The notes under the pieces: generated by a model | Told to the model about the DNA's origin: nothing | The model's database searches: none | Seen by the model: the letters and a program-made list of their open reading frames with translations, nothing else | Shown: positions 1 to 64,000 of the stretch, piece by piece | Layout of the letters: every line of letters begins with the position of its first letter | Numbering within the stretch: position 1 is the first letter of the stretch | Assembly (NCBI GenBank): GCA_017550625.1 | Contig: JAFZOL010000045.1 | Span: 1 to 64,000, forward strand | Source of the DNA: Clostridia bacterium | GTDB taxonomy: Bacteria > Bacillota > Clostridia > Oscillospirales > Acutalibacteraceae | Length of the DNA: 64,000 bases | Reading direction: 5' to 3' | Made by a program: the position numbers and the translations under genes

Positions 1-306
1 TATGGGGCTGTCTCATTAAGCGAGTAATGAGTCCAGATTCCTCATTATCAAGAAGTAAACGCTAACCAAAGCATAACATAAAAAATCTCCCAAAGTGTAA
101 CAGAAACCCAGGTAGATTTGTATAATCCATATAGACCGAATAGATGTCCCATTAATGGGACTAAGCATGTGGTTTACGAATTATCCTTTGGCAATTTGGG
201 AGATTGGCATCTCGAAAAAAACCTTTTCAGAACCTTGAAAACCCTTGTAATATCAACATAAACGGGGCTTTGCTAAGGGGGTTTAGGAAGAGGCTCTCCC
301 ACCAAA
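1..306. other. AT-rich non-coding segment with nested inverted repeats
   Basis: No gene is visible. An 11-bp inverted repeat (84-94 and 195-205, AATCTCCCAAA and its complement) encloses a perfect 16-bp palindrome at 146-161. Bases 4-15 resemble the terminal repeat of some insertion sequences, but no transposase follows. Base composition is clearly more AT-rich than the rest of the window, in keeping with acquired DNA next to the integrase remnant at 428-541. Confidence 0.5.
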
Positions 307-350
307 AGCGCTGAACTTGTTGGTATATCAACGGTTCGGCGCTTTTTTTG
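307..350. terminator. Intrinsic terminator
   Basis: Stem AGCGCTGAAC/GTTCGGCGCT with an inner GTTG/CAAC pairing, followed by seven T on the plus strand. It lies just beyond the 3' end of the integrase remnant and could act in either direction. Confidence 0.6.
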
Positions 351-427
351 CGTCTTGTTTTCGTGCCGTTTGCGCTGCTCTTTTGTCGTGAAAAAACGCG
401 GTTTCTAACCGATTTTCTAACGAAATC

Positions 428-541
428 TCAAGGAATTTTTTTTTCAATGGATTCCACGAGCTTGTTCTTGCTGTTCGCTTGTAGGTGAGAATAGATGTTT
501 GCGGCAGTGGTGTAACTGCTGTGTCCCGCCCATAATCTGCT
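428..541 (-). pseudogene. Tyrosine recombinase (integrase), C-terminal remnant
   Basis: The minus strand encodes about 37 residues ending at a stop at 428-430. They contain LWAGHSS, then IYSHLQ, which match box II of phage-type integrases (the LGHSS-like motif followed by the nucleophilic tyrosine). Only this last part survives. The catalytic Arg/His/Arg region is missing, and upstream the same frame runs through the stop codon of the EF-hand mini-protein at 542-691. I read it as the leftover of an integrated element whose integrase lost its 5' part. Confidence 0.7.
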
Positions 542-691
542 TCAGATTTCGTCATTTTCGTCGGCGGCTTCGTCCTCCCGACACAATTCGTCAAGGGCCA
601 TAAACCCGACGGCGGCCTCTATATCGTCGGTCTGACCGTCTCCGTCGAAATCGAACAGCCCGCCGAAGAAATCATCGTTATTCCAAATCAT
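542..691 (-). CDS. EF-hand mini-protein (49 aa)
   Basis: Too short for routine gene calling but convincing. The ATG at 691 follows a GGAGG-type ribosome site and lies 14 bases after the macrodomain gene stop, so the two are probably cotranscribed. Residues 14-25 form a complete 12-residue EF-hand calcium loop, with Asp at positions 1, 3 and 5, Gly at 6 and Glu at 12 (DFDGDGQTDDIE). The rest is acidic (net negative, FFGGLFDF before the loop, a poly-acidic end). There is no signal peptide, so it should be cytosolic. Similar short Asp-rich proteins occur in gut Firmicutes, but I cannot name a function; calcium binding is inferred from the loop. Its stop codon is in frame with the integrase remnant. 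Confidence 0.6.
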   Translation of the reverse strand: MIWNNDDFFGGLFDFDGDGQTDDIEAAVGFMALDELCREDEAADENDEI

Positions 692-705
692 AAAACAGCC
701 TCCGT

Positions 706-1239
706 TCAGTCAGCGTATTCCGGGGCGATATCCGCGAGCGTTTGCTGCCCCAGAGAATAAATGGAGTCGTCAATTACCGCAAACACGACTTTGAGATCCA
801 CGTCCGGGTTCTTCCGGAAGAAGTCGCGGCAGGCCTGGATCGCTTTGCGCCAGGCCTTGTCGTGCGGATAACCGAAAATGCCTGCGGAGATGAGGGGGAA
901 GCCGATGGATCGGCAGCCGTTTGCTACGGCAAGTTCCAGCGATTTGCGGTAAGCGTCGTACAGCTTCTGCGCCTCAGCGTTATCCCCGCCATACCAGACC
1001 GGTCCGACCGCGTGGATAATGTACTTTGCGTTCAGTCCGAACGCGGGTGTGATCACGGCGGAACCGGTGTCACAGTGACCGATGGCGTCGCAGGCTGCCT
1101 GCAGCTCAGCTCTGCCGGCAGCGGCGAAGATGACGCCGCATACGCCGCCGCCCGCCTGCAGCGAAGAATTCGCGGCGTTGACGATGGCGTCCGTGCCTAC
1201 GTGCGTGATGCCGGTTTTCTGTATACTGATCGAACTCAT
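706..1239 (-). CDS. Macrodomain protein (O-acetyl-ADP-ribose deacetylase-like)
   Basis: 177 aa, one complete macrodomain. Visible family motifs are DAIVNAANSSLQAGGGVCG at residues 17-36 (the ADP-ribose pocket with the catalytic-type Asn and GGG loop), a HAVGP strand near 76, and GFPLISAGIFGYP near 113 (the second phosphate loop). Such enzymes hydrolyse O-acetyl-ADP-ribose or remove ADP-ribose from proteins or nucleic acids in the cytosol. The start follows GGAGG by 7 bases. It is followed 14 bases later by the EF-hand mini-protein. No DarT-like ADP-ribosyltransferase is adjacent, so an antitoxin role is not supported. Confidence 0.88.
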   Translation of the reverse strand: MSSISIQKTGITHVGTDAIVNAANSSLQAGGGVCGVIFAAAGRAELQAACDAIGHCDTGSAVITPAFGLNAKYIIHAVGPVWYGGDNAEAQKLYDAYRKSLELAVANGCRSIGFPLISAGIFGYPHDKAWRKAIQACRDFFRKNPDVDLKVVFAVIDDSIYSLGQQTLADIAPEYAD

Positions 1240-1522
1240 AGATATTCCTCCAATTATATACGTTGCCTATATATTAATATAAAATATCTGTCTGCGTCAA
1301 CTGATTGCGGTCCCAAAAAGCGGTCTCTGCGGTTGGAAAGTGAGTGTTTTGTGCGGCAGGGTCTCAAAAAATGAGGTCATATCTATAAAAACGGGCGTTC
1401 GATTTCGTGCGTTTGGGTACGGCGGATTCTTTGGGTGCGCTTCCGGCGTCGTTTTGATGCCTCTACGGAAAGCCTTTTACGAGCCGGTTTTTGAGCCGGT
1501 TTTTTTTGGGTTATTAACTCAG
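1240..1522. other. Intergenic, no gene seen
   Basis: Holds the 5' region of the macrodomain gene (an AT-rich stretch at 1245-1290 probably contains its promoter; the best -35 is TTGACG, with no good -10 at 17 bp) and a GAGCCGGTTTTT direct repeat at 1481-1503. No reading frame resembles a gene. Confidence 0.5.
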
Positions 1523-1557
1523 AAAAAAACGCACCGCCCAACCGGGCGGTGCGTTTT
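1523..1557 (-). terminator. Terminator of the 498-aa secreted repeat protein
   Basis: Perfect 11-bp stem ACGCACCGCCC/GGGCGGTGCGT, with a run of A on the plus strand (T on the minus transcript). Confidence 0.85.
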
Positions 1558-1597
1558 CGGTCAAAAGATATGATTTCCGGCGGGATCCTGCGTTTAT

Positions 1598-3094
1598 TCA
1601 GCGGATGACGCCGTAAATATATGTGAGGATATAAATAACGAGGTGTATAATGCCGAGCAGCCCATCGAACAGCCCGCCGTCATGCGTTTCGCCGCAAAGC
1701 AGGCAGGCACCGTCGGAACCGGTCGGCTCATCCGGGGCCGCTTCGCCTGTTGCGGGAATCACGGCGCCCACGGCGAGCGTCTGCCCGCAAACCGTGCATA
1801 CCGTATCTCCGGTGTAGCCGTCCTCGGTCGCGGTCGCCTCTTTTGCGTTCACGATCGTCCCGGTATGCGCGCCGGTCGGCGCGAGAACCGTGTTTTCGCT
1901 TTGCGTTTTGCCGCAAACGGAGCAGACCTCATGCTTTTTGCCGGCTGCGCCGCAGGTGGGTTCGTCGTCGATCACCCAATTCCAAAGGTGTTTGCAGGTC
2001 AGCGTAGCATCGGCAAGCGCCGCCACCTGCTCGGCAGAAAGCGTCCCGCTGTAATCGTTTTCACCGTCGGTCAGCGTCTGGCCGTCCTTTACGGTGACAG
2101 TGGCGTTCGGGAGAAAACCGCTGAAGGTATAGCTGCTGTCCGGCGTGTCCGCGCCGAGGGTCACAACGGCGTCCTCCGCGCTCGGATAAACGCCGAACGT
2201 GTTGCCGGATATATTGACTGTGCCGCCGGTGACCGAGATCGGCCCGCGGGAAAACAGCCCCATGGTATTGCCCGTCGCGTTCACGGTGCCGCCGGAAATG
2301 CTGACGCCGGAGGCAGCCGAAATGCCCATGCTGCGGCCCGTTGCGGTCACGCTGCCTCCGGTGATCGAAACGCTGCCGGAAGAGGAATATAAGCCGTTCA
2401 TACCGACGGAGGTCACGGTGCCGCCGGAGATCAGAATATCGCCGGTGCTCATAAGCGCCATGGAGTTGGCCGATTGCACGTTGAGCTTGCCGCCGCTGAC
2501 GGTCACCGTTCCGTTGACGGTCATGGACGCGGTATCGGTCTCACCGCCGGCAATGATCAAATCCTTTGTATAAAGTCCGTCCGCGTGTACAACACCGCCA
2601 AAAACGGACAGCGTGCCGTTGCGGGTGTCGGCCATGAGCCCCGTGGTCGTGACGTTTCCGCCGAAAATCGCAACGTCTCCGCTCCCGGCGTAGATGCGGC
2701 TCGATAACCGCAGCGTCCCCGTGCCGTTCTCCTGCGCGAACAGGCGAAGAGAGCCGTTCTCCGAAATGAGATTGAAGGTGTTTTGATTGGTGATCGTCCA
2801 GCTCGCGCCGTCGGCAAGGATCAGGTTCGCAACGGCGTCAAACGTGTGGATGACACTGTCGCCGGTGTATTCTCCCTCGAGAACATACCAATTTGTTTCG
2901 CCCGCCGCGCCGATGAGTCCCGCGCCGGGCGTAAGCGCAACGGCTTCCACGGTCTGCGGTTCGCCGTTTTCGTCGATATAGCTCACGGTTTCCGCGTTGA
3001 CCGGGCGCGCGTCGTCGGCATAGGCTGCCAAACCCTGAACGGAAAGCAGCATGCACAGCGTTAACAAAACGGAAAGTGTTTTTTTCAGTTTCAT
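1598..3094 (-). CDS. Secreted repeat protein with C-terminal Cys/His-helix tail
   Basis: 498 aa from the ATG at 3094; the start at 3109 overlaps the GGGAGG ribosome site and is rejected. A signal peptide (MKLKKTLSVLLTLCM..., cleavage near AYA) is followed by a long region (about residues 70-330) of short repeats of the form I-SGG-V, the pattern of a right-handed beta-helix. Two Cys-x2-Cys-G repeats then follow (CSVCGKT, CTVCGQT, about residues 385-445), of a kind common in gut Firmicutes surface proteins. The end carries CLLCGETHDGG and a roughly 25-residue hydrophobic helix. That tail closely resembles the end of the subtilase at 21868. Function unknown; a surface adhesin or carbohydrate binder is a reasonable guess. 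Confidence 0.75.
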   Translation of the reverse strand: MKLKKTLSVLLTLCMLLSVQGLAAYADDARPVNAETVSYIDENGEPQTVEAVALTPGAGLIGAAGETNWYVLEGEYTGDSVIHTFDAVANLILADGASWTITNQNTFNLISENGSLRLFAQENGTGTLRLSSRIYAGSGDVAIFGGNVTTTGLMADTRNGTLSVFGGVVHADGLYTKDLIIAGGETDTASMTVNGTVTVSGGKLNVQSANSMALMSTGDILISGGTVTSVGMNGLYSSSGSVSITGGSVTATGRSMGISAASGVSISGGTVNATGNTMGLFSRGPISVTGGTVNISGNTFGVYPSAEDAVVTLGADTPDSSYTFSGFLPNATVTVKDGQTLTDGENDYSGTLSAEQVAALADATLTCKHLWNWVIDDEPTCGAAGKKHEVCSVCGKTQSENTVLAPTGAHTGTIVNAKEATATEDGYTGDTVCTVCGQTLAVGAVIPATGEAAPDEPTGSDGACLLCGETHDGGLFDGLLGIIHLVIYILTYIYGVIR

Positions 3095-3122
3095 AAATAA
3101 GCCTCCCATATTGAATCAATTC

Positions 3123-3151
3123 ATTTTACCACAGTATTCCGAACAAAACAA
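3123..3151 (-). promoter_or_regulatory. Promoter, TTGTTT-N17-TAAAAT
   Basis: Hexamers at 3146-3151 and 3123-3128 with exact 17-bp spacing, just ahead of the 498-aa secreted protein gene. Confidence 0.6.
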
Positions 3152-3246
3152 CAATCGCGGTCAAAAAAACGGTTCCCGGGAACTGATTTTTGAGAGTGAC
3201 CGGGGAATATGAAACGCGTATTGTTTCAGTTCGGTTTGTGAAACGC

Positions 3247-4086
3247 TTACGGTTGCTCTGTTTGCGAAAAGGCGACATAGAAGGTCTGCGAATACAGCTC
3301 GGTATACCAATCCGTTTCGCCGTCCGCCTGCCATCCGTCGGGAACGCCTGCGATCTGAACGTGGTACTCCGCCGGAGGTCCGGTAAATACCGCAACGCCC
3401 TTGTCGTTTGAGGTGACGGGGAAACAAGCGTTGTCCGTACAGAAATTGACGGTAACGTTTGCGATATCCTCATAGTTTTCACTGCCGTAGCAGTTGACTG
3501 TGTAGGTACACACGGCCGGATCGTAACGATCGCCGGTGTAACCGTCAAACCAGTCGAGAAACTCCTGCGAGCTGGTCTTCGCGCCCATTTCCACAGAGGC
3601 AACGCGCCGGTTCCGGTCAACAAGGATCGAAGTGGGATACCCTGTTACAAAACGTTCACGGAGTCCGAGGCCGGGCTCGTGGCCGACCGGGAACGTGATG
3701 CCGAGCTTCTGCGCGTATTCAAGCAGGATCTCATCGGTGTCGTCGGGGTCTACGGACAGCGCGACAACGCCGATCTTATCCGCGCTTTGCTGCCACGCCT
3801 CCTGCATGGCCGGAAACTCCATCTCGCAGGGCGGGCAGAAGGTACCGAACAGATTGATCAGCACCATTTCATGATCCTTCAGCGCTTCGGACAGCGTAAA
3901 CAGCGAGCCGTCGATGCATTGAACGGTAAAATCATCCACGATCACAGACGCGGCGCCGGCGTCCCCCGCGGAGGACGACGTGCCGGGATCGGATACCGGC
4001 TCAGTTGTTTCGGGCGGTTTTTCTCCGCATCCGGCAAGGCTGCCGAAAATGAACATAAGTGCAACCAGAATACAGATTTTTTTCAT
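3247..4086 (-). CDS. TlpA-like thioredoxin-fold lipoprotein
   Basis: 279 aa. A lipoprotein signal ends in LAGC (lipidated Cys20), so the protein sits on the outer face of the membrane. Residues 45-170 are a thioredoxin/AhpC-TSA fold with the redox motif FCPPC (Cys84 and Cys87) and a cis-Pro at 151 (GYPTS). The family reduces or oxidises disulfides in exported proteins or delivers electrons outside the membrane. Residues 180-279 form an unusual extra domain, a beta-rich module with four more cysteines (CTYTVNC, FCTDNAC) resembling a carboxypeptidase-regulatory-like beta sandwich. It has its own promoter at 4221-4249 and no terminator I can see before the next minus-strand gene. Confidence 0.8.
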   Translation of the reverse strand: MKKICILVALMFIFGSLAGCGEKPPETTEPVSDPGTSSSAGDAGAASVIVDDFTVQCIDGSLFTLSEALKDHEMVLINLFGTFCPPCEMEFPAMQEAWQQSADKIGVVALSVDPDDTDEILLEYAQKLGITFPVGHEPGLGLRERFVTGYPTSILVDRNRRVASVEMGAKTSSQEFLDWFDGYTGDRYDPAVCTYTVNCYGSENYEDIANVTVNFCTDNACFPVTSNDKGVAVFTGPPAEYHVQIAGVPDGWQADGETDWYTELYSQTFYVAFSQTEQP

Positions 4087-4220
4087 GATATATCATTTCC
4101 CTTCACAAAATGCCGACAGGCCGCTTTTCTCCGAGCTTTCCGCGCGCTCAAAAGGAAGCGCTCACCCCTTTTGGTTATTTATAATAACTTTTCGGATGCG
4201 GCGGAATACGTTATATCCTT

Positions 4221-4249
4221 ATGATACCATTCTTTATAAAAAATAACAA
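4221..4249 (-). promoter_or_regulatory. Promoter, TTGTTA-N17-TATCAT
   Basis: Hexamers at 4244-4249 and 4221-4226; reads toward the TlpA-like lipoprotein gene, with a 135-base leader. Confidence 0.55.
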
Positions 4250-4485
4250 GTGTTTTATTCAAAACAAAAACCGTGAGAGCGGACTTTGTTGAAAGAGGGA
4301 AACACGATATCGATGCAGCAGCGTTCGGATAACGGAACTGTTTTTCCCGCGGCATGAGGGAAGAATCCGGAGCTGCGAAAGGGTTTTCATTCGATCCGGT
4401 CCCGCTCGCAGTCACGGCGGGGTCCTTTTGTGCCGTCCGAATAAAACGGGGCGGCGCATCGATTTGCCGATTTTTTGATTATCTG

Positions 4486-4514
4486 TTGCGATATCGCGGA
4501 ACCTGTGATATGAT
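4486..4514 (+). promoter_or_regulatory. Promoter, TTGCGA-N17-TATGAT
   Basis: Hexamers at 4486-4491 and 4509-4514, 52 bases before the beta-propeller gene start. It likely drives the three-gene set 4566-7563. Confidence 0.65.
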
Positions 4515-4565
4515 GGTTCTTGCAGGAGCCGCGACAAAAAACCGGAACACACGGAGGGGTAGAAA

Positions 4566-5945
4566 ATGCAAAACGTATATCTGGTCCTGAAAACGCTGCT
4601 TGTCGGCCTTTACGCCGTGATCTCGGTGTTCAGCCCCATCGCCGGGGGCGGGGACTTCGCCCCGTCGGCGTCCGTTGAACCCGGCGATCCCGCAAAATAC
4701 ATTCACGCCGACGCCGTTGACACCGGTGTGGAGATCTACACGCCGAAAGAGCAGGGCGGCGGCTATCACTACGGCCCGTCGATGATCCTCAACACCGACG
4801 GCAGTCTGGACGTCTGGTGCGCGACGGACGGCCCCGGCGACGTTTCCGACTTCGTGGGCTATTACCGCCTGTATGACGGCGGAAAACGGCGCAGCATCGA
4901 AAAGACCGTCATAGAACCCACCGGCGGCGGCTGGGACAACCTTGCGGTCTGCGACCCGGGCGTCATCAAGTTCGGCGGCTACTATTACATCGGCTACACG
5001 ACGACGCTCGACAAGCGCGGCGTGGACAACGATATCTGTGTCGCCCGCAGCAAAAACCCCGACGGCCCTTACGAAAAATGGACGGGCAGCGGCTGGGGCT
5101 CCGAGCCGGTCCCGCTGATCGAATACACCGACAACCCCGATTACTGGGGCGCGGGCGAGCCGTCGTTCGTCCTGATGGGCGACGAGCTCTATATCTACTA
5201 CAGCTGGAACACTTCCACGACCTCGACCCGCCTTGCCGTCGCGGACGCGACGGACGAAAACTGGCCCGCGACGCTGGAGTATAAGGGCGTGGCGATCCCC
5301 GACAAGAACGGCGGCGATTCCGCCGACGTGAAATATCTTGACGAATACGGACGCTTCATCGCCGTTTTCACGGAAAAGCGGTTCTCTTCCGACAGCTACG
5401 TCGCGGTGTGGGAATCCTTTGACGGGCTGAATTTCCGTCCGTGCGACGTCATAAAGACCAACACCATAGAGAACCTCCACAACTGCGGGATCTCCGGCCG
5501 TGCCGACGGCCATATCGGCGCGGGAGATCCGGTTTATCTCGGCTACGGCTACGGCGTATGGGGCGGGGTCGGCTGGCCGACGCAGCTGCATGAACTGGAT
5601 CTCTATCTTGCCGACGAGCCGATGACGGACGACACCGCGGAAAAGAACATCAAAATGGATATCACCACCCGGCCGAGCCGTTTGATCTCGGGCTACGTCA
5701 CCGTCAAACCCGAGAAGCTGGAATATACCATCTCCAAGCCGACGGAGCTCTGGGTCATGGCGTACGACGGCGACGGCTACGTGTTCCCCGTGCTCGTCGG
5801 AACGCGGTTTTACGGCTACGACAGATCCGTGATCCGGATGGTCGGCGGACTGATGATCCCCGTCGGCGAGGGGTCGACAAGGGTCTTCCTCGAGTGGAAC
5901 GGAATACGCTCCGATTGCCTTGTGCACGTCGTGAAAGACGACTGA
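4566..5945 (+). CDS. Exported five-bladed beta-propeller protein, GH43-like
   Basis: 459 aa. The N-terminus (LVLKTLLVGLYAVISVFSPIAGGG) is a signal peptide or membrane anchor. The body repeats blades of the type YHYGPSMILNTDG, DPGVIKFGGYYYIGYTT and GEPSFVLMGDELYIYYS, a pattern seen in GH43/GH117-type five-bladed propellers acting on glycans at the cell surface. Acidic residues sit at blade starts (CDPGVIKF, WGAGEPSF), but I cannot assign the catalytic triad. The final 90 residues look like a separate beta-sandwich. GGAGGGG precedes the ATG by 5 bases. It is first in a likely operon with two lipoproteins (gaps 67 and 39 bases). Substrate unknown. Confidence 0.6.
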   Translation: MQNVYLVLKTLLVGLYAVISVFSPIAGGGDFAPSASVEPGDPAKYIHADAVDTGVEIYTPKEQGGGYHYGPSMILNTDGSLDVWCATDGPGDVSDFVGYYRLYDGGKRRSIEKTVIEPTGGGWDNLAVCDPGVIKFGGYYYIGYTTTLDKRGVDNDICVARSKNPDGPYEKWTGSGWGSEPVPLIEYTDNPDYWGAGEPSFVLMGDELYIYYSWNTSTTSTRLAVADATDENWPATLEYKGVAIPDKNGGDSADVKYLDEYGRFIAVFTEKRFSSDSYVAVWESFDGLNFRPCDVIKTNTIENLHNCGISGRADGHIGAGDPVYLGYGYGVWGGVGWPTQLHELDLYLADEPMTDDTAEKNIKMDITTRPSRLISGYVTVKPEKLEYTISKPTELWVMAYDGDGYVFPVLVGTRFYGYDRSVIRMVGGLMIPVGEGSTRVFLEWNGIRSDCLVHVVKDD

Positions 5946-6012
5946 TCTTTTTTTGAAAGCCTGCCGGGAGCCGGATGCGGCGGGAGAATACGGAATAAAG
6001 GTGATTCGATAA

Positions 6013-6822
6013 ATGTCTGCTCATATCGGAAAAACGATAGGCGTCCTTCTGGCCGCGGCGGTCGCCGTGGCGGCGGGGTTGTCGCTGTTGTCCGGCTGCG
6101 CCGGCGGCGGGGAGGAAAAGCAGGCCGTCGTCTACGAGGACATGAAGGCGTCCTTTGATCAGGCGGGGCTGCTTTCGTCCAATATCGGGATCTTCACGAA
6201 GACCGTCAGCGGCGACGCCGTCTCTTACGGCGAGTGCGGCAGCGGTGTGATCATAGAAAAGCGCGACGGCGATTACTACGCGCTGACGGCGGCGCACGTG
6301 GTCGGCGCCGAAAACGCGACGCTGCTCGTGTTCACCGTGAACACCGAGATGAAAACGGACGACATCCCCGGCTACGAGGACCTGAACCTGCTCTCGCAGG
6401 AGACCTACGAATCGATGGTCACGGCCGAGGTCGTGTTCGTCAGCAGCCGGGACGACCTTGCCGTGATCCGCTTTGCTTCGGACGAAGACCTTGCGGTCGC
6501 GGAGCTTGCCGACGCCGACCCCGCGAAGGGCGACCGCATCCTGTGCGTGGGGAACCCGCAGAACGACTGGTTCGCCGTGTCTTACGGCAATGTCACGTCC
6601 GGCATTGAGAGATTCGGCGAAACGCAGGACCACCCCAGCAACGCCATGCGACACTCGGCATATATTCAGGTGGGCAGCAGCGGCGGCGCGGCCTTCGGCG
6701 AGGATATGAAGCTCGCGGGCGTCACGCCGGGCGCGTCCCTGTCGCCCGACGGCAAAACCTTTTATTACGGCGTGCTGATCCCGGTCAGCGAGATCCGGCA
6801 GTGCCTTGCCGAGTGGAAATGA
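6013..6822 (+). CDS. Trypsin-like serine protease lipoprotein (S1C type)
   Basis: 269 aa. The lipobox LLSGC places a lipidated cysteine at residue 29, so the enzyme faces outward. The chymotrypsin-fold triad is complete: His95 in TAAHVVG, Asp148 in RDDLAVI and Ser223 in GSSGGAAF. It ends soon after the protease fold and has no PDZ domain, so it is shorter than DegP/HtrA. A role in processing or quality control of surface proteins is inferred. It lies in the same orientation between the propeller and the carboxypeptidase genes. Confidence 0.8.
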   Translation: MSAHIGKTIGVLLAAAVAVAAGLSLLSGCAGGGEEKQAVVYEDMKASFDQAGLLSSNIGIFTKTVSGDAVSYGECGSGVIIEKRDGDYYALTAAHVVGAENATLLVFTVNTEMKTDDIPGYEDLNLLSQETYESMVTAEVVFVSSRDDLAVIRFASDEDLAVAELADADPAKGDRILCVGNPQNDWFAVSYGNVTSGIERFGETQDHPSNAMRHSAYIQVGSSGGAAFGEDMKLAGVTPGASLSPDGKTFYYGVLIPVSEIRQCLAEWK

Positions 6823-6861
6823 CCGCAGACACACCAAGCAATACACAGAAAGGAAATCAAC

Positions 6862-7563
6862 ATGAAAAAAGTACTTGTATGCGTTTTATCCCTTGTCATC
6901 GCGCTTGCGCTGTTTTCCGCCTGCGGGAAGCCCGATGACGGCGGAGAGCAAAAAACCGACTATCTCGTTCTGGTCAACAAGCAGCACAAGCTGCCCGAAA
7001 CCTGGGAAGAAACCGTGGAGCTCGAGGACGCGACGAACACGATCCCCGAGGGCGTGGAGCTGACCGAAGACAGCGACTACCTTGCCACCGACGTGTTCAA
7101 GGTTGAAAAGAAGGCTCTGAAGGCGTTCAGGAACCTGCAGGCCGACCTGGAAGGGGAGGGCATCATCATCCTGCTGGACAGCACCTACCGGTCCGTGGCC
7201 CGTCAGGAGGAGCTCTGGTCGGAATTCGAAGAAAAATACGGCCTTGAATACACGCAGAACACCGTTGCCGTGCCCGGCACCTCCGAGCATCACACCGGCC
7301 TTGCCATCGACGTGTGCATCGTCAAGGACGGCGCCGTGATCAACGAAAACGCCGACATAATCGCCGAGCGCGAAATTTTCGCGAAGATCCACGCGAAGCT
7401 CGCGGACTACGGCTTCATCCTCCGCTTCCCGGAGGGCGGCAAGGCGATCACCGGTTACGATTACGAGCCGTGGCACTTCCGCTATGTCGACAGCCCCGAG
7501 ATCGCGAAAGAGATCATGGACAAGGGCCTGACGCTCGAGGAATACCTCGGCGCCGCCTCCTGA
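6862..7563 (+). CDS. D-Ala-D-Ala carboxypeptidase lipoprotein (VanY/M15-like)
   Basis: 233 aa with a lipoprotein signal (FSACGK, Cys21). The LAS zinc-peptidase signatures are present: SEHHTGLAIDV near residues 141-151 (zinc His and Asp) and EPWHFRYV near 203-210 (catalytic Glu and zinc His). It should trim the terminal D-alanine of peptidoglycan stems outside the membrane. The AAAGGAAATC ribosome site is well placed. It is last in the 4566-7563 operon, before a terminator at 7702-7739. No van regulatory genes are present, so resistance is not implied. Confidence 0.85.
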   Translation: MKKVLVCVLSLVIALALFSACGKPDDGGEQKTDYLVLVNKQHKLPETWEETVELEDATNTIPEGVELTEDSDYLATDVFKVEKKALKAFRNLQADLEGEGIIILLDSTYRSVARQEELWSEFEEKYGLEYTQNTVAVPGTSEHHTGLAIDVCIVKDGAVINENADIIAEREIFAKIHAKLADYGFILRFPEGGKAITGYDYEPWHFRYVDSPEIAKEIMDKGLTLEEYLGAAS

Positions 7564-7701
7564 GCCGCCGGGAACGAAGGCTCCGGGTCTCAAAAAACGG
7601 TCCGTTGCCGACCGTGCGGGGCGGTTTGATATGAAGATCGCGAAACAGGAGAGCGGGAAAGCGCCCGGTTGACCGCGCCGCTTTTCCCTTGCAGATAACA
7701 C

Positions 7702-7739
7702 AAAAACCGCGGAGGAGGACGCCTTCGCGGTTTTCTTTT
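7702..7739 (+). terminator. Bidirectional terminator between convergent operons
   Basis: Stem AAACCGCG/CGCGGTTT followed by TTCTTTT, with A-rich sequence on the other side. Another GGGAAAGCG/CGCTTTTCCC pairing precedes it at about 7656-7690. Confidence 0.7.
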
Positions 7740-7754
7740 CTATGGGGCGGCGGT

Positions 7755-8195
7755 TCACTCGCCGTCGGTTTGTTGATAGATGAGGTCCATCGCGTGCCTC
7801 AGCTGCTCTTCGAAGGTTTCGGCGGGGATCAGGGCGATGCCGGCCTCGTCGCCGATCACGATCAGCCGCCTGCCGCCCGAAAGGCCGTATTTCTCCCGCG
7901 CGCCCTTGGGGATCACGATCTGGCCGCGGTCGTTGACGGTCACCGTGCCCCAGATGCTCTTGCCCTTCGGCGCGGGCGGGATCGTGCCCACGCCGTCCAC
8001 CGTTTCGGTCTTCACGAGGCCGTCGAGGGTGGTGCCGTACACCTGCGCCAAAAGGCTGCATTTTTCGATGTCGGGCACCGTGAGGCCGCTCTCCCACTTG
8101 GCGTAGGCCTGCCGCGAGATGCCGATCTTTTCGGCGATCTCTTCCTGTGAATAGCCGTGCATCCGGCGCAGCATCGTCAGGTTGTCGCTCAGCAT
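7755..8195 (-). CDS. XRE-AbrB two-headed transcriptional regulator
   Basis: 146 aa. Residues 1-60 are an XRE-type helix-turn-helix (YSQEEIAEKIGISRQAYAKWE). Residues 78-125 are a SpoVT/AbrB-type swapped-hairpin DNA-binding domain (GTVTVNDRGQIVIPKGARE, then LSGGRRLIVIGDE). Two different DNA-binding folds in one short chain is a known but uncommon arrangement. The gene lies 12 bases after the ABC permease gene in the same operon and probably regulates it from the promoter at 9628-9656, whose flank carries TTTGATTTG/GTGATT-type short repeats. Confidence 0.82.
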   Translation of the reverse strand: MLSDNLTMLRRMHGYSQEEIAEKIGISRQAYAKWESGLTVPDIEKCSLLAQVYGTTLDGLVKTETVDGVGTIPPAPKGKSIWGTVTVNDRGQIVIPKGAREKYGLSGGRRLIVIGDEAGIALIPAETFEEQLRHAMDLIYQQTDGE

Positions 8196-8207
8196 GGTTT
8201 TTCCTCC

Positions 8208-8861
8208 TTACAGGTCGATCTTTTCAAACCGCGCGCAGGCTTTTGCGTAAGCGGCGGCGGTGACGCCCGCGTACACGGCCATGCCGGCGGCAAGGCAAAT
8301 GAGCTGCAGCCCGATGTGCTCGGCGCCGAAGGCGTTGAGCGCCCCAAGCCCCGGGACGTGGTGCGCCGCCTCGAACGCGCCGACGGTCACGAACGCGGCG
8401 ATAATGAAGGTGACGAAGGGTTTGCCGAGCTTGTACGCCGTCTTATAGAACCCGCACACGAAAATGAGGTTGAACAGGGCGAAGATCACCAGCGCCCCCG
8501 CCAGCGCGAAGAGGTTGGCGTTCATCAGGGCGTTCGTGACGTACGGCGCGGCGTTCACGAAAACGGTCATCCTGAGAACCGCCGAGACCGCCATCAGCAA
8601 AAGGGCGCAAAGCTCAATAAAGCACGTGAACAGGAACCGTCCCTTCACCACGTCCTTTTTCGCGATGGGCAGCAGGGCCGAGAACACGGTGTCGTTGGAC
8701 TCGCGTGCGAACTGAAAGCTCTGGAACAGGCCGAGCGTGACGAAGAACGCCCCGCACAGCACCGGGTAGCCCGGCAGCAGGAACATCAGCCCGAACGCGA
8801 TGAACAGAAACGCCAGCGGCGACGCGCTGAGCTTTATCTCTTTCAAAAGGATATTGCGCAT
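8208..8861 (-). CDS. ABC-2 type transporter permease
   Basis: 217 aa from the ATG at 8861, which follows AAGGAGTG by 7 bases; that ribosome site overlaps the end of the ATPase gene. The chain has about five to six hydrophobic segments (for example ASPLAFLFIAFGLMFLLPGY and ALAGALVIFALFNLIFVCGF). FARESNDTVFSALLPIAKKDVVKGR near residue 52 is typical of the ABC2_membrane_5 family encoded next to a single ATPase. It would form an exporter with the ATPase encoded just upstream; the substrate is unknown. Confidence 0.85.
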   Translation of the reverse strand: MRNILLKEIKLSASPLAFLFIAFGLMFLLPGYPVLCGAFFVTLGLFQSFQFARESNDTVFSALLPIAKKDVVKGRFLFTCFIELCALLLMAVSAVLRMTVFVNAAPYVTNALMNANLFALAGALVIFALFNLIFVCGFYKTAYKLGKPFVTFIIAAFVTVGAFEAAHHVPGLGALNAFGAEHIGLQLICLAAGMAVYAGVTAAAYAKACARFEKIDL

Positions 8862-8866
8862 GGTTC

Positions 8867-9577
8867 TCACTCCTTTTCGAGGCGCAGCATCGTGTCCTCC
8901 AGCGTTTCGCCGGGGGCGGAACAGCGCGAAACAAAGTCTTCTTTCGGCATCGCGGCGACGATTTTGCCCTTTGAAATGTACACGATGTCGTCGGCGCATT
9001 TTTCGATGCCCGAGATGATGTGCGTGGAGAAAAACACCGCCACGCCGTCCTGTTTGAGCGCCGTGAACACTTCGAGCAGCTCGTTTCTCGAAAACGGGTC
9101 GAGGCCGCTCGTGGGTTCGTCGAGGATCAGCACCTCGGCGCGGTGCGAGAGCGCGATCAGGAGGTTGAATTTCACCTTCATGCCCTCCGACAGCTCCAGC
9201 GGCGTCTTGGACTCGTCCAGCCCGAATAGCTCGAGATATTTCCGGTACGCGCCGTCGTCCCACGTGTCATAAAAACGCTTCACCACGTCCACGATATCGC
9301 GGATCTTCTTTCGCTGGTACCAGTTGACCGCGCCGGTGGAATAGCCGAGGCGCTTTTTGGCTTCGGTTTCATTCCCCGCCAACGGCTTGCCGAAATAATC
9401 GACTTCGCCGCCGTCCGGATGGACGAGGTTCAGCATGGATTTGATCGTGGTAGTCTTGCCGGCGCCGTTTCTGCCGATGAAGCCGGTGATGCGCCCCTTC
9501 TCCACGCCGAAGGACGCGGCCTTTAACTCAAACGAGGGATATTTTTTCGTCAGCCCCCGCACTTCTACGATGCTCAT
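8867..9577 (-). CDS. ABC transporter ATP-binding protein
   Basis: 236 aa from the ATG at 9577, preceded by GGGAGG; an in-frame TTG at 9592 is upstream of that site. Walker A GRNGAGKTT (about residues 34-42), signature LSEGMKVK and Walker B LILDEPTSGLD are intact, followed by the FSTHII switch His. It powers the permease encoded immediately downstream. Single-ATPase, single-permease exporters with a linked small regulator are typical of peptide, antibiotic or bacteriocin-stress efflux; the actual cargo is not visible. Confidence 0.9.
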   Translation of the reverse strand: MSIVEVRGLTKKYPSFELKAASFGVEKGRITGFIGRNGAGKTTTIKSMLNLVHPDGGEVDYFGKPLAGNETEAKKRLGYSTGAVNWYQRKKIRDIVDVVKRFYDTWDDGAYRKYLELFGLDESKTPLELSEGMKVKFNLLIALSHRAEVLILDEPTSGLDPFSRNELLEVFTALKQDGVAVFFSTHIISGIEKCADDIVYISKGKIVAAMPKEDFVSRCSAPGETLEDTMLRLEKE

Positions 9578-9627
9578 ATTAACCTCCCGCAAACGCGAAT
9601 CGTATGATTTGTTTGATTTGTGTGATT

Positions 9628-9656
9628 ATTGTAACACCCGGTTGCGCGGATTTCAA
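9628..9656 (-). promoter_or_regulatory. Promoter of the ABC-regulator operon, TTGAAA-N17-TACAAT
   Basis: Hexamers at 9651-9656 and 9628-9633. Repeats of TTTGATTTG/TGTGATT at 9606-9629 overlap its start site and are a plausible operator for the XRE-AbrB protein. Confidence 0.65.
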
Positions 9657-9724
9657 CCAACCGCAAATAACAAATTTTTAAGAATTCCGTTAATTCCGGT
9701 TGCGTGAACGGACGGACGGTCACA

Positions 9725-9757
9725 AAAAAGACTCACGGATAGTCCGCGAGTCTTTTG
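9725..9757 (-). terminator. Terminator of the subtilase-giant protein-HAD-MBL operon
   Basis: Stem AAAGACTC-CGGA/TCCG-GAGTCTTT with A and T runs on both sides; it serves the minus-strand MBL gene 26 bases away. Confidence 0.75.
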
Positions 9758-9782
9758 CTTTTCTGCGGCAGGAGTTTGCTTT

Positions 9783-10511
9783 TTACAGCACGACCTCCAT
9801 GCCGTCGAACGCCGCGCCGTATTCGTAGGGGTGCGCCTTTTTCATCTGTTCGTAAAGCGCCGGGAGCCAGCGGCTGTCGTTGACGTGCGTGTGCAGCACG
9901 CGTTTGACCTTCGTTTTGTCGAACACCGGGACGCACTCGTCGGGAGAGAAGTGCGCCGTTTCGCACACGATGAGGTCGAGCTCCGTTCCGAACGCGATTT
10001 GCGGAAAGTCGACCGACGGACGGCTCAGATCCCCGGTGAACAGCACTCTTTTGCCCTCCGCCTCGACCAGAAACGCGAATGAATTCTCGCAGTGCTTCGT
10101 GCCGATCGCCGTCAGCTTCAGGTTTTCGTCCTCATAGGCGACGCCCTCCCGGAAGGCTTCAAGGCGCAAACCTTCGCGCGGCGGCCTGCCGTTTGACGTC
10201 ACCGTGAGCCAGCTTAGCAGGGGAGGGACCATCCGTTCGTCAGGCAGCAGGATCAGCGGGTCCGCGCTTTTATAGTACCAGTTCAATAGATCGACGAAGG
10301 AGACGAGGCCGTCGGTGTGGTCGCCGTGGGGGTGCGTGCAGACCGCGAGGCGGACCTTGCCGATATCGATCCCGCGGCGGCGCAGGTCTTCGATCACCTG
10401 CGTGCCCATGTCGATCAGATAATAGCTGCCGTTCGTTTCAAGGATATACGAAGAGCAGCGGCGGTGCGGCTCGGGCACCCCGTGCGACGTGCCGATAAAA
10501 ACAAGTCTCAT
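9783..10511 (-). CDS. MBL-fold metallohydrolase (RNase Z/phosphodiesterase-like)
   Basis: 242 aa, cytosolic. The zinc motif THPHGDH is at residues 59-65 (His60, His62, Asp64, His65). A later metal Asp lies in FTGDLS and a C-terminal His in LHTHV. The opening FIGTSHGVPEPHRRCSS matches the RNase Z/cyclic-phosphodiesterase branch, in which GTS-x-G-P-x-R lines the active site. The substrate could be RNA 3' ends, cyclic nucleotides or a phosphodiester. It is the last gene of a minus-strand run and starts 26 bases after the HAD gene. Confidence 0.78.
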   Translation of the reverse strand: MRLVFIGTSHGVPEPHRRCSSYILETNGSYYLIDMGTQVIEDLRRRGIDIGKVRLAVCTHPHGDHTDGLVSFVDLLNWYYKSADPLILLPDERMVPPLLSWLTVTSNGRPPREGLRLEAFREGVAYEDENLKLTAIGTKHCENSFAFLVEAEGKRVLFTGDLSRPSVDFPQIAFGTELDLIVCETAHFSPDECVPVFDKTKVKRVLHTHVNDSRWLPALYEQMKKAHPYEYGAAFDGMEVVL

Positions 10512-10537
10512 GCGTTCATCCTCTTTTCGTCCGAACC

Positions 10538-11722
10538 TTACGCGGCGGCGGGCAGGTCTTCTTCAACGCCCGGCAGCCCCGTTTTCGTGACGCCGTCGCC
10601 GTAGATGGTGGCCCAGTCGTTTGCCATCGAGATCGCCGTCCAGCCGTTATTCTCAACTTCACCGTAATACTCGGCTGCCTTTTCGGCGCTGCCGTATTCC
10701 CGCGTTACGTCGTCGCACACCACCAAAAAGCCCATGCCGGCGTGGCCGGGGTTGCCCTCGGCGTAGTTGAGCATCGAGTAATCGCCGGCGCTGTTGCCGA
10801 ACGCGAGCACCGGCCGTTTGCCGATCTCGCGGGCGATCGCCGCGGCCTTGCCGGACTTGCCGCACTCGACCTCGTCGAGCGGCGCGCCGAGCAAGATCGT
10901 TTCGTCGCTGCCCATGTTATATTTGTCGGCGGGCCCGTCGCCCTTGCCCGAGGCCTCGTATGGCACGTCGGTGGCGATCACGCGGTCGAAGGGGATCCCG
11001 AGCGGCTCCACGAGCGCGCGCACGACCTCGCGTTCGCACGCCGAGACCATCCACACGTCGAAGCCGTTTTCGCGCAGATACGCGATGACCTCGAGCATCG
11101 GCTTATAGAACGATTCGCCGTAGGTCATGCCGTCGAAGCCCACAACGTCCGTCTTCTCGGCGAAATCCGCCACGTAGGCGCGGAACTCCTCGGGCGTCAT
11201 GCCCGCGAAGGCGGACGCCACGAGGTCGTCCTTGGTAATGCCCTCGGGCGAAAAGGTCTTGCCCTCGGTGTAGGCGTGTTCGCGCACCTGAAGCATCGCG
11301 TCGCGCTCCGCTTCGGTCGCGGCGTAGGTCGGGTCCTCGAGCACGCGGTATATCGTGAGACAGTAGTCGACGTACACCGGGGCCTTCTCGCAGAGGATGG
11401 TGCCGTCCATGTCGAACACGGCGACGCGGTCGGCGGGGTCAAGATAGCCGGGGCCCGATCGATCCGTGCAGTCTTTCACGAAGGCGACGAGATCCGAAAG
11501 CGCGGCGCTTTCGGGGTCCCACGAGGGGAAGGCCTTCGACAGGTCCGCGCCTTCGGGCGCGGGCTCGCTTTCGGCAGTTTGCTCGCCCGGCGCCGTCGGT
11601 TCCTGCGGCTGCGCCGGCGCGCTCTTCAGCGTGATCCAGACGTACGCCGCCACGGCGGTGAGCACGACGCCCGCGAGAAAGGCCGCGATCAGGCGCAGGG
11701 TGATCTTTTTCTTCTCATTCAT
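10538..11722 (-). CDS. Membrane-anchored HAD-family phosphatase
   Basis: 394 aa from the ATG at 11722, 11 bases after GGAGG; an in-frame TTG lies 6 bases upstream. An uncleaved signal anchor (LIAAFLAGVVLTAVAAYVWI, about residues 11-30) puts the enzyme outside the membrane. The HAD motifs are complete: VFDMDGTI (nucleophile and acid Asp), VSACE (motif II), a Lys near CGKSGKAA and FGNSAGDYS (motif IV). The all-helical cap between them is large, as in phosphoserine-phosphatase-like enzymes. Extracytoplasmic HAD phosphatases release phosphate from organic esters. It lies 34 bases after the giant dockerin gene. Confidence 0.8.
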   Translation of the reverse strand: MNEKKKITLRLIAAFLAGVVLTAVAAYVWITLKSAPAQPQEPTAPGEQTAESEPAPEGADLSKAFPSWDPESAALSDLVAFVKDCTDRSGPGYLDPADRVAVFDMDGTILCEKAPVYVDYCLTIYRVLEDPTYAATEAERDAMLQVREHAYTEGKTFSPEGITKDDLVASAFAGMTPEEFRAYVADFAEKTDVVGFDGMTYGESFYKPMLEVIAYLRENGFDVWMVSACEREVVRALVEPLGIPFDRVIATDVPYEASGKGDGPADKYNMGSDETILLGAPLDEVECGKSGKAAAIAREIGKRPVLAFGNSAGDYSMLNYAEGNPGHAGMGFLVVCDDVTREYGSAEKAAEYYGEVENNGWTAISMANDWATIYGDGVTKTGLPGVEEDLPAAA

Positions 11723-11756
11723 GGTCAAGGTTCCTCCATGCTTTCGTGATCGTGTG

Positions 11757-14700
11757 TCAAACGAGGGTCTCGAGCCCCACGGCGGCGCGCAGGATCTTGC
11801 GCGCGTCCCCGGCGGTCACGATGTCGTTTCTGTCCACGTCGGCGGCGAGGAAGGCCCTCGTGCCGGGCTCGTAGGTCTCCAGCTCCACGGCGCGCCTGAG
11901 CGCGAGGCGGGCGTCGGCCGCGGTGATCTTTTTGTCGTCGTCCACGTCGCCGGGCATGAAGTCCGGCAGAACGAGCTTCGGGATGCTCTCGGTCTTCGTT
12001 GCGCCGCACACGGTGCAGGTGTAGGTCATCACGCCTTCCGACGTCAGGGTCGGGGCCACGGTCTCTTCGCCCTCGTCCCAGACGTGCGTCACGGGATCGG
12101 CGGGCACGGTCACGCCGAACGCGGCGTAGGTTTCGGCGTTGCGTTTATCCTGCGCGTCGCGGATATATACGATATATCCCCGCGCTTCAAGGTTTTCAAT
12201 TAAGGTCTGCGTCGTCCAGCCGGACGCCGCGAGGAGCTCGTCGGGGGGCGTCGGGTCATCCGAAAAGCGGATCAGCCATTCGTATTGCCCGGCGTAGCGC
12301 CCGTTCGCGGGGTCGCTCGCCGCCGGGTCGTAAAGGCCGCCCGTCAGCGCCGCGGGGTCAAGCTCGATGCTGCCCTTCGTCCCGTGGCCGGTGGCGGTCA
12401 CGGTGAAGAGCTCCGCCTGCGTTTTTTCTTTCGCGAGCGACACGGGGATGCCGGTCACGCGGCAGGAGGCCGTCCCTTTGATCCCGTTGCCGTCGGTGAC
12501 CTCAAGGACGTAGTCGCCGCCGTAAGCAACGGGGACGGCGCCGGAGAGGACCGTCGCGCCCGCTTCGATCTCAAGCGGCTGCCCGTTCAGGGTAACGGCC
12601 GCGATCGCGGGCATCGGATCGCCGTCCGTCTCCTGCGTGGCGGCGGACCACTGGAGGACCATGTCGTCCCCGTCGAAGACGAGCAGCACGACCGGCGTCT
12701 TCGAGCCGCTGCGCGTCATGCGCACCACTTTCAGCGTCCAGCGGTCTTCATGCGGGGCGGGGTCGCTCACACGCACCAGATACCAGCCGTTGGCGTCGGC
12801 GGGATACGTGCCGTCTTTCAGCGGCGCGACCTCGTTTTGCAGGGAAGCGCCGTCGTCGGTGAAATAAAGGCACGTCACGGCGACCGTCGCGCCGTCGCCG
12901 CCGTCGGAGGCCTTGGCGGCCACGTCGAGATACGCGCTGTCGTTTTCGCCGTAGGGCACCTCGTCCGTCAGCGGCACGTCCGGTTCGCCGCCGGTCCCGC
13001 GCTTCATGAGCGTGACGTCGGCAGTGGGCAGGGCGTCGCCGTCCTCGGTCCCTGTCCCGAACCAGTCGACGTCCACGCGCCGCACCGCGCGGTGCCCCGC
13101 GTCGTCGAAGGCGTCGACCGTGAAGCCGCCGTTTTCGGTCACGGTGAGGTCGAGCGTCCAGAACGAGTCGTCGTGCTTCGTGATGGAATCGGGCTTTTTG
13201 CCGTCCAGCGTCACGGACGACAGGGCGTTGTTGTCGAGAATGAACGCCTGCAGCCGCACGGTCCCGCCGCTCTTGATCTCTCCCGCGTTAGGGAAGGAGC
13301 GGCTGAAATAGATGTGCGGGGCGTCTTCGTCCTCTTCGGGAACGGGCACGCCGCCCTCTTCGCTGAACGTTTCGATCAGGCGGTCGAACGCCGCGTATCC
13401 GCTCAGGCCCGCCGCGCCGGTCACGGTGACAGTCACCGTGTGCGAAAGGTTGTCGGGGTTCTCGCCGAAGGTCACGACGGCGTATTCGTTCTCTTCGTCG
13501 CCGCTGCCGCCCGAAGCGGAGATCTCAACGGGCTCGAAGCCCCCGAAATCGCTCTCCACGCGCGCCTTGCCGTCGAACACCAGGGCGATCGACTCGGCCT
13601 GGGTCGTGAACGTGAAGCTGCTGCCGGGCTTGCCCTTCGAGAGGTTGCCGAGATACGGCTCGGTGCCGTCGGCGCCCCACACGGGCGCCGCGCCGTCGAA
13701 CAGCCAGCCCTGCGCGTCCGCCGCAGCGGCGCCGTCCCAGAGCGAGCCGTCCGGGTTTATGAAGGTGAACAGTTCGTTGTCGTTGAAGATGTTGATGCCG
13801 TCGGACGGCGGCGTCACGGTGTAGGCGATATCGAAGAAGCTGTTCGTGTTCGCGTCGATCAGGCGGATGAAGCCGCTGCCCTCGCCGCGCGGCGAAAGCA
13901 CGAGCGTGCCGCCGCCCGCGCCGTTGTCGAAGCTGCCGTCGCGGAAGCTCAGAACGCCCATGTGCGCCTCATCCTGCCCCGAGAATTCCGAAACGAGGAT
14001 GCGCGGCGCGTTTTCGTCCGTCGTGTATCTCACCGCCACCGGGATGCGCACCGTGTTGCCCATAGGCACCGAGATCCTGTTCGGGGCGGTGAAGGCCGCC
14101 GCGTGCTCGATCTGCGCCCGGAAGAGGTTGTTGACGTCGTTATATTCGCCGTGCGTCCCTTCGATGAGCCCCGTGTCGGAAACGGCCGTCGTGTCGGCGG
14201 CGCTGAAGAGCTCCGCCTGCAGCGAAAGGGCGCCGGTCGCGGAGTCGTTGAAGCAGGCAGCGGGAACGGTGACGGTGCCGGTGATATGCTTGCCGCAGCC
14301 CGCCTCGATGGTGCCGAGGGCGAACACGCCGTCCTTTTCACCGTACCCGGCGGAGAGCAGACGCAGGTCCTCGGTCTCGAACGTGCTGCCGGTGAGATCG
14401 AGCGGCGCCCAGACCGTGCGCCCGTCCTCGTCGGCAAAGCCCGTATCATAGCTGAAGAGCACGAACGCGTCTTCGGCCGCCGCGGTGCCGTAGTTGCCCG
14501 CGATCAGGTCCACGTCGAGCACGGCGTTGCCGTTTTCGTCCACGTCTTTGAGCCTGATCTTCGCGTCGGTAACGCCGAGGTCGGGGCGGCTGCCGATGAC
14601 GAGCAGGGGCTCGGACACGGCGGAGAACGCCGCGCCCCCCTGCGGGACGTAGGCGTCGGATTCATACACGTGCAGCACGAGCTTCGTGCCCTCGGGCAGG

Positions 14701-17700
14701 TCGGTCGGGATGCTGAGGTTCCCGTTGAGCGCGACCTTCTGCCCCGAAATGACGTTTTCGGTCAGCGTCCATTCGCCGAGCAGGGAGACGCCTTCGTCAC
14801 TTTGGGCGTTGAGCTCGACCGTGATGGGCTGCGCCGCGCTGCCGCGGATGCCCACGTCGCCGGTGTTCATGAAGCTCAGCTTCGCGTAAGGCTCCGCCCC
14901 GGCTGTGAAGTCGTAGACCGGCATGTCGAGCGAGGCGTTTCCGATCTCCTGCCGGCCCACGCCGCAGGCGATCGCGTACACGCCCACGCCCGCGGGTTTC
15001 GAGGCGCTCTGCGGATAGGCCGAAACCGTCACGTCTTCGTCGGCGATCGGCACGACCGGATAATCCGGGTCGTCGTTTTCGCGCAGGTACCCCATGGCGC
15101 CCTCGGTGAGCACGAGCAGGGTGTCGGCGGTCTGGCCGAGCGCGATCTGCGGATTCATGAAGGTGAACGTGTCGAGGCTGCCGCCGTCGTAACCCTCAAG
15201 CAGGCCGAGAAACGCCTTTTCCGCGTCGCCGCGGGACCGGTTCTCACGGATGTTGTCTTCGTACACGCCGAGGTGGTTCATGGCAAGGATCGTGCCGCTG
15301 CCCCAGCTGCCGGTGTTCGGGTCGTATTTGGTCAGCCACAGGGCGTTGTCGCCCGTGTTCTCCACGGTCGCGGTGTACACGGCGGCGAGGTTGCCGTTGC
15401 CGTCAACGCCGATCGTGGCGTCCGACCTGCCCGTCGCGGCGTACGCTTCGGCCTCTTCGTCCGCGCCGGCCGTGTCCGCGCGGAAGAACGGGATCACGCT
15501 GCCGCTCTGCGCCTCTGCGATGCTCATGAGCGAATTTTCGCGGATCAGATAGGTCGCGCCGTTCATGTCGAACAGCAGAAAATGCTCGGGCGAGGCGGCC
15601 TGCAGGGTGAAGTCCTCGTCTTCGCCGGTCAGGGCGTCGCCGATCTTCGCGTAAAGGAACTGCAGGTGGTCGAAATACGGGTCGTCGCGGCGCGAAACGC
15701 GCATGCCGTCGCGGTACACGCCGTCGGAGAGGGTGTCGTTGTTGTCGAAATCATAGAGCGTGCGCAGGAGGATGGCCTTGCCGCCCTGATCCCACTTGAC
15801 CTTGCCGCCGGAGATCGTGAAGGTGCGAAGATACAGGCGCTTGACCGTGAGCAGGTTCGAAGCGGCGGCCGCGTCGTCGGTCCGGCTGCCGGTCTCATCC
15901 GTATACATCTCTTCGCCCGTGGTATACACGATATAATACCGGTCGCCGATCTGCGCGCTCTCGATGTTGTCGATATGCACGCCCTCGGCGAGGGCCACGG
16001 TGCCGACCGTGCGCCCGTCCTTCGAAACGCGGAGCTCCGACTGTCTGCCGTTGACCGTCCACGAGGCGCGCTGCAGGCCGATGCGGTACGAGGCGATCTC
16101 CGCGATGGCCTCTTCTTCGTCGTCAAGGCTGTAGCCCTGGTTCGCGAGATAGGCGCGGTACTGTTCCGTCTTCGCGGCGAGCTCGGCGTCGGTATAGGGC
16201 GCGGTGCCGACGTAAACGGCGGCGTCGCCCGCAAACCCGGGCATCGCCACGGCGCCGTCGGCGCTGCCGACCGTCACGGCGGGGGTAAAGCCGTCGCTGC
16301 CGGGCGTGAAGACGGCGGTCTTCACCACGGTGTTCTTCGCGGCCGCCGCCAGCGTGCCGAGCACGGTGTCTTCGTTATGCGCCGTCGGTTCGGCGTAGCT
16401 GACCCACACGGCCTTCACAGCGCCGTTGTCTTCGCACACGCTGAACGTTAGGTCGCCCGTGCCGTCGTCGCGCCCGTTCGAAAGGGTGTCGAGCGGGATG
16501 TAGGGGACGGCGGCGTCTTCGTCGGCGGGGTTGACAAGGCCGGGCTGCACGCCGGTCATCTTGAGGCGGCTCATCACGAGCATGGTGTTGTCGTTCGCGT
16601 GCCCGGCGTTTTCGCGCCCGATATGATAGATCACGTAGTTTTCGTTTCCTGCGGTCACGAGCCTGAAGTCGTAGCCCGTCTGCAGGCCGTCGGCAAGCTT
16701 CGCGGCGTCGGAGCTGCCCGAATATCCGGCGAGCTCAAAGGGCACAGCGGCGTCGTTCGCCTGATACGACTGCAGCGAGAAATCTTCGTCAGCGTCCTTC
16801 TGGGCGTACACGGTCTGCGTGCGCGAAACGTCGCCCGGGAGCGTGAGGCGCGCGTCGTAGACGCTGCCGTCGGCGCCGGTCATAGACAGGGTGCCGAAGC
16901 TGCCGCCGTATTTGTCGCCGAGTGCCGACCAGCCGTGGCTCCACTCTTCGGTCTCGCCGTCGTATTTGATCGTATATCCGATCAGGTCGAAGCTCTGCGA
17001 ATAGAACAGGAACACGGCCTTGGCCGCGAGGCTCAGCGTGAATTTGGCGCTGTTGAAGAAGAAATTGCCGCCTTTCGCCGGGAAGAAGGTCATCACGACC
17101 CCGGCGCTGAACTTCACGGTGAGCTCGAGCTTCATCAGCTCCACGCCGACGCCGCCCGAAACGCTCACGAAGAACTCGGGCTCCACCCGGATGCCGCTCC
17201 ATTTGATGTCGGAGCGCTGGTCCGTGACCGGCGCGAGATGCGAAAGCGTGGTGTTCTCGAGCGCCGAAATCTGCAAATAATAGGTCTTGCCGTCGAAGTC
17301 GTAGCCGTTCTTCATCAACAGCGTCGCGGTCACGGGCTTCGCGCCCTTTGATTTGAGAAAACCGCTGTTCGCGCCCGCGACGCGCTTGGTGCACGCCTCG
17401 TCCTCATACAGGTCGAGCGCCACCTTGCCGTTGAACTTGATGTTCACCGCTTTATAATTCAGCGGGAACACGTAGTATCTGCCCTTCGTGAGGGACATCG
17501 TCTTCTTTTCGGCGTCATCGCCGACGTACTGCGTGCCCTCGATCGTCTTGTTCTTATACTCGCCGCCGGTGGTGAGTTTCAGTGAAACGCCGATCTTGAC
17601 GGTGATGTAGAACAGCGGGCACACGGTGAAGCGGTGGGTGTACGTGAACTGGAAGAAGCCCATCGCGCCGACCGAGAACTGCTTGAACCGGAACTCGTTG

Positions 17701-20700
17701 TAAACGGGGTCGTATTTGAACAGGAACGCCCCGGTGAATATGATCACGGCGTTGAAGCCCTTCGAGGTGTATTTGCCCTTTTCGACCGCGTCGGAATAGC
17801 TGTCGTCCGAGAACATGAGGCCCGCGGGGCCGAAATAGATGTTCAGGCAGTTCGCGAATTCGGTCGCGTTGCCCTTGATCATCTGGCCCGGGCCCTTCCA
17901 GCCCTTGCCCTGCTTCCAGCCCGCGAGCGGGATCGAGAACGAGATCAGGTGCTCGAGGCCGTTCGACGAATAGCTGATGAAGTCGTGCGTGGTCTCGCCG
18001 AATTTCAGCTTCGGGATCTTCGTGTCGAGGTCGAGGTTGAACTCCGAGAAATCGCTGCCGCTGTCGGCCATGTCGAAGCCGCCGTCGGTCTCGGAATCCT
18101 CCGAGCCCATCTGCGAGAGATACGAGGCGTCGGGCGTCGTGCTGTTCGGGATGAGCGTGGAGCTCTCGGGGCGCGGGACCACGCCGTCCAGCGCGAGGGT
18201 CTCGGTGTCGACGGTCTGCTGCTGCACGCACAGCGCCACCGTGGAATCGCCCGCGAACGAGCCGAGATAGCCGTTGAGGTTTTCGCGGTCGGTCTCGCTC
18301 ATCACGAGTTTGCCGTTGTTCATCGAGGCCGTGGGCGCGAGCGGGATATCCTTGCCCGCCAAAGAGTTTTCGATATAGATCGGGTCGGGCGTTTCGTAGG
18401 GGTACATGAGATTGCCCCTGTACGCCGGTTCCCACTCGTATTTCTGTTTTCCGTCTACCGTCACGGGCTGAACGGGGCTCGTGTCGCCGCCCAGCGGCAC
18501 GTCCACGTACTGCACCGCCGTTGCCGCCGCCCCGTACATCACGTGCCCGTCGGCGGTGTAGGCGCCTGATTCATCCCTGCCGCTGAACACGTAACGGTAG
18601 CTCTGCTGCTGGTCGGTCAGCTCGGCGTAAACATCGGGGTCCGTCACGCTGGTCGTCAGGGCGGGCAGCACCTGCGCCCGCTGCCCCTCCTGCCCGGGCT
18701 CGGGCGTCAGGGCGCGGGGCGTCATGGTGTAAAAGATCTTCAGATACATCTGCCCGGGGTCGCCGTCCATGTTTTCGGCGTAGGTGAATATCGTTTCGGT
18801 GTAATCCGTGCCGGGCTCGAGGAACATCAGAAATTCGTCGCCGCTGCCGGCGCCGATCTCGAAATAGCCGGTGTCGGGGTTATACGCGCCGTCGATCCTG
18901 CCGTTCAGGTCGCCGTCCCAGTAAAGCCCCACCGAGTCGATCGCTGCCGTCATCACGGAGGTCGCGGTGAGAAAGCTCTTGTTATAGTAGCGGAAGGTCA
19001 GGTTCGCCTGCGCGAGGTCGGCGGGCTCGAGCATGATCTTGTCGTCGCCGGCGTACGAGCGCCCGTTATACAGGATGCAGTCGTCGTGGCTCCGGTTGAA
19101 ATTGATCCACTGCACGTTCTGCAGGCCGGTCTTTGTGAGCACCGTGCCGTCCAGAACGAAGGCGCCGCCGTCCTTGGTCACGCGCGTCTCGGTCACGGTC
19201 GTGCCGAAATGCGGGGCCGTTGCCGTGAACGGCGAACAGCCGCAGGTGACGTAGTCCTCGCCCGACGCCCAGAACAGGGCTTCGGCCTCGCTGACCTTCG
19301 TCACGTCGATGGACGAGAGCACGTTGCCGTCCGCGTCCTTCATGTGCGCCACCGAGGGCGCGAGGTCGATCTTCAGGTCCTGCTTTCTGGACATGACCAC
19401 GTTGATCACGTAATCGCCCGCAAGGTCGCTTTGCGACATCTCGCCCCACAAAAGCGTCACGACATAGTCGTCCGTGCCCGAAACGGCCTCGACCTTCGCG
19501 TTCACCACGCTGCCGTTTTTGCGCGTGAGATACACGGCGGCGGAGAGCTCCTCGCCCATATAGGGCGCGTAGCTGACGGTCTTGTTGAGCGAGACCTTCA
19601 GCTTTGTGCCGACGTAGAGATCGCCGGACCGGTCGACGCCGCCCTCGTTTTTCACGAGGGTGACCGTGGGCTTCATCGAGGCGTAAACGCCCGATTCCGT
19701 TGTCAGCACGGCGGCGCCGTCGGGGGCGGTGCGCACGTTCAGCCCGCCGCTCTCGCCGTCGTTGGCGGTATGGATCAGCAGATCGAACCCGCCCGTAAAC
19801 GTTCTGCGGGCAAGCGTTGCCCCGACGATCTCGCTGTACTGTTCCTTGGTGGACGTGTAATCGCCGTTCTGCGTCGTGCCGATCGTCAGCCCCGCCAGGG
19901 ACTCGGTGACGGGCCAGGCCGCGTCAAGCGTGCCCGAGCCGTTCCAGTGCAGGGTGTCGTTTTCAAACAAGCCGCCCTCTTCGACCCACGGCTCGCAGTC
20001 GACGTAGGCGTAATTATTTCCGTTCGGGCGCGTCACGGCTCCCCAGCCGTAGGTATAGGAGTCGATGTCAAACGTCGACATGTATTCCGCCCAGCCGGCC
20101 GAAAACTTATACTCGCCGCTGAAGCTTTTATAGAGCTTGGCCATGTCGGCGATCGTCAGCGTGCCCTTTTTGCTCCCGTCGCTCGAAATTTTATAGCCGT
20201 TGTCGGTCTTCGTCGCGTTGGGCCACGACGGGCCTGCGGCGATGACGTCGTAATCGTCCGTCCAGTAACTCGATTCATAATCATTGTAATCGTAGCGGGA
20301 GACGTACAGCCTGCCGTAGTGATAGGTCTGCAGCTGCAGGTCCCCGTCGAACCCGGCGATCGAGGCGGCGAGCGGCTCGCCGGTCTCCTTGGGCGTGCCG
20401 GTCACCGCGGCGGGGTCGATATCCACCGCGCTCGGGCCGCTGTCCGGGGTCTGTCCCGAAAGGTCGATCGCGTCGGGGTCCGCGAGCACGGTCGCGAGGT
20501 TATTCCCGTCGCCCGTGCCGGAGTTATAAAGCCGCACCGTGACCTCTGTCTCGCCGAGCGTGCCGATACCCGCGGCGTCGCCCTTGATGCCGATGAGGCG
20601 CAGGGTCATGTCTTTGCCGTCCGGGTCTTCTTTTCCGTCGTCGATGAGCGGGATCACGATCTTCTGCTCGGCGGCGTCGCCGTAAAACGACACCTCGCCG

Positions 20701-21821
20701 GTCACTTTTTCATAGTCTTTGCCGGCCTTCGCGGCGCCGTCGACGCTTTCATAGGTCACCGACACCATGCTCTGGTTGCCGCCGGTGCGCTTCACCGTCA
20801 CGTATGCCGCCCCGTCCGCGCGGTCCGCCGACAGCTCGGTTTCGGTCAGCGACACCGTGAACGGCTCGGGGGCGTCGTTGTCGGTCACGGCGAAGATCAG
20901 GGTGTTCGCCGTGTCGTAAAGGCTGCCGCCCTCGCAGTCCGTGATCATCAGAAGCCCCTGCCGGATGCATTCGGGCGCGTCGTCCTCCGGGGCGGTGATG
21001 CGGATGGATTTCATCCACTCGCCGTCCGCGAAGGTCAGATAGAGGTCGTAAGAGAGATAGGGGTCGTCCTTGTCCGGCTCCAGCGCGGTGAACCGCGTTT
21101 CGGGGTCGAGGTCGAGCCCTTCCGGCATCTCGGGCAGCGGCTTTTCTTCGGGCTTTTCATAGGGCACGCCCTTCGCGGACGCCGTGCAGTAAGCCGTGCC
21201 GCCGACCGTGTACACGCACCTGAAATCATAGTCGTCCAGATCCGCATTTGCCGCGGTGAAGGAGCTTTCCGTCGCGCCGTCGACGTTCCGCCAGCGGCCG
21301 TCGGACAGCACCTGCCACTGATACGCCCCGGCGCCGGCTGCCAGAGAAAGCGTCACGTCGTCGCCGTTTTCTTCGCGCAGGATCACCGCGTTCCCTTTTT
21401 CGGGATCGGGGTCCTTGCCCACGGGCTGATACTGCGCGATCGGCCGGGCGTTTTCCACCTCGATCAGGATGTCGTCGGTCGAAACGGCGGTCGCGTAGCC
21501 GTATGCGTCCTCGCCGACCGGCACGAGCATGGGCGAATAGCGCACCACGGCCGTGGCGCGGCCCAGCGTCCCGCCGAGGCGGTAGACGTTCACGGTCAGC
21601 GTGTCGCCGCCCTCTTCGAGCGCGGCTTCGCTGAGTTCAAACGCGAACGTGCCGTAGGGGAAGCGCGTCTCCCAGTCGTCCGTCACCGCCACGTCGCCCC
21701 GTTCGGTATGCAGGGTGTCGGGCTTCCGGGTTTCGGCGCGGGCGAACAGCCGCGGCTGGACGACGCCTGCCGTCATCAGCAGGCTCAGCGTCAAGGCAAG
21801 CAGGTTCTTGAATCGTTTCAT
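11757..21821 (-). CDS. Giant secreted dockerin protein (3354 aa)
   Basis: An uninterrupted frame of 10 kb. Residues 1-30 are a signal peptide. About 320-430 form a Calx-beta domain (TVSLTETELSADRADG, then VIPLIDDG). About 1350-1750 is a distinctive region of aromatic, hydrophobic beta strands (GAMGFFQFTYTHRF, FSAGVVMTFFPAKGG) that I do not recognise. About 2410-2520 looks like a CARDB domain (RPDLGVTDAKIRL). A Cys-repeat CTVCGAT lies near 3270, and residues 3287-3354 are a type I dockerin with two calcium loops (DVDDDKKITAADARLALRR and DVDRNDIVTAGDARKILRA). Dockerins bind cohesins on scaffoldins. The gene follows the subtilase by 46 bases and precedes the HAD gene. The role is probably structural or adhesive; no catalytic motif was seen. 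Confidence 0.82.
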   Translation of the reverse strand: MKRFKNLLALTLSLLMTAGVVQPRLFARAETRKPDTLHTERGDVAVTDDWETRFPYGTFAFELSEAALEEGGDTLTVNVYRLGGTLGRATAVVRYSPMLVPVGEDAYGYATAVSTDDILIEVENARPIAQYQPVGKDPDPEKGNAVILREENGDDVTLSLAAGAGAYQWQVLSDGRWRNVDGATESSFTAANADLDDYDFRCVYTVGGTAYCTASAKGVPYEKPEEKPLPEMPEGLDLDPETRFTALEPDKDDPYLSYDLYLTFADGEWMKSIRITAPEDDAPECIRQGLLMITDCEGGSLYDTANTLIFAVTDNDAPEPFTVSLTETELSADRADGAAYVTVKRTGGNQSMVSVTYESVDGAAKAGKDYEKVTGEVSFYGDAAEQKIVIPLIDDGKEDPDGKDMTLRLIGIKGDAAGIGTLGETEVTVRLYNSGTGDGNNLATVLADPDAIDLSGQTPDSGPSAVDIDPAAVTGTPKETGEPLAASIAGFDGDLQLQTYHYGRLYVSRYDYNDYESSYWTDDYDVIAAGPSWPNATKTDNGYKISSDGSKKGTLTIADMAKLYKSFSGEYKFSAGWAEYMSTFDIDSYTYGWGAVTRPNGNNYAYVDCEPWVEEGGLFENDTLHWNGSGTLDAAWPVTESLAGLTIGTTQNGDYTSTKEQYSEIVGATLARRTFTGGFDLLIHTANDGESGGLNVRTAPDGAAVLTTESGVYASMKPTVTLVKNEGGVDRSGDLYVGTKLKVSLNKTVSYAPYMGEELSAAVYLTRKNGSVVNAKVEAVSGTDDYVVTLLWGEMSQSDLAGDYVINVVMSRKQDLKIDLAPSVAHMKDADGNVLSSIDVTKVSEAEALFWASGEDYVTCGCSPFTATAPHFGTTVTETRVTKDGGAFVLDGTVLTKTGLQNVQWINFNRSHDDCILYNGRSYAGDDKIMLEPADLAQANLTFRYYNKSFLTATSVMTAAIDSVGLYWDGDLNGRIDGAYNPDTGYFEIGAGSGDEFLMFLEPGTDYTETIFTYAENMDGDPGQMYLKIFYTMTPRALTPEPGQEGQRAQVLPALTTSVTDPDVYAELTDQQQSYRYVFSGRDESGAYTADGHVMYGAAATAVQYVDVPLGGDTSPVQPVTVDGKQKYEWEPAYRGNLMYPYETPDPIYIENSLAGKDIPLAPTASMNNGKLVMSETDRENLNGYLGSFAGDSTVALCVQQQTVDTETLALDGVVPRPESSTLIPNSTTPDASYLSQMGSEDSETDGGFDMADSGSDFSEFNLDLDTKIPKLKFGETTHDFISYSSNGLEHLISFSIPLAGWKQGKGWKGPGQMIKGNATEFANCLNIYFGPAGLMFSDDSYSDAVEKGKYTSKGFNAVIIFTGAFLFKYDPVYNEFRFKQFSVGAMGFFQFTYTHRFTVCPLFYITVKIGVSLKLTTGGEYKNKTIEGTQYVGDDAEKKTMSLTKGRYYVFPLNYKAVNIKFNGKVALDLYEDEACTKRVAGANSGFLKSKGAKPVTATLLMKNGYDFDGKTYYLQISALENTTLSHLAPVTDQRSDIKWSGIRVEPEFFVSVSGGVGVELMKLELTVKFSAGVVMTFFPAKGGNFFFNSAKFTLSLAAKAVFLFYSQSFDLIGYTIKYDGETEEWSHGWSALGDKYGGSFGTLSMTGADGSVYDARLTLPGDVSRTQTVYAQKDADEDFSLQSYQANDAAVPFELAGYSGSSDAAKLADGLQTGYDFRLVTAGNENYVIYHIGRENAGHANDNTMLVMSRLKMTGVQPGLVNPADEDAAVPYIPLDTLSNGRDDGTGDLTFSVCEDNGAVKAVWVSYAEPTAHNEDTVLGTLAAAAKNTVVKTAVFTPGSDGFTPAVTVGSADGAVAMPGFAGDAAVYVGTAPYTDAELAAKTEQYRAYLANQGYSLDDEEEAIAEIASYRIGLQRASWTVNGRQSELRVSKDGRTVGTVALAEGVHIDNIESAQIGDRYYIVYTTGEEMYTDETGSRTDDAAAASNLLTVKRLYLRTFTISGGKVKWDQGGKAILLRTLYDFDNNDTLSDGVYRDGMRVSRRDDPYFDHLQFLYAKIGDALTGEDEDFTLQAASPEHFLLFDMNGATYLIRENSLMSIAEAQSGSVIPFFRADTAGADEEAEAYAATGRSDATIGVDGNGNLAAVYTATVENTGDNALWLTKYDPNTGSWGSGTILAMNHLGVYEDNIRENRSRGDAEKAFLGLLEGYDGGSLDTFTFMNPQIALGQTADTLLVLTEGAMGYLRENDDPDYPVVPIADEDVTVSAYPQSASKPAGVGVYAIACGVGRQEIGNASLDMPVYDFTAGAEPYAKLSFMNTGDVGIRGSAAQPITVELNAQSDEGVSLLGEWTLTENVISGQKVALNGNLSIPTDLPEGTKLVLHVYESDAYVPQGGAAFSAVSEPLLVIGSRPDLGVTDAKIRLKDVDENGNAVLDVDLIAGNYGTAAAEDAFVLFSYDTGFADEDGRTVWAPLDLTGSTFETEDLRLLSAGYGEKDGVFALGTIEAGCGKHITGTVTVPAACFNDSATGALSLQAELFSAADTTAVSDTGLIEGTHGEYNDVNNLFRAQIEHAAAFTAPNRISVPMGNTVRIPVAVRYTTDENAPRILVSEFSGQDEAHMGVLSFRDGSFDNGAGGGTLVLSPRGEGSGFIRLIDANTNSFFDIAYTVTPPSDGINIFNDNELFTFINPDGSLWDGAAAADAQGWLFDGAAPVWGADGTEPYLGNLSKGKPGSSFTFTTQAESIALVFDGKARVESDFGGFEPVEISASGGSGDEENEYAVVTFGENPDNLSHTVTVTVTGAAGLSGYAAFDRLIETFSEEGGVPVPEEDEDAPHIYFSRSFPNAGEIKSGGTVRLQAFILDNNALSSVTLDGKKPDSITKHDDSFWTLDLTVTENGGFTVDAFDDAGHRAVRRVDVDWFGTGTEDGDALPTADVTLMKRGTGGEPDVPLTDEVPYGENDSAYLDVAAKASDGGDGATVAVTCLYFTDDGASLQNEVAPLKDGTYPADANGWYLVRVSDPAPHEDRWTLKVVRMTRSGSKTPVVLLVFDGDDMVLQWSAATQETDGDPMPAIAAVTLNGQPLEIEAGATVLSGAVPVAYGGDYVLEVTDGNGIKGTASCRVTGIPVSLAKEKTQAELFTVTATGHGTKGSIELDPAALTGGLYDPAASDPANGRYAGQYEWLIRFSDDPTPPDELLAASGWTTQTLIENLEARGYIVYIRDAQDKRNAETYAAFGVTVPADPVTHVWDEGEETVAPTLTSEGVMTYTCTVCGATKTESIPKLVLPDFMPGDVDDDKKITAADARLALRRAVELETYEPGTRAFLAADVDRNDIVTAGDARKILRAAVGLETLV

Positions 21822-21867
21822 GGCTCTGATCTCCCTCTCTTTATAAGAAATCTAAACGGAATATCTG

Positions 21868-23199
21868 TCAGCGGTTCCGGCCGATCAGGCCGAACCAGTA
21901 AATCACTCTGTGCAGGATCGTAACGACGCCGCCGAACACGCCGCCGTGGGTCCGCCCGCAGAGCGGACAGGGCTCCGGTCGGGGCAGGGGAGGGGCGGGG
22001 GCCTCTTCCCACCCGGCGTACAGCGTCACGTTTCCCACCGAGCCCGCCGGGATCCGGCCGGCCGCCTCGGTGCAGTTTTCGTCGAGGTACCAGCCGGTAA
22101 AGGCGAAGCCCTCTCTCGCGATCGCGCCTTCATCCGGCAGAACGGCGAGGCCGCCCTTGCCGATCAGGTACGTTGCGTCATACCCCGCGCCCGAAAGCAC
22201 GCCGCCGTTCGTTTGGTAATCGATCGTCTGCGGCGATTTGAGAGCCGCCGTGAACGCGGCGATATTGACCGCCCCGTAGCCGTAAACGTCGTCTCTGCCG
22301 GGCTCGCCGAGGTCCGCTGCGCTCTGCCGCAGCAGGGCGCGGAACCCCTCGGTGCCGATCGCGCGGTCCGTCTGTTTGGCCATCACCGCCATCGCGGCGA
22401 CCACGGGGGCGGCGAACGAGCTGCCCGAATCGGTGCGGTAGCCGTCGTCCGTGCGCCAGTCGGGGCCGAACATGTCCTGCCCCGGGGCCGCCACGTAAAC
22501 GGTCGCGTTGTGCTGCGAGGCGGCGGAGGCCGTTCCGTCCTGCGTCAGCCACCCAACGCCCGTCACGCAGTCGAACGCCGCGGGGTAATAAAGCGCCGTG
22601 CCGCCGCCGTTGCCGACCGAGGCGATCAGCAAAATCCCTGCGTCCGCTGCCTGCCGGAACACGGGCTCCAGTTCCTGCAGCGACTGCTTCGTGCCGCCGA
22701 TGCTCATGTTCAGCACGTCGGCGTCCTCTGCGATGGCGTATTCCACCGCCCGCCGGATCGTCTCCTTCGCCCCGCTGCCGGCGTTCGCGCTGCCGCCGAG
22801 CGAAGAAAAGCAGCGCAGCATCAGCACCGACGCGTCCGGCACGAGGCCGTCCGTGCCGAGGCCGTTGCCCGCCGTCGCGGCAAGAATGCCGCACACGAGC
22901 GTGCCGTGCCCCGCGTCGTCGCCGTAGGCCGACGGGTCGGCGTATGGCTCGCTGCCCAGAAAGTTATATCCCGTGATGTCGGCGTTTACAAGATCCTCGT
23001 GCGCGGCGTTCACGCCGGAATCGATCAGCGCGATCTTCACGCCCGCGCCCGAAAGCCCCGCGTCCCGCGCCGCCGCGACGCCGAGGGACTCGAAATACCA
23101 CGGCTCCTCCGCCGCGCGGGCGTCGGCCGGCCGCCAGAAACAGAGCGCGGCGGCCGCGCATACGACGGCGACCGTTTTTTGCAGCAGCTTTGACGGCAT
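21868..23199 (-). CDS. Secreted subtilisin-like protease (S8) with Cys/His-helix tail
   Basis: 443 aa. A signal peptide (cleavage near ARAA, residue 30) is followed by a subtilase domain with the triad Asp60 (ALIDSGV), His98 (GHGTLVCG) and Ser261 (GSSFAAP), and oxyanion Asn197. The prodomain is very short or absent. Residues 310-390 hold a Listeria-Bacteroides (InlB B/Flg_new) repeat (FTGWYLDENC, VTLYAGW). The last 33 residues are CPLCGRTHGG plus a hydrophobic helix and a basic end, almost the same tail as the 498-aa protein at 1598. It is first in an operon with the giant dockerin protein, so it may process that protein; that is inference. Confidence 0.88.
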   Translation of the reverse strand: MPSKLLQKTVAVVCAAAALCFWRPADARAAEEPWYFESLGVAAARDAGLSGAGVKIALIDSGVNAAHEDLVNADITGYNFLGSEPYADPSAYGDDAGHGTLVCGILAATAGNGLGTDGLVPDASVLMLRCFSSLGGSANAGSGAKETIRRAVEYAIAEDADVLNMSIGGTKQSLQELEPVFRQAADAGILLIASVGNGGGTALYYPAAFDCVTGVGWLTQDGTASAASQHNATVYVAAPGQDMFGPDWRTDDGYRTDSGSSFAAPVVAAMAVMAKQTDRAIGTEGFRALLRQSAADLGEPGRDDVYGYGAVNIAAFTAALKSPQTIDYQTNGGVLSGAGYDATYLIGKGGLAVLPDEGAIAREGFAFTGWYLDENCTEAAGRIPAGSVGNVTLYAGWEEAPAPPLPRPEPCPLCGRTHGGVFGGVVTILHRVIYWFGLIGRNR

Positions 23200-23249
23200 C
23201 GACTCCCTCTCCTCTCCGTAAAATGAAGCGCCTTCCCGCGGCGGAACGG

Positions 23250-23255
23250 ATTATA
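23250..23255 (-). promoter_or_regulatory. Extended -10 promoter (TGG-TATAAT) of the subtilase operon
   Basis: TATAAT on the minus strand preceded by TG one base upstream; no good -35 hexamer at 17 bp. Located 51 bases ahead of the subtilase start. Confidence 0.45.
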
Positions 23256-23428
23256 CCATCCATCGGTTTTGTTATTTTATTATAATACATACTCCCTATG
23301 ATTTCAAGAAGCTCTTTCTTTTGTGTTTTTTACATTGTTTTATAACCGTGAAGATCCGCGCGCGTACAAATCTTTGTGTGCGGATATCGAGGGATTTTCT
23401 GGTTTTTCGGAGACGGATAAAAATCAAC

Positions 23429-23472
23429 AAAAAGTTGAATTAAAAACAATCAATTGATAATTGAAACTTTTT
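23429..23472. promoter_or_regulatory. Operator-like inverted repeat
   Basis: Arms AAAAAGTTGAATTA (23429-23442) and its near-complement (23458-23472) overlap the -35 box of the XRE-TPR gene. An inner CAATT-GAT-AATTG palindrome sits at 23451-23463. Likely the binding site of the XRE protein encoded next to it. Confidence 0.5.
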
Positions 23473-23489
23473 CCGCAATGGTTTAGAAT
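23461..23489 (+). promoter_or_regulatory. Promoter, TTGAAA-N17-TAGAAT
   Basis: Hexamers at 23461-23466 and 23484-23489, upstream of the XRE-TPR regulator. Confidence 0.7.
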
Positions 23490-23541
23490 GAAATCAACGA
23501 CCGGTTGGAAAAGCAACAAACGATAGAAATGGAGGCCGTGT

Positions 23542-24693
23542 ATGATCGTATTGGGAGAACGGATCAAGGAGCTGAGGCGCCGCGACGGGCGCACGCAGGA
23601 GGCGCTGGCAAGCGAGCTCGGCGTGACCGCGCAGGCGGTGTCGCGCTGGGAGAAGGGGATATGCTATCCCGATATGGAGCTGATCCCCCCGATCGCCAAC
23701 TTTTTCGGCGTGTCGATCGACGAGTTGTTCGGCTACGACAACGAGCGCACGAAAAAGATCGACGCCCTGTATGACAGGATCACCTCGATGAACGCGATCA
23801 ACAACGGCAAGGATCTGTGCGTTGACGAGTGCATCGCCCTCGCGCGCGAGGCGCTGATCGAGTTTCCGGGCAACGACAAGCTGACCGCGGCGCTGGCCTC
23901 GGCGCTCTATAACGCCGGTTCTGTCCGCCGGGGCGAATTCCACGTCGACGGCCCGGACGGGTTCGAGATGTGCGATGTCGAGCGTCACCGCGCCTATCCC
24001 GAATGGCAGGAGGCCGTGAAGCTGTATGAAAAGGTGCTGCCCGCCCTCAACAGCGGCGATCTCAGGAACCGGGCCGTGCAGGAGCTCGCGCAGCTCTATC
24101 AGTTTATCGGCGAGGGCGAAAAGGCGGCGCTTCTTGCCGATTCCGCCCCGGCCCTGAACGAATCCAAGCCGTTTCTGCGCATCAACGCCTTCGACGGCAA
24201 AGAGGCCGTGGCCGCCCGCGGGGACGCGCTGATCGACCTCGTGCTCGCCGCCGCCGACCTGATCGCCGCGATCGTGCGCGGCGACCGCAGCCTGCCGCCC
24301 GCAACGGCCGCCGAATTGCTCGACGACGCCGTGGCGATGTTCGGCATTGTCTGCAAAAACGGCGACTACGGAAAGCTCAGGGGCACGATGAGCAGCTTAT
24401 ATCTCTTAAAATCGTATTACCTGTGGCTCGCCGACGACCGTGACGGCGCCTTTGAAGCGCTCGACCGGGCGTTCGAGCTGTCGAGCGCGTTCGATGACGA
24501 GCCCGTCGCCGAGGCGTATACTTCGCCGCTGCTCAGATACACCAAGCCCCTCGTGTGCACGTTCGGCCGCAAGCTGACGCCCGAGCTCCCGGAAATCTGG
24601 CCCTTCTGGGACGTGCCGGAAGCCGGGCGCGTGAGAAACGAGATGCAGGCCGACCCCAGGTGGGAAATATGGGAGCGCAAAACGAGGCGCTGA
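23542..24693 (+). CDS. XRE-family regulator with helical (TPR-like) C-terminal domain
   Basis: 383 aa. Residues 1-65 form an XRE helix-turn-helix (RTQEALASELGVTAQAVSRWEKG, then DELFGYD), followed by about 310 residues of helical, tetratricopeptide-like sequence ending RWEIWERKTRR. This two-part design is common in Clostridia, where the C-terminal part senses a peptide, protein or nutrient state. The start follows ATGGAGG by 8 bases. It probably controls its own promoter through the inverted repeat at 23429-23472 and perhaps the lipoprotein gene 43 bases downstream. Confidence 0.82.
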   Translation: MIVLGERIKELRRRDGRTQEALASELGVTAQAVSRWEKGICYPDMELIPPIANFFGVSIDELFGYDNERTKKIDALYDRITSMNAINNGKDLCVDECIALAREALIEFPGNDKLTAALASALYNAGSVRRGEFHVDGPDGFEMCDVERHRAYPEWQEAVKLYEKVLPALNSGDLRNRAVQELAQLYQFIGEGEKAALLADSAPALNESKPFLRINAFDGKEAVAARGDALIDLVLAAADLIAAIVRGDRSLPPATAAELLDDAVAMFGIVCKNGDYGKLRGTMSSLYLLKSYYLWLADDRDGAFEALDRAFELSSAFDDEPVAEAYTSPLLRYTKPLVCTFGRKLTPELPEIWPFWDVPEAGRVRNEMQADPRWEIWERKTRR

Positions 24694-24736
24694 CCCTGAG
24701 CCGGCATTTGATGAAAACGTGAAAGGAGTTTTTGAT

Positions 24737-25618
24737 ATGAAACAGATGAAGAATACATACGGCGGGAAGCTCCTTGCCGTGATCGCGGCCGCCGTGCTGC
24801 TCTTCGCGATGCTCTTCTGCCTCGCGGGCTGCGGCGAAAACGCGCCCGGGCCCGCCGACGGTACGTCCGCCGGGCAGAGCGCCGACGACACTGCCGCCGC
24901 CGCGGAAGCCTCTTCCGAGGCTGATGAAACGACCGAAGCGACCGAGGAGGAGAGCGAAACGGGGCTCGACCTCTCGCAGGACGTGATGACCATGATCGGC
25001 GCGGACAGCGAGCACATCAACCGCTTTCTCACCTCCATCGTCCAGCAGGATATCGTGGACACGGCGACCGATCTGGACGAGGACGCGGAGCTCGTGCGCT
25101 TCGTCTTCCGCTACCGCGAGACCAACGCTCCCGATACCGTCGTCGAGACCGGCGAGGGCGACGCCGCCGCCCGCACGCTGACGCTCGACGAGGTCAACGA
25201 GACGCTTTCGGCCCTGTTCGGCAAGACCCTTACGCCCGACGAAAACGGGGATTACAGCGTTTCGCTTGAAGACGATCAGGTCTTCCGCTGCTCCTTCGCC
25301 GACGGCGTGTTCACGGTCGCCGCGCCCTTCCCCGAAGAGGAATTCCCGTTTAGGATCCGCTTCGCGCTGTCTGAGACCGTCGACAAGGAGACGAAAACCG
25401 TGCACTTCAGGCTGTACCGGGTCAACCCGTACGAATGGGGCTTCGGCGAGGTGCTCTACCATCTGCCGGTCCTGCCCTCCCTGCATATCTGGGAAGCGGA
25501 AAACGGAAAAGGCGAAACGAAAAAATGGATCAGCAAGCTCGGCGAGGGCGACGCGGTGCTGTCCGGCTTCGGCGAGGATATGTATCTCGTGGAAATGACG
25601 ACCACGCTGCTGTCCTGA
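24737..25618 (+). CDS. Lipoprotein of unknown function
   Basis: 293 aa from the ATG at 24737, 9 bases after AAAGGAG; a GTG 18 bases earlier would overlap that site. The lipobox LAGC is at about residues 25-28, followed by a 45-residue low-complexity Ala/Glu/Thr/Ser linker (EATEEESETGLDL) and a globular domain with no motif I recognise. It contains LTLDEVNETLSALFGKTL and VFRCSFADGVFTV. No paralogue is evident in this window. It follows the XRE-TPR gene in the same direction and ends before the strong terminator at 25647-25683. Confidence 0.65.
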   Translation: MKQMKNTYGGKLLAVIAAAVLLFAMLFCLAGCGENAPGPADGTSAGQSADDTAAAAEASSEADETTEATEEESETGLDLSQDVMTMIGADSEHINRFLTSIVQQDIVDTATDLDEDAELVRFVFRYRETNAPDTVVETGEGDAAARTLTLDEVNETLSALFGKTLTPDENGDYSVSLEDDQVFRCSFADGVFTVAAPFPEEEFPFRIRFALSETVDKETKTVHFRLYRVNPYEWGFGEVLYHLPVLPSLHIWEAENGKGETKKWISKLGEGDAVLSGFGEDMYLVEMTTTLLS

Positions 25619-25646
25619 CCCCGCGGGGCAAAAACAAACAAAACTG

Positions 25647-25683
25647 CGCACGGAACGTTATTGACGTTCCGTGCGTCTTTTCT
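25647..25683 (+). terminator. Strong intrinsic terminator
   Basis: Perfect 13-bp stem CGCACGGAACGTT-style arms with a 3-base loop, followed by TCTTTTCTTT. Ends the XRE-TPR/lipoprotein unit. Confidence 0.85.
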
Positions 25684-25704
25684 TTCCTGCGGCCCCTTTG
25701 CCGC

Positions 25705-25734
25705 TTGACAAAAGGGGTGCGCAGGCATTATATT
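25705..25734 (+). promoter_or_regulatory. Promoter of the mannoside operon, TTGACA-N18-TATATT
   Basis: Consensus -35 at 25705-25710 and -10 at 25729-25734, 43 bases before the transporter start. Confidence 0.7.
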
Positions 25735-25777
25735 TAAATTGCAGATACAAACTGAATATTTATAAAGGAGGCTGCCG

Positions 25778-27274
25778 ATGGAAGAAAAGAAAAAAGAGAT
25801 CCGCTACGTCGGCGTGAAGGAGAACCTGCTGTTCGGGCTCGCGAACGCGGGGCAGTGCTTCAGCTACAACATGTTCACGGGCTCTTATCTGTCGCTGTTC
25901 TTCGTGAAGGTGTTCGGCATCCCGCCGGGCGCCGTGGCCACCATGCTGCTGGTGCTCGGCATCTGGGATACGGTCAACGACCCCATCATGGGCGGCATCG
26001 TCGATAAAACGCACACGCGCTACGGCAAGCTGCGCCCGTATCTGCTGCTGGTGCCGATTCCGCTCGCGATCAGCACCGTCCTGTTCTGGGGCGGCCCGCT
26101 GCTCTTGCAGAACTCGCGCGATCTTACGCTCAAGATCGTATATATGTACGTCTCGTATCTCATCTGGGAGTTCTTCTACACCCTCGGCGACGTGCCCTAT
26201 TGGAGCCTGAGCGCGGCGCTGAGCCCCTCGCCGTCCGACCGCACGCGCGCGATCGCCACGGCGCGGTTCTTGAGCGGCTTTATCGGCGGCATCGCCACCG
26301 TGGTGATGCTGCCCGTGCTGATCGACATGTCGAACCACGGGCAGATCGGCTGGTCGCTCAGAGAGGTGTTCGCGGTGTGCGGCCTCATTTCGGCCGTGTT
26401 CATCGTGGGCCTGTTCAGTCTCGCCGGCCTGTTCGTGAAGGAGCGCGTGGTGCAGCAGGTGGAGGAGACGAGCTTTTTCGACGCCTTCCGCTTCATCGGC
26501 AAGAATAAGCCCCTGCTGCTCATCATCCTGAGCAACGTCCTCGGCACGGTGTCGAGCATCGCGGGCGTGTTCGGCGCGTTCTATTACACCGAGGTGCTCG
26601 ATTTCATGTCGTGGAGCTCGCTTTTGTCGCTCATCGGCGGCCTCGGCGGCGGAGCGGGCATGGCCACGATCGGGCTGATCAAAAAGCGGTTCGACAACCG
26701 TCAGCTCGCGATCATCAACAAGATCGTGCCCGCCGTGCTCGGCACAATCGCCTTCTTCTGCGGTATGCGGCATTACGAACTGTGGTACGTGGTGATCCCG
26801 GTCATCGGGGTCAAAAACCTGATCTCGGGCGTGTTCGACGCGTATAACTCGGTGGTGTCCACCGAGATGATCGGCGACACCGTGGACTATATGGAGTGGA
26901 AGACCGGCATGCGCAACGAGGGCATGGCGTTTTCGGTGCTCACGTTCGTGGGCAAGATGCAGGGGCGGCTTTCTACGTCCCTCGGCACGGCGCTGTTGCC
27001 GCTCATCGGCTATTTCGTGACCGAAACGGTGCTGCCCGACGGCACGGTCGAGACCGTGTCGAACTGCACCGAGGCGTTCGGGCGGCCCACGCAGTTCTGG
27101 CTGTGGGCGTTCTTCACGATCGTGCCCGCCGTCACGGGCCTATTGGCGATCATCCCGTATCATTTCTATGAATTAAAGGGCGACAGGCTCCGCGAGATCC
27201 GCGAAGAGATGCGGCTGCGCCGCGAGGCGGCGGCCGTGACGCCGACGGAGGTGCTGACCGATGAAAGAGGATAA
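25778..27274 (+). CDS. GPH-family sugar:cation symporter
   Basis: 498 aa with about twelve hydrophobic segments. The GPH/MelB signature is clear: GIWDTVNDPIMGGIVDKT, then RYGKLRPYLLL after the second helix (the conserved Asp and Lys/Arg of the cation-coupled sugar site). A second-half marker, DTVDYMEWKTGMRNEGMAFS, is also typical. It imports a glycoside or oligosaccharide together with Na+ or H+. It heads an operon with the GH38 alpha-mannosidase, so a mannoside is the likely cargo. GGAGG precedes the ATG by 5 bases. It overlaps the next gene by 14 bases. Confidence 0.88.
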   Translation: MEEKKKEIRYVGVKENLLFGLANAGQCFSYNMFTGSYLSLFFVKVFGIPPGAVATMLLVLGIWDTVNDPIMGGIVDKTHTRYGKLRPYLLLVPIPLAISTVLFWGGPLLLQNSRDLTLKIVYMYVSYLIWEFFYTLGDVPYWSLSAALSPSPSDRTRAIATARFLSGFIGGIATVVMLPVLIDMSNHGQIGWSLREVFAVCGLISAVFIVGLFSLAGLFVKERVVQQVEETSFFDAFRFIGKNKPLLLIILSNVLGTVSSIAGVFGAFYYTEVLDFMSWSSLLSLIGGLGGGAGMATIGLIKKRFDNRQLAIINKIVPAVLGTIAFFCGMRHYELWYVVIPVIGVKNLISGVFDAYNSVVSTEMIGDTVDYMEWKTGMRNEGMAFSVLTFVGKMQGRLSTSLGTALLPLIGYFVTETVLPDGTVETVSNCTEAFGRPTQFWLWAFFTIVPAVTGLLAIIPYHFYELKGDRLREIREEMRLRREAAAVTPTEVLTDERG

Positions 27275-27533
27275 ATACTGCCCGAACTGCGGCAAAAGGC
27301 TGTCGTTTTTCTACATGAAACCGAACTGCCCCGCGTGCGGGGTCGATCTGCTGCGTTACGATTACGAGGGGCGCCTGCAGCGCGACGCCGAACAGGCGGC
27401 GCGGGAGGTGGAGTCCCTTTGGCGCTTCGTGCGGAAAATCGACAAGGCGCGCCTTGTGGAACGGCACTGCCTCAAAAAGGGCAGGCCCCTGCCGTGGGAA
27501 GACGCGCCGGCCGAAGAAAAACGGGAGGGCTGA
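27261..27533 (+). CDS. Small zinc-ribbon protein
   Basis: 90 aa. Two Cys pairs (YCPNCGKRL and NCPACGVDL) within the first 30 residues form a rubredoxin-knuckle zinc ribbon. The remaining 60 residues are a basic and acidic helix (RDAEQAAREVESLWRFVRKID). It has no signal peptide. It overlaps the transporter gene by 14 bases and ends 2 bases before the mannosidase start, so it is translationally coupled to both. The function is unknown; a helper or regulator of the mannoside operon is only a guess. Confidence 0.65.
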   Translation: MKEDKYCPNCGKRLSFFYMKPNCPACGVDLLRYDYEGRLQRDAEQAAREVESLWRFVRKIDKARLVERHCLKKGRPLPWEDAPAEEKREG

Positions 27534-27535
27534 GC

Positions 27536-30394
27536 ATGGGAAACGGATACCCGAAGGACCATAAAGAAAAGCTCGACGCGCTGCGAAAGAAAGTGTTCCG
27601 CCCCTGCGGCACGCTCAAGGTCAGCGTAAGCGGTAGCCGCGAGCCGGTGCCGCCTGAGAAGAAAGAATCGCTCAAATACCGGCCCATCCTGCCCGGCGGC
27701 GTGTGGGCGGCGCGCGTGTACGACTGCGCGTGGTTCCATATCACCGGCGACCTGCCCGCGGATTGGACGGAGAAACCTTACGTCGCCCTCATCAACATCG
27801 GTGGCGAGGGGCTCGTATACGCCAACGACGGCACGCCTTACGAGATGGTCACGTTCAAGATGAACCCCGTGGATTCGCTCTCGGCCGAGCGCGGCAAAAA
27901 CACCGTCCGCGTGACCGACGCGATCGTGAAAAACGGCAAAATCGATTTCTATATGGACGCCGGCTTCAACGGCGCCTTCTCGCTCGCCCCGTTCGGCGCG
28001 GGGGTGCTTCGGTACGCCCGCCTTGCCGAACGCGACGACGGATACTACGCGTTTTACTACGACTATCTCGCCGTCCTATCGCTTTACGCCGACCTGCCGG
28101 AGGGCGAGGGCGCTGAGATGCTGACTTCGCTTAATAAGGCTTACGATACCGCGATGGCGGGCGACGTCGCGGCGGCGCGCGACCTTTTGCGCCCCGTGCT
28201 GACCGCGGGCCCGACGGACTTTACATTGTACGCCGTGGGGCACTCGCACCTCGACCTCGCGTGGCTCTGGCCCGTGCGCGAAACGAAACGCAAATCCGCC
28301 CGCACGTTCACAAAGCAGCTCAACAACATTGAGAAATATCCTTCGTACATTTACGGCGCGTCGCAGCCGTGGCAGTTCGAGTATCTCAAAAACAATCAGC
28401 CCGCGATCTGGGAACGCATTAAAACCGAGGTCGCGAACGGCAGAATCGAGCCGCAGGGCGGCATGTACGTGGAGGCCGACACCAACATTTCGGGCGGCGA
28501 GGCGCTGATCCGCCAGCTTTATTACGGCAAGACCTTTTTCCGCGAGGCCTTCGGCAAGGAGATGAAGATCTGCTGGCTGCCGGACGTGTTCGGCTACAAC
28601 GGCAACCTGCCGCAGATTCTGAAGGGGGCTGGCGTCCCGTATTTCTTCACGATCAAGCTCTCGTGGAACGAGCACAACAAGTTCCCGCACCGCTCGTTCA
28701 ACTGGCGCGGCATCGACGGCAGCGAGGTGCTCGTGCACATGGCGCCCGACGAAGACTATAACTCGAGCGCCCTGCCGTCCTCCACGCGCCACGCGTACCG
28801 CAACTACCCCGAAAAGGACTTGTCGCGCGAGGCGCTCTACGTCTACGGCGTCGGCGACGGCGGCGGCGGGCCGGGCGAGCCCTTCATCGAGCTTCTCACG
28901 CGCCAGAAAACCCTCGCCGATACGCCTCAGGTCAGATTCTCGTCCGCGATCGATTTCTTCGAAAAGCTTGAAACGTACCGCGAAAAGCTGCCGTCGTATC
29001 AGGGCGAATTGTATCTCGAAAAGCATCAGGGCACCTACACCACGCAGGGGCGCAACAAGCGCTTTAACCGCAAGACCGAATACGCCCTTGAGGACCTCGA
29101 GACGCTGTGCTCGGCGGCGTGGCTCAAAGGCCGCCCCTACCCGCAGGCAAAGCTCGACGCGTGGTGGAAAGAGGCGCTGCTCTATCAGTTCCACGACATC
29201 ATTCCGGGCAGCTCGGTCAACAGGGTGTATAAGGAGTCGACGGCCCGCTACCGCGTGATGCTCGACGGGATCGAAGCGGAAAAGCGCGAAGCCCTGCGCT
29301 TTTTGGCGGGAGAAGGGGAGCAGAAGCTCGTCTACGACCCGCTCACGTTCGGGGCGTACCCCGAACCGGACGAAAAAGACGACGACCGGCTGTTCGTGAG
29401 CGGCGACTATATGAAAAACCGCTATTTGTCCGTCACGTTCGCTTCCGACGGCGAGATAACGTCGCTCAGGTCCGCCGACGGCACCGAGTTCGCGGCGGGG
29501 CGGCTCAACAGCCTCCGTCTCTTCTACGACAAGCCGCTCTATTTCAACGCCTGGGACATCGACTGGAAGTATCACGACCGCCCCGGCGTCACGCTCAAGG
29601 CCTATAAACACGAGCTGAGAAAAGAGAAGTCGCGCGTCACAAGGATCAACTACTACCGCCACGGCCTGACGACGGTGAAGCAGGAAGTGAGCCTCGGCAC
29701 GGACGACGATTTCGTCACCGTGAAAACCGAAGCCGACTGGCACGAGCTGTTCCGGATGCTGCGCGCCGAGTTCCTGCCCGCCGTGGAGGCAAAGGAAGTC
29801 GCCTGCGACATCCAATACGGCACGATCCGGCGCTCCGCCCTCGACCGCACGCCCGTTGAAAAGGCGCAGTTCGAGATCTGCGCGCAGAAATACGTGGACG
29901 TGTCGGACGGCGAAAAGGGCTTTTCACTGATGAACGACTGCAAATACGGCCACAGGGTCAAAGAGGGGCTCGTGTCGCTCAGTCTCCTGCGCGCGCCGGT
30001 GTTCCCGGACCCGCGCGCCGACCGCGGCAAACACGAGTTTACCTACGCCCTCTATCCGCACCGGGGGGCGCTTTCAAAGGACACCCTCGCCCGCGCCTAC
30101 CGGCTCAACAAGCCCCCCGTCCCGTTCGCCGGGGCAAACGGCTTCGGGCCGCTCGTCACCGTGGATAACGACGAAATCGTGATCGAGCTCGTGAAAAAGG
30201 CGTATCGCGGCGACGCCCTTGTCGCGCGCCTCTATGAGTCGCAGGGGAGAGAGGCTTCTGCCGCGCTCACGGCGAGCTTCAACTTCCGCGAAGCGTACGA
30301 GACCGACCTCATGGAAGAAAACGCGCGTCAAACCGACCTAAAGCGCCTCAATTTCCGTCCCTATGAGATCAAAACGATCCTGTTTGTAATTTAA
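27536..30394 (+). CDS. GH38 alpha-mannosidase
   Basis: 952 aa from the ATG at 27536, 7 bases after GGGAGG. A beta-sandwich N-terminal domain precedes the GH38 catalytic domain with HSHLDLAWLWPVRETKR near residues 233-250 (zinc His and Asp) and WLPDVFGYNGNLPQIL near 345 (nucleophile Asp). The C-terminal half is the usual all-beta region. No signal peptide, so it should hydrolyse imported alpha-mannosides in the cytosol, releasing mannose. Its place directly behind a GPH symporter fits this. N-glycan or mannan fragments from diet or host are plausible substrates. Confidence 0.93.
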   Translation: MGNGYPKDHKEKLDALRKKVFRPCGTLKVSVSGSREPVPPEKKESLKYRPILPGGVWAARVYDCAWFHITGDLPADWTEKPYVALINIGGEGLVYANDGTPYEMVTFKMNPVDSLSAERGKNTVRVTDAIVKNGKIDFYMDAGFNGAFSLAPFGAGVLRYARLAERDDGYYAFYYDYLAVLSLYADLPEGEGAEMLTSLNKAYDTAMAGDVAAARDLLRPVLTAGPTDFTLYAVGHSHLDLAWLWPVRETKRKSARTFTKQLNNIEKYPSYIYGASQPWQFEYLKNNQPAIWERIKTEVANGRIEPQGGMYVEADTNISGGEALIRQLYYGKTFFREAFGKEMKICWLPDVFGYNGNLPQILKGAGVPYFFTIKLSWNEHNKFPHRSFNWRGIDGSEVLVHMAPDEDYNSSALPSSTRHAYRNYPEKDLSREALYVYGVGDGGGGPGEPFIELLTRQKTLADTPQVRFSSAIDFFEKLETYREKLPSYQGELYLEKHQGTYTTQGRNKRFNRKTEYALEDLETLCSAAWLKGRPYPQAKLDAWWKEALLYQFHDIIPGSSVNRVYKESTARYRVMLDGIEAEKREALRFLAGEGEQKLVYDPLTFGAYPEPDEKDDDRLFVSGDYMKNRYLSVTFASDGEITSLRSADGTEFAAGRLNSLRLFYDKPLYFNAWDIDWKYHDRPGVTLKAYKHELRKEKSRVTRINYYRHGLTTVKQEVSLGTDDDFVTVKTEADWHELFRMLRAEFLPAVEAKEVACDIQYGTIRRSALDRTPVEKAQFEICAQKYVDVSDGEKGFSLMNDCKYGHRVKEGLVSLSLLRAPVFPDPRADRGKHEFTYALYPHRGALSKDTLARAYRLNKPPVPFAGANGFGPLVTVDNDEIVIELVKKAYRGDALVARLYESQGREASAALTASFNFREAYETDLMEENARQTDLKRLNFRPYEIKTILFVI

Positions 30395-30407
30395 GGAGGG
30401 CTCTGTG

Positions 30408-32306
30408 ATGCTGAAAAAAACCGTTTCGCTCCTGTTGTGCCTTATGCTGCTCGTTGGCACGCTGCCCGCGGTGTTCGCCGAGGGCAGCGAAGTCGTGCTC
30501 CTCTCGAAGGCCGTGTCCGCCGAGATCGTGATCCCGGTGAGGGCCTCGGCGCAGGAGCAAAAAGCCGCCGAGATCCTGTCGCGGTATCTCGAAGAGATCA
30601 CGGGCGTGGCCGTGCCGGTCGTGGCCGACCTCGCCGCCGACAGGCAGATCATCCTCGAAACCGACCCCGAAATGCGGGAAGAGGCCTACGTCCTCGCCGA
30701 GAAAAACGGGATGTTCCGTATCACGGGCGGCGGCAAGCGCGGCGTGCTTTACGGGGCGTTCGCCTTTCTCGAAAAGCTGTGCGGCTGCCGGTGGTACGTC
30801 AACGACGCGTTCCTGATTCCGTCGGCGGACGAGATTTCCGTGCCCGCGGGGTACAGTTTCAGCTACACTCCGTATTTCGAGTACCGCGAGACCGACTGGG
30901 GCGGCCGCACGAACCCCGAATTCAGCGCGGCGCTGAGCGTCAACGGCGGCAACGTGAATATCCCGCCCGAGGAGCTCGGCGGCGCGATCGGCTATTTTTC
31001 GGGCTATTTCGCGCACACGCTTTCGACGTGCTTCTGCAGCGCCGCCACATATTTCGACGCGCACCCCGAATATTTCGCCCTCAGGGACGGCAAGCGCACG
31101 CCGAACCAGCTATGCCTGACGAATCCCGACGTGCTTCGCATCGTCACCGACGAGGTGCTCGATTTGCTTAAATCCCGCCACGACCCGACGCAGTCGGTGC
31201 AGATATTATCCCTGACGCAGCACGACAACGGCGACTACTGCACCTGCCAAACGTGCAAGGCGCTCGACGACAAAAACGGCTCGCAGTCGGGCACTATGCT
31301 CACGTTCGTGAACGCCGTGGCGGACGCCGTGAAGCAGGCGGGCTACGACAACGTGGCGATCGACACCTTTGCCTATCAGTATACGCGGCAGGCGCCCACC
31401 AACGTGGTCCCGCGCGACAACGTGATCGTGCGCCTTTGTTCCATCGAGTGCTGCTTCGGGCACCCGCTCGACGACCCCGATTGCGAAGAGAACGCGAAGT
31501 TCATGAAGGACCTCGCGGACTGGTCGAAGATCTGCGACCACCTTTACGTGTGGGATTACGGCACGAATTACAGCGAATATATCACGTTCTTTCCGAATTT
31601 CAACGTGATGCAGAAGAACATGCAGATCTTTTACGAGCACAACGTCAAGGGCGTGTTCGGCGAGGGCAACTCGCAGACCGCGTGGTGCGACGGCGAGTTC
31701 AAGGACCTCAGGCTCTATCTGCAGGCCAAGCTCATGCAGGACCCCTATATGGATTTCGAAAGCGAGCTTGACGGTTTTCTTCAGTTCTATTACGGCGATG
31801 GTTGGGAGAGCATCAAGACATTCATCCTTGAGTGCAGTGATAAGGGCGTCACGGCGCGTAAGCACGTGGGCATTTTCGACCGCGCGAAGGGCTCGCTGCC
31901 CGGCGTCAAGCTCAAAGATATCGACCGCTACGACGCCCTCTGGGCCGAGGCCGAGGCCGGGGCGCGGACCGACGAGCAGCTCGCCCGCGTCAAGCGCTCC
32001 GAGTTTTGCTGGCGCTATTGGAAATGCGCGAACAACAGGGGCGAGTTTTCGGTCCTGCACACGCTTTATCAGCGCATGAAGGCGCGCGACGACCTCTATC
32101 TCGACCTCGTGGACGCGGGTACCACGATTTTGGGCGAAACGAACCGCAAGCGCGCCCTGTCGGACTGCTACGCCCTGCATCTGTTGCGCATCCCGTTCTG
32201 CTGGACCACGCTCTACGACGACCCGTTCTGGGATTTCATCAGCCCCTACGTCGTCACAATTTACCGCAACCTCGGCGCGCTCTACGCGTTTACGGATATG
32301 GTTTGA
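30408..32306 (+). CDS. Secreted DUF4838 protein, GH20/GH67-like N-terminal fold
   Basis: 632 aa from the ATG at 30408, 8 bases after AAGGAGG; a GTG precedes it at 30405. A signal peptide (MLKKTVSLLLCLMLLVGTLPAVFA) leads into an N-terminal domain (LSRYLEEITG, ILETDPEM, RGVLYGAFAFLEK) like the non-catalytic domain of hexosaminidases and alpha-glucuronidases, then the DUF4838 barrel (QHDNGDYCTCQTCKALDD, GFHPLDDP-type and VFGEGNSQTAWCDGEFKDLR segments). DUF4838 proteins are found in glycan loci; activity is presumed glycosidic. It closes the mannoside operon, 13 bases after the GH38 gene. Confidence 0.82.
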   Translation: MLKKTVSLLLCLMLLVGTLPAVFAEGSEVVLLSKAVSAEIVIPVRASAQEQKAAEILSRYLEEITGVAVPVVADLAADRQIILETDPEMREEAYVLAEKNGMFRITGGGKRGVLYGAFAFLEKLCGCRWYVNDAFLIPSADEISVPAGYSFSYTPYFEYRETDWGGRTNPEFSAALSVNGGNVNIPPEELGGAIGYFSGYFAHTLSTCFCSAATYFDAHPEYFALRDGKRTPNQLCLTNPDVLRIVTDEVLDLLKSRHDPTQSVQILSLTQHDNGDYCTCQTCKALDDKNGSQSGTMLTFVNAVADAVKQAGYDNVAIDTFAYQYTRQAPTNVVPRDNVIVRLCSIECCFGHPLDDPDCEENAKFMKDLADWSKICDHLYVWDYGTNYSEYITFFPNFNVMQKNMQIFYEHNVKGVFGEGNSQTAWCDGEFKDLRLYLQAKLMQDPYMDFESELDGFLQFYYGDGWESIKTFILECSDKGVTARKHVGIFDRAKGSLPGVKLKDIDRYDALWAEAEAGARTDEQLARVKRSEFCWRYWKCANNRGEFSVLHTLYQRMKARDDLYLDLVDAGTTILGETNRKRALSDCYALHLLRIPFCWTTLYDDPFWDFISPYVVTIYRNLGALYAFTDMV

Positions 32307-32324
32307 CCGTTCACAGACAAAACA

Positions 32325-32352
32325 AAAGCCGGACCTGAAGTCCGGCTTTTCT
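32325..32352 (+). terminator. Bidirectional terminator
   Basis: AAAAGCCGGAC/GTCCGGCTTTT hairpin between convergent operons. Confidence 0.8.
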
Positions 32353-32358
32353 TGTTTG

Positions 32359-32802
32359 TCAGGAGTGTTTTTGAGCGTTTCTCCATTGTGAAAATGCTTC
32401 TCCGTGTATCTCTGCGAGCTTCTCATCCCACTCGATCGCGTCCCGCAAATCTTTTTCGAGCTTTTTTGCGTATTCCGGCGGGGATATGACGCTTTTTTTG
32501 AATTTCACGTGCTGTTCTCCCCCGAAACACGCGTGGCACCAGAAGTTGCGCGCCTGCCGGATGCCGTCAAGGCACGCAAGATCGTCCTCGGAAAAGAGGA
32601 CGCGGTTCGTCTCTTTCTGCGAGGTCCGGATCTTATGGATCAAAGCGCCGAAAGAATCGTTTTCATACGTATCGAGACCGGCGTACCATTGGTCGTGATT
32701 ATCGGCATATATCACGGCGCAGGCGCCTCTCAGTCGCATTTCGATCAGCTGATAGTATTCGATCACTCTGCTGTGGTGATCGCGGAAAACACTTTCAGTC
32801 AT
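32359..32802 (-). CDS. HEPN-like protein of unknown function
   Basis: 147 aa, helical, cytosolic. A central motif QARNFWCHACF contains Arg-x4-His, the spacing of the HEPN ribonuclease active site, and the preceding helix (VIEYYQLIEMRLRGACAVIY) would fit the HEPN four-helix bundle. I have not confirmed the family. It starts at 32802, overlapping the stop of the alpha/beta hydrolase gene by 4 bases (translational coupling). It is the last gene of the 35105-32359 operon. No nucleotidyltransferase (MNT) partner is adjacent, which weakens a toxin-antitoxin reading. Confidence 0.5.
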   Translation of the reverse strand: MTESVFRDHHSRVIEYYQLIEMRLRGACAVIYADNHDQWYAGLDTYENDSFGALIHKIRTSQKETNRVLFSEDDLACLDGIRQARNFWCHACFGGEQHVKFKKSVISPPEYAKKLEKDLRDAIEWDEKLAEIHGEAFSQWRNAQKHS

Positions 32803-33611
32803 TGTTTATCCTCCTGCAAAAACCGGAACACGCGGTCATAGAAATCCTTCGCCTCTTCATAGGCCGCGTGGCCGAGGCCGGGATAGAGATAGAGTTCGCT
32901 GTTTTTGATTTTCTCATTGAGCTCGCGGCTCGCCGCCGCCCCCACGACGTCGTCCGCTTCTCCGCCGAGGATGAGCGCGGGGCAGGATATCTCCGAAAGC
33001 CTGTCGCTTTCGTCAAACGACAAGATCGCCCGCGCGTTGATGAAAAACCGCCGGTAGTCCTTCGGCTTGCCGATATGCCCGAGGAAGGGATAGGTCTTTC
33101 TCAGCCTTTTGAGCCGGGCGGGGGAGTAGCTGTGCTCCGCCGTGTCGATCATCAGGCTTTTGTGGTCGCCCGCCTCGGCGAAGCCGATCCACGTTTCCAC
33201 CCGTTCGCGGATGAGGGGATTAACGCCCGGCGCGGTCACCGCGAGGGCGAGCTTTTCCACGAGCGCCGGGTGCTCCAACGCGAGCGAGATCGCGATCATG
33301 CCGCCCTCGGATACGCCGAGCACGGCGGCTCTTTCAACGCCGAGCTTTCTGAGCGCGGAGGCGAGGTCGTTCGCCATGTCCTTGATCGAATAACCGTCGG
33401 GCATGTCGTTCTTCCGGCTGAACATATAGGTCGTGTACGTCTCTTCGATCGGCTTATAGGGCCCCGCGAGCAGCAGAGCCTTGCCCTCCACGGTCGCGAG
33501 GCCGTCCGAGAGCCCCGGCAGCACCACGAGCGTCTTTTCGCCGCGCCCGAAGCGGGCGTAACACATCTCCGTGCCGCCGAGCTTCACTGTTCCGTTCTTC
33601 GCGAGGACCAT
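32799..33611 (-). CDS. Alpha/beta-fold hydrolase
   Basis: 270 aa, no signal peptide. The nucleophile elbow GVSEGGMIA holds the catalytic Ser (near residue 98). Further family marks are the strand LVVLPGLSDG before it, an Asp in GGEADDVVGA and a His in GLGHAAYEEAKDF near the end, giving a full Ser-Asp-His triad. Substrate unknown; small esters or lactones are usual. It is flanked in the operon by the Mn-pyrophosphatase gene (40 bases upstream) and the coupled HEPN-like gene. Confidence 0.82.
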   Translation of the reverse strand: MVLAKNGTVKLGGTEMCYARFGRGEKTLVVLPGLSDGLATVEGKALLLAGPYKPIEETYTTYMFSRKNDMPDGYSIKDMANDLASALRKLGVERAAVLGVSEGGMIAISLALEHPALVEKLALAVTAPGVNPLIRERVETWIGFAEAGDHKSLMIDTAEHSYSPARLKRLRKTYPFLGHIGKPKDYRRFFINARAILSFDESDRLSEISCPALILGGEADDVVGAAASRELNEKIKNSELYLYPGLGHAAYEEAKDFYDRVFRFLQEDKQ

Positions 33612-33650
33612 ATTCTTCCTCCGTTCTGCGTTCCGGTTTCGGGGGAGGGC

Positions 33651-34781
33651 TCACTCGTGCGGATGCGCGCCGAGATAATCCGTGAGCCCCGGCACGAATT
33701 TGGTCTTTCTGCCGAGGCCGTCGCCCCGGAAGATGAACGCCGTGCCGTTATATTCGTCGTAGAACGGGAACGCCGCCTCGATCATCTCCTTCGAGCGTTC
33801 GTCCGCGGGCACGATATAGTCGGTCTTCTGCCCGTTCTCGCGGATGCCCACGCCCGCGTACATCAGGTCCACGCCCTGTTTTTTCAGGCACGCGGGCAGG
33901 GTCTCGGCCATACGCTCTGCGAGCGCCGCGGCAGACTCCTCGTCAATGGCGTTCACGAGGCCGATGCCGAAGGTCACGCCCGACGCCTCGTATTCCTTAT
34001 AGTCCGAGAAGAAGATCTCTTCATTGCTCATGCCCGCGTACGACAGCTTTTCGGCGTGCAGCGCGCGGTAAAACGCGTCTGTGTCGTCGATCTCCGCCGT
34101 TTTCGCGAGCGTCTCAACGGCTTTTCTGTCGGCGTCGGTGACGGTGGAGCCGGTCAGGTTGTCGGTGTCCGAGAGCACGGCCCCGAGCAGCAGGCAGGCG
34201 GTGGGCCTGTCGAGCTCCACGCCGTAGTTTAAGTAGTCGAGCCACACGATCGTGGCGGTCGCGCCGATGGGCCTTGCCTCATACACCACCTGATGGCCGG
34301 TCGTGAGGCTGCCGACGCCGTGGTGGTCGAGCACGCCCACAACGTGGGCGTCGGTCATGTCCTCGGCGGCCTGCGCGTATTCGCTGTGGTCCACGAGAAA
34401 GATCGAAAGCCCCGCGGCGCTCTCCAATACGGGCGGCGCTTCAACGCCCGCCGTTTCGAGGATATAGGCGGTCTCGTGGTTTAATTCGGCCGTGACCGCC
34501 GCCTCGGCCTTATAGCCGAGGGCAGTGAGGAGCTTCGCGTAGGCGATCGCGCTGCACACGGTGTCCGAATCGGGGCTCTTGTGCCCGATCACGTACACGG
34601 GGCCGTCGCCGACGCTCATGTTCGCGATCGACGCGCGGTTGAGCGACTGCAGCGTCTCGCGTTCGGCGAGCGTCTCTTTCCGCGCAACGCTCCTGCCGAA
34701 GAAAAACCCGGCCGCAGCCGCGCCGCAGATCGCGGCGATCAGAAGCAATGCGAACACGATTTTGAGTTTCTTGCTTTTCAT
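33651..34781 (-). CDS. ppaC: Membrane-anchored family II (Mn-dependent) inorganic pyrophosphatase
   Basis: 376 aa. The DHH-family metal ligands are all present: His67, Asp71 and Asp73 (GHKSPDSD), Asp131-His132 (LVDHSE) and Asp152-His153-His154 (LDHHG). The DHHA2 domain ends with GRKTKFVP where cytosolic enzymes usually have SRKKQ. Soluble family II enzymes have about 310 residues; here 60 extra N-terminal residues begin with a basic stretch and a 20-residue hydrophobic segment (IVFALLLIAAICGAAAAGFF), a signal anchor. The enzyme should therefore act outside the membrane, which is unusual. It may instead hydrolyse another phospho-substrate. Confidence 0.83.
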   Translation of the reverse strand: MKSKKLKIVFALLLIAAICGAAAAGFFFGRSVARKETLAERETLQSLNRASIANMSVGDGPVYVIGHKSPDSDTVCSAIAYAKLLTALGYKAEAAVTAELNHETAYILETAGVEAPPVLESAAGLSIFLVDHSEYAQAAEDMTDAHVVGVLDHHGVGSLTTGHQVVYEARPIGATATIVWLDYLNYGVELDRPTACLLLGAVLSDTDNLTGSTVTDADRKAVETLAKTAEIDDTDAFYRALHAEKLSYAGMSNEEIFFSDYKEYEASGVTFGIGLVNAIDEESAAALAERMAETLPACLKKQGVDLMYAGVGIRENGQKTDYIVPADERSKEMIEAAFPFYDEYNGTAFIFRGDGLGRKTKFVPGLTDYLGAHPHE

Positions 34782-34784
34782 AAT

Positions 34785-35105
34785 TTACTCCTCTCTGTCC
34801 GAAGCGGAGAACAGCCCCGCCTCGAGCTCGGCGGCCGCCGATAGATCGTCGTACCGCACGTAGAACCGCACGCTCTCGAACAGCGCCCCTGCGCGCAGCG
34901 CCATGCCGGCGCCGAGCACGTTTTTCTGCATGAAGGGGATATGCTCCTGTTTCAGCGCGTCGGCGAGCAGGCCGCTCCAGATATATTCCTTCTCCGTCAG
35001 AAAGCACACGTCGTCGGGTTTTACGTCGCGTTTGGCTTTTCTGCCGCAATTGGGGCAGCGCGCGCCGTCGAACGGCAGGCAGCACGTTTCACAGTACCGT
35101 GGCAT
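34785..35105 (-). CDS. Zinc-ribbon plus DUF2007-like protein
   Basis: 106 aa. Two Cys pairs (YCETCCLPF and CPNCGRKAK, residues 4-22) make a zinc ribbon. Residues 35-95 resemble DUF2007 (WSGLLADALKQEHIPFMQKN, then VRFYVRYDDLSAAAELEAG), a small ferredoxin-like fold proposed for signalling. No membrane segment. It is the first gene of the minus-strand operon and its stop is 3 bases before the start of the pyrophosphatase gene. Confidence 0.7.
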   Translation of the reverse strand: MPRYCETCCLPFDGARCPNCGRKAKRDVKPDDVCFLTEKEYIWSGLLADALKQEHIPFMQKNVLGAGMALRAGALFESVRFYVRYDDLSAAAELEAGLFSASDREE

Positions 35106-35137
35106 GGGCTTCGCTCCCTTCGAATCCGGTTTTCTTT

Positions 35138-35166
35138 ATTATACCGCATATCCCGCGCGTTTGCAA
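35138..35166 (-). promoter_or_regulatory. Promoter, TTGCAA-N17-TATAAT
   Basis: Hexamers at 35161-35166 and 35138-35143; drives the operon 35105-32359. Its -35 lies 32 bases from that of the divergent promoter at 35199. Confidence 0.8.
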
Positions 35167-35198
35167 TTCCCAAATCGCGGGCGTTTTGCAGCGGGCAC

Positions 35199-35227
35199 TT
35201 GCAAACGCCCGCCCGATATGGTAGTAT
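35199..35227 (+). promoter_or_regulatory. Promoter, TTGCAA-N17-TAGTAT
   Basis: Hexamers at 35199-35204 and 35222-35227, 33 bases before the 93-aa tail protein. Confidence 0.7.
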
Positions 35228-35260
35228 TTTTATGAGATCTGTTTTGCGGAGGGGGTTACG

Positions 35261-35542
35261 ATGCTGAAAAAACGGCTTTGCGTCCTTTTGTGCCTCGTGC
35301 GCGCGACCGAGACCCCCGCGAGGACCGCCGTCCCGCCGGAGGAGCCCACCGAACCGGCGACGGAGCCCGTCACCGAGCCCCCGACCGAGCCCGTGACGGA
35401 GCCTTCGACGGAGCCGCAGGGCTGCACGCACATCTGCCATTCGACGAACCCGTTCTACCGCATCGTGTGGCGGGTGCTGAACACGGTCTATAAGCTCTTC
35501 CGGATCAACAAGACCTGTTCCTGCGGCGCCGAACACTGGTGA
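35261..35542 (+). CDS. Mini secreted protein: signal, TEP repeat, Cys-rich tail
   Basis: 93 aa. It opens with a short signal-like stretch (MLKKRLCVLLCLV) that lacks the usual Ala-x-Ala site. A 30-residue Thr-Glu-Pro repeat follows, then a 39-residue tail: CTHICHS, an aromatic amphipathic helix (FYRIVWRVLNTVYKLFRI) and a second Cys pair CSCGAEHW at the very end. There is no room for a functional domain, so it is either a free-standing tail or a gene with an internal deletion that joined the two ends. It has its own good promoter and GGAGGGGG ribosome site, so it is probably expressed. The tail is a distant relative of those at 1598 and 21868. Confidence 0.6.
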   Translation: MLKKRLCVLLCLVRATETPARTAVPPEEPTEPATEPVTEPPTEPVTEPSTEPQGCTHICHSTNPFYRIVWRVLNTVYKLFRINKTCSCGAEHW

Positions 35543-35577
35543 GCGCCCGGCAGCGTTCAAAAAACCGCGTTCCCGTG

Positions 35578-35690
35578 TTGACAAAAGTTGATAAGGGCGT
35601 ATTTTATGCAGGGTACGGTGTATCTCAATAGGTGAGGTACACCGTATTTAATCTCCATCAGGCGGACTCCGCGCGGGTCCGCTGTTTTTT
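35578..35690 (+). ncRNA. Candidate small RNA or leader with two hairpins
   Basis: TTGACA at 35578-35583 is followed 16-17 bases later by TATTTT/ATTTTA. Then come a 14-bp hairpin (35614-35646, one G-U pair) and a second hairpin ending in a T run (35662-35690). No frame fits. It could equally be the 3' untranslated end of the mini-protein gene plus its terminator. Confidence 0.35.
35662..35690 (+). terminator. Intrinsic terminator
   Basis: GCGGAC/GTCCGC stem with a CG-rich loop followed by TGTTTTTT. Confidence 0.7.
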
Positions 35691-35708
35691 ATTTTCCGCG
35701 TATCTCGG

Positions 35709-35737
35709 TTGACATATCGGCATCGTATGGATATTAT
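35709..35737 (+). promoter_or_regulatory. Promoter of the sigma factor gene, TTGACA-N17-TATTAT
   Basis: Hexamers at 35709-35714 and 35732-35737; about 98 bases before the chosen TTG start. Confidence 0.7.
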
Positions 35738-35835
35738 CAAAAAAAGCAAAACTTTCGGCAGATTACGATCGATCCGATCGAATTGTTATGCGGAGATCGC
35801 GATATCCGAGACGTAACGGAGAGGAGGAGCCGTCC

Positions 35836-36399
35836 TTGGAACAGGGAAATGATATTCTGCGCGTATGGCGAAAAGATCCGGACAGGGGCCTGCGTCTTTT
35901 GATCGACGCTTATGCCGGACCGGTATGGAAAATCGTGCGGCAAAAGCTTGCGGGCGCTGCCTGTGAAGCGGATATGGAAGAAACCGTAAACGATATCTTC
36001 CTTGAGATCGCTGAAAAAGCGGGGCGAGTCGACGAAGCAAAAGGAGCGCTGACCGCTTTTGTGCTGACGCTGGCTCGTCGCCGCGCGGTGGACGCTTATC
36101 GCAGGATCGCGCGCAGACAGGAATTCCCCGCCGAGGAGCCCCGTCCGGACGAGCCCGCGCAGGACAGCCCCGAAGAGCTTTTGCTTCAAAAAGAGGAACG
36201 CCGCAGGATGCTGTTGCTCCTTATGGAGCTGGGCGAGCCGGAGACGACGATCCTGTTCCGCCGCTATTATTACGGCGAAAGCTACGCTGAGATCGGCAAG
36301 GTCGTTCATCTCAGCGAAAACGCAGTGAACAAGCGCTGTTTGAAGGCGCTGCAAACGCTGCGCGAACAAATGAAAGGAGACGTATCCCATGACGAATAA
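35836..36399 (+). CDS. ECF-type RNA polymerase sigma factor
   Basis: 187 aa from a TTG at 35836. This start is chosen because GGAGAGGAGG lies 8 bases upstream, whereas the in-frame ATG at 35788 has no ribosome site. Region 2 (LIDAYAGPVWKIVRQKLAG, then AFVLTLARRRAVDAYRR) and region 4 (SYAEIGKVVHLSENAVNKRCLKAL, a helix-turn-helix) are both present, joined by an acidic linker. Such factors redirect transcription in response to envelope signals. The next gene overlaps its end by 11 bases and encodes a membrane protein, the usual position of an anti-sigma partner. Confidence 0.87.
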   Translation: MEQGNDILRVWRKDPDRGLRLLIDAYAGPVWKIVRQKLAGAACEADMEETVNDIFLEIAEKAGRVDEAKGALTAFVLTLARRRAVDAYRRIARRQEFPAEEPRPDEPAQDSPEELLLQKEERRRMLLLLMELGEPETTILFRRYYYGESYAEIGKVVHLSENAVNKRCLKALQTLREQMKGDVSHDE

Positions 36400-37859
36400 C
36401 ACATTCGAGTCGCTGTTTGCCTCGCTGGATGAAACAGAGCTTCAAACGCTTGTCAATGCGGGTGTGAACGTAAACGTGCCGGCGACGCGCAGCGAAAAAA
36501 AACGGTTGTATCATCTGACGAAAAAGAACACGGAACCCGTGCGGCGGTTCCCGAAGGGCCGCACCGTAAAAACAGTTTTATTTGCGGCGGCTTTACTGAC
36601 CGCATTCGTTCTCGTCGCAGGGGCGGTGGAACACTTTATATTACCCGCGACGATCCCGGAGCATATCGAAGGCTTTACGCTGCAGGCGGTAGATCCCGTT
36701 GTGATCGAGCAGGACGGTAAATTTGTCCCCGTGACGGCAACGTCGGACGGCTGCCGGATCACGCTGGAAGCCATCGTGAAAGGCGACGTGCTGAACAGGG
36801 ATCTGTTCACCGGCAAAGAGGTAAAAAATGAAAAGACGTACGCCGTGGTGACGATCAGGCCCGACGACGCCGCGCTGTATGAGGAATGGCAGACCGGCAA
36901 AAAAGGCGAACCGGACAGCATCTGGATGGTGGAAGGCTACGCGCCGCTGCCTATGTCCGGCTACGGCTGCAACTGGTTTATCGACGGCGTGGTGTATCAT
37001 CTGGCGGACGTAACGGACGCCGCTCTGTTTGCCGACCGCGAACTGTATCTCGCCGTCAGCGTCAACACGCCGGACTGGTCCGTGCTGCGTATGGACGAAC
37101 AGGGAAAATTCTATTATCTTGACCGCACCGTCGGGATGAGAGCCATTCTTCCGCTGCCGTTGGATACAAATAAAGCGGACCGCGCAAAAGCGGACCGCTA
37201 CGCGTCGGAGCACGGTTTTATTACCGAGCCCGATTACAGCTGGTATGACGGGCAAAACGCTTTGGACGACGCGTTCATTGCCTCCGGCGTGGATCTGACG
37301 CCTTATATCGGCGATAACGAATGGCGCGGTTCTTCTCCGCTGCAGTTCGGCGTGGCGGAGCATGCCCGGGAATGGCTTGCATTGTCGAAGGATCGCCCCG
37401 CCGACGGCGTGATCCCCGCCTCGTTCCTTTATGTATGATTACGCGCTTGAAAACAATGCGTCTCCCGCACAGAGCGAGCTGCCGGAAAACGCGGGGGCGC
37501 ACGCTTTTGAAAACGGCGACCAATGGTATTACGTCGGGCGCGACAGCTTTCTGCTCTACCCGGCGGACGGAACGGCTGCAAGACTCGTCGTTGTAAAACC
37601 CGGCGGCATCGTGATCGACGTGGAAGCGGATTTCAACGCGCTTGTAAACCGCCTGCTGGCTGAAAAAGCCGGTCACGCCCCGGGGGCCTATGCCGCGGAA
37701 TTGTATTTGCTGGGCGGATACAAGTTCAACCGCTTTGACCGGTATACGGAGGAAATGTACGATTCTGACGTGTATGATTACAGAGACGCGGGGGACGCGC
37801 GTTACGAAATCATCGGCGAATATTGGTCCTGCAACGGTACGGTGCAGGTCATCCTGTAA
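36389..37859 (+). pseudogene. Membrane-anchored anti-sigma-type protein, split by a 4-bp duplication
   Basis: First part 36389-37438 (349 aa): a cytosolic N-terminus of about 58 residues, one membrane helix (TVLFAAALLTAFVLVAGAV, about 58-78) and a large outer domain, the layout of a sigma-linked sensor; it overlaps the sigma gene by 11 bases. Second part 37431-37859 (142 aa) overlaps the first by 8 bases, has no ribosome site and no signal peptide. Bases 37430-37437 read TATGTATG; removing one TATG joins the frames seamlessly as ...ASFLYDYALENN..., giving one protein of about 489 residues. I therefore read it as one gene broken by a tandem duplication. Translational coupling of two real genes is the alternative. 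Confidence 0.65.
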
Positions 37860-37878
37860 CCGACCAACCCCTTTCGGG

Positions 37879-37910
37879 CCGGAAGCATCGCGCTTCCGGT
37901 CCTTTTCTTA
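37879..37910 (+). terminator. Intrinsic terminator
   Basis: CCGGAAGC/GCTTCCGG stem followed by TCCTTTTCTTA, ending the sigma factor unit. Confidence 0.8.
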
Positions 37911-37990
37911 TTTAGATGCCTTTAAGCCGGTTCAGCAGTCGGGGATGCGGATATTTTTTTTGCGGGAGAGATCCCGCTTTGCGCGGCGGG

Positions 37991-40099
37991 TCAGGTTCGC
38001 GGGCCCGGTTCCCCGAGCCGCAGCGAAAGCGTGTGGCTGCCGCTGTCCACGGCGATCTCATCCGCCCCGCGTCCGGCGCGGCAGAAGCGGCAGTCGTAAC
38101 GGGCGAACGGGGTCGGAACCGGCGCGCCGTCCACGGTGAATTTCCCGCCGTAGGATACGGCGATCGTGCCGCAGCGCGTCTCGTAGCGGACGTCGCCCTG
38201 TTCAAACACGGCGCGGTTCTTCCTGATCCGCGCGACGAAAGATCCAAAATCCTCGCTGTCCTCATCCGAGAGCTCGGTGATATAGGCGTGGTACTCCCCG
38301 CCTTCGCGGCAGAGGTCGAATTCGCTTTTCGGCACGTAGGGCGCGTCGGGCGAGACTTTTTTCAAATTCCCGAACAGCCCCTTGAGCGACGTTTGATCAT
38401 AGGGCTTGTAGGCGAGCGGGCCGTTCGCGAGCACGGCGGCGAACACCCCGTTTTTGCGCGCGAACACGGCGCGCTCTTCGAGGATCACCTCGTCCCAGAG
38501 GTCGCGCGGCAGATAGAGGTGGGTCATATTTGCGACGGCGGCCTCGCCGAAGCGCTTTTTGTCCGGCAGCCGGTAGACCGTGACGTTCACGTTTTCGTGC
38601 TGCGCGCTCATGGGCCGCCTGCCGTTGCCGATCCAATAGCCGGGCGACGCGCCGAAGCGGCTTTTTCCGTTCCCCGCCGGGTGGGTCGTGAACAGAGCAA
38701 CGTTTTCGCACACGTTTGCCGACCACACGTGCTCCTGCGAGCCGCAGCGCCCGGGGTCGTTCTTCACGGCGGTCGAAAGGGCGTATTTCGCGGTGCGGAA
38801 GGTTATCACGTCGCCGCGCCCGAGGGCGATGCCGTGCGTCATCATCTCGTGGCGCTTTGCGAACTTCACGGGGTCGATGAGCCTTAAAAACGAGACGTCG
38901 AGAAAGCGGAAATAGTGGACGAAGGCGTTTCGCAGCATGCCGTTCGTTTTGAGGTACCTTATGGTATTTCCGATCACCTGCGGGTTCGTGAAGGCCTCGG
39001 CGCCGAGCTGCGCCATGATCCTGTGCGGCTCCTGCCCCACGAGCCCCTCCGAAACAAGGTCGTCCGGCGACAGGCCGCTGCTCATTTTCACGCCGAAGGT
39101 TTCGTTTGTGAGGGCGATATCCCTGATCGCGTCGGGCAGGGAATAGAGCCCTTTTTCTACGAGGTCGGTGAAGCAGATGAGAATGCTGCCGGGCTTCTTT
39201 TCAAGGCGCGCCTTGATCGCCGCCCTCTCGCTCTCGGGAAGATTCGGGTCGGCGAGCTGCCGCGCGGCGGCTTCTTTTCCCCACAGCGCGTCGATCGCGG
39301 GCTGGATGCTGTTGCCGCAGGCGTTGCCCGCCTTGTTGTTGCCGTACATGCGCGAGCTCGCGGGCACGAAGCGCCCGTTCACGGCGGTGAGGGCAACGTC
39401 GAGCCATAAAAGATGCATGACCGTGCGCATATCCTCCGCGAGGGCGCGGTCGTTCACATAGGCGATGAAATTCGCCATCGGCGCGAGATCCTCGGCGAGA
39501 TAGTTGTTGCTGAGGTATTCCGAAAACCCGTACCGGAAGCGCTGCTTTATCCACGCGCGTACGCGCCCCTCGGCCTTTTTGCGGTGCTGCCGCCCGGTCA
39601 TGCCGCTGTTCGAGAAAACCTCGTCCTCCCACTCCTGCCCGGCCAGATACTCGCTCACGGCGAACAGGATCTGATGGTTCTCGGACCAGTAGCACATGCT
39701 GTCGTGCCCGGGCTCGTCCATGAAGTATTTGAAGCCGAGAAACGTGTCGCGGATGAGCGCCTTCGCGCGGGGGCTGAGTGCGCCGGCGCAGTCTTTATAA
39801 ATTTTGAACAGCAGCTGCGCTCTGAAATCGGCGCAGTCGTAGCGGCGATCGAGGTAATCGGCCTGCGCCGACAGCATCGAAAACGCCTGCTCCTCGGTGA
39901 AGGGGACGTCCCCTCCCCCCGAGAGGAAGCGGTAGAGGTCCTCGAACCGCCTGCCGTCGGCGTCGGCGGTATAGAGCTCAAGGTCTTCGTCGTCGGGCAG
40001 GTCCTTCGGCGGCTTTTTCGCCATCAGCACCGCGATCTCCGCCCCCGTGCCCAAGAGCGCCGCGCCGAGCGCCAGCCCCGCAGGTTTGAATATCTTCAC
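37991..40099 (-). CDS. Large protein of unknown function, helical then beta-rich
   Basis: 702 aa from a GTG at 40099 with GGAGGGGG 5 bases upstream. The N-terminus (PAGLALGAALLGTGAEIAVLMA) could be a short anchor or signal. Residues 60-480 are helical and aromatic (FKYFMDEPGHDSMCYWSENHQILFAVSEYLAGQ; RYGFSEYLSNNYLAEDL; YWIGNGRRPMSAQHENV), and the last 200 are beta-rich. Asn-His and Tyr-Trp pairs within a helical N-half followed by a beta C-half recall (alpha/alpha)6-toroid polysaccharide lyases, but I see no decisive motif. It stands alone on the minus strand between two unrelated genes. Product call left open. Confidence 0.6.
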   Translation of the reverse strand: MKIFKPAGLALGAALLGTGAEIAVLMAKKPPKDLPDDEDLELYTADADGRRFEDLYRFLSGGGDVPFTEEQAFSMLSAQADYLDRRYDCADFRAQLLFKIYKDCAGALSPRAKALIRDTFLGFKYFMDEPGHDSMCYWSENHQILFAVSEYLAGQEWEDEVFSNSGMTGRQHRKKAEGRVRAWIKQRFRYGFSEYLSNNYLAEDLAPMANFIAYVNDRALAEDMRTVMHLLWLDVALTAVNGRFVPASSRMYGNNKAGNACGNSIQPAIDALWGKEAAARQLADPNLPESERAAIKARLEKKPGSILICFTDLVEKGLYSLPDAIRDIALTNETFGVKMSSGLSPDDLVSEGLVGQEPHRIMAQLGAEAFTNPQVIGNTIRYLKTNGMLRNAFVHYFRFLDVSFLRLIDPVKFAKRHEMMTHGIALGRGDVITFRTAKYALSTAVKNDPGRCGSQEHVWSANVCENVALFTTHPAGNGKSRFGASPGYWIGNGRRPMSAQHENVNVTVYRLPDKKRFGEAAVANMTHLYLPRDLWDEVILEERAVFARKNGVFAAVLANGPLAYKPYDQTSLKGLFGNLKKVSPDAPYVPKSEFDLCREGGEYHAYITELSDEDSEDFGSFVARIRKNRAVFEQGDVRYETRCGTIAVSYGGKFTVDGAPVPTPFARYDCRFCRAGRGADEIAVDSGSHTLSLRLGEPGPRT

Positions 40100-40188
40100 C
40101 GTTCCCCCTCCTCTCCGCTGTTTTATCTGTTATTGAAACGGGCAATAGCCCGTGATCATCCCGAGTCCGGATCGATATTACAAGCCTG

Positions 40189-40968
40189 TCAATCCGCGAG
40201 CCCGAGTTTTTTCAACCGGGCTTTGATCGCGTTTTCAGACCGTTTCATCGTTGCGGCGATCTCGGGGATCGACACGTTTTTCAGATACAGATCGAGCAGC
40301 AGGTCTTCCTGTTCTTTTGTCCACGGGAGGCCCTCGTTTTCGGCTTTTATCCGTTCGGGGGCATTCCCTGTTTTTGACGCTTCTTTTTTCTGTTTTTCTT
40401 CCGCCGCGTGCGACAAAACGGCGTCAAGATGGTCTACGATGAACCGCTGCGCGTCTTTTTTATAATAGACCGCGGTGAATTCGCCGTTTCTGCCGAGCCT
40501 TTTTTCCGTGACGATCCCAAGCGCCTGCCCTTGGTCGGTGGGCCTTTTCAGCTGTTTTCCGTCCTTGGCGGTCATCTCCTGCAGCAAGCCGACCGAAATC
40601 AGCCATGAGGTCAACGTTGTATACGTCAGCTTCACATGTCCTTCGTCTGCCAGCTCGTTGAATCGTTCGGTGATCTCTTTGATCGGAATAGGGTCTTCGG
40701 AAAAACGGAAGCCCGTGAGCTGCGCGTCCGTCAGACAAAACGGCTCCTTTTTCTTTTTGGCATTCGGCGGGCTGTCCTGCGCGGCCGGCACGCCGCCGTT
40801 TTCGATCAGCTGCCGCAGCACGTCGGAAACGAAAAACAGGCAGCGCGAAACGCGCACGTTGTTGATCACGTCCGTTTCGGCCGCTTCTCTGTCGGTGACC
40901 GGATCGATCCCGTTTGCCATTTTGTCGATATAGGTCTTTGCCCTCTGCATGATCTCAAGATCGTCCAT
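40189..40968 (-). CDS. Putative DNA-associated protein with C-terminal HTH/Myb-like domain
   Basis: 259 aa from the ATG at 40968, preceded by GGAGGC; an upstream extension of the same frame has no ribosome site. Residues 1-55 (RAKTYIDKMANGIDPVTD, then NVRVSRCLFFVSDVLRQLIENG) resemble a small domain found fused to UvrD/RecQ-type helicases in Clostridia. The middle part is predicted winged-helix-like (FNELADEGHVKLTYTTLTSWLISVGLLQEM). The end (PWTKEQEDLLLDLYLKNVSIPEIAATMKRSENAIKARLKKLGL, residues 210-256) is a Myb/SANT or sigma-like helix-turn-helix. No membrane segment. Role unknown; DNA binding is inferred. Confidence 0.65.
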   Translation of the reverse strand: MDDLEIMQRAKTYIDKMANGIDPVTDREAAETDVINNVRVSRCLFFVSDVLRQLIENGGVPAAQDSPPNAKKKKEPFCLTDAQLTGFRFSEDPIPIKEITERFNELADEGHVKLTYTTLTSWLISVGLLQEMTAKDGKQLKRPTDQGQALGIVTEKRLGRNGEFTAVYYKKDAQRFIVDHLDAVLSHAAEEKQKKEASKTGNAPERIKAENEGLPWTKEQEDLLLDLYLKNVSIPEIAATMKRSENAIKARLKKLGLAD

Positions 40969-41022
40969 TGTATTTGCCTCCGTGATTCTTTGTCCCGTCC
41001 GTTTCCCGTGACGTCTTCTTCT

Positions 41023-41051
41023 ATTGAACCATATTTTCGCGAAAAAGGCAA
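41023..41051 (-). promoter_or_regulatory. Promoter, TTGCCT-N17-TTCAAT
   Basis: Hexamers at 41046-41051 and 41023-41028, 55 bases before the HTH protein start. Confidence 0.45.
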
Positions 41052-41099
41052 GATTCAACGGGGGCGAAGCGGCACAAATCACAAAAAAAGAACGCGTAT

Positions 41100-41128
41100 T
41101 TGCATTTTTAAGCGAAAGCGTGTATAAT
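41100..41128 (+). promoter_or_regulatory. Promoter, TTGCAT-N17-TATAAT
   Basis: Hexamers at 41100-41105 and 41123-41128, upstream of the GTG start at 41161. Confidence 0.8.
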
Positions 41129-41160
41129 GAGACAAAAGAATCCGAAAAGAGGGATCGCCC

Positions 41161-42015
41161 GTGTCCGCCGTGTTCACGTTTCTCAGAAAGGCATTCAGTT
41201 TGTTGTTCTCGCTCCTGTTTTCGCTGTCCGGGGCGCTGTCGGCGCCGCCGACGGTCACGACCGGGGCGCTCACGCCCGTCAAAGAATACGAATACCCCTA
41301 TTCCGAGGGCGCGGCGTTCTGCCAGGGGATCACGACCGACGGGGCGTATCTCTACGGCACGGGCTGCATCAAATACTTAAACTATAACGCCGTGACGAAA
41401 ATCGACGCCGCCACGGGCGAGATTTTGCTCGTCAACGATATGTGCCTGCCCGCCGACCTTGTCGCCAAAGGCTATTCGCACCTCGGCGACTGCGCGTACT
41501 GCGACGGCAAACTCTACGCCGCGTGCGAGGCGTTCTTTTTCAAAGACCCCGCCGTGATGGTGTTCGACGCCGATACACTCGGTTTCCTCGAATACCACGT
41601 CCTGCCGCCCGAGGGGCAGGGCAACGGGCACTTCCCGTGGCTGTGCGTCGACAACGGCACCGTCTATTATACGCAGGCGCGCGCCGTGGACGAGGTGCGC
41701 ATGCTCGACCTCGCCGACTTCTCTTATAAGGGCGCGATCAAGCTCGACCGGACCCTCACGCAGGTCACCGGCGGCGATATCTACGGCGGCACGCTGTATC
41801 TCTCGTCCAACGAAGGCGGCGGCGAAAAGGTCACCTACGCGGTCGACCTTGCCACGGGCGAAACGACACCCGACTTCGTCCGGCAGACGGGCGGCGCCCT
41901 CACCGAGGCGGAGGGCCTCGCCGTTTTCCCGACCGGAACCGGGGCGCTGTTTTACTACCTCGACGTAACGCTCGCCTCGAAGGCCTCGATCAGGGTCTAT
42001 TCGTTCGGCGGATGA
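41161..42015 (+). CDS. Exported beta-propeller-like protein
   Basis: 284 aa from a GTG at 41161 with AGAGGGA upstream. The N-terminal 30 residues (FTFLRKAFSLLFSLLFSLSGALSA) form a signal peptide or membrane anchor. The rest has repeated strands of the type GITTDGAYLYGTGCIKYLNYNAVTKIDAATGEI and DCAYCDGKLYAACEAFFF, the pattern of WD/NHL-type propellers. No catalytic motif was found. It is a single gene with its own promoter. A carbohydrate- or protein-binding surface role is the simplest reading. Confidence 0.65.
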   Translation: MSAVFTFLRKAFSLLFSLLFSLSGALSAPPTVTTGALTPVKEYEYPYSEGAAFCQGITTDGAYLYGTGCIKYLNYNAVTKIDAATGEILLVNDMCLPADLVAKGYSHLGDCAYCDGKLYAACEAFFFKDPAVMVFDADTLGFLEYHVLPPEGQGNGHFPWLCVDNGTVYYTQARAVDEVRMLDLADFSYKGAIKLDRTLTQVTGGDIYGGTLYLSSNEGGGEKVTYAVDLATGETTPDFVRQTGGALTEAEGLAVFPTGTGALFYYLDVTLASKASIRVYSFGG

Positions 42016-42041
42016 GGGGCTTTTCCGGCGAAAACCCGCGC

Positions 42042-42070
42042 TTGCTTTTCCGTATGCATCCTGATATAAT
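42042..42070 (+). promoter_or_regulatory. Promoter, TTGCTT-N17-TATAAT
   Basis: Hexamers at 42042-42047 and 42065-42070. It still precedes the decayed secreted-protein gene at 42117. Confidence 0.75.
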
Positions 42071-42116
42071 AAATATCAGTTTATCCGAACATACCCCCCC
42101 CCACGGAGGTATTTTT

Positions 42117-42542
42117 ATGAAGCGATCCGCCCTGAAGCGCCTTGTCTGCGTCCTGCTCGCGTGCGCCCTGCCGGTCCCGTGCGTCGCCCTCGCCTTCGCC
42201 GAAGAAGAGGCCGACGGGTGAAGGATCCCCACGATCCGGATCCGCGGCAAGACCGCGTAGCTCTATAAAAACGCCGACTCGCCCGACCGGCAGATCGACG
42301 CCTCGTCCGGGGCGTTCCCGGACGACACCTGTTACCTCAAATACTGCCCGCACGGCGAGTGGTACGGCGAGTTCTGCCGGCTGCTCAACTACATCATCGA
42401 AAAGGGACCCGCCGAAAACGCCGGCGCCGCCGTGACGAGACTTGTGAAAACGGCGCGCTCGCTCATCGAGACGCTTATTGCCCGCCTGCGCGAAATGATC
42501 GCCCACATCAAAGGGGAAGACAGATGTTTTTCTCTTTGGTAA
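42117..42542 (+). pseudogene. Secreted protein gene broken by two nonsense codons
   Basis: The ATG at 42117 has GGAGG 9 bases upstream and opens a signal peptide (LVCVLLACALPVPCVALAFA). TGA at 42219-42221 and TAG at 42258-42260 interrupt a frame that then stays open to 42542. Reading across them gives IPTIRIRGKTA-LYKNAD, similar to the opening of secreted alpha/beta-hydrolase-like proteins of Clostridia, then TCYLKYCPHGEWYGEFCRLLNYII and a long amphipathic helix. Each stop is one substitution from Trp or Gln. The enzymatic core is missing too, so the locus has both deletion and nonsense damage. The promoter is intact. Confidence 0.65.
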
Positions 42543-42574
42543 AATAAAAACTAAAAAGAAAGGACAACAATGCA

Positions 42575-42862
42575 ATGGCTGAAAGGTTTCCCGGAATTGA
42601 TTGGTATTGTGACCGCTGTAATTCATACCTGAACATCCAACCAGGCTTCGACGATCATCACAGTGTGTGGGAGTGCACGGAATGTGGCTACAGAAATAGT
42701 ATTTCTGCTGATGAAATCTACGATTCAGAAGAGTCTTTCAGAAATAACTTTACTCTTTGGAACAGTGATGACGACGATGAGGATGATATCCCTGAGGGAT
42801 GCAGAGCCTGTGGAGGCCCGTATCCGAACTGTACCACCAGTTGCCCGTTGTTTGACGATTGA
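42575..42862 (+). CDS. Small zinc-ribbon protein (Sec23/Sec24 zinc-finger-like)
   Basis: 95 aa, cytosolic. Cys pairs YCDRCNSY (residues 11-18) and CTECGYRN (about 34-41) make one zinc ribbon. A second cluster CRACGGPYPNCTTSC lies near the end, after a run of Asp/Glu (DDDDEDD). Base composition is noticeably more AT-rich than its neighbours, which hints at separate origin. The ribosome site AAAGAAAGGAC is present. Function unknown; similar short proteins are common in gut Clostridia. Confidence 0.68.
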   Translation: MAERFPGIDWYCDRCNSYLNIQPGFDDHHSVWECTECGYRNSISADEIYDSEESFRNNFTLWNSDDDDEDDIPEGCRACGGPYPNCTTSCPLFDD

Positions 42863-42880
42863 TTCTTTTCATCCCGAAAA

Positions 42881-42925
42881 AAACCGCGCCCTCTGCAAGC
42901 CGCAGGGGGGCGCGGTTTTTGTTTC
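42881..42925 (+). terminator. Intrinsic terminator
   Basis: AAACCGCGCCC/GGGCGCGGTTT stem followed by TTGTTT. Confidence 0.8.
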
Positions 42926-42944
42926 GCGAAAACGCGCGGGGGAT

Positions 42945-42973
42945 TTGCATTTTCGCGTCTGGCGTGGTATAAT
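42945..42973 (+). promoter_or_regulatory. Promoter, TTGCAT-N17-TATAAT
   Basis: Hexamers at 42945-42950 and 42968-42973, 33 bases before the nucleoside phosphorylase start. Confidence 0.8.
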
Positions 42974-43006
42974 CAGAAAAACGGGAGAAAAAGGAGGAAC
43001 AGGCGT

Positions 43007-43774
43007 ATGATAACCGAATCGTTCGACGGCCTGACGCCCGCGAAGATCAACGTGCCGAAAAACGAAAACGCCGTGAAGGTCGACGCCGTGATTTATACGT
43101 TCTCGCGCAAGATCGAGGAATACGTCGCCGAAGCCTTCGCCTGCGAAAAGGCGGGTGAGATGTTCATGGCGCACGGGTCGAGCACCGTGTATACGTTCCG
43201 GTATCACGGCAAGACCTTCGGCTTTTACCGCACGTGGGTCGGCGCGCCCGCCTGTGTGGGGGCGCTCGAGGAGCTCGCGGCGATCTTAAACACCCGCAAG
43301 GTGATCCATTTCGGCGGGGCGGGGTGCCTTAACAAAGAGATCGCGCGCGGCAAGGTGATGGTGCCGACTGAGGCGTACCGGGACGAGGGCACCTCGTATC
43401 ACTACGCCTCGGCGTCGGACTATATCCCGGTCAAAAACGCGGGCGTCGTGGCGGCGTTCATGGAAAAAAGCGGCGTCCCTTACGTCCCGGGCAAGACGTG
43501 GACGACCGACGCCTTTTACCGCGAGACGCTCGGCAACTTCGAAAAACGCAAGGCGGACGGCTGCATCTCGGTGGAGATGGAGGGCGCGTCGGTGCAGGCG
43601 ATGTGCGATTTCAGGGGTCTTGACCTTTATATGTTCTTCACAAGCGGCGACCTGCTCGACGCCCCGGAATGGACCGACAGAAAACAGGAAGGGCAGATTG
43701 AACACACGCAGCACGACGCGGGGCATTTCGGCATCGCCCTCGCCCTCGCCGACTGCGTGACGGACTTGGAATAA
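43007..43774 (+). CDS. Nucleoside phosphorylase (uridine phosphorylase-like)
   Basis: 255 aa, cytosolic. The PNP/UDP family marks are IHFGGAGCLNKEIARG near residue 104 (phosphate site) and CISVEMEGASVQAMC near 185 (the ribose-binding Glu-Met-Glu). It would split a nucleoside with phosphate to a free base and ribose 1-phosphate. AAGGAGG lies 8 bases before the ATG. The base preference cannot be read with confidence; the closest look is to the uridine or broad-specificity branch. It is cotranscribed with the flavin oxidoreductase gene 18 bases downstream, a pairing I do not recognise as a known pathway. Confidence 0.85.
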   Translation: MITESFDGLTPAKINVPKNENAVKVDAVIYTFSRKIEEYVAEAFACEKAGEMFMAHGSSTVYTFRYHGKTFGFYRTWVGAPACVGALEELAAILNTRKVIHFGGAGCLNKEIARGKVMVPTEAYRDEGTSYHYASASDYIPVKNAGVVAAFMEKSGVPYVPGKTWTTDAFYRETLGNFEKRKADGCISVEMEGASVQAMCDFRGLDLYMFFTSGDLLDAPEWTDRKQEGQIEHTQHDAGHFGIALALADCVTDLE

Positions 43775-43792
43775 TCACTTTTGGAGGGGCTT

Positions 43793-45883
43793 ATGGATCC
43801 GAAATACGAACCGCTGTTCCGGCCGTGGAAGGTCGGTAACGTCGAGATCAGGAACCGCGTGGTCATGCTGCCGATGGAGGGCACCAACATGATCCAGTGG
43901 GAGGCAAAAACCGGCTTCGTGAAGGGCATCGACGCCTTTTACCGCGACCGGAAGGATAACGAGATCGGCCTGTTCATCCCGGGCCTCATCCCGCTCGTCA
44001 GCATCGTGGGGCAGAAGTGGGTGTATAAGCACCCCGAGGTATTCGAGCCCGTGAAGCCCGTGGTGAAAGAAATCCACGAAAGCGGCGCGAAGATCTTTTT
44101 CCAATTAAGCGCCGGCGCCGGCAGGTCGATGATCCTGCCGCCGCTATTGCGCCCGTTCATCAAAAAGGGGGCGCTGAGGACCCTCGCGTCGCCCCTCATC
44201 ATGAGCAAATGGTGGTGGTCCGCCCCGGACCCGGACGAGCCGAACGTGTGGGATACGGACGTCACGATGGGCCACTTCACCGAAAAGATGATCAAAAAGT
44301 TCGTCTACGCCTTCGGGCAGACCGCGAAGCTCTGCAAGGACGCGGGCGTGGACGGCGTTGAGATCCACGCGGTGCACGAGGGGTACCTATTGGACCAGTT
44401 CGCGATGCCCTACACGAACCACCGGCAGGACGCCTACGGCGGCAGCCTTGAGAACCGCCTGAGGTTCGCGTGCGAGATCGTGCGCGAGATCAAAAAGGTG
44501 TGCGGCGGCGACTATCCCGTGTCGCTCAGGTACTCCGTTCGCTCGATGACGCGCGGCTTCAACCAAGGCGCGGTGCCGGGCGAAACGTTTGCCGAGGTCG
44601 GGCGCACGATGGAGGAATCCGAAAAAGCCGTGCGCATCCTCGAGGAGGCGGGCTACGACCTCTTCAACTGCGACAACGGCACCTACGACGCGTGGTACTG
44701 GGCGCACCCGCCGGTCTACGCCCCGCTGAACCTGAACCTCGAATACGTGGAGCACATCAAGCAGTTCACGTCCAAACCGGTCGTCTGCGCCGGGCGCATG
44801 CAGCCCGACGCCGCGGCGGCCTCCATCGCCGCCGGAAAGATCGACGCGATGGGCGTCGGACGCCAGCTTTTGTGCGACCCCGCGTTCATCACGAAGATCA
44901 AAGAGGGCCGCCTTGCCGACGTGCGCCCCTGCATCGCCTGCCACGGCGCGTGCCTGCCGTTCAACGGCCTGAACGGCCGCGGTACCGACATCGACCCCAT
45001 GCACGTCGAAATGGGGCGCTGCGTGCTGAACCCTTGGACCAACAACGAGACCCGCTATTCCACCGCCCCCGTTGCGCATCCGAAAACCGTCGCCGTGATC
45101 GGCGGCGGCATCGGCGGCATGGAGACGGCGATCCAGGCGTCCGCCCGCGGGCACAAGGTGGACCTCTATGAAAAGACCGGCCGTCTCGGCGGCGTGTTCA
45201 ACGCGGCGGCCGCCATGTCGTTCAAGGAGAAGGATAAAGAGCTGCTCGTCTGGTATGAGAAGAAGCTCGCCGAAAGCGGCGCGGCGGTGCACCTGAACAC
45301 CGAGGTGACGGATCTTTCTTCTCTCAACGCGGACGTGATCGTCCTGGCGACCGGCGCGACCGCGAAGACCCTGAAGATCCCCGGCGCGGAGCGCGCGATC
45401 ACGGCGACCGAATTCCTGAACGGCGAAAAAGAGGTCGGCGAAAACGTGGTGATCGTGGGCGGCGGCCTCACCGGCTGCGAGATCGCCTACGAGCTCGCTT
45501 TGCAAGGAAAACACCCGTCCGTTATCGAGATGACGCCGTATCTCGTCGGCGCGAAGGGCATCTGTATGGCCAACTCAACGATGCTGAGAGAGCTCCTCCG
45601 CTTCCACAACGTGCCGGCGTACCTCAACGCCGTGACCGAGGCGATCACCGACGAGGGCGTGGTTGTTTCCACGCCCGAGGGGAGAAAAACCGTGCCCGCA
45701 GACTCGGTGATCCTGTCCGTCGGCTACACGCCCGACACACGCTTTTCGGACCTCAAAAACGCGAAAAAACGCGCCCCCGGCGCGCCCGAGATCTATTTTG
45801 TCGGCGACTGCGACAAGGTCGGCAGCCTCAAGACCGTGATCAAACAGGCCTACGAGCTCGTGCAGACGATCTCATATTCGTAA
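43793..45883 (+). CDS. NADH:flavin oxidoreductase, 2,4-dienoyl-CoA reductase/BaiCD-like
   Basis: 696 aa from the ATG at 43793, 8 bases after GGAGG; a TTG at 43781 overlaps that site. An old-yellow-enzyme barrel (NRVVMLPMEG, VDGVEIHAVHEGYLLDQF, YGGSLENR, MGVGRQLLCDP) is followed by an iron-sulfur cluster site CIACHGAC with a fourth Cys in RCVLNPW, then two Rossmann domains (IGGGIGGMETA and VGGGLTGCEIA) for FAD and NADH. This is the FMN, 4Fe-4S, FAD layout of dienoyl-CoA and bile-acid enone reductases. The substrate is an alpha,beta-unsaturated carbonyl compound. Cytosolic. Confidence 0.9.
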   Translation: MDPKYEPLFRPWKVGNVEIRNRVVMLPMEGTNMIQWEAKTGFVKGIDAFYRDRKDNEIGLFIPGLIPLVSIVGQKWVYKHPEVFEPVKPVVKEIHESGAKIFFQLSAGAGRSMILPPLLRPFIKKGALRTLASPLIMSKWWWSAPDPDEPNVWDTDVTMGHFTEKMIKKFVYAFGQTAKLCKDAGVDGVEIHAVHEGYLLDQFAMPYTNHRQDAYGGSLENRLRFACEIVREIKKVCGGDYPVSLRYSVRSMTRGFNQGAVPGETFAEVGRTMEESEKAVRILEEAGYDLFNCDNGTYDAWYWAHPPVYAPLNLNLEYVEHIKQFTSKPVVCAGRMQPDAAAASIAAGKIDAMGVGRQLLCDPAFITKIKEGRLADVRPCIACHGACLPFNGLNGRGTDIDPMHVEMGRCVLNPWTNNETRYSTAPVAHPKTVAVIGGGIGGMETAIQASARGHKVDLYEKTGRLGGVFNAAAAMSFKEKDKELLVWYEKKLAESGAAVHLNTEVTDLSSLNADVIVLATGATAKTLKIPGAERAITATEFLNGEKEVGENVVIVGGGLTGCEIAYELALQGKHPSVIEMTPYLVGAKGICMANSTMLRELLRFHNVPAYLNAVTEAITDEGVVVSTPEGRKTVPADSVILSVGYTPDTRFSDLKNAKKRAPGAPEIYFVGDCDKVGSLKTVIKQAYELVQTISYS

Positions 45884-45889
45884 AAGCAC

Positions 45890-45933
45890 AAAAAAAGGCC
45901 CCGCCCGCGGAGCGACATTACTTCGCGGGCGGG
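45890..45933 (-). terminator. Bidirectional terminator
   Basis: CCCGCCCGCG/CGCGGGCGGG stem with a 14-base loop and a run of A on the plus side, so it works best for the minus-strand gene at 45976 and also ends the reductase operon. Confidence 0.7.
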
Positions 45934-45975
45934 ATTCGGTTTTCCCGGATTTTTGCTGTAAAAATATAACGAGGT

Positions 45976-46419
45976 TTACATTTGCGAGGCAATTGCGCCG
46001 ATAAAGATTCCGATAAGAATCGCTGCACCTGCGAACAACAACGCCGCGGTGCCGAACCCTTTTGCCTTTTTTGCCTTGTTTTCCGCAACCTGATACTCGG
46101 CAATATCCGCCGGTGTTGCGTTGCTGATATCAACAGGCTGAAGCTTTTTTCCCATACTCAAACTGACAAGCGCAAATATGAAACCGATTCCCAAGCAAAG
46201 GACAAGCCCTATGATAGATAATGTATATACCGGTTTCACAGCCTCAGCGTATTCTCTGATTTGCGGATACACTGCGGAATGTTCAGAATAAACAGGATTT
46301 GATCTTGCGGTATAAACCGGATTGCCGGTTTCACGGCTGATCGGGTAACCGCAGGTCGGACAGGCCATCGCCTTATCGCTGACAAGATTATTGCATTCCG
46401 GACATCTGATCATTGACAT
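45976..46419 (-). CDS. Zinc-ribbon membrane protein
   Basis: 147 aa. An N-terminal zinc ribbon (RCPECNNL, CPTCGYPI) precedes a 40-residue linker and two membrane segments (TLSIIGLVLCLGIGFIFALVSLSMG and AALLFAGAAILIGIFIGAIAS). This zinc-ribbon plus transmembrane design is common in Firmicutes; function is not known. GGAGG stands 9 bases before the first ATG. Composition is more AT-rich than most genes here. Confidence 0.7.
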   Translation of the reverse strand: MSMIRCPECNNLVSDKAMACPTCGYPISRETGNPVYTARSNPVYSEHSAVYPQIREYAEAVKPVYTLSIIGLVLCLGIGFIFALVSLSMGKKLQPVDISNATPADIAEYQVAENKAKKAKGFGTAALLFAGAAILIGIFIGAIASQM

Positions 46420-46469
46420 GGTTATTAACCTCCGTATTTATTTTTATTCAAATATTATTTGCCTTATTC

Positions 46470-46498
46470 AATATACCATACGAACCCGCGTTTTACAA
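46470..46498 (-). promoter_or_regulatory. Promoter, TTGTAA-N17-TATATT
   Basis: Hexamers at 46493-46498 and 46470-46475, upstream of the zinc-ribbon membrane protein. Confidence 0.6.
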
Positions 46499-46545
46499 GC
46501 TTTTTTCGTTGATCACCCGAAAAGCTTTCTTTTTTTATCGAAAAA

Positions 46546-46584
46546 CCTTTACTTTTTCACAAAATGTGATATAATAAGTAAAGG
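46546..46584 (+). promoter_or_regulatory. Promoter with palindromic operator ahead of the HTH-Fic gene
   Basis: TATAAT at 46570-46575 with TTTACT at 46548-46553 (16-bp spacing). Perfect 9-bp arms CCTTTACTT (46546-46554) and AAGTAAAGG (46576-46584) bracket the -35 and the start site, and a TCACA/TGTGA pair (46557-46569) lies between. This is the layout of a self-repressed promoter, probably bound by the HTH of the Fic protein. Confidence 0.65.
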
Positions 46585-46599
46585 AAGAAGGCGGATATT

Positions 46600-47511
46600 A
46601 TGATTTCTTACGCGTCGCTCGAGAAAAAGCTCGGCGAACAGGGGTTGACGAAAACCGCGCTCGCGAAAAAACTCGGCATCTCGTCGCGCACCGTTGCCAA
46701 GATCGGCAGGGGCGAAAAGATCGCCGACCGCGTGCTGCAGAAAATCGCGGCATATCTTGGCTGCGGCGCCGAAGAGCTTTGCCGCGAGATCTCTGAAAAC
46801 GCGCTGCTGCAGACGCTCAGAGACGAAAAAAGCGTGCGCCTGTCCGGCGGCTTGTATCACGAGCTGCAGGTGCGCATGACCTATAACTCCAACCATATCG
46901 AGGGCAGCCGACTCAGCGAGGACCAGACGCGGCTCATCTTCGAGACCAACACCGTCGACGTCGGCGAGGGGCTGCCCGTGGACGATATTATCGAAACGGT
47001 CAACCATTTCCGCGCGATCGACTACGTGATCGACTGCGCCGAGGAACCTCTCACGGAGCACACGGTCAAAGAGCTGCACCGCATTCTGAAGCAGGGCACG
47101 AAAGACTCGACGCTTTCGTGGTTCGCCGTGGGCGATTACAAAAAAAGGACCAACACGGTCGGCGGGCGCGAGACTGTGAAGCCGAAGGACGTGCCCGCGC
47201 GTATGGCGGCGCTGCTTTCGGACTACGCCGCGAAGGACCCCGTGACGCTGCAGGACGTGATCCGGTTCCACGTCGCGTTCGAGCGCATCCATCCGTTTCA
47301 GGACGGCAACGGCAGAGTCGGCAGACTGATCGCGCTCAAGGAATGCCTTCGCTTCGGGATCGTGCCGTTTATCATTGAGGACGAAAAAAAGCTGTATTAC
47401 TACCGCGGACTCGCCGAGTTCGATCGGGAAGAGGGCTATCTGACCGACACCTGCCTCGACGGACAGGATACATTCAGAAAACTCATGGAGATGTTCGATA
47501 TCCGACCCTGA
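46600..47511 (+). CDS. HTH-Fic protein (AMP transferase)
   Basis: 303 aa, cytosolic. Residues 1-62 are an XRE-like helix-turn-helix (LTKTALAKKLGISSRTVAKIGRG). Residues 90-290 are a Fic domain with the catalytic loop HPFQDGNGRVGR (His231 to Arg242). An inhibitory helix motif Ser97-x3-Glu101-Gly102 (SNHIEG) lies before the core, which matches class II Fic proteins that hold themselves inactive. Fic enzymes add AMP to Ser, Thr or Tyr of target proteins. The fused DNA-binding domain and the palindrome over its promoter suggest autoregulation. A good AAGGAAGAAGG site precedes the ATG. Confidence 0.9.
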   Translation: MISYASLEKKLGEQGLTKTALAKKLGISSRTVAKIGRGEKIADRVLQKIAAYLGCGAEELCREISENALLQTLRDEKSVRLSGGLYHELQVRMTYNSNHIEGSRLSEDQTRLIFETNTVDVGEGLPVDDIIETVNHFRAIDYVIDCAEEPLTEHTVKELHRILKQGTKDSTLSWFAVGDYKKRTNTVGGRETVKPKDVPARMAALLSDYAAKDPVTLQDVIRFHVAFERIHPFQDGNGRVGRLIALKECLRFGIVPFIIEDEKKLYYYRGLAEFDREEGYLTDTCLDGQDTFRKLMEMFDIRP

Positions 47512-47560
47512 GCCACGCTGCGTTCCCCGCGTATTCTGATCACAGGAAAGGACGGTTCTT

Positions 47561-48793
47561 ATGAACGCCAAAAAGCTCCTCGCGCTCTTTTTATCCGCAA
47601 TGCTCTGTCTCAGCGCCCTGCCGCTGTCGGCCGCCTCGGCGGCGGACCCGGCGTGGGAGAAGCTCCGAATGGAGATCGAAACCTATAACTATATCATCGG
47701 CGCGAACGACATCGGCCCGGGCTATCACTTCACCGACGCCGACCCCGTGCTGGAGGCCGCCGACCGCATCCTCGCGTGGGGCTCCAACATGGTCAAGTTC
47801 ACCGCGGGCAGCAACCCCGGGCGGGTGTTCGAGGTGCTCGGGGGGCGCGATTTCGACTACGTGTTCGTCTGGTTCCGCTCGGGCGCGCCGTTCCTCGACG
47901 GCTACAGCGACGAAGAGGCGCAGGCGGATTACGACGCGTTCTACGCCCTCACCGCGCGGCTGCTAAGAACCTACAACGGCACGGGCAAGACGTTTTATCT
48001 CGGCCACTGGGAGGGCGACTGGTATTATCTCGACGGCTACGACACGGGCAAACAAAAGGTGGACGACGTCGCCACCGAGGGCATGATTGCGTGGATCAAC
48101 ACCCGCCAGAGAGCCGTGGACGACGCCAAGCGCGACGTCCCGCACGCGGACGTGGATGTTTGGAACTATCTCGAGGTCAACCGCCCCACCGACGCGATGA
48201 ACAAGGGCTATGACCGCGTGGTCAACCGCGTGCTGCCCTACACGAACGTGGACTACGTCTCCTATTCCGCCTACGACTCGAAGGGCGGCTCCACCCGCGC
48301 GATCAAAAAGGTGATCGATTACATCTACGAAAACCTGCCCGAAAAGAGCGGCGTCCCTCAGCCCCGCGTGTTCGTCGGCGAGATCGCCGAGCCCGCCTCG
48401 AGCTACGATTACAATGACCTTCGTCACTGCGAGGGGAACCTCAGGCTCATGGTCAAATACCTCAGCTGCGACGTGCGCTTCTGCCTTTACTGGGAGATGT
48501 ACTGCAACGGCACCACCGACGACGGCAGGTCGAAGGGCTTCTGGCTCGTCGATTCCGACGGGAATGAAACGCTGCTCTACAAAAAGCTGCAGCGCGTGTT
48601 TTCTGACGGCAGGGAATATGTGGAGCGCTTCGCCGAACGAAACGGCCGCGTGCCCACCGAGCGCGAATACCGCGCCTTTCTCCTCAGCCACCCGGCGTTC
48701 GCCGCCGCCCGCGTCGGCGTGTTCTTCGAGGACCTCGTTTATCCGTTCAAGCAGCTCGTCAAAAAGCTCGGCGACCTGTTCCAAACGGCGTGA
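47561..48793 (+). CDS. Secreted glycosidase-like TIM-barrel protein
   Basis: 410 aa. A signal peptide (cleavage near SAASAA) precedes a single barrel-like domain with ETYNYIIGANDIGPGYHFTD, FYLGHWEGDWYYLDGYD, WNYLEVNRPTDA and FVGEIAEPAS. The Glu residues at the ends of strands (LEVN, GEIAEP) are placed like the acid/base and nucleophile of clan GH-A enzymes. Family not assigned. The C-terminus ends in an aromatic, basic amphipathic helix (VGVFFEDLVYPFKQLVKKLG). It lies 49 bases after the HTH-Fic gene with its own ribosome site; whether it shares that promoter is unclear. Confidence 0.68.
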   Translation: MNAKKLLALFLSAMLCLSALPLSAASAADPAWEKLRMEIETYNYIIGANDIGPGYHFTDADPVLEAADRILAWGSNMVKFTAGSNPGRVFEVLGGRDFDYVFVWFRSGAPFLDGYSDEEAQADYDAFYALTARLLRTYNGTGKTFYLGHWEGDWYYLDGYDTGKQKVDDVATEGMIAWINTRQRAVDDAKRDVPHADVDVWNYLEVNRPTDAMNKGYDRVVNRVLPYTNVDYVSYSAYDSKGGSTRAIKKVIDYIYENLPEKSGVPQPRVFVGEIAEPASSYDYNDLRHCEGNLRLMVKYLSCDVRFCLYWEMYCNGTTDDGRSKGFWLVDSDGNETLLYKKLQRVFSDGREYVERFAERNGRVPTEREYRAFLLSHPAFAAARVGVFFEDLVYPFKQLVKKLGDLFQTA

Positions 48794-48812
48794 CACGGGG
48801 CATCCATACACA

Positions 48813-48846
48813 GAAAAAACCGGCCTTGTGACGGCCGGTTTTTTTA
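48813..48846 (+). terminator. Intrinsic terminator
   Basis: AACCGGCC/GGCCGGTT stem followed by seven T. Confidence 0.85.
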
Positions 48847-48857
48847 TCCGATTCCCC

Positions 48858-48886
48858 TTGTCTTTTCTCGCGGGATACGGTATAAT
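48858..48886 (+). promoter_or_regulatory. Promoter, TTGTCT-N17-TATAAT
   Basis: Hexamers at 48858-48863 and 48881-48886, ahead of the alkaline phosphatase gene. No Pho box was recognised. Confidence 0.75.
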
Positions 48887-48916
48887 AAAACCATAATTTC
48901 CGATGGAGGCATGAAC

Positions 48917-50080
48917 ATGAAAAAAAGACGCTTCTTATCCCTGCTGCTGGCGCTGGCGCTGACCGTCGCCCTCGTTTCGCCCGCGTTCGCGGCAACGTCC
49001 CGCCCGGGGGCGTTCAAAAACGTGATCTTCATGATCGGCGACGGCATGGGCGAGAACCACCTGCTGCTCGCCGAGGCCGAGGGGCGCGACCTTTATATGA
49101 CCGCCAACGCCGACTGCCGCGGCCAGTCGAAGACCCGCTCGCTGTCGGATAAGGTCACCGACTCCGCCGCGGGCGCCACGGCCCTGTCGTGCGGCGTGCG
49201 CACCACGAACCGGTACGTCGGCACCTATTCGATCGACCCCTCGGGCGTGATCATCCGGCCGAAGAACGTCACCGAGATCGCGATGGCGCACGGCATGAAG
49301 ACCGGCGTCGTGACCACCGATTCCACGGCGGGCGCCACCCCCGCGGGCTATTCCGCCCACGTAAAGGACCGCGACATGGCTGCCGAGATCACCGAACAGC
49401 AGCTTTCGTCCGGCATCGACCTCATCTGGGGCGCCACGGCGGGGCAGACCGACCGCGAATCGGTCGAGGCCGCGGGCCTCGTTTACGTTGAAACGCGCAC
49501 CGAGCTGGAGGCCCTTGAGCCCGGCAAAAAGAGCTTCGCCCAGTTTTCGGGCAGCTTCTGGCGGCCTCAGCTTCCCGAGAGCGATAACCTGCCCACCCTC
49601 GGGCAGATGACTGCCAAGGCGATCGAGCTGCTGGACGCCGATAATGAAAACGGCTTTTTCCTGATGGTCGAGGGCGCGCACATCGACAAGAATTCGCACG
49701 CCACCGCCGAGGGCAACGACTATCCCGACAAGCATACGCGCGTGGTGGACGCCGTGCTCGCCTTTGACGACGCGATCAGGACCGCCGTGGAGTTCGCCCG
49801 CGCCGACGGCGAGACGCTCGTGGTCGTCACCGCCGACCACGAGACCGGCGACCTCTATATGGACAACGGCGTTTACACCTTCCATTCGGGCTCGCACACC
49901 GGGGCGAACGTGCCGCTTCTCGTCTACGGCTGCACCGATTTCGTGAAGAACGGTCAGGCCGTCGCGAACCGGACGATCCCCGCCCGCGTGGCCGAAAAGC
50001 TCGGCTGGAGGGGCGCCGAGCTCCCCGCCGCCACCCTCGGCACCTTCTTCGAGAAGCTCAGAAAGTTCTTCTCCCGATAA
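48917..50080 (+). CDS. phoA: Secreted alkaline phosphatase
   Basis: 387 aa from the ATG at 48917, 7 bases after GGAGG; the ATG at 48911 is only 1 base away from that site. After a signal peptide (cleavage at AFAA) the PhoA-family residues are clear: Asp42 in GDGMG, nucleophile Ser83 in TDSAAGATAL, metal ligands in EGAHIDKNSHA and ADHETGD, and a late His in HSGSHTGANVP. It releases phosphate from monoesters outside the cell. The C-terminus ends with an amphipathic helix (LGTFFEKLRKFFSR). Single gene with its own promoter and terminator. Confidence 0.92.
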   Translation: MKKRRFLSLLLALALTVALVSPAFAATSRPGAFKNVIFMIGDGMGENHLLLAEAEGRDLYMTANADCRGQSKTRSLSDKVTDSAAGATALSCGVRTTNRYVGTYSIDPSGVIIRPKNVTEIAMAHGMKTGVVTTDSTAGATPAGYSAHVKDRDMAAEITEQQLSSGIDLIWGATAGQTDRESVEAAGLVYVETRTELEALEPGKKSFAQFSGSFWRPQLPESDNLPTLGQMTAKAIELLDADNENGFFLMVEGAHIDKNSHATAEGNDYPDKHTRVVDAVLAFDDAIRTAVEFARADGETLVVVTADHETGDLYMDNGVYTFHSGSHTGANVPLLVYGCTDFVKNGQAVANRTIPARVAEKLGWRGAELPAATLGTFFEKLRKFFSR

Positions 50081-50097
50081 ACCGGAAAGAAACACAA

Positions 50098-50135
50098 AAC
50101 CGCCTGCCGGGATCTCCGGCAGGCGGTTGTTTTTC
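50098..50135 (+). terminator. Intrinsic terminator
   Basis: AACCGCCTGCCGG/CCGGCAGGCGGTT hairpin followed by GTTTTT. Confidence 0.85.
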
Positions 50136-50162
50136 GGTTAATTAACAAAAGGCCTGATAGAA

Positions 50163-50442
50163 GGGCGGTGCAGATTAGGGATAGTATAGGTTTTTCGCCG
50201 CTCTTTCCCGCCCGAACTGCCCGTCCGGCAGGGGATATCCGCCAGGATTATCCCCTGCCGTTCAGATTGTTCGGACGAAAAATAGCTGGCGAGAAAACTA
50301 CTTCGCACCGCAGAGGATGCAATTTTTGTGAAAGACAAGGCGCAGGGGTCGGATAATCCTGACGGATATCCGACCCCTGCAACGCTGTATTTCGCAAATA
50401 AGTGCGCCTCTGCGGCTATATTATCCCTAATCTGCGCCGCCC
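50163..50442. mobile_element. MITE-like element with 27-bp terminal inverted repeats
   Basis: 280 bases bounded by inverted repeats at 50163-50189 and 50416-50442 (25 of 27 match). Inside are two long hairpins (50227-50259 and 50342-50380) whose loops share CC(A/T)GGATTATCC-type sequence, and a CCGCAGAGG/CCTCTGCGG pair. No coding capacity. Non-autonomous transposable element or structured repeat. Confidence 0.65.
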
Positions 50443-50485
50443 AAATCGGGAGTTGGCAGAGAATGAGAGAAATGGGAGTTTTAAT

Positions 50486-50680
50486 GAAGTCGGGCTTCGC
50501 CCTGATGAAGGCACTCGCTTCGCTCGTTCATGAAGACGGCGGCAAAAGCCGCCTAATGAAGCGAAGTCGCCCCGGTAAATCATTAGCTCCGAAGGAGCGT
50601 CTTCATTCCTTCATTAGCCCGCTTGCGGGCGACTTCATTGAAAATCACGGTGATTTGTTTCCAAATCACCGTGATTTTCT
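50486..50680. repeat. Array of small hairpins separated by ATGAAG/CTTCAT units
   Basis: Hairpins at 50492-50502, 50538-50553, 50586-50598, 50617-50630 and 50641-50678, with TAATGAAG or CTTCATTA between them in both orientations. It contains no gene. Lies at the 3' side of the GH42-like gene. Confidence 0.6.
50641..50678 (-). terminator. Hairpin likely ending the GH42-like transcript
   Basis: Perfect AAAATCACGGTGATTTG-type arms with a short loop, 20 bases after the stop on the minus strand, with T-rich flanks. Confidence 0.45.
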
Positions 50681-50698
50681 GCCAGGGGAGCGGCGGCG

Positions 50699-52402
50699 TC
50701 ACGCGGTCCCGATCCGGAACAGCGAGACTTCGCGCGCTTTCATCGGAACTGTCACGGTCTCGCCGGTGAGGGGCGGCCTGCCGTCGAAGAGGTCGGCAAG
50801 GGTGACTTTTTTCGGAAAACTGAGGGTCTTTTCGCCGGGCGTGAGCGCGCACACGGCAATAAACGCGGCGTTCACGTACACGATATCCCCCGCGTCGGCG
50901 TAGAGATGCACGCCCGCCTTTTGATAGAAAGCCCGGAGTTCTTCCGTGCCGAACACGGGCGTCTCAATCGAGTTTTTGAGGTAGGGGACGCCCGCGGCTT
51001 CGAGCGTGTGCACGGCGTGCGTGAGCGCGCCGCTGTCGCAGCCGACCGAAAACACGGCGGCCTTATATTTTGTTTTCACAGCGTCGAAATCCGAGAGGTC
51101 GTAGTAATCACAGGGCGCGCCCGCGAGGCCCAAAAACCGGCGCTGCTCGAACGCCGCGCCGCGAAGACTGTCGTCCCGCATGCGCGAAAACGAGGTCTCG
51201 TCCGTGAACACCGCGACCTCAGATACGCTCTCCCGGTGCGGGGCGGCGAGCGACGCTTCATAGATCTCCCGCATGCGGGCGAGCTCCTCCATGAGCCGTT
51301 TGTCCGCGTACCAGCCGCCCCACATGTCGAACCACCACGCCCCGTTCCCCATAATAAGCTGGCGGCAGAACGTCTTGCGCATCATATACCGGGTCATCTC
51401 CGGGTCGGCGGGCCCGCGCCAGACGGGGGCGCAAAGCGCCCCGCCGGGGTCGTAGGCGGGCGCGACCTCGTTCAAAAGCCGCGTCAGGTGCGTGCGGATA
51501 TCGCATTCCTGAAACGCAAGCTTGCCGTGCAGACGCACGGAGGCCGCCGGGAACATCTCGGTCCAGTCGGCGGCGGGGTCCCTGAGGCCCATATAGGAGT
51601 TCGGCGAGCAGATGAAGTCGATATCGGGGTTATTGAGCAGACGCCCCAGGGCGTGCGTGCCCCAGGCGGGGGACGTCACCTCGAGCGAATAGCCGTAAAA
51701 CACGCCTACCGGCGCGCCGCCGGTCTCCCGCTTGATCGTGCTCGCGAGGGGCGCGATATAGTGCGTCACCGCGTCGTTTCGGTAGAGAAGATAAGCGGTT
51801 TCCTCGGGTTCGCCCGCCGCGTTGCCGTTTTTAAGATACTCGCGAAAGCCTTTTTCGGCGGCGGGGCAGCGGATGTTACTGTCCATATCGAAATGGAACC
51901 ACTCCTCGGTCGCGCCGCCCGCGAGGTGGTACCCCGCGATGCGGGTTTCGAGCCCCCGTTCTTTTACGTGCGCGAGAAACAGGGTCAAAAGCCGCGCCGC
52001 CTCCGCCGCGGCCGCGGGGGAGCAGAGGGATTCGTGCGCTCCGGTCGCGTCGGCCTCTTCGGGGTGAGAATCGAGCCACCGGTCGGGCAGCGACACGTTC
52101 ACGCGCGGCAGCAAAAGGGCGTCGGGGCACACGCCGAGGATGCGCTCGACGGTCCCGTCAAACCCCGAAAAGTCGGGCGTCTCGCCGTCGAAGATCCCTT
52201 TGCCGAAGGGCATGAGCCCTTTTGTCATGCTGATGCTCTTGCCCGCGAACAGGACGGGCAGCGAGAACAGCCGGTACCCTGCCGCGGCGAAGTCCGCCCA
52301 GCGCCCGCGCTCGGGCAGATAGGTCATATAGGCGAACGCCGGCACGGGTTTGCCGTTTTCGCACAGCGCCGGCGCCCCGTCGCGCTCTTCAATGCGGAAC
52401 AT
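50699..52402 (-). CDS. GH42-like beta-galactosidase-type glycosidase
   Basis: 567 aa from the ATG at 52402, shortly after AAAGGGGGTGG. No signal peptide, so cytosolic. A TIM-barrel half (FAYMTYLPERGRWADFAAAGYRLFSLPVLFAG; AGYHLAGGATEEWFHFDMD) is followed by a Rossmann-like half (VGCDSGALTHAVHTLEAAGVPYLK) like the trimerisation domain of GH42, and a small beta domain at the end. GATEEW may hold the acid/base Glu and FQECDIRTH the nucleophile; I am not certain. Shorter than typical GH42 (about 650-700). It stands alone between two repeat islands. Confidence 0.65.
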   Translation of the reverse strand: MFRIEERDGAPALCENGKPVPAFAYMTYLPERGRWADFAAAGYRLFSLPVLFAGKSISMTKGLMPFGKGIFDGETPDFSGFDGTVERILGVCPDALLLPRVNVSLPDRWLDSHPEEADATGAHESLCSPAAAAEAARLLTLFLAHVKERGLETRIAGYHLAGGATEEWFHFDMDSNIRCPAAEKGFREYLKNGNAAGEPEETAYLLYRNDAVTHYIAPLASTIKRETGGAPVGVFYGYSLEVTSPAWGTHALGRLLNNPDIDFICSPNSYMGLRDPAADWTEMFPAASVRLHGKLAFQECDIRTHLTRLLNEVAPAYDPGGALCAPVWRGPADPEMTRYMMRKTFCRQLIMGNGAWWFDMWGGWYADKRLMEELARMREIYEASLAAPHRESVSEVAVFTDETSFSRMRDDSLRGAAFEQRRFLGLAGAPCDYYDLSDFDAVKTKYKAAVFSVGCDSGALTHAVHTLEAAGVPYLKNSIETPVFGTEELRAFYQKAGVHLYADAGDIVYVNAAFIAVCALTPGEKTLSFPKKVTLADLFDGRPPLTGETVTVPMKAREVSLFRIGTA

Positions 52403-52426
52403 GGGCCCACCCCCTTTCTGAGGTTT

Positions 52427-52455
52427 ATTGTAACATATGTGGGCCGGATTGGCAA
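52427..52455 (-). promoter_or_regulatory. Promoter, TTGCCA-N17-TACAAT
   Basis: Hexamers at 52450-52455 and 52427-52432, 25 bases before the GH42-like start. Confidence 0.7.
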
Positions 52456-53225
52456 GGAAAAAACAGAGGGAAAGGGGCCGGAGACCAGAGGCCAGGGGCC
52501 AGGGCGCGCGGCAAAGCCGCGCACAATCTTTCCGGTAGCGCGGCAGCCGCACGCGGCCCGTCCCCCTCTGTCCGCTTCGCGGACATCTCCCCCGCCCCGC
52601 GGGGGAGTCTGCCTCTGCCGCTGCGGAAACGAGGTTTTCGGATTGAGATCCCGTTTGGTCGGCGAGCCCGCTGTGGGTAGTACGGCTGCCCACAGCCGTT
52701 TGTTCCCTACGGAGTGGGGTGGGTCGATTTGACGGAAAAAGATAGGGAATGAATAAAACACAATTCAAATCGATCCCATCCCCGACGTGGGGAAGTCGCG
52801 GCGGCACCCGGCTGCTTTTCATGATAAATGTGGTCGGCGGGGTTGGCGGTATCGTGTCTTTGATTCTTTCTCAATAATGATTAGGAATATAATAAGAAGC
52901 GTATTCGTCGCCCAAGTAGATCCCGAACCAGTCGTCTTTCCGTCGGGTTTCCCCGCGTCGGGGGGTCTCGCCGTTCGGCTCAACCCCCGCTCCGCAGGGA
53001 AATAACGGCTGTGGGCAGCCGTACTACCGGGAACCGTGCCCGCCGCCCTACCGGAACGAAAAGCCACAAATCACTGCCCGCAGCGGCAGAGGCAGACTCC
53101 CCCGCGGGGCGGGGGAGATGTCCGCGAAGCGGACAGAGGGGGACGGGCCGCGTGCGGCTGCCGCGCTACCGGGGAAGAGACCGCACACCCGGTCTCCGCT
53201 CTCTCTTTCTCTTTCTCTTTCCCTC

Positions 53226-53254
53226 TTGCAACCGTTCCCAAAACATGGTATAGT
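53226..53254 (+). promoter_or_regulatory. Promoter, TTGCAA-N17-TATAGT
   Basis: Hexamers at 53226-53231 and 53249-53254, upstream of the cysteine-cluster protein. Confidence 0.75.
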
Positions 53255-53286
53255 GAAACCGGAAAACCGCGAAAGGGGAGAGGACG

Positions 53287-53778
53287 TTGGAGCGGCTCAC
53301 GGTCACCGAAAAGCGCGTGGCGCGCGCCAAACGCCTGCTGCGGGATGTCACGCCCCTCAAAGCCGACTGCGGGGCCCTGTGCGGCGCCGCCTGCTGCCGC
53401 GGAGACGAAAAAACCGGCATGCTGCTGTTCCCGGGCGAAAAAACCGCCTTCGCGGTCCTGACCGAAAACGGCCGCCGCCTCGCGGTGTGCCCCGGAAAAT
53501 GCGGCCGGGACGAACGCCCACTCTCGTGCCGCGTGTTCCCCTTTTTCCCTGTCCCGGACGAAACGGGCCGCATCTTTGCCGCGCCCGACGCCCGCGGCGC
53601 TGGGCTCTGCCCGCTGCTGCGGCAGATTGACTGCGTCGCGTTTGACCGCCGCTTTCTGCGGCGCGTGAAAACGGCGGGCCGCTTTTTGGCGCGGGACGAA
53701 ACGCTGGCTGCTTTTTTAGCCAAAAACGCCGCCGAGATCGCCGAAACGCGGGCGTTCCTAAGGCGGCTCACAAAATAA
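53287..53778 (+). CDS. Cysteine-cluster protein (YkgJ-type)
   Basis: 163 aa from a TTG at 53287 behind GGGGAGAGG. Conserved-looking cysteines are grouped as DCGALCGAACC, then CPGKCG and SCRVFPFFPV, plus a later GLCPLL. This spacing recalls YkgJ/UPF0153-type proteins that bind zinc or an iron-sulfur cluster; the ARPLSCRVFPFFP-like block is the best match. Arg/Lys-rich helices flank the cluster. Cytosolic. The next gene starts 19 bases downstream, so the two are probably cotranscribed. Confidence 0.68.
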   Translation: MERLTVTEKRVARAKRLLRDVTPLKADCGALCGAACCRGDEKTGMLLFPGEKTAFAVLTENGRRLAVCPGKCGRDERPLSCRVFPFFPVPDETGRIFAAPDARGAGLCPLLRQIDCVAFDRRFLRRVKTAGRFLARDETLAAFLAKNAAEIAETRAFLRRLTK

Positions 53779-53797
53779 ACGAAACGGAGGCGCCCCG

Positions 53798-54454
53798 ATG
53801 GACGACAACAACTTCATCCCCGAACAGCAAAAAACCGAAGACTATATCGACGACCGCGTGCGCCGCGGCGCCGACGGCAAATTCCGCTGGATCTACGAGA
53901 TGAACCTGTTCACCGAGCTCACGGTCTTTTTTCTCGTGTGGAAGATCTTTTTCTTCATCCTCATCGGCATTTTCGCCGTCACGACGGTCGTGGACATGAT
54001 CGAGTGGGTCAACTACTTCCCCGAGCGCTTTCTCGACAGCCTCAGAGTGTTCGGCTGGTTCCTGCTCGGCATGACCGTCGTCGTCACGCTCGGCTATCTT
54101 CTGTACGCCGCGATCATGGGCGGGAAGTACGTGGTGAAATTCGAGCTCGACGAAGCGGGCGTGCTGCATCAGCAGATCGAGTCGCAGGCGAAAAAGGCCA
54201 AACGGATCGGCCAGGCCACGGCCCTGCTCGGCGCGGCGCGCGGCAGCATGACCACCGTCGGCGTAGGCCTCACGTCCCAGCGCAGCGAGATGTATTCCGA
54301 TTTTTCGCGCGTGCGGCGCGTCAAAACCTATAAGCGGCGCAGGCTCATCAAGGTCAACGGCGTGCTCCAGCATAATCAGGTGCTCACACACCCCGACGAC
54401 TTCGATTTCGTGGCGGACTTCATCCGCGCGCATTGTCCCAACCTCAAAAAATAA
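53798..54454 (+). CDS. Two-helix membrane protein of unknown function
   Basis: 218 aa. Two adjacent membrane segments at about residues 42-65 and 83-107 (LTVFFLVWKIFFFILIGIF and VFGWFLLGMTVVVTLGYLL), with soluble ends. The C-terminal half (ELDEAGVLHQQIESQAKKAK, then FSRVRRVKTYKRRRLIKVNG) resembles a PH-like fold facing the cytosol. GGAGGCG precedes the start. Cotranscribed with the cysteine-cluster gene and followed by a terminator. No family recognised. Confidence 0.62.
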   Translation: MDDNNFIPEQQKTEDYIDDRVRRGADGKFRWIYEMNLFTELTVFFLVWKIFFFILIGIFAVTTVVDMIEWVNYFPERFLDSLRVFGWFLLGMTVVVTLGYLLYAAIMGGKYVVKFELDEAGVLHQQIESQAKKAKRIGQATALLGAARGSMTTVGVGLTSQRSEMYSDFSRVRRVKTYKRRRLIKVNGVLQHNQVLTHPDDFDFVADFIRAHCPNLKK

Positions 54455-54470
54455 GCGATGTGTACGCCGA

Positions 54471-54498
54471 AAAGCCGCCGCACGGCGGCTTTTTTTCG
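54471..54498 (+). terminator. Intrinsic terminator
   Basis: AAAGCCGCCG/CGGCGGCTTT stem followed by TTTT. Confidence 0.85.
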
Positions 54499-54585
54499 TC
54501 CCGCAAAAAAGGTTGCAAACTTTAGCTTCGTTTAATGTTGACGGGGTAAGATGAGGGCAGATCGAAGAGAAAAGGAGCAAATACC

Positions 54586-55815
54586 ATGATGAACGAAAAA
54601 AACTTCGAAATGAATATGGATCTCAATGAAACGAACGGCTATCCGGCTCCCGAAACGCGGAACGCTTCCGAAACGCCGATGTTCACGGGCGAGGGATATT
54701 ATTCCGCCCCGGCGAACGCCGCGCCGAATGCGAACGCTGCCGCCAACGGCTGCACCTACGCCTACGCCTATCCCCGGCAGAACGCCTACGCGAATTACAC
54801 CGCGCCGCAGTATCAGCGCGGCACCTATACCGCCGAAACGCCCCGCGCTGTCTGCACCGCGCCCGCACAGAGCAAAAAGCGCGAGAGAAAGGGCGCAGGC
54901 TTTCTGAAAACCGTGGCCGTGGCGCTCGTCTGCTCGCTGATCGGCGGGCTCGTCGGCGCCGCCGCGACCCGCGGCAATACCAAAACCGCGGCCTCCGCGA
55001 ACGCCGGGACGAGTTCGTCCGACAGCGCCGTGATCTACGAGAGCGACCGCACCCCCTCCGTGACCACCGTGGACAAAAAGGCCTCGGGCGAGCTGATGAC
55101 AGCCGCCGAGCTCTACGCCGCCAACGTGAACGCCACCGTGGGCGTGACCACCTCGATCACCACCAACTATTTCGGCTTCCGCACATCCAGCGCGGCTGCG
55201 GGCTCCGGCTTCATCATTTCCGAAAACGGCTATATCGTCACGAACCACCACGTGATCGAGGATTCCGATTCCATCACCGTCACGCTCTATAACGGCGAGG
55301 CCTACGACGCCACGCTTGTCGGCAGCGACGCCGCCAACGACGTGGCCGTGCTCAAGATCAACGCCACGGGCCTTACGCCCGTCACGATCGGCAGCTCGTC
55401 GGCGCTGAGCGTCGGCGACGAGGTCGTGGCCATCGGCAACCCGCTCGGCGAGCTGACCTTCTCGCTCACCAAGGGCAACGTGAGCGCCCTCGACCGCGAG
55501 ATCACCATGTCCACCGGCTCCACGATGAACCTGATCCAGACCGACGCCGCGATCAACTCCGGCAACTCGGGCGGCGCGCTGTTCAACATGTACGGCGAGG
55601 TCGTGGGCATCACGAACGCCAAATATTCGTCCTCGTCCTCGAACGAGGCGTCGATCGACAACATAGGCTTCGCGATCCCGATCGAAAGCGTGATGGACAT
55701 CATCACCTCGATCATCGACGGCACCTACGTGCCCGCCGAGAGCGACTCCGGCAGCTATTCCGGCAACGACTACGGCTATTCTTACAATCCCTTCGGCAGA
55801 GGCTACCGCGGCTGA
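54586..55815 (+). CDS. HtrA/DegP-like membrane serine protease lacking PDZ
   Basis: 409 aa. A 100-residue Asn/Ala/Tyr/Pro-rich cytosolic tail precedes one membrane helix (TVAVALVCSLIGGLVGAAA, about 106-124). The outer trypsin-fold domain has the triad near residues 221 (VTNHHVIE), 252 (NDVAVLKI) and 327 (SGNSGGALF). Typical HtrA proteins continue into a PDZ domain; here the chain stops about 40 residues after the protease core with a Ser/Gly/Tyr-rich tail, so PDZ-mediated substrate capture is missing. Envelope quality control is the family role. AAAAGGAG lies 9 bases before the ATG. A clear promoter was not found. Confidence 0.87.
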   Translation: MMNEKNFEMNMDLNETNGYPAPETRNASETPMFTGEGYYSAPANAAPNANAAANGCTYAYAYPRQNAYANYTAPQYQRGTYTAETPRAVCTAPAQSKKRERKGAGFLKTVAVALVCSLIGGLVGAAATRGNTKTAASANAGTSSSDSAVIYESDRTPSVTTVDKKASGELMTAAELYAANVNATVGVTTSITTNYFGFRTSSAAAGSGFIISENGYIVTNHHVIEDSDSITVTLYNGEAYDATLVGSDAANDVAVLKINATGLTPVTIGSSSALSVGDEVVAIGNPLGELTFSLTKGNVSALDREITMSTGSTMNLIQTDAAINSGNSGGALFNMYGEVVGITNAKYSSSSSNEASIDNIGFAIPIESVMDIITSIIDGTYVPAESDSGSYSGNDYGYSYNPFGRGYRG

Positions 55816-55832
55816 GCCGGACTGCAAACAGA

Positions 55833-55868
55833 AACCCCCGGCGTCCTTCCGGACTCCGGGGGCTTTTT
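55833..55868. terminator. Bidirectional terminator
   Basis: ACCCCCGG-GTCC/GGAC-CCGGGGG hairpin followed by CTTTTT between convergent genes. Confidence 0.8.
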
Positions 55869-55883
55869 GCGTCGCATCGCGCT

Positions 55884-56867
55884 TTATTCTTCCTTCAAAA
55901 ACTTCTCGATGGTCTCGAGATACATCAGAAGGGTGCTGTCAACGGAGAGATAGATCTCGTGCTTACTGTTCGGGAACTGCACGAGCCGGCCGTTTTTGAG
56001 CTGGCTTATAAACACGTTCTCTTTCTCCGAAACCACCGAGGTGTCGACCTCGGGCTGGCAGAGCAAAACGGGGCAGTCGATCTTGGCGTTGCGCTTCGGG
56101 TCGAGGTTCTTTTTCACCACGCGCATCGCTTCGCGCACCCACGCGCACGAGGCGCCGCCCGTCTGCAGGTTGCGGTCCGCCTTGCGCTTCTCGTGATAAT
56201 ACTCGAAGCGCGCTTTCGAGGTGTCGTGGCTGTCCTCCCAGCCGCGGTCCGGGTCGAAGCCGTGGTGGATGAACACCATCTTGTCCTTCTGCCCGAAGGC
56301 GCAGAACACGTTCATGATCGCCTTGGTGATCGGCACGTTCAGGGGCTTCGACTGCGGCTCGATCATCGGCGCCGAGAGCACGGCCTTATTGAACACGCCG
56401 GGGTAGGTCTGCAAAAACTGCACGCCGATCGCGCCGCCCATCGAGTGGCAGTAGAGATAGAGCGGCAATTCTCCCGACGCGGGTTTCACGACCTTGTCCA
56501 CGAAGGCCTTCAGATCCTCCACGTATTCCGAAAAGCGGTCCACGCACACGGTCTCGGGGTCCTCGGGGTGCTTGCGGTACGAAAGCCCGTGCCCGCGGTT
56601 GTCGATCGCGAAGACGTTGAAATCCATCAGGATGTAGTTATAGTCCATCTCGCGGAATTTCTCGGCGCTCTCGGTAAAGCCGTGCACGATCACCACGCTC
56701 CCCACGGCCCCGGGGGTCAGGTATTTTTCATAATGGATCTCCTTGCCGTCGAAGCTGACAAAACGCGCGTCCTCGCGCCGCTCGGCGAGGAAGGGCTCGA
56801 CCTTCGTTTTCATCGTTTCGGCGTAGTTTTCTTCCGACACCGGCAGGCTTTTGATCTTCAGTTCCAT
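55884..56867 (-). CDS. Alpha/beta hydrolase, monoacylglycerol lipase-like
   Basis: 327 aa from the ATG at 56867; an ATG 9 bases upstream overlaps the AAAAGGAG site. Hydrolase_4-type marks are VVIVHGFTESAEKFREMDYN (oxyanion), AIDNRGHGLSYR, and the nucleophile elbow CHSMGGAIG near residue 130. An Asp in CQPEVDTSV and a His in NSKHEIYLS complete the triad. No signal peptide, so cytosolic. It likely cleaves monoacylglycerols or lysophospholipids. The divergent TetR gene next door is a candidate regulator. Confidence 0.86.
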   Translation of the reverse strand: MELKIKSLPVSEENYAETMKTKVEPFLAERREDARFVSFDGKEIHYEKYLTPGAVGSVVIVHGFTESAEKFREMDYNYILMDFNVFAIDNRGHGLSYRKHPEDPETVCVDRFSEYVEDLKAFVDKVVKPASGELPLYLYCHSMGGAIGVQFLQTYPGVFNKAVLSAPMIEPQSKPLNVPITKAIMNVFCAFGQKDKMVFIHHGFDPDRGWEDSHDTSKARFEYYHEKRKADRNLQTGGASCAWVREAMRVVKKNLDPKRNAKIDCPVLLCQPEVDTSVVSEKENVFISQLKNGRLVQFPNSKHEIYLSVDSTLLMYLETIEKFLKEE

Positions 56868-56892
56868 AGCGGTCATCTCCTTTTCAAAATCC

Positions 56893-56921
56893 ATTTTATC
56901 ATACGAAACCCAAAAAAGCAA
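56893..56921 (-). promoter_or_regulatory. Promoter of the lipase gene, TTGCTT-N17-TAAAAT
   Basis: Hexamers at 56916-56921 and 56893-56898, back to back with the TetR promoter. Confidence 0.65.
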
Positions 56922-56938
56922 GAACGCCGATTTGCCTC

Positions 56939-56967
56939 TTGCAATTTCCGTCGCCGTGTGGTATCAT
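56939..56967 (+). promoter_or_regulatory. Promoter of the TetR gene, TTGCAA-N17-TATCAT
   Basis: Hexamers at 56939-56944 and 56962-56967; ACACGG/CCGTGT-type short repeats flank the -10 (56954-56975) and may be operator halves. Confidence 0.7.
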
Positions 56968-57029
56968 AAACACGGTGTCGGGAAACTGACAAATTACAGA
57001 CGCAAAACGTACCATAGGGGGCCTTTTTG

Positions 57030-57635
57030 ATGGAAGACAGACGCGACGACAGGCGTACGCGCTATTCCAAAATGGTGATCCGGCAGGCGCTGTTCGAGCT
57101 GCTGCAGGAAAAGGATATGAGCCGCATCACGGTCAAGGAGCTGTGCGAGCGGGCGGACGTGAACCGCTCGACGTTTTATTCGTATTACGCCGACATCTCG
57201 GACCTGCACAAGAAGATCATCAAGGAGTTCTTCGCCACGCAGCGCTCGTTCATCAACCGCTGCACCGCCATCCTCGACACGAAGCAGGATCTCACGAACA
57301 TGCGCGTGGAGGATTTTTACGAGGTCACGCTCCTGTACCTCACCTACGTGAAAGAGAACCGCGATCTGTTTAAGTTCATCTTCTTCACGCAGACCAACTC
57401 GCCGATCCAGATCAGCTTCGACAAGGTGTTTTACAGCGAGATCACCCGCCGCCTGCCCGCGAGCCAGAAAGAGATCTTCCGCCGCTCGTTCACGTTCACG
57501 TCCGGCGGAACGTCGGCCATTTTCGTCAAATGGATCGCCGAGGACTTCGCCACGCCCGTCGAGTCCCTCGCCAAGAGCCTCGCGTATTATTACCACGGGG
57601 TGTTTAACGGGCATAAGTTCGCGAGGAGGACGTAA
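57030..57635 (+). CDS. TetR-family transcriptional regulator
   Basis: 201 aa from the ATG at 57030 (AGGGGG upstream). The N-terminal helix-turn-helix is typical (ITVKELCERADVNRSTFYSYY, residues 30-51). The C-terminal helical domain includes FTSGGTSAIFVKWIAEDFATP and resembles the TetR_C branch found in regulators of small-metabolite kinases and stress genes. Divergent from the lipase gene with 160 bases between starts, so it probably represses one or both. Ligand unknown. Confidence 0.88.
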   Translation: MEDRRDDRRTRYSKMVIRQALFELLQEKDMSRITVKELCERADVNRSTFYSYYADISDLHKKIIKEFFATQRSFINRCTAILDTKQDLTNMRVEDFYEVTLLYLTYVKENRDLFKFIFFTQTNSPIQISFDKVFYSEITRRLPASQKEIFRRSFTFTSGGTSAIFVKWIAEDFATPVESLAKSLAYYYHGVFNGHKFARRT

Positions 57636-57800
57636 GGGCCAAGGGCGCACAGGGCGCACAGGGCCGGGGGCGCGTAAAGATGTGAAATGTGAGGTGTGGG
57701 ATGTTGGATGAAGGACGGGGCTGATGCCCCGTACCCCATTTTTAAATGCCGGCCGCAGACCCCTTCATCTCACATCCAACATCTCACATTCAACATTCAA
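57636..57800. repeat. Short tandem and inverted repeats
   Basis: AGGGCGCAC units at 57642-57668, then a TGTGAGGTGTGGGATGTTGG-like arm (57679-57711) that pairs imperfectly with 57762-57797. No gene. Confidence 0.6.
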
Positions 57801-57830
57801 AAAAGGAACCGCCTCGGCGGTTCCTTTTTT
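57801..57830 (-). terminator. Terminator of the 384-aa dockerin protein gene
   Basis: AAGGAACCGCC/GGCGGTTCCTT hairpin with A and T runs on both sides. Confidence 0.85.
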
Positions 57831-57833
57831 CGT

Positions 57834-58988
57834 TCACATATCAACGGGTTTATCGGGGTCGACGGGCACCGGGATGCCGGGATCGATGGGATCCTGAATG
57901 CCCGGGTCGAGGGGATCGGGATCCTTGATTCCGGGCTCGGCGGGCTTTTTGAGCTCCTCAAGGCCCACGGCGGCGCGCAGGATCAGGCGCGCGTCCGCAG
58001 CTGTTATTTTGCCGTCAAAGTCCACGTCGGCGGCGGTGAAGGCGTCGCTGCCGGGTTCAAAGGTCTCAAGGTCCACCGACCGCCTGAGGGCGAGGCGGGC
58101 GTCCGAAGCCGTCACCTTGCCGTCGGAATCCACGTCGCCGAGCAGGATCTCGTTCGCGGGCGGATCGACAGGGGGCGTCACTTCGCCCGCCACGCGGAAC
58201 GTCAGCGTCCCGCGGTAGACCACCGGGGCCTTATCAAAGCCGAGCGAGATGCTCCGAAGCTGGATGAACCAGATCGGGATCGTGGCTTCGGTGCCGGGCG
58301 CGAGGTCCTTCGCGCTGACCGCGAGATAGGTATTGCCGTTGACCGTCACGGGGTCGGGCACCGTGAAGCCCGCGTCGGTGAGCGGCTCGGGATACCAGCC
58401 CGAGATCAGGATCTGCTCGGGGTCGGGGCTCCACGCGCTTGAGGGGATCGTGTTGCCGCCCGAGAGCGAGAAGCTGAGATACACTTCCTCGCCGGGCTCC
58501 AGCAGCACCACGCCGCCCTCGGTGTAGGTCTTGCCGCTCGGCGATTCGATCAGGATATCCTTATGCGGGCCGGTGACGAAGGCGCAGGTCTTATAGGACA
58601 AAAAGCCCTGCTCCTCGTCCTCGATCAGCATGCCGCCGCTCATGCCCATGCCCTCGGGGATCTCGTCGTCCACCGTGCACAGGTAATAGGGCCGCTCCTC
58701 GCGCCCGAAAAGGGCGGGGCCGGGCGTGACGGGGGTGGGGTCGACCGACACCCACTCGCCGAAGGCGGGCGGGTCGAAGGGCTCGCCGTCGATCTCCTGC
58801 CGGGCGTAGAACCGGGACCCGGCGGTGAGGAACAGAGCGCTCGAGGCGTCGTAGACGTTGAGGTCGCCGTAGATATAGGTCACGATCTCGGGGTCGGGGT
58901 CGGCGTCGGCCGCGGCGGGCGCGGCTGCTACGGTGAGCAGCGAAATCGCGAGCGTGAGCGCCAGAAGGCAGCACAGGATCTTTTTCAT
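57834..58988 (-). CDS. Secreted dockerin protein (384 aa)
   Basis: A signal peptide (cleavage near APAAA) is followed by about 240 residues of beta-rich sequence with no family I recognise, an all-beta module (DKAPVVYRGTLTFRVAG) and a type I dockerin at about residues 278-345. The dockerin has two calcium loops, DVDSDGKVTASDARLALRR and DVDFDGKITAADARLILRA, close in sequence to the dockerin of the 3354-aa protein. A proline-rich repeat tail (DPGIQDPIDPGIPVPVDPD) follows. The dockerin should attach it to a cohesin on the cell surface or scaffoldin. Own promoter and terminator. Confidence 0.82.
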   Translation of the reverse strand: MKKILCCLLALTLAISLLTVAAAPAAADADPDPEIVTYIYGDLNVYDASSALFLTAGSRFYARQEIDGEPFDPPAFGEWVSVDPTPVTPGPALFGREERPYYLCTVDDEIPEGMGMSGGMLIEDEEQGFLSYKTCAFVTGPHKDILIESPSGKTYTEGGVVLLEPGEEVYLSFSLSGGNTIPSSAWSPDPEQILISGWYPEPLTDAGFTVPDPVTVNGNTYLAVSAKDLAPGTEATIPIWFIQLRSISLGFDKAPVVYRGTLTFRVAGEVTPPVDPPANEILLGDVDSDGKVTASDARLALRRSVDLETFEPGSDAFTAADVDFDGKITAADARLILRAAVGLEELKKPAEPGIKDPDPLDPGIQDPIDPGIPVPVDPDKPVDM

Positions 58989-59020
58989 GTTGACCGCTCC
59001 TTTATCTATATGGTATCTCT

Positions 59021-59049
59021 ATTATACGTCGCCGGACCGCGCCTGTCAA
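59021..59049 (-). promoter_or_regulatory. Consensus promoter, TTGACA-N17-TATAAT
   Basis: Perfect hexamers at 59044-59049 and 59021-59026 ahead of the 384-aa dockerin protein; predicts strong expression. Confidence 0.85.
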
Positions 59050-59062
59050 GCGCGGGAGAACG

Positions 59063-59096
59063 AAAAAAAGACCGTCCGAAGACGGTCCTCTTTTTT
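59063..59096 (-). terminator. Intrinsic terminator
   Basis: GACCGTC-CGAA-GACGGTC hairpin with A and T runs; ends the 377-aa secreted protein gene. Confidence 0.85.
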
Positions 59097-59104
59097 GAGT
59101 GTTA

Positions 59105-60238
59105 TCAGTCGAACTTAAAGATATCAAGGAACTGACGGAAGAACTTCGCGATCATCTCGAACACGTTCTTCACCATCTCGAAGATGTTCGAAACCTTCTC
59201 AACGGTCTCGTTCTTGATCACGCCGAGCACGAACACGGTGTAGTCGCCCTCAACGGGATCGATCATGTAATAACCGTCCTTGTCGGGATACACTCTCAGG
59301 CTGTCGTCGAGCACCGCGTTGGGGTCGAACTCCAGAAGGGTGAAGCCCTTCACGACGTACACGGAATAGGCGGACATGTTGTATTCATCGTCGATATCCA
59401 CACGGAAGCTGAAGGGCTGGCCGTATTTGATATACACGATGCCGTCGTTCGCGGAGGTGCGGCCGTCACGGGAATACACGGTGTAGCCTTCGCCCGAGCG
59501 AAGAGAAATCTTTCTCTCGGCGATGAAGGTATCGTCGGAATCCCAGATCGAATAGGTGATGTCGCCGGCGAACAGGAGCTTGATGGAGTGCTGATCCTGC
59601 GTGTAGGGCATCTCAACGTCGTTGATCCACACGTTGAATTTGCTGTCGTCATACTTGCCGAGCTGGTCGGACGAGCTGATCTCGGCGGGCTCGATGATGT
59701 GGGCGTTGATGTAGAGATACTGGTTCAGGGGCGCCCACACGGACAGAGCCGAGGTCTGGGGCAAGTCGTGCCACTCAAGGCCGGTCAGATCGTCGGTGGA
59801 ACCGCCGGTGTAGCCGAACGCGTATTTGATATACACCTTATCGGCCAGCGCGAAATCTCTGAGATCCGGGAAGCGAACCTCGGCAACGGCCTCGCCCTGG
59901 GTGTCGCAGGCGATCTTGGGGGCGTTGGTCACGCGGCCGGCGATCTTGAGCGAAGCGTTCTCCTGCACGGAGACGCGGCCTTCGATCACGAGCGAAGCGC
60001 CCTGCTCAACGAGCAGCGTGGAACCGATCGAAACGATCAGGTTCTTATCGGCAGGCACCGTAAGGGTCTTGCCGGCGGGCACAACGGCGTTGATGCCGCT
60101 GGGCAGCGCGTAATTCACAAGAGCGGAGAGATCCTCGTTCGAGATCTCGACGGGCGTTTCACCCTCGGCATAGACAAGCACGCCGATGCAAGAGAACATC
60201 ATCACGACGCTCAGCAGTACGGATAAAACTTTTTTCAT
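59105..60238 (-). CDS. Secreted surface protein with C-terminal amphipathic helix
   Basis: 377 aa. A signal peptide (MKKVLSVLLSVVMMFSCIGVLVYA) is followed by a stretch of short beta repeats (TLTVPADKNLIVSIGSTLLV, then SLVIEGRVSVQENASLKIAG) like a small beta-helix, then a beta-rich domain. The last 35 residues (IFEMVKNVFEMIAKFFRQFLDIFKFD) form an aromatic amphipathic helix. Codon use is close to, but slightly less GC-biased than, its neighbours, which with its consensus-type promoter suggests high expression. Function unknown; an S-layer-like or matrix protein is possible. Confidence 0.66.
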   Translation of the reverse strand: MKKVLSVLLSVVMMFSCIGVLVYAEGETPVEISNEDLSALVNYALPSGINAVVPAGKTLTVPADKNLIVSIGSTLLVEQGASLVIEGRVSVQENASLKIAGRVTNAPKIACDTQGEAVAEVRFPDLRDFALADKVYIKYAFGYTGGSTDDLTGLEWHDLPQTSALSVWAPLNQYLYINAHIIEPAEISSSDQLGKYDDSKFNVWINDVEMPYTQDQHSIKLLFAGDITYSIWDSDDTFIAERKISLRSGEGYTVYSRDGRTSANDGIVYIKYGQPFSFRVDIDDEYNMSAYSVYVVKGFTLLEFDPNAVLDDSLRVYPDKDGYYMIDPVEGDYTVFVLGVIKNETVEKVSNIFEMVKNVFEMIAKFFRQFLDIFKFD

Positions 60239-61288
60239 TTGATTGGCCTCCTTTTGAAAGCGGGTAAAATAAAATAGCTCGAAATCAATTTCGATAATTA
60301 CACTATTCTGAAACTATTATAATAGCACGCGTTTGAAAAGTCAATATTTTGTTTTTCGGCATTAATAAAAAAAATGACGGAGAGAAATTGTGCAGAATCA
60401 ACGAGAACAGCGCCCCCGCGTTGTGCGGTTTTCGGGTTCGCGCGGGACGGACGCGCGGCGGATTTTCGCTTGCCGCGCGCCCGGAGTCCCTCACGGTGAG
60501 TCGGGGGGATTGCCGCCCGGGGCGGCCGGCGGTCAGTCCGGCGAAGAGGGGCGGCGGTTCTGGGATCAACAAATGCCGTCCGGGAACGCGTCGGCGGTCA
60601 GTCCGACATTTGACGGCGGGATCGTGGATGGCGGGGGTGCCGTTCCGGGTCAGATCCGGCGGTCAGTCCGGACGGAACGGCGGGTACAGCAAGATATTAC
60701 CATCCGCGTTTCCCGATTGCAAGTTACGGTTCCGTCACGCTTTAAGGTACCATGTCACGTGGTAGTCGGTACCGGGTACCGGGGGAGGGGCGCACAGAGC
60801 GCACAGGGCACACAGGGCGCACAGGGCGCACAGGGCCAAGGGGCAAGGGGCCAGAGGCCAGGGGCCAGGGTGCGCGGCAAAGCCGCGCAACAAGAATACA
60901 AAATGCAAAATACAAAATACAAAATTGTATGAAACCGCCGGGGGGCAACTGACCCTCCGGCGGTTTTTCGTGATATGGATTCTTCAGTAGCGCGGCAGAC
61001 CTCTGCCGCTGCGGTCGGATGCTTGCGGTTGTCTTTTCGGGTGGTCGGCGAATCCGATCCGATAAAAAAGCACCCCGTCGACAAAGCGAAAAAGATGATC
61101 AAAGCCTTTTGCGCGGGCGGCAGGGGCGGAGTCCCCCGCGGAGTGGGGGAGATGTCCGCGAAGCGGACAGAGGGGGACAGGCCGGGTACGGCTGCCGCGC
61201 TACTATTTAAAAACTCCCGTGCACCCGTGGACCGTGCACCCGTGCACCCGCCGCGCTTTGCGCGGCTTTTCCCTCCGGCCCCTCGAAC
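60239..61288. repeat. Gene-free repeat island
   Basis: 1050 bases with no convincing gene. It holds three copies of CGGCGGTCAGTCCG at exactly 65-bp spacing (60526, 60591, 60656), GCGCACAGG tandem units (60787-60838), a GGCCAGAGGCCAGGGGCCAGGG block shared with 52481-52523, a deleted (60985-61016) and a degenerate (61111-61203) copy of the 95-bp arm, and GTGCACCCG units near 61220-61250. Confidence 0.7.
60316..60344 (-). promoter_or_regulatory. Promoter, TTGACT-N17-TATAAT
   Basis: Hexamers at 60339-60344 and 60316-60321; AT-rich leader to the 377-aa secreted protein. Confidence 0.8.
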
Positions 61289-62392
61289 CTATTCTAATTC
61301 CAACCTCCTGATCGCCGTCTTTGAAAGGCACGTTCCGTCCTCTTCGCCTCCGCAGCAATAGGAGAGCAGCATCACGCCCGGCTCCGGGAAGAACATCGCG
61401 GGGTAGCAGTAGCCGTGGTCGGGGGCGTCCTCGAGGGTGATATAGGGGGAGAAGTGCTCGCCGTCTTCGCTTTGCGCGAGCGCCAGCGGCGTGCGCCCGG
61501 CGTGGATCCAGCGCTTATTCGGGTCGAGCCGCCCGTTGTAGCAGGGGACGGGGTTCCACACCGCGAAAAATGTCCCCGAAAACGGGTCGCGGCGGATGAG
61601 CATGGGGGAGTCGGGGGACGAGAACCGGGAAGACGCCGGCTGCGTCCACGTTCTGCCGCCGTCGGGAGAAAACGCGTCGAACTGGTAACCGCGGTCGGTG
61701 CGGAAATACCCGTACACGCGCCCGTCGGGCAGCTCCGCGGCGCCGGGCTCCTGCAGGCCCGTTTCGGACGCGCCGGGGTTCGCCATATAGAGCACCCGGC
61801 TTTCCTGCCGCCAGTTCCTGCCGTCGGGGTCGCCCTTGAAGAACGCGCAGGTGCCGAAATATACGCCGCCGCGCCCGCCGTTTTCCCACCGCCGGATCTT
61901 ATGCCGTGCCGCGGGCAGCAGCACCGAGCCGTCCGAGAGGACGCACAAACGGCTGTTGTTGATCACGTAATAGATCCCGCGCTTTTCGGGGATCACGGTC
62001 TCGGGCGCGCCGAGCGTGAGATCCTTTTCGTCCGTGAAGCGCCTGAGCACGGCTATGCTCTCGCCGCCGAGCTTCACGAGATACACGATCGCCGCTTCGC
62101 CCGTGACGAAGCGCACGAGGCTCACGCTCATGATGTTCTTCACGTTGTGTTCCTCGGGGGACGCCAAAAGCCCCGGCGCTTTCGTCCACGTGCGCCCGTT
62201 GTCGTCCGACAACGCGTACCCCACGCCGCAGGGCGCGTCGTCGTGCCCCGAGTCGGCGATATACTTTGAATAGGCGAATAAGAGCCGCCCGTCCGTGAGG
62301 CGCAGAAAATCGCCCTCGGAGTTGCGGGGATTGCCCGCGCCGGGCGGGAACTCGCACACGCGCTTACTCGAAATGAGCTTCGGGGCTTCCAT
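61289..62392 (-). CDS. Sialidase-like six-bladed propeller hydrolase (BNR repeats)
   Basis: 367 aa. Two clear Asp-box repeats (SDDNGRTWTK near residue 63 and SPDGGRTWTQ near 243), an opening RNSEGDFLRLTDGRLLFAYSKY and GLQEPGAAELPDGRVYGYFR form the scaffold of exo-sialidase-like propellers. The Arg triad of true sialidases cannot be assigned with certainty. No signal peptide, so if a glycosidase it acts inside the cell. AAAGGA lies ahead of the ATG. Single gene with its own promoter. Confidence 0.78.
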   Translation of the reverse strand: MEAPKLISSKRVCEFPPGAGNPRNSEGDFLRLTDGRLLFAYSKYIADSGHDDAPCGVGYALSDDNGRTWTKAPGLLASPEEHNVKNIMSVSLVRFVTGEAAIVYLVKLGGESIAVLRRFTDEKDLTLGAPETVIPEKRGIYYVINNSRLCVLSDGSVLLPAARHKIRRWENGGRGGVYFGTCAFFKGDPDGRNWRQESRVLYMANPGASETGLQEPGAAELPDGRVYGYFRTDRGYQFDAFSPDGGRTWTQPASSRFSSPDSPMLIRRDPFSGTFFAVWNPVPCYNGRLDPNKRWIHAGRTPLALAQSEDGEHFSPYITLEDAPDHGYCYPAMFFPEPGVMLLSYCCGGEEDGTCLSKTAIRRLELE

Positions 62393-62422
62393 AGCATCGG
62401 TCCTTTCGGTGTTTATGCTCCC

Positions 62423-62451
62423 ATTTTAAAAAACGGGAGCGCGTTTGTCAA
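62423..62451 (-). promoter_or_regulatory. Promoter, TTGACA-N17-TAAAAT
   Basis: Hexamers at 62446-62451 and 62423-62428, ahead of the sialidase-like gene. Confidence 0.7.
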
Positions 62452-62460
62452 GGCTTCCGC

Positions 62461-62489
62461 TTGCATTTTGCGAAACGCTGTGTTATACT
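62461..62489 (+). promoter_or_regulatory. Promoter, TTGCAT-N17-TATACT
   Basis: Hexamers at 62461-62466 and 62484-62489, divergent from and only 9 bases away from the -35 of the sialidase promoter. Confidence 0.75.
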
Positions 62490-62580
62490 GTTGGCGGTTT
62501 TTTGATGAAAATCGAAAAAACGGCAGAAATAATGCCGTTCCGAACGTATAATAAACGAAAACAAAAGTTGAGGTCCCGTT

Positions 62581-63993
62581 ATGAAAAAGCTCGTTTCCAT
62601 CCTGCTCGCGCTCATCCTGCTGCTTTCGGCGGCGGGCTCTGCGCTTGCCGCCGATGACGACGAGCCCACGACCGGCGAGCCCGCGACGACCGAACCCGAA
62701 GAGCCTACGACCGGCGAACCCGAAGAGCCTACGACCGGCGACCCGGACGAGCCCGGCGAGCCCGAGCCCACCGACGTGCCGGGCGACGCGGACGGCAGCG
62801 GCGACGTCACGGCGGCAGACGCCCGCCTCATCCTGCGATATGCCGTGGATCTCGAGGTCTTTGCGGCGTGGCAGGAGCGTAACGCCGACCTTGACGAAGA
62901 CGGCGAGGTCCGCGCCTCGGACGCGCGTCTGGCGCTGCGCCTTGCCGTGGGGCTGCCCCTCGGCGAGACCGAAGAGGAACGCCGCCGCCGCGAGGAACGC
63001 GAGCGCGAGGAAGAGGAGCGCCGCCGCGAGGAAGAGGAGCGTCAGAAGCAGGAAGAGGAAGAACGCCGCAAGCAGGAGGAGCTGCTCGCCTCGCAGGAGG
63101 GGCGCATGACGGAGCTCGCGTCACGCGTGAACAAAGAGAATCTCGCCGCGAATATGCGCACCCTCGTCAACGACCTGTCGGCACGCGCTCTCGGCGCGCC
63201 GCAGGGCGACGCCGCGGCCGACTGGCTCGAGCGCACGCTGAAGGGCTACGGCATCGACGACGTGCGCCGCTGGAGCCTGACCTACGACGGCAAGACCGGC
63301 GACAACGTGGTCGGCGTGGTCCACGCCGCGCGCGAGAACCCGCAGATTTTGCTGTTCATGGCGCATTACGACACCCACCTTACTACCGGCGGCGCCGTGG
63401 ACAATTCCTCAGGCGTCGCGCTGATGCTGGAGCTCGCCCGCATCCTCAACAGCACGGAGCTCAAGAGCGATTACGAGCTGCGTTTTCTGTTCACCACCGG
63501 CGAAGAGATCGGCTATATCGGCGCCTACCGCTACATCGGCTACGTGTCGTCCAGCGTCGGCTCGGCCGAGACCTTCTCGCGCCACGCCTTCGTGTTCAAC
63601 GCCGACATGGCGGGCGCGCCGATCGTGGGAGGACCCTGGTATCTCGCCGTGAGCACCGACTCGGTGCTTGAAGACACGTTCTCGGGCGCGAACCGCGGCT
63701 CGCGCGCCGTGGACCACGCGAAGACCCTTCTCGGGGACCTCGGCGAAGCGGGTTATTATTCCCCCGTGCGCGCCGGCAACACCGACATCCACCCCTTCCG
63801 CAAATACGGCAAGGAGTGCGTGAACATTTCGTGGCGGCAGATAAACCCCGCCCGCGCCAACGGCAGCGACTACGGCCTCGGCACGTGGGAATACATCCAC
63901 ACCTGGACCGACAGCCTCGAGAACTTCAACATGACGTCCCTTTACAACATGACGCGCCTCGCCGCCGCGGCGGCCGCGGAGCTTGCGTTCTGA
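62581..63993 (+). CDS. Secreted M28 aminopeptidase with internal dockerin and charged coiled coil
   Basis: 470 aa. A signal peptide (cleavage at ALAA) leads into an EPTTGEPE repeat linker (residues 26-64), a dockerin (about 67-127, loops DADGSGDVTAADARL and DLDEDGEVRASDARL), and a stretch of about 40 residues made almost only of Glu, Arg, Gln and Lys (about 129-168), a long charged helix. The M28 zinc peptidase follows, with ligands His262 (MAHYDTH), Asp274 (AVDNSSG), Glu308/309 (TTGEEIG), Asp342 (NADMAG) and a late His in NTDIHPF. It should remove N-terminal amino acids outside the cell while docked to a cohesin. A dockerin placed before the enzyme, with a rigid spacer, is unusual. Confidence 0.88.
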   Translation: MKKLVSILLALILLLSAAGSALAADDDEPTTGEPATTEPEEPTTGEPEEPTTGDPDEPGEPEPTDVPGDADGSGDVTAADARLILRYAVDLEVFAAWQERNADLDEDGEVRASDARLALRLAVGLPLGETEEERRRREEREREEEERRREEEERQKQEEEERRKQEELLASQEGRMTELASRVNKENLAANMRTLVNDLSARALGAPQGDAAADWLERTLKGYGIDDVRRWSLTYDGKTGDNVVGVVHAARENPQILLFMAHYDTHLTTGGAVDNSSGVALMLELARILNSTELKSDYELRFLFTTGEEIGYIGAYRYIGYVSSSVGSAETFSRHAFVFNADMAGAPIVGGPWYLAVSTDSVLEDTFSGANRGSRAVDHAKTLLGDLGEAGYYSPVRAGNTDIHPFRKYGKECVNISWRQINPARANGSDYGLGTWEYIHTWTDSLENFNMTSLYNMTRLAAAAAAELAF

Positions 63994-64000
63994 GAGGGAA

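Follow-up and report, generated by a model that had tools for sequence, protein, structure and literature searches.

Two alternative C-terminal Cys/His–helix tails on exported proteins of uncultured Clostridia, probable localisation tags

Two short C-terminal ends, here called tail A and tail B, close many otherwise unrelated exported proteins in a genus of uncultured Clostridia, and they replace each other within that genus. Both join conserved cysteine and histidine residues to an amphipathic helix. We consider it quite probable that they are C-terminal localisation tags, and the arrangement appears to be a new means of positioning proteins on the cell surface. Tags of this kind show how entire surface proteomes are placed. 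The present ones are frequent, lack a Pfam or NCBIfam model as searched, and occur in uncultured, largely rumen, Clostridia. Tags that replace each other between sister lineages constitute a natural experiment, which makes a search for the partner gene directly doable.

Results and discussion

Two kinds of tail in one 64-kb window

The starting point was a stretch of 64,000 nucleotides (the window), in which we located the following features.

1598..3109, minus strand: exported Cthe_2159-like protein, host of tail A (503 residues, or 498 counting from the second Met)
1598..1705, minus strand: tail A of the Cthe_2159-like protein, stop codon included
21868..23199, minus strand: exported subtilase, host of tail A (S8 domain and one List_Bact repeat; 443 residues)
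21868..21969, minus strand: tail A of the subtilase, stop codon included
35261..35542, plus strand: 93-residue ORF made up of a short hydrophobic start, a Pro/Thr/Glu linker and tail B, with no other part; a putative gene or remnant
35423..35542, plus strand: tail B of the 93-residue ORF, stop codon included

Tail A spans about 35 residues and has the layout C-x2-C-G-x2-H, followed by an aromatic, amphipathic helix in which a His is conserved. It ends the subtilase as CPLCGRTHGGVFGGVVTILHRVIYWFGLIGRNR and the Cthe_2159-like protein as CLLCGETHDGGLFDGLLGIIHLVIYILTYIYGVIR. An earlier note on this DNA had placed the tails correctly, both main ones lying on the minus strand. It had also read CxLCGxTHxGG on both proteins; they do have a string in common, but its exact form includes a one-residue gap and is CxLCGxTH(x)GG. 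A degenerate DNA pattern for the knuckle matched two places in the window, namely the two A tails, and none in 100 shuffles.

Tail B has the layout C-x-[HC]-x-C-H, helix, C-x-C-G-x2-H-[WYF], so that its CxCGxxH stands C-terminal of the helix, whereas in tail A the knuckle precedes it. The 93-residue protein had been regarded as a distant member of the same tail. Its Cys/His–helix end is indeed analogous, but it belongs to a separate class. A decayed gene at 42117 had been named as a further bearer, a proposal that we dropped: it was absent from the eight best window matches of either the A or the B profile with filters off. That stretch (42117-42550, plus strand) has a signal-peptide start, in-frame stops and a Cys-rich stretch ahead of a helix, and shows no kinship to either profile.

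Two neighbouring regions of the window were also read. On the same strand as the subtilase and 46 bases downstream of it lies a gene for a 3354-residue protein (11757-21821, minus strand), for which Pfam gives Calx-beta alone (1e-5) and at whose end a dockerin-like repeat pair was seen by eye. Just downstream of the tail-B mini-ORF, 35788-37438 (plus strand) encodes a sigma-70 region 2/4 factor and a 349-residue protein that lacks a Pfam match and has a single hydrophobic segment.

The tails close many unrelated exported proteins

A search of the window's own genome with the 38-residue subtilase tail alone returned 15 places (4.9e-24 for the query itself, 2.3e-9 for the runner-up). Inspection showed 14 to be C-terminal tails, two of them representing one mirrored gene, and one to be a chance match (L014). 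The 36-row A profile gave 24 matches in the same genome at E<=1e-4, one of which was the mirrored copy. This gene, coding for an M6 peptidase with tail A, lies about 10.45 kb from both ends of the 144,220-base contig C59 (at about 10449 and 133772; L004 and L005), probably as a palindromic assembly artefact. A scan of genome contigs with I[LAI]YFFAHL yielded 51 loci, in MAGs of uncultured Clostridia; titles in this set named goat omasum, goat rumen or rabbit as sources, and many referred to RUG isolates, which we take to be of rumen origin. The match lay 0-2 residues from the stop in 50 of the 51 loci. A single genome held up to 35 A matches or up to 18 B matches. Four chance matches (L014, L035, L037 and L038) were kept out of the alignments, as were L034 and L036, which had no pattern match; a later profile does match L034.

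The earlier note's claim of one and the same end on unrelated secreted proteins was borne out, with many, mostly exported, hosts in both classes. With repeats of one place counted, 161 of 162 A matches stood at most 11 residues from the stop and all 98 B matches at most 10. One locus, L105, carries tail A with 51 more residues ahead of the stop. Most tails that we read belong to proteins hundreds to thousands of residues long. Among 18 distinct A hosts read in the own genome, which include the pattern-found L124 (+) with its divergent helix, a signal peptide was evident by eye in 11; five were cut by a contig edge and two were ambiguous (L127, L130). Their domains comprise S8 (on four hosts), M6, Cleaved_Adhesin, Cthe_2159, DUF6273, Flg_new and Big repeats, while several have no recognised domain. 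The B hosts and one A host of other genomes carry C1 papain, LRR_5, lectin, 5'-nucleotidase and other domains. CxxCG repeats occur near the end of some hosts.

By a crude, purpose-written rule applied only to frames closed at the 5' end, a signal-peptide-like start was assigned to 50 of 61 A hosts and 27 of 35 B hosts, as against 74 of 376 neighbouring ORFs. The A rows in this count include one chance ORF, L066 (-), and another, L197 (+), had been removed by hand beforehand. The rule or the choice of start lost some plain signal peptides (e.g., L096, L111, L184), and other hosts have no visible signal. The tails were neither confined to close homologues of one protein nor, as a set, carried by proteins lacking signal peptides.

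Conserved residues and predicted structure

The candidate ligand columns were tallied from an HMM search over the collected loci that required no pattern. Among 101 distinct A tails, the first Cys was present in 101, the second position held Cys in 90 and Asp in 11, and the His and the helix His were each present in 100. Among 59 distinct B tails, Cys-2 was found in 52 of 52 filled rows and Cys-6 and His-7 in 57 of 57; column 4 (57 filled) held His in 37, Cys in 19 and Asp in one, and the post-helix residues Cys-33, Cys-35, Gly-36 and His-39 were each present in 59 of 59. Apart from the Cys-to-Asp exchange in A, the tails have a conserved set of at least four candidate Cys/His ligands, as a zinc-binding module would. 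These tallies are partly seed-dependent, since many rows sit in the seed alignments and the profile scores ligandless tails lower; 23 of the 36 A seeds and at least 24 of the 26 B seeds were read off with patterns that hold Cys/His. In 13 own-genome A seeds and the 51 contig loci, which were selected without regard to ligands, the first Cys and both His were kept almost always. That the second Cys of A gives way to Asp only, and that His and Cys exchange in B column 4, supports a small folded module. The Asp variant, C-x2-D-x2-D-H, marks an A subgroup (L076, L085, L087, L090, L096, L100, L101, L113 and L114).

The helices of both classes are amphipathic with alpha periodicity. Their moment exceeded 95% of their own shuffles in 90 of 94 A and 52 of 58 B tails, and the mean moment was 0.48 for A and 0.57 for B, compared with 0.16 in 69 signal-peptide segments. 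On the octanol scale the tail helices are hydrophobic enough to permit a transmembrane state, though they are strongly amphipathic. Tail A often has a basic residue near its end (Arg or Lys in column 34 in 61 of 79 filled rows), whereas B ends in CxCGxxH[WYF]. In a B subgroup (L167, L168, L171, L172, L184, L185 and L196) a short extension, often ending in Phe or Phe-Gly, runs past the last His-Tyr/Phe. Pro, Asp and Glu abound in the 25 residues ahead of the tail, where aromatics are scarce.

AlphaFold2 modelled the A tail of L067 (41 rows) with a mean pLDDT of 85.6, predicting a bridge of residue 7 with residue 14 around the CxxCG turn and a helix at 19-38. The B tail, modelled from one sequence, gave a poor model (pLDDT 60.8) with a helix at 20-35. 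To probe a possible common descent of A and B, their helices were aligned with hhalign, which gave E 6.5e-4 but a probability of 27.6% over 22 columns.

No significant Pfam or NCBIfam match to the tails was obtained for the three window proteins or for 36 A and 26 B tails scanned singly. Weak Pfam matches of the 36 A tails include several zinc knuckles, the best of them (0.019) below significance. A PDB search by sequence gave near-threshold matches for A to the influenza M2 transmembrane helix (0.0089) and a dioxygenase CxxCG knuckle (0.05), which we take as likeness of composition, and no match for B; Foldseek matched the 41-residue A model to no PDB chain. Viral contigs held no relative of A or B, and plasmids held none of the one A and one B tail tested. 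A phage origin was tried and rejected, with no PHROGs match for one A and one B tail. Literature searches with tail strings and descriptive queries, whose scope excluded most subscription papers and all preprints, returned no account of these tails.

The two tails replace each other within the genus

Across 26 genomes of the genus, 16 had at least five A and at most three B tails, and the other 10 had at most one A and at least three B; none lacked both. The A and B counts were opposed (Spearman -0.79, uncorrected for relatedness). An rpoB tree covering 21 of the 26 genomes parts A from B by a single change with weak support (59/35); bootstraps required one to two changes and shuffles a mean of 6.6. 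Replacement was seen on a single protein as well. L205, which ends in A in an A genome, and L201, which ends in B in a B genome, are reciprocal best matches among the collected hosts. They are 38% identical over 1376 aligned residues and have the same domains (C1 papain, Lectin_like and LRR_5). Eight further reciprocal-best A/B pairs are partial or repeat-based. These observations show that A and B replace each other within the genus.

Among 33 genomes outside the genus, matches were found only in G813, which belongs to another genus of the same family and has six B and no A tails, and in G038, with one A-like match. Since G813 has B without A, B is the likelier older form. A search of 398 genomes of the phylum found A in the own genome alone. 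Among 394 genomes of the order, A was found in the own genome and G038, with a weak helix-only match in G560, and B in the own genome only. Sampling in the phylum and order searches was thin, with at most 19 first-look candidates scored per genome, and copies elsewhere may have been missed.

What the tails may do

The earlier note had proposed a sorting, anchoring or processing signal. A localisation-type tag agrees with our results; a signal of the form motif, transmembrane segment and basic end fits them less well than a folded anchor or docking element does. We favour, tentatively and with a chance somewhat below even, a folded, retained and metal-dependent helix element that anchors or docks its host. 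A small folded module retained on the protein is favoured by the ligand pattern, by the amphipathic nature of the helix and, in B, by ligands on either side of it. After export, the Cys/His residues would bind a metal, most likely zinc, and so present the helix. Its hydrophobic face might rest against the membrane from outside or against an envelope receptor particular to the lineage; an enzyme or adhesin would thus be held at the cell, and the tag need not be cleaved. In one lineage, most tagged proteins would have exchanged tag B for tag A. Metal binding, cleavage state and location are here inferred.

The opposed counts speak for some specific partner, and self-anchoring by itself fails to explain why a whole genome uses a single dialect. 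One such partner might be a membrane peptidase or transferase that recognises the Cys/His motif and helix, removes the tail and anchors the host, much as myxosortase acts on MYXO-CTERM. The basic end of many A tails, together with the hydrophobicity, keeps a processing signal in play: tail A does combine a motif with a helix, its last residue is often basic, and systems of this kind usually show themselves as a short tag carried by many exported proteins (PMC11980579). The earlier note had expected an enzyme family to track the tail, and we found none with sortase and exosortase profiles or in a survey of gene neighbourhoods. Sortase (PF04203) was present in 20 of 20 genomes, tailed or tailless, and exosortase (PF09721) in none of 28, with a control match in M. 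jannaschii. Around the tailed genes, 564 ORFs from 68 sources were called with a simple ORF caller and clustered. Among the 25 largest clusters, which we examined, the largest was a host family (8 loci) and no other family reached more than 4 of 68 loci; by eye, none of them resembled a recurrent processing enzyme. Among the recurring neighbours, for instance, a lipoprotein-like gene stood next to the members of one orthologous host group (4 loci), and transporter-like and Hsp20-like genes recurred at 3 loci each. Moreover, B keeps Cys and His past its helix, and both helices are amphipathic. We judge processing unlikely.

Slightly less likely still, in our estimate, is a docking module for a scaffold or receptor protein, comparable to dockerin and its cohesin, in which A and B would be two specificities and the partner would have changed to match. 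The opposed counts across the 26 genomes, the single, weakly supported change on the rpoB tree and the small metal-site-like module behind a flexible linker all suit it. Yet no partner was found, the own genome, though rich in A, still has two B tails, and the hydrophobicity of the tail helix appears to exceed that of the usual docking helices. A C-terminal domain that is neutral and specific to the lineage, multiplied by duplication and recombination and devoid of a localisation role, would account for the near confinement to one genus and one near genus and for the CxxCG repeats near the end of some hosts; we hold it to be very improbable, because the ligands are conserved and other helix positions are variable, which together with the strict terminal position and the opposed counts points to selection. 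The least credible of the readings, with hardly any chance, is that proteolysis frees the helix as a bioactive or membrane-active peptide. The helices are amphipathic and aromatic, and two tail-only ORFs (that of the window, 35261-35542, and L126, with 101 residues) could be its plain form; against this, most tails stand on long proteins, and no export or immunity cluster was seen around these two ORFs.

The preferred reading, a retained metal-dependent helix element, can be carried further. It is possible, if doubtful, that a metal-locked amphipathic helix at the C-terminus, outside the tripartite sorting signals and uncleaved, keeps many exported proteins at the cell and does so in two interchangeable dialects, and that one clade rewrote its dialect on the majority of its tagged proteins, which would imply a receptor that changed with it.

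Comparison with known systems

Zinc knuckles of the CxxCG type (Pfam zinc ribbons and treble clefs) have in common with the tails the CxxCG turn and the bridge predicted round it; the tails, however, have one knuckle only and a further ligand-like residue inside the helix, and their best zinc match is the weak one given above. Dockerins are small C-terminal metal-site modules that follow a linker. The tails are likewise small, C-terminal, metal-site-like and preceded by a linker, and two specificities are possible, but they measure about 35 residues and have no calcium-loop repeats. Neither hosts nor tails gave a dockerin match at the cut-offs used, in agreement with the earlier note. That note had also set the tails apart from LPXTG signals, rightly so: both are C-terminal ends of exported proteins and the last residue is basic in some, but the motif is absent from the aligned tails and the presence of sortase is independent of them.

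With PEP-CTERM and exosortase, which PMC11980579 also names, the tails have in common that a homologous C-terminal tag closes exported proteins that otherwise differ; they are distinct in motif and helix type, and in the absence of exosortase from the genomes searched. MYXO-CTERM (mBio 2025, PMC11980579) has a transmembrane helix, an Arg-rich end and a CPBP enzyme. Like the present tails it is a short C-terminal end that contains an invariant Cys and recurs on many exported proteins of one genome, and the first Cys is invariant here as in MYXO-CTERM-like signals (101 of 101 A tails, 52 of 52 filled rows of B). The helix of our tails is amphipathic, however, though it may be hydrophobic enough to span a membrane, further Cys/His residues are conserved, B, unlike many A tails, has no basic end, and neither sortase nor exosortase tracks them. 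The tails fail, or do not clearly show, the defining features of PEP-CTERM and MYXO-CTERM, and we file them under no known class.
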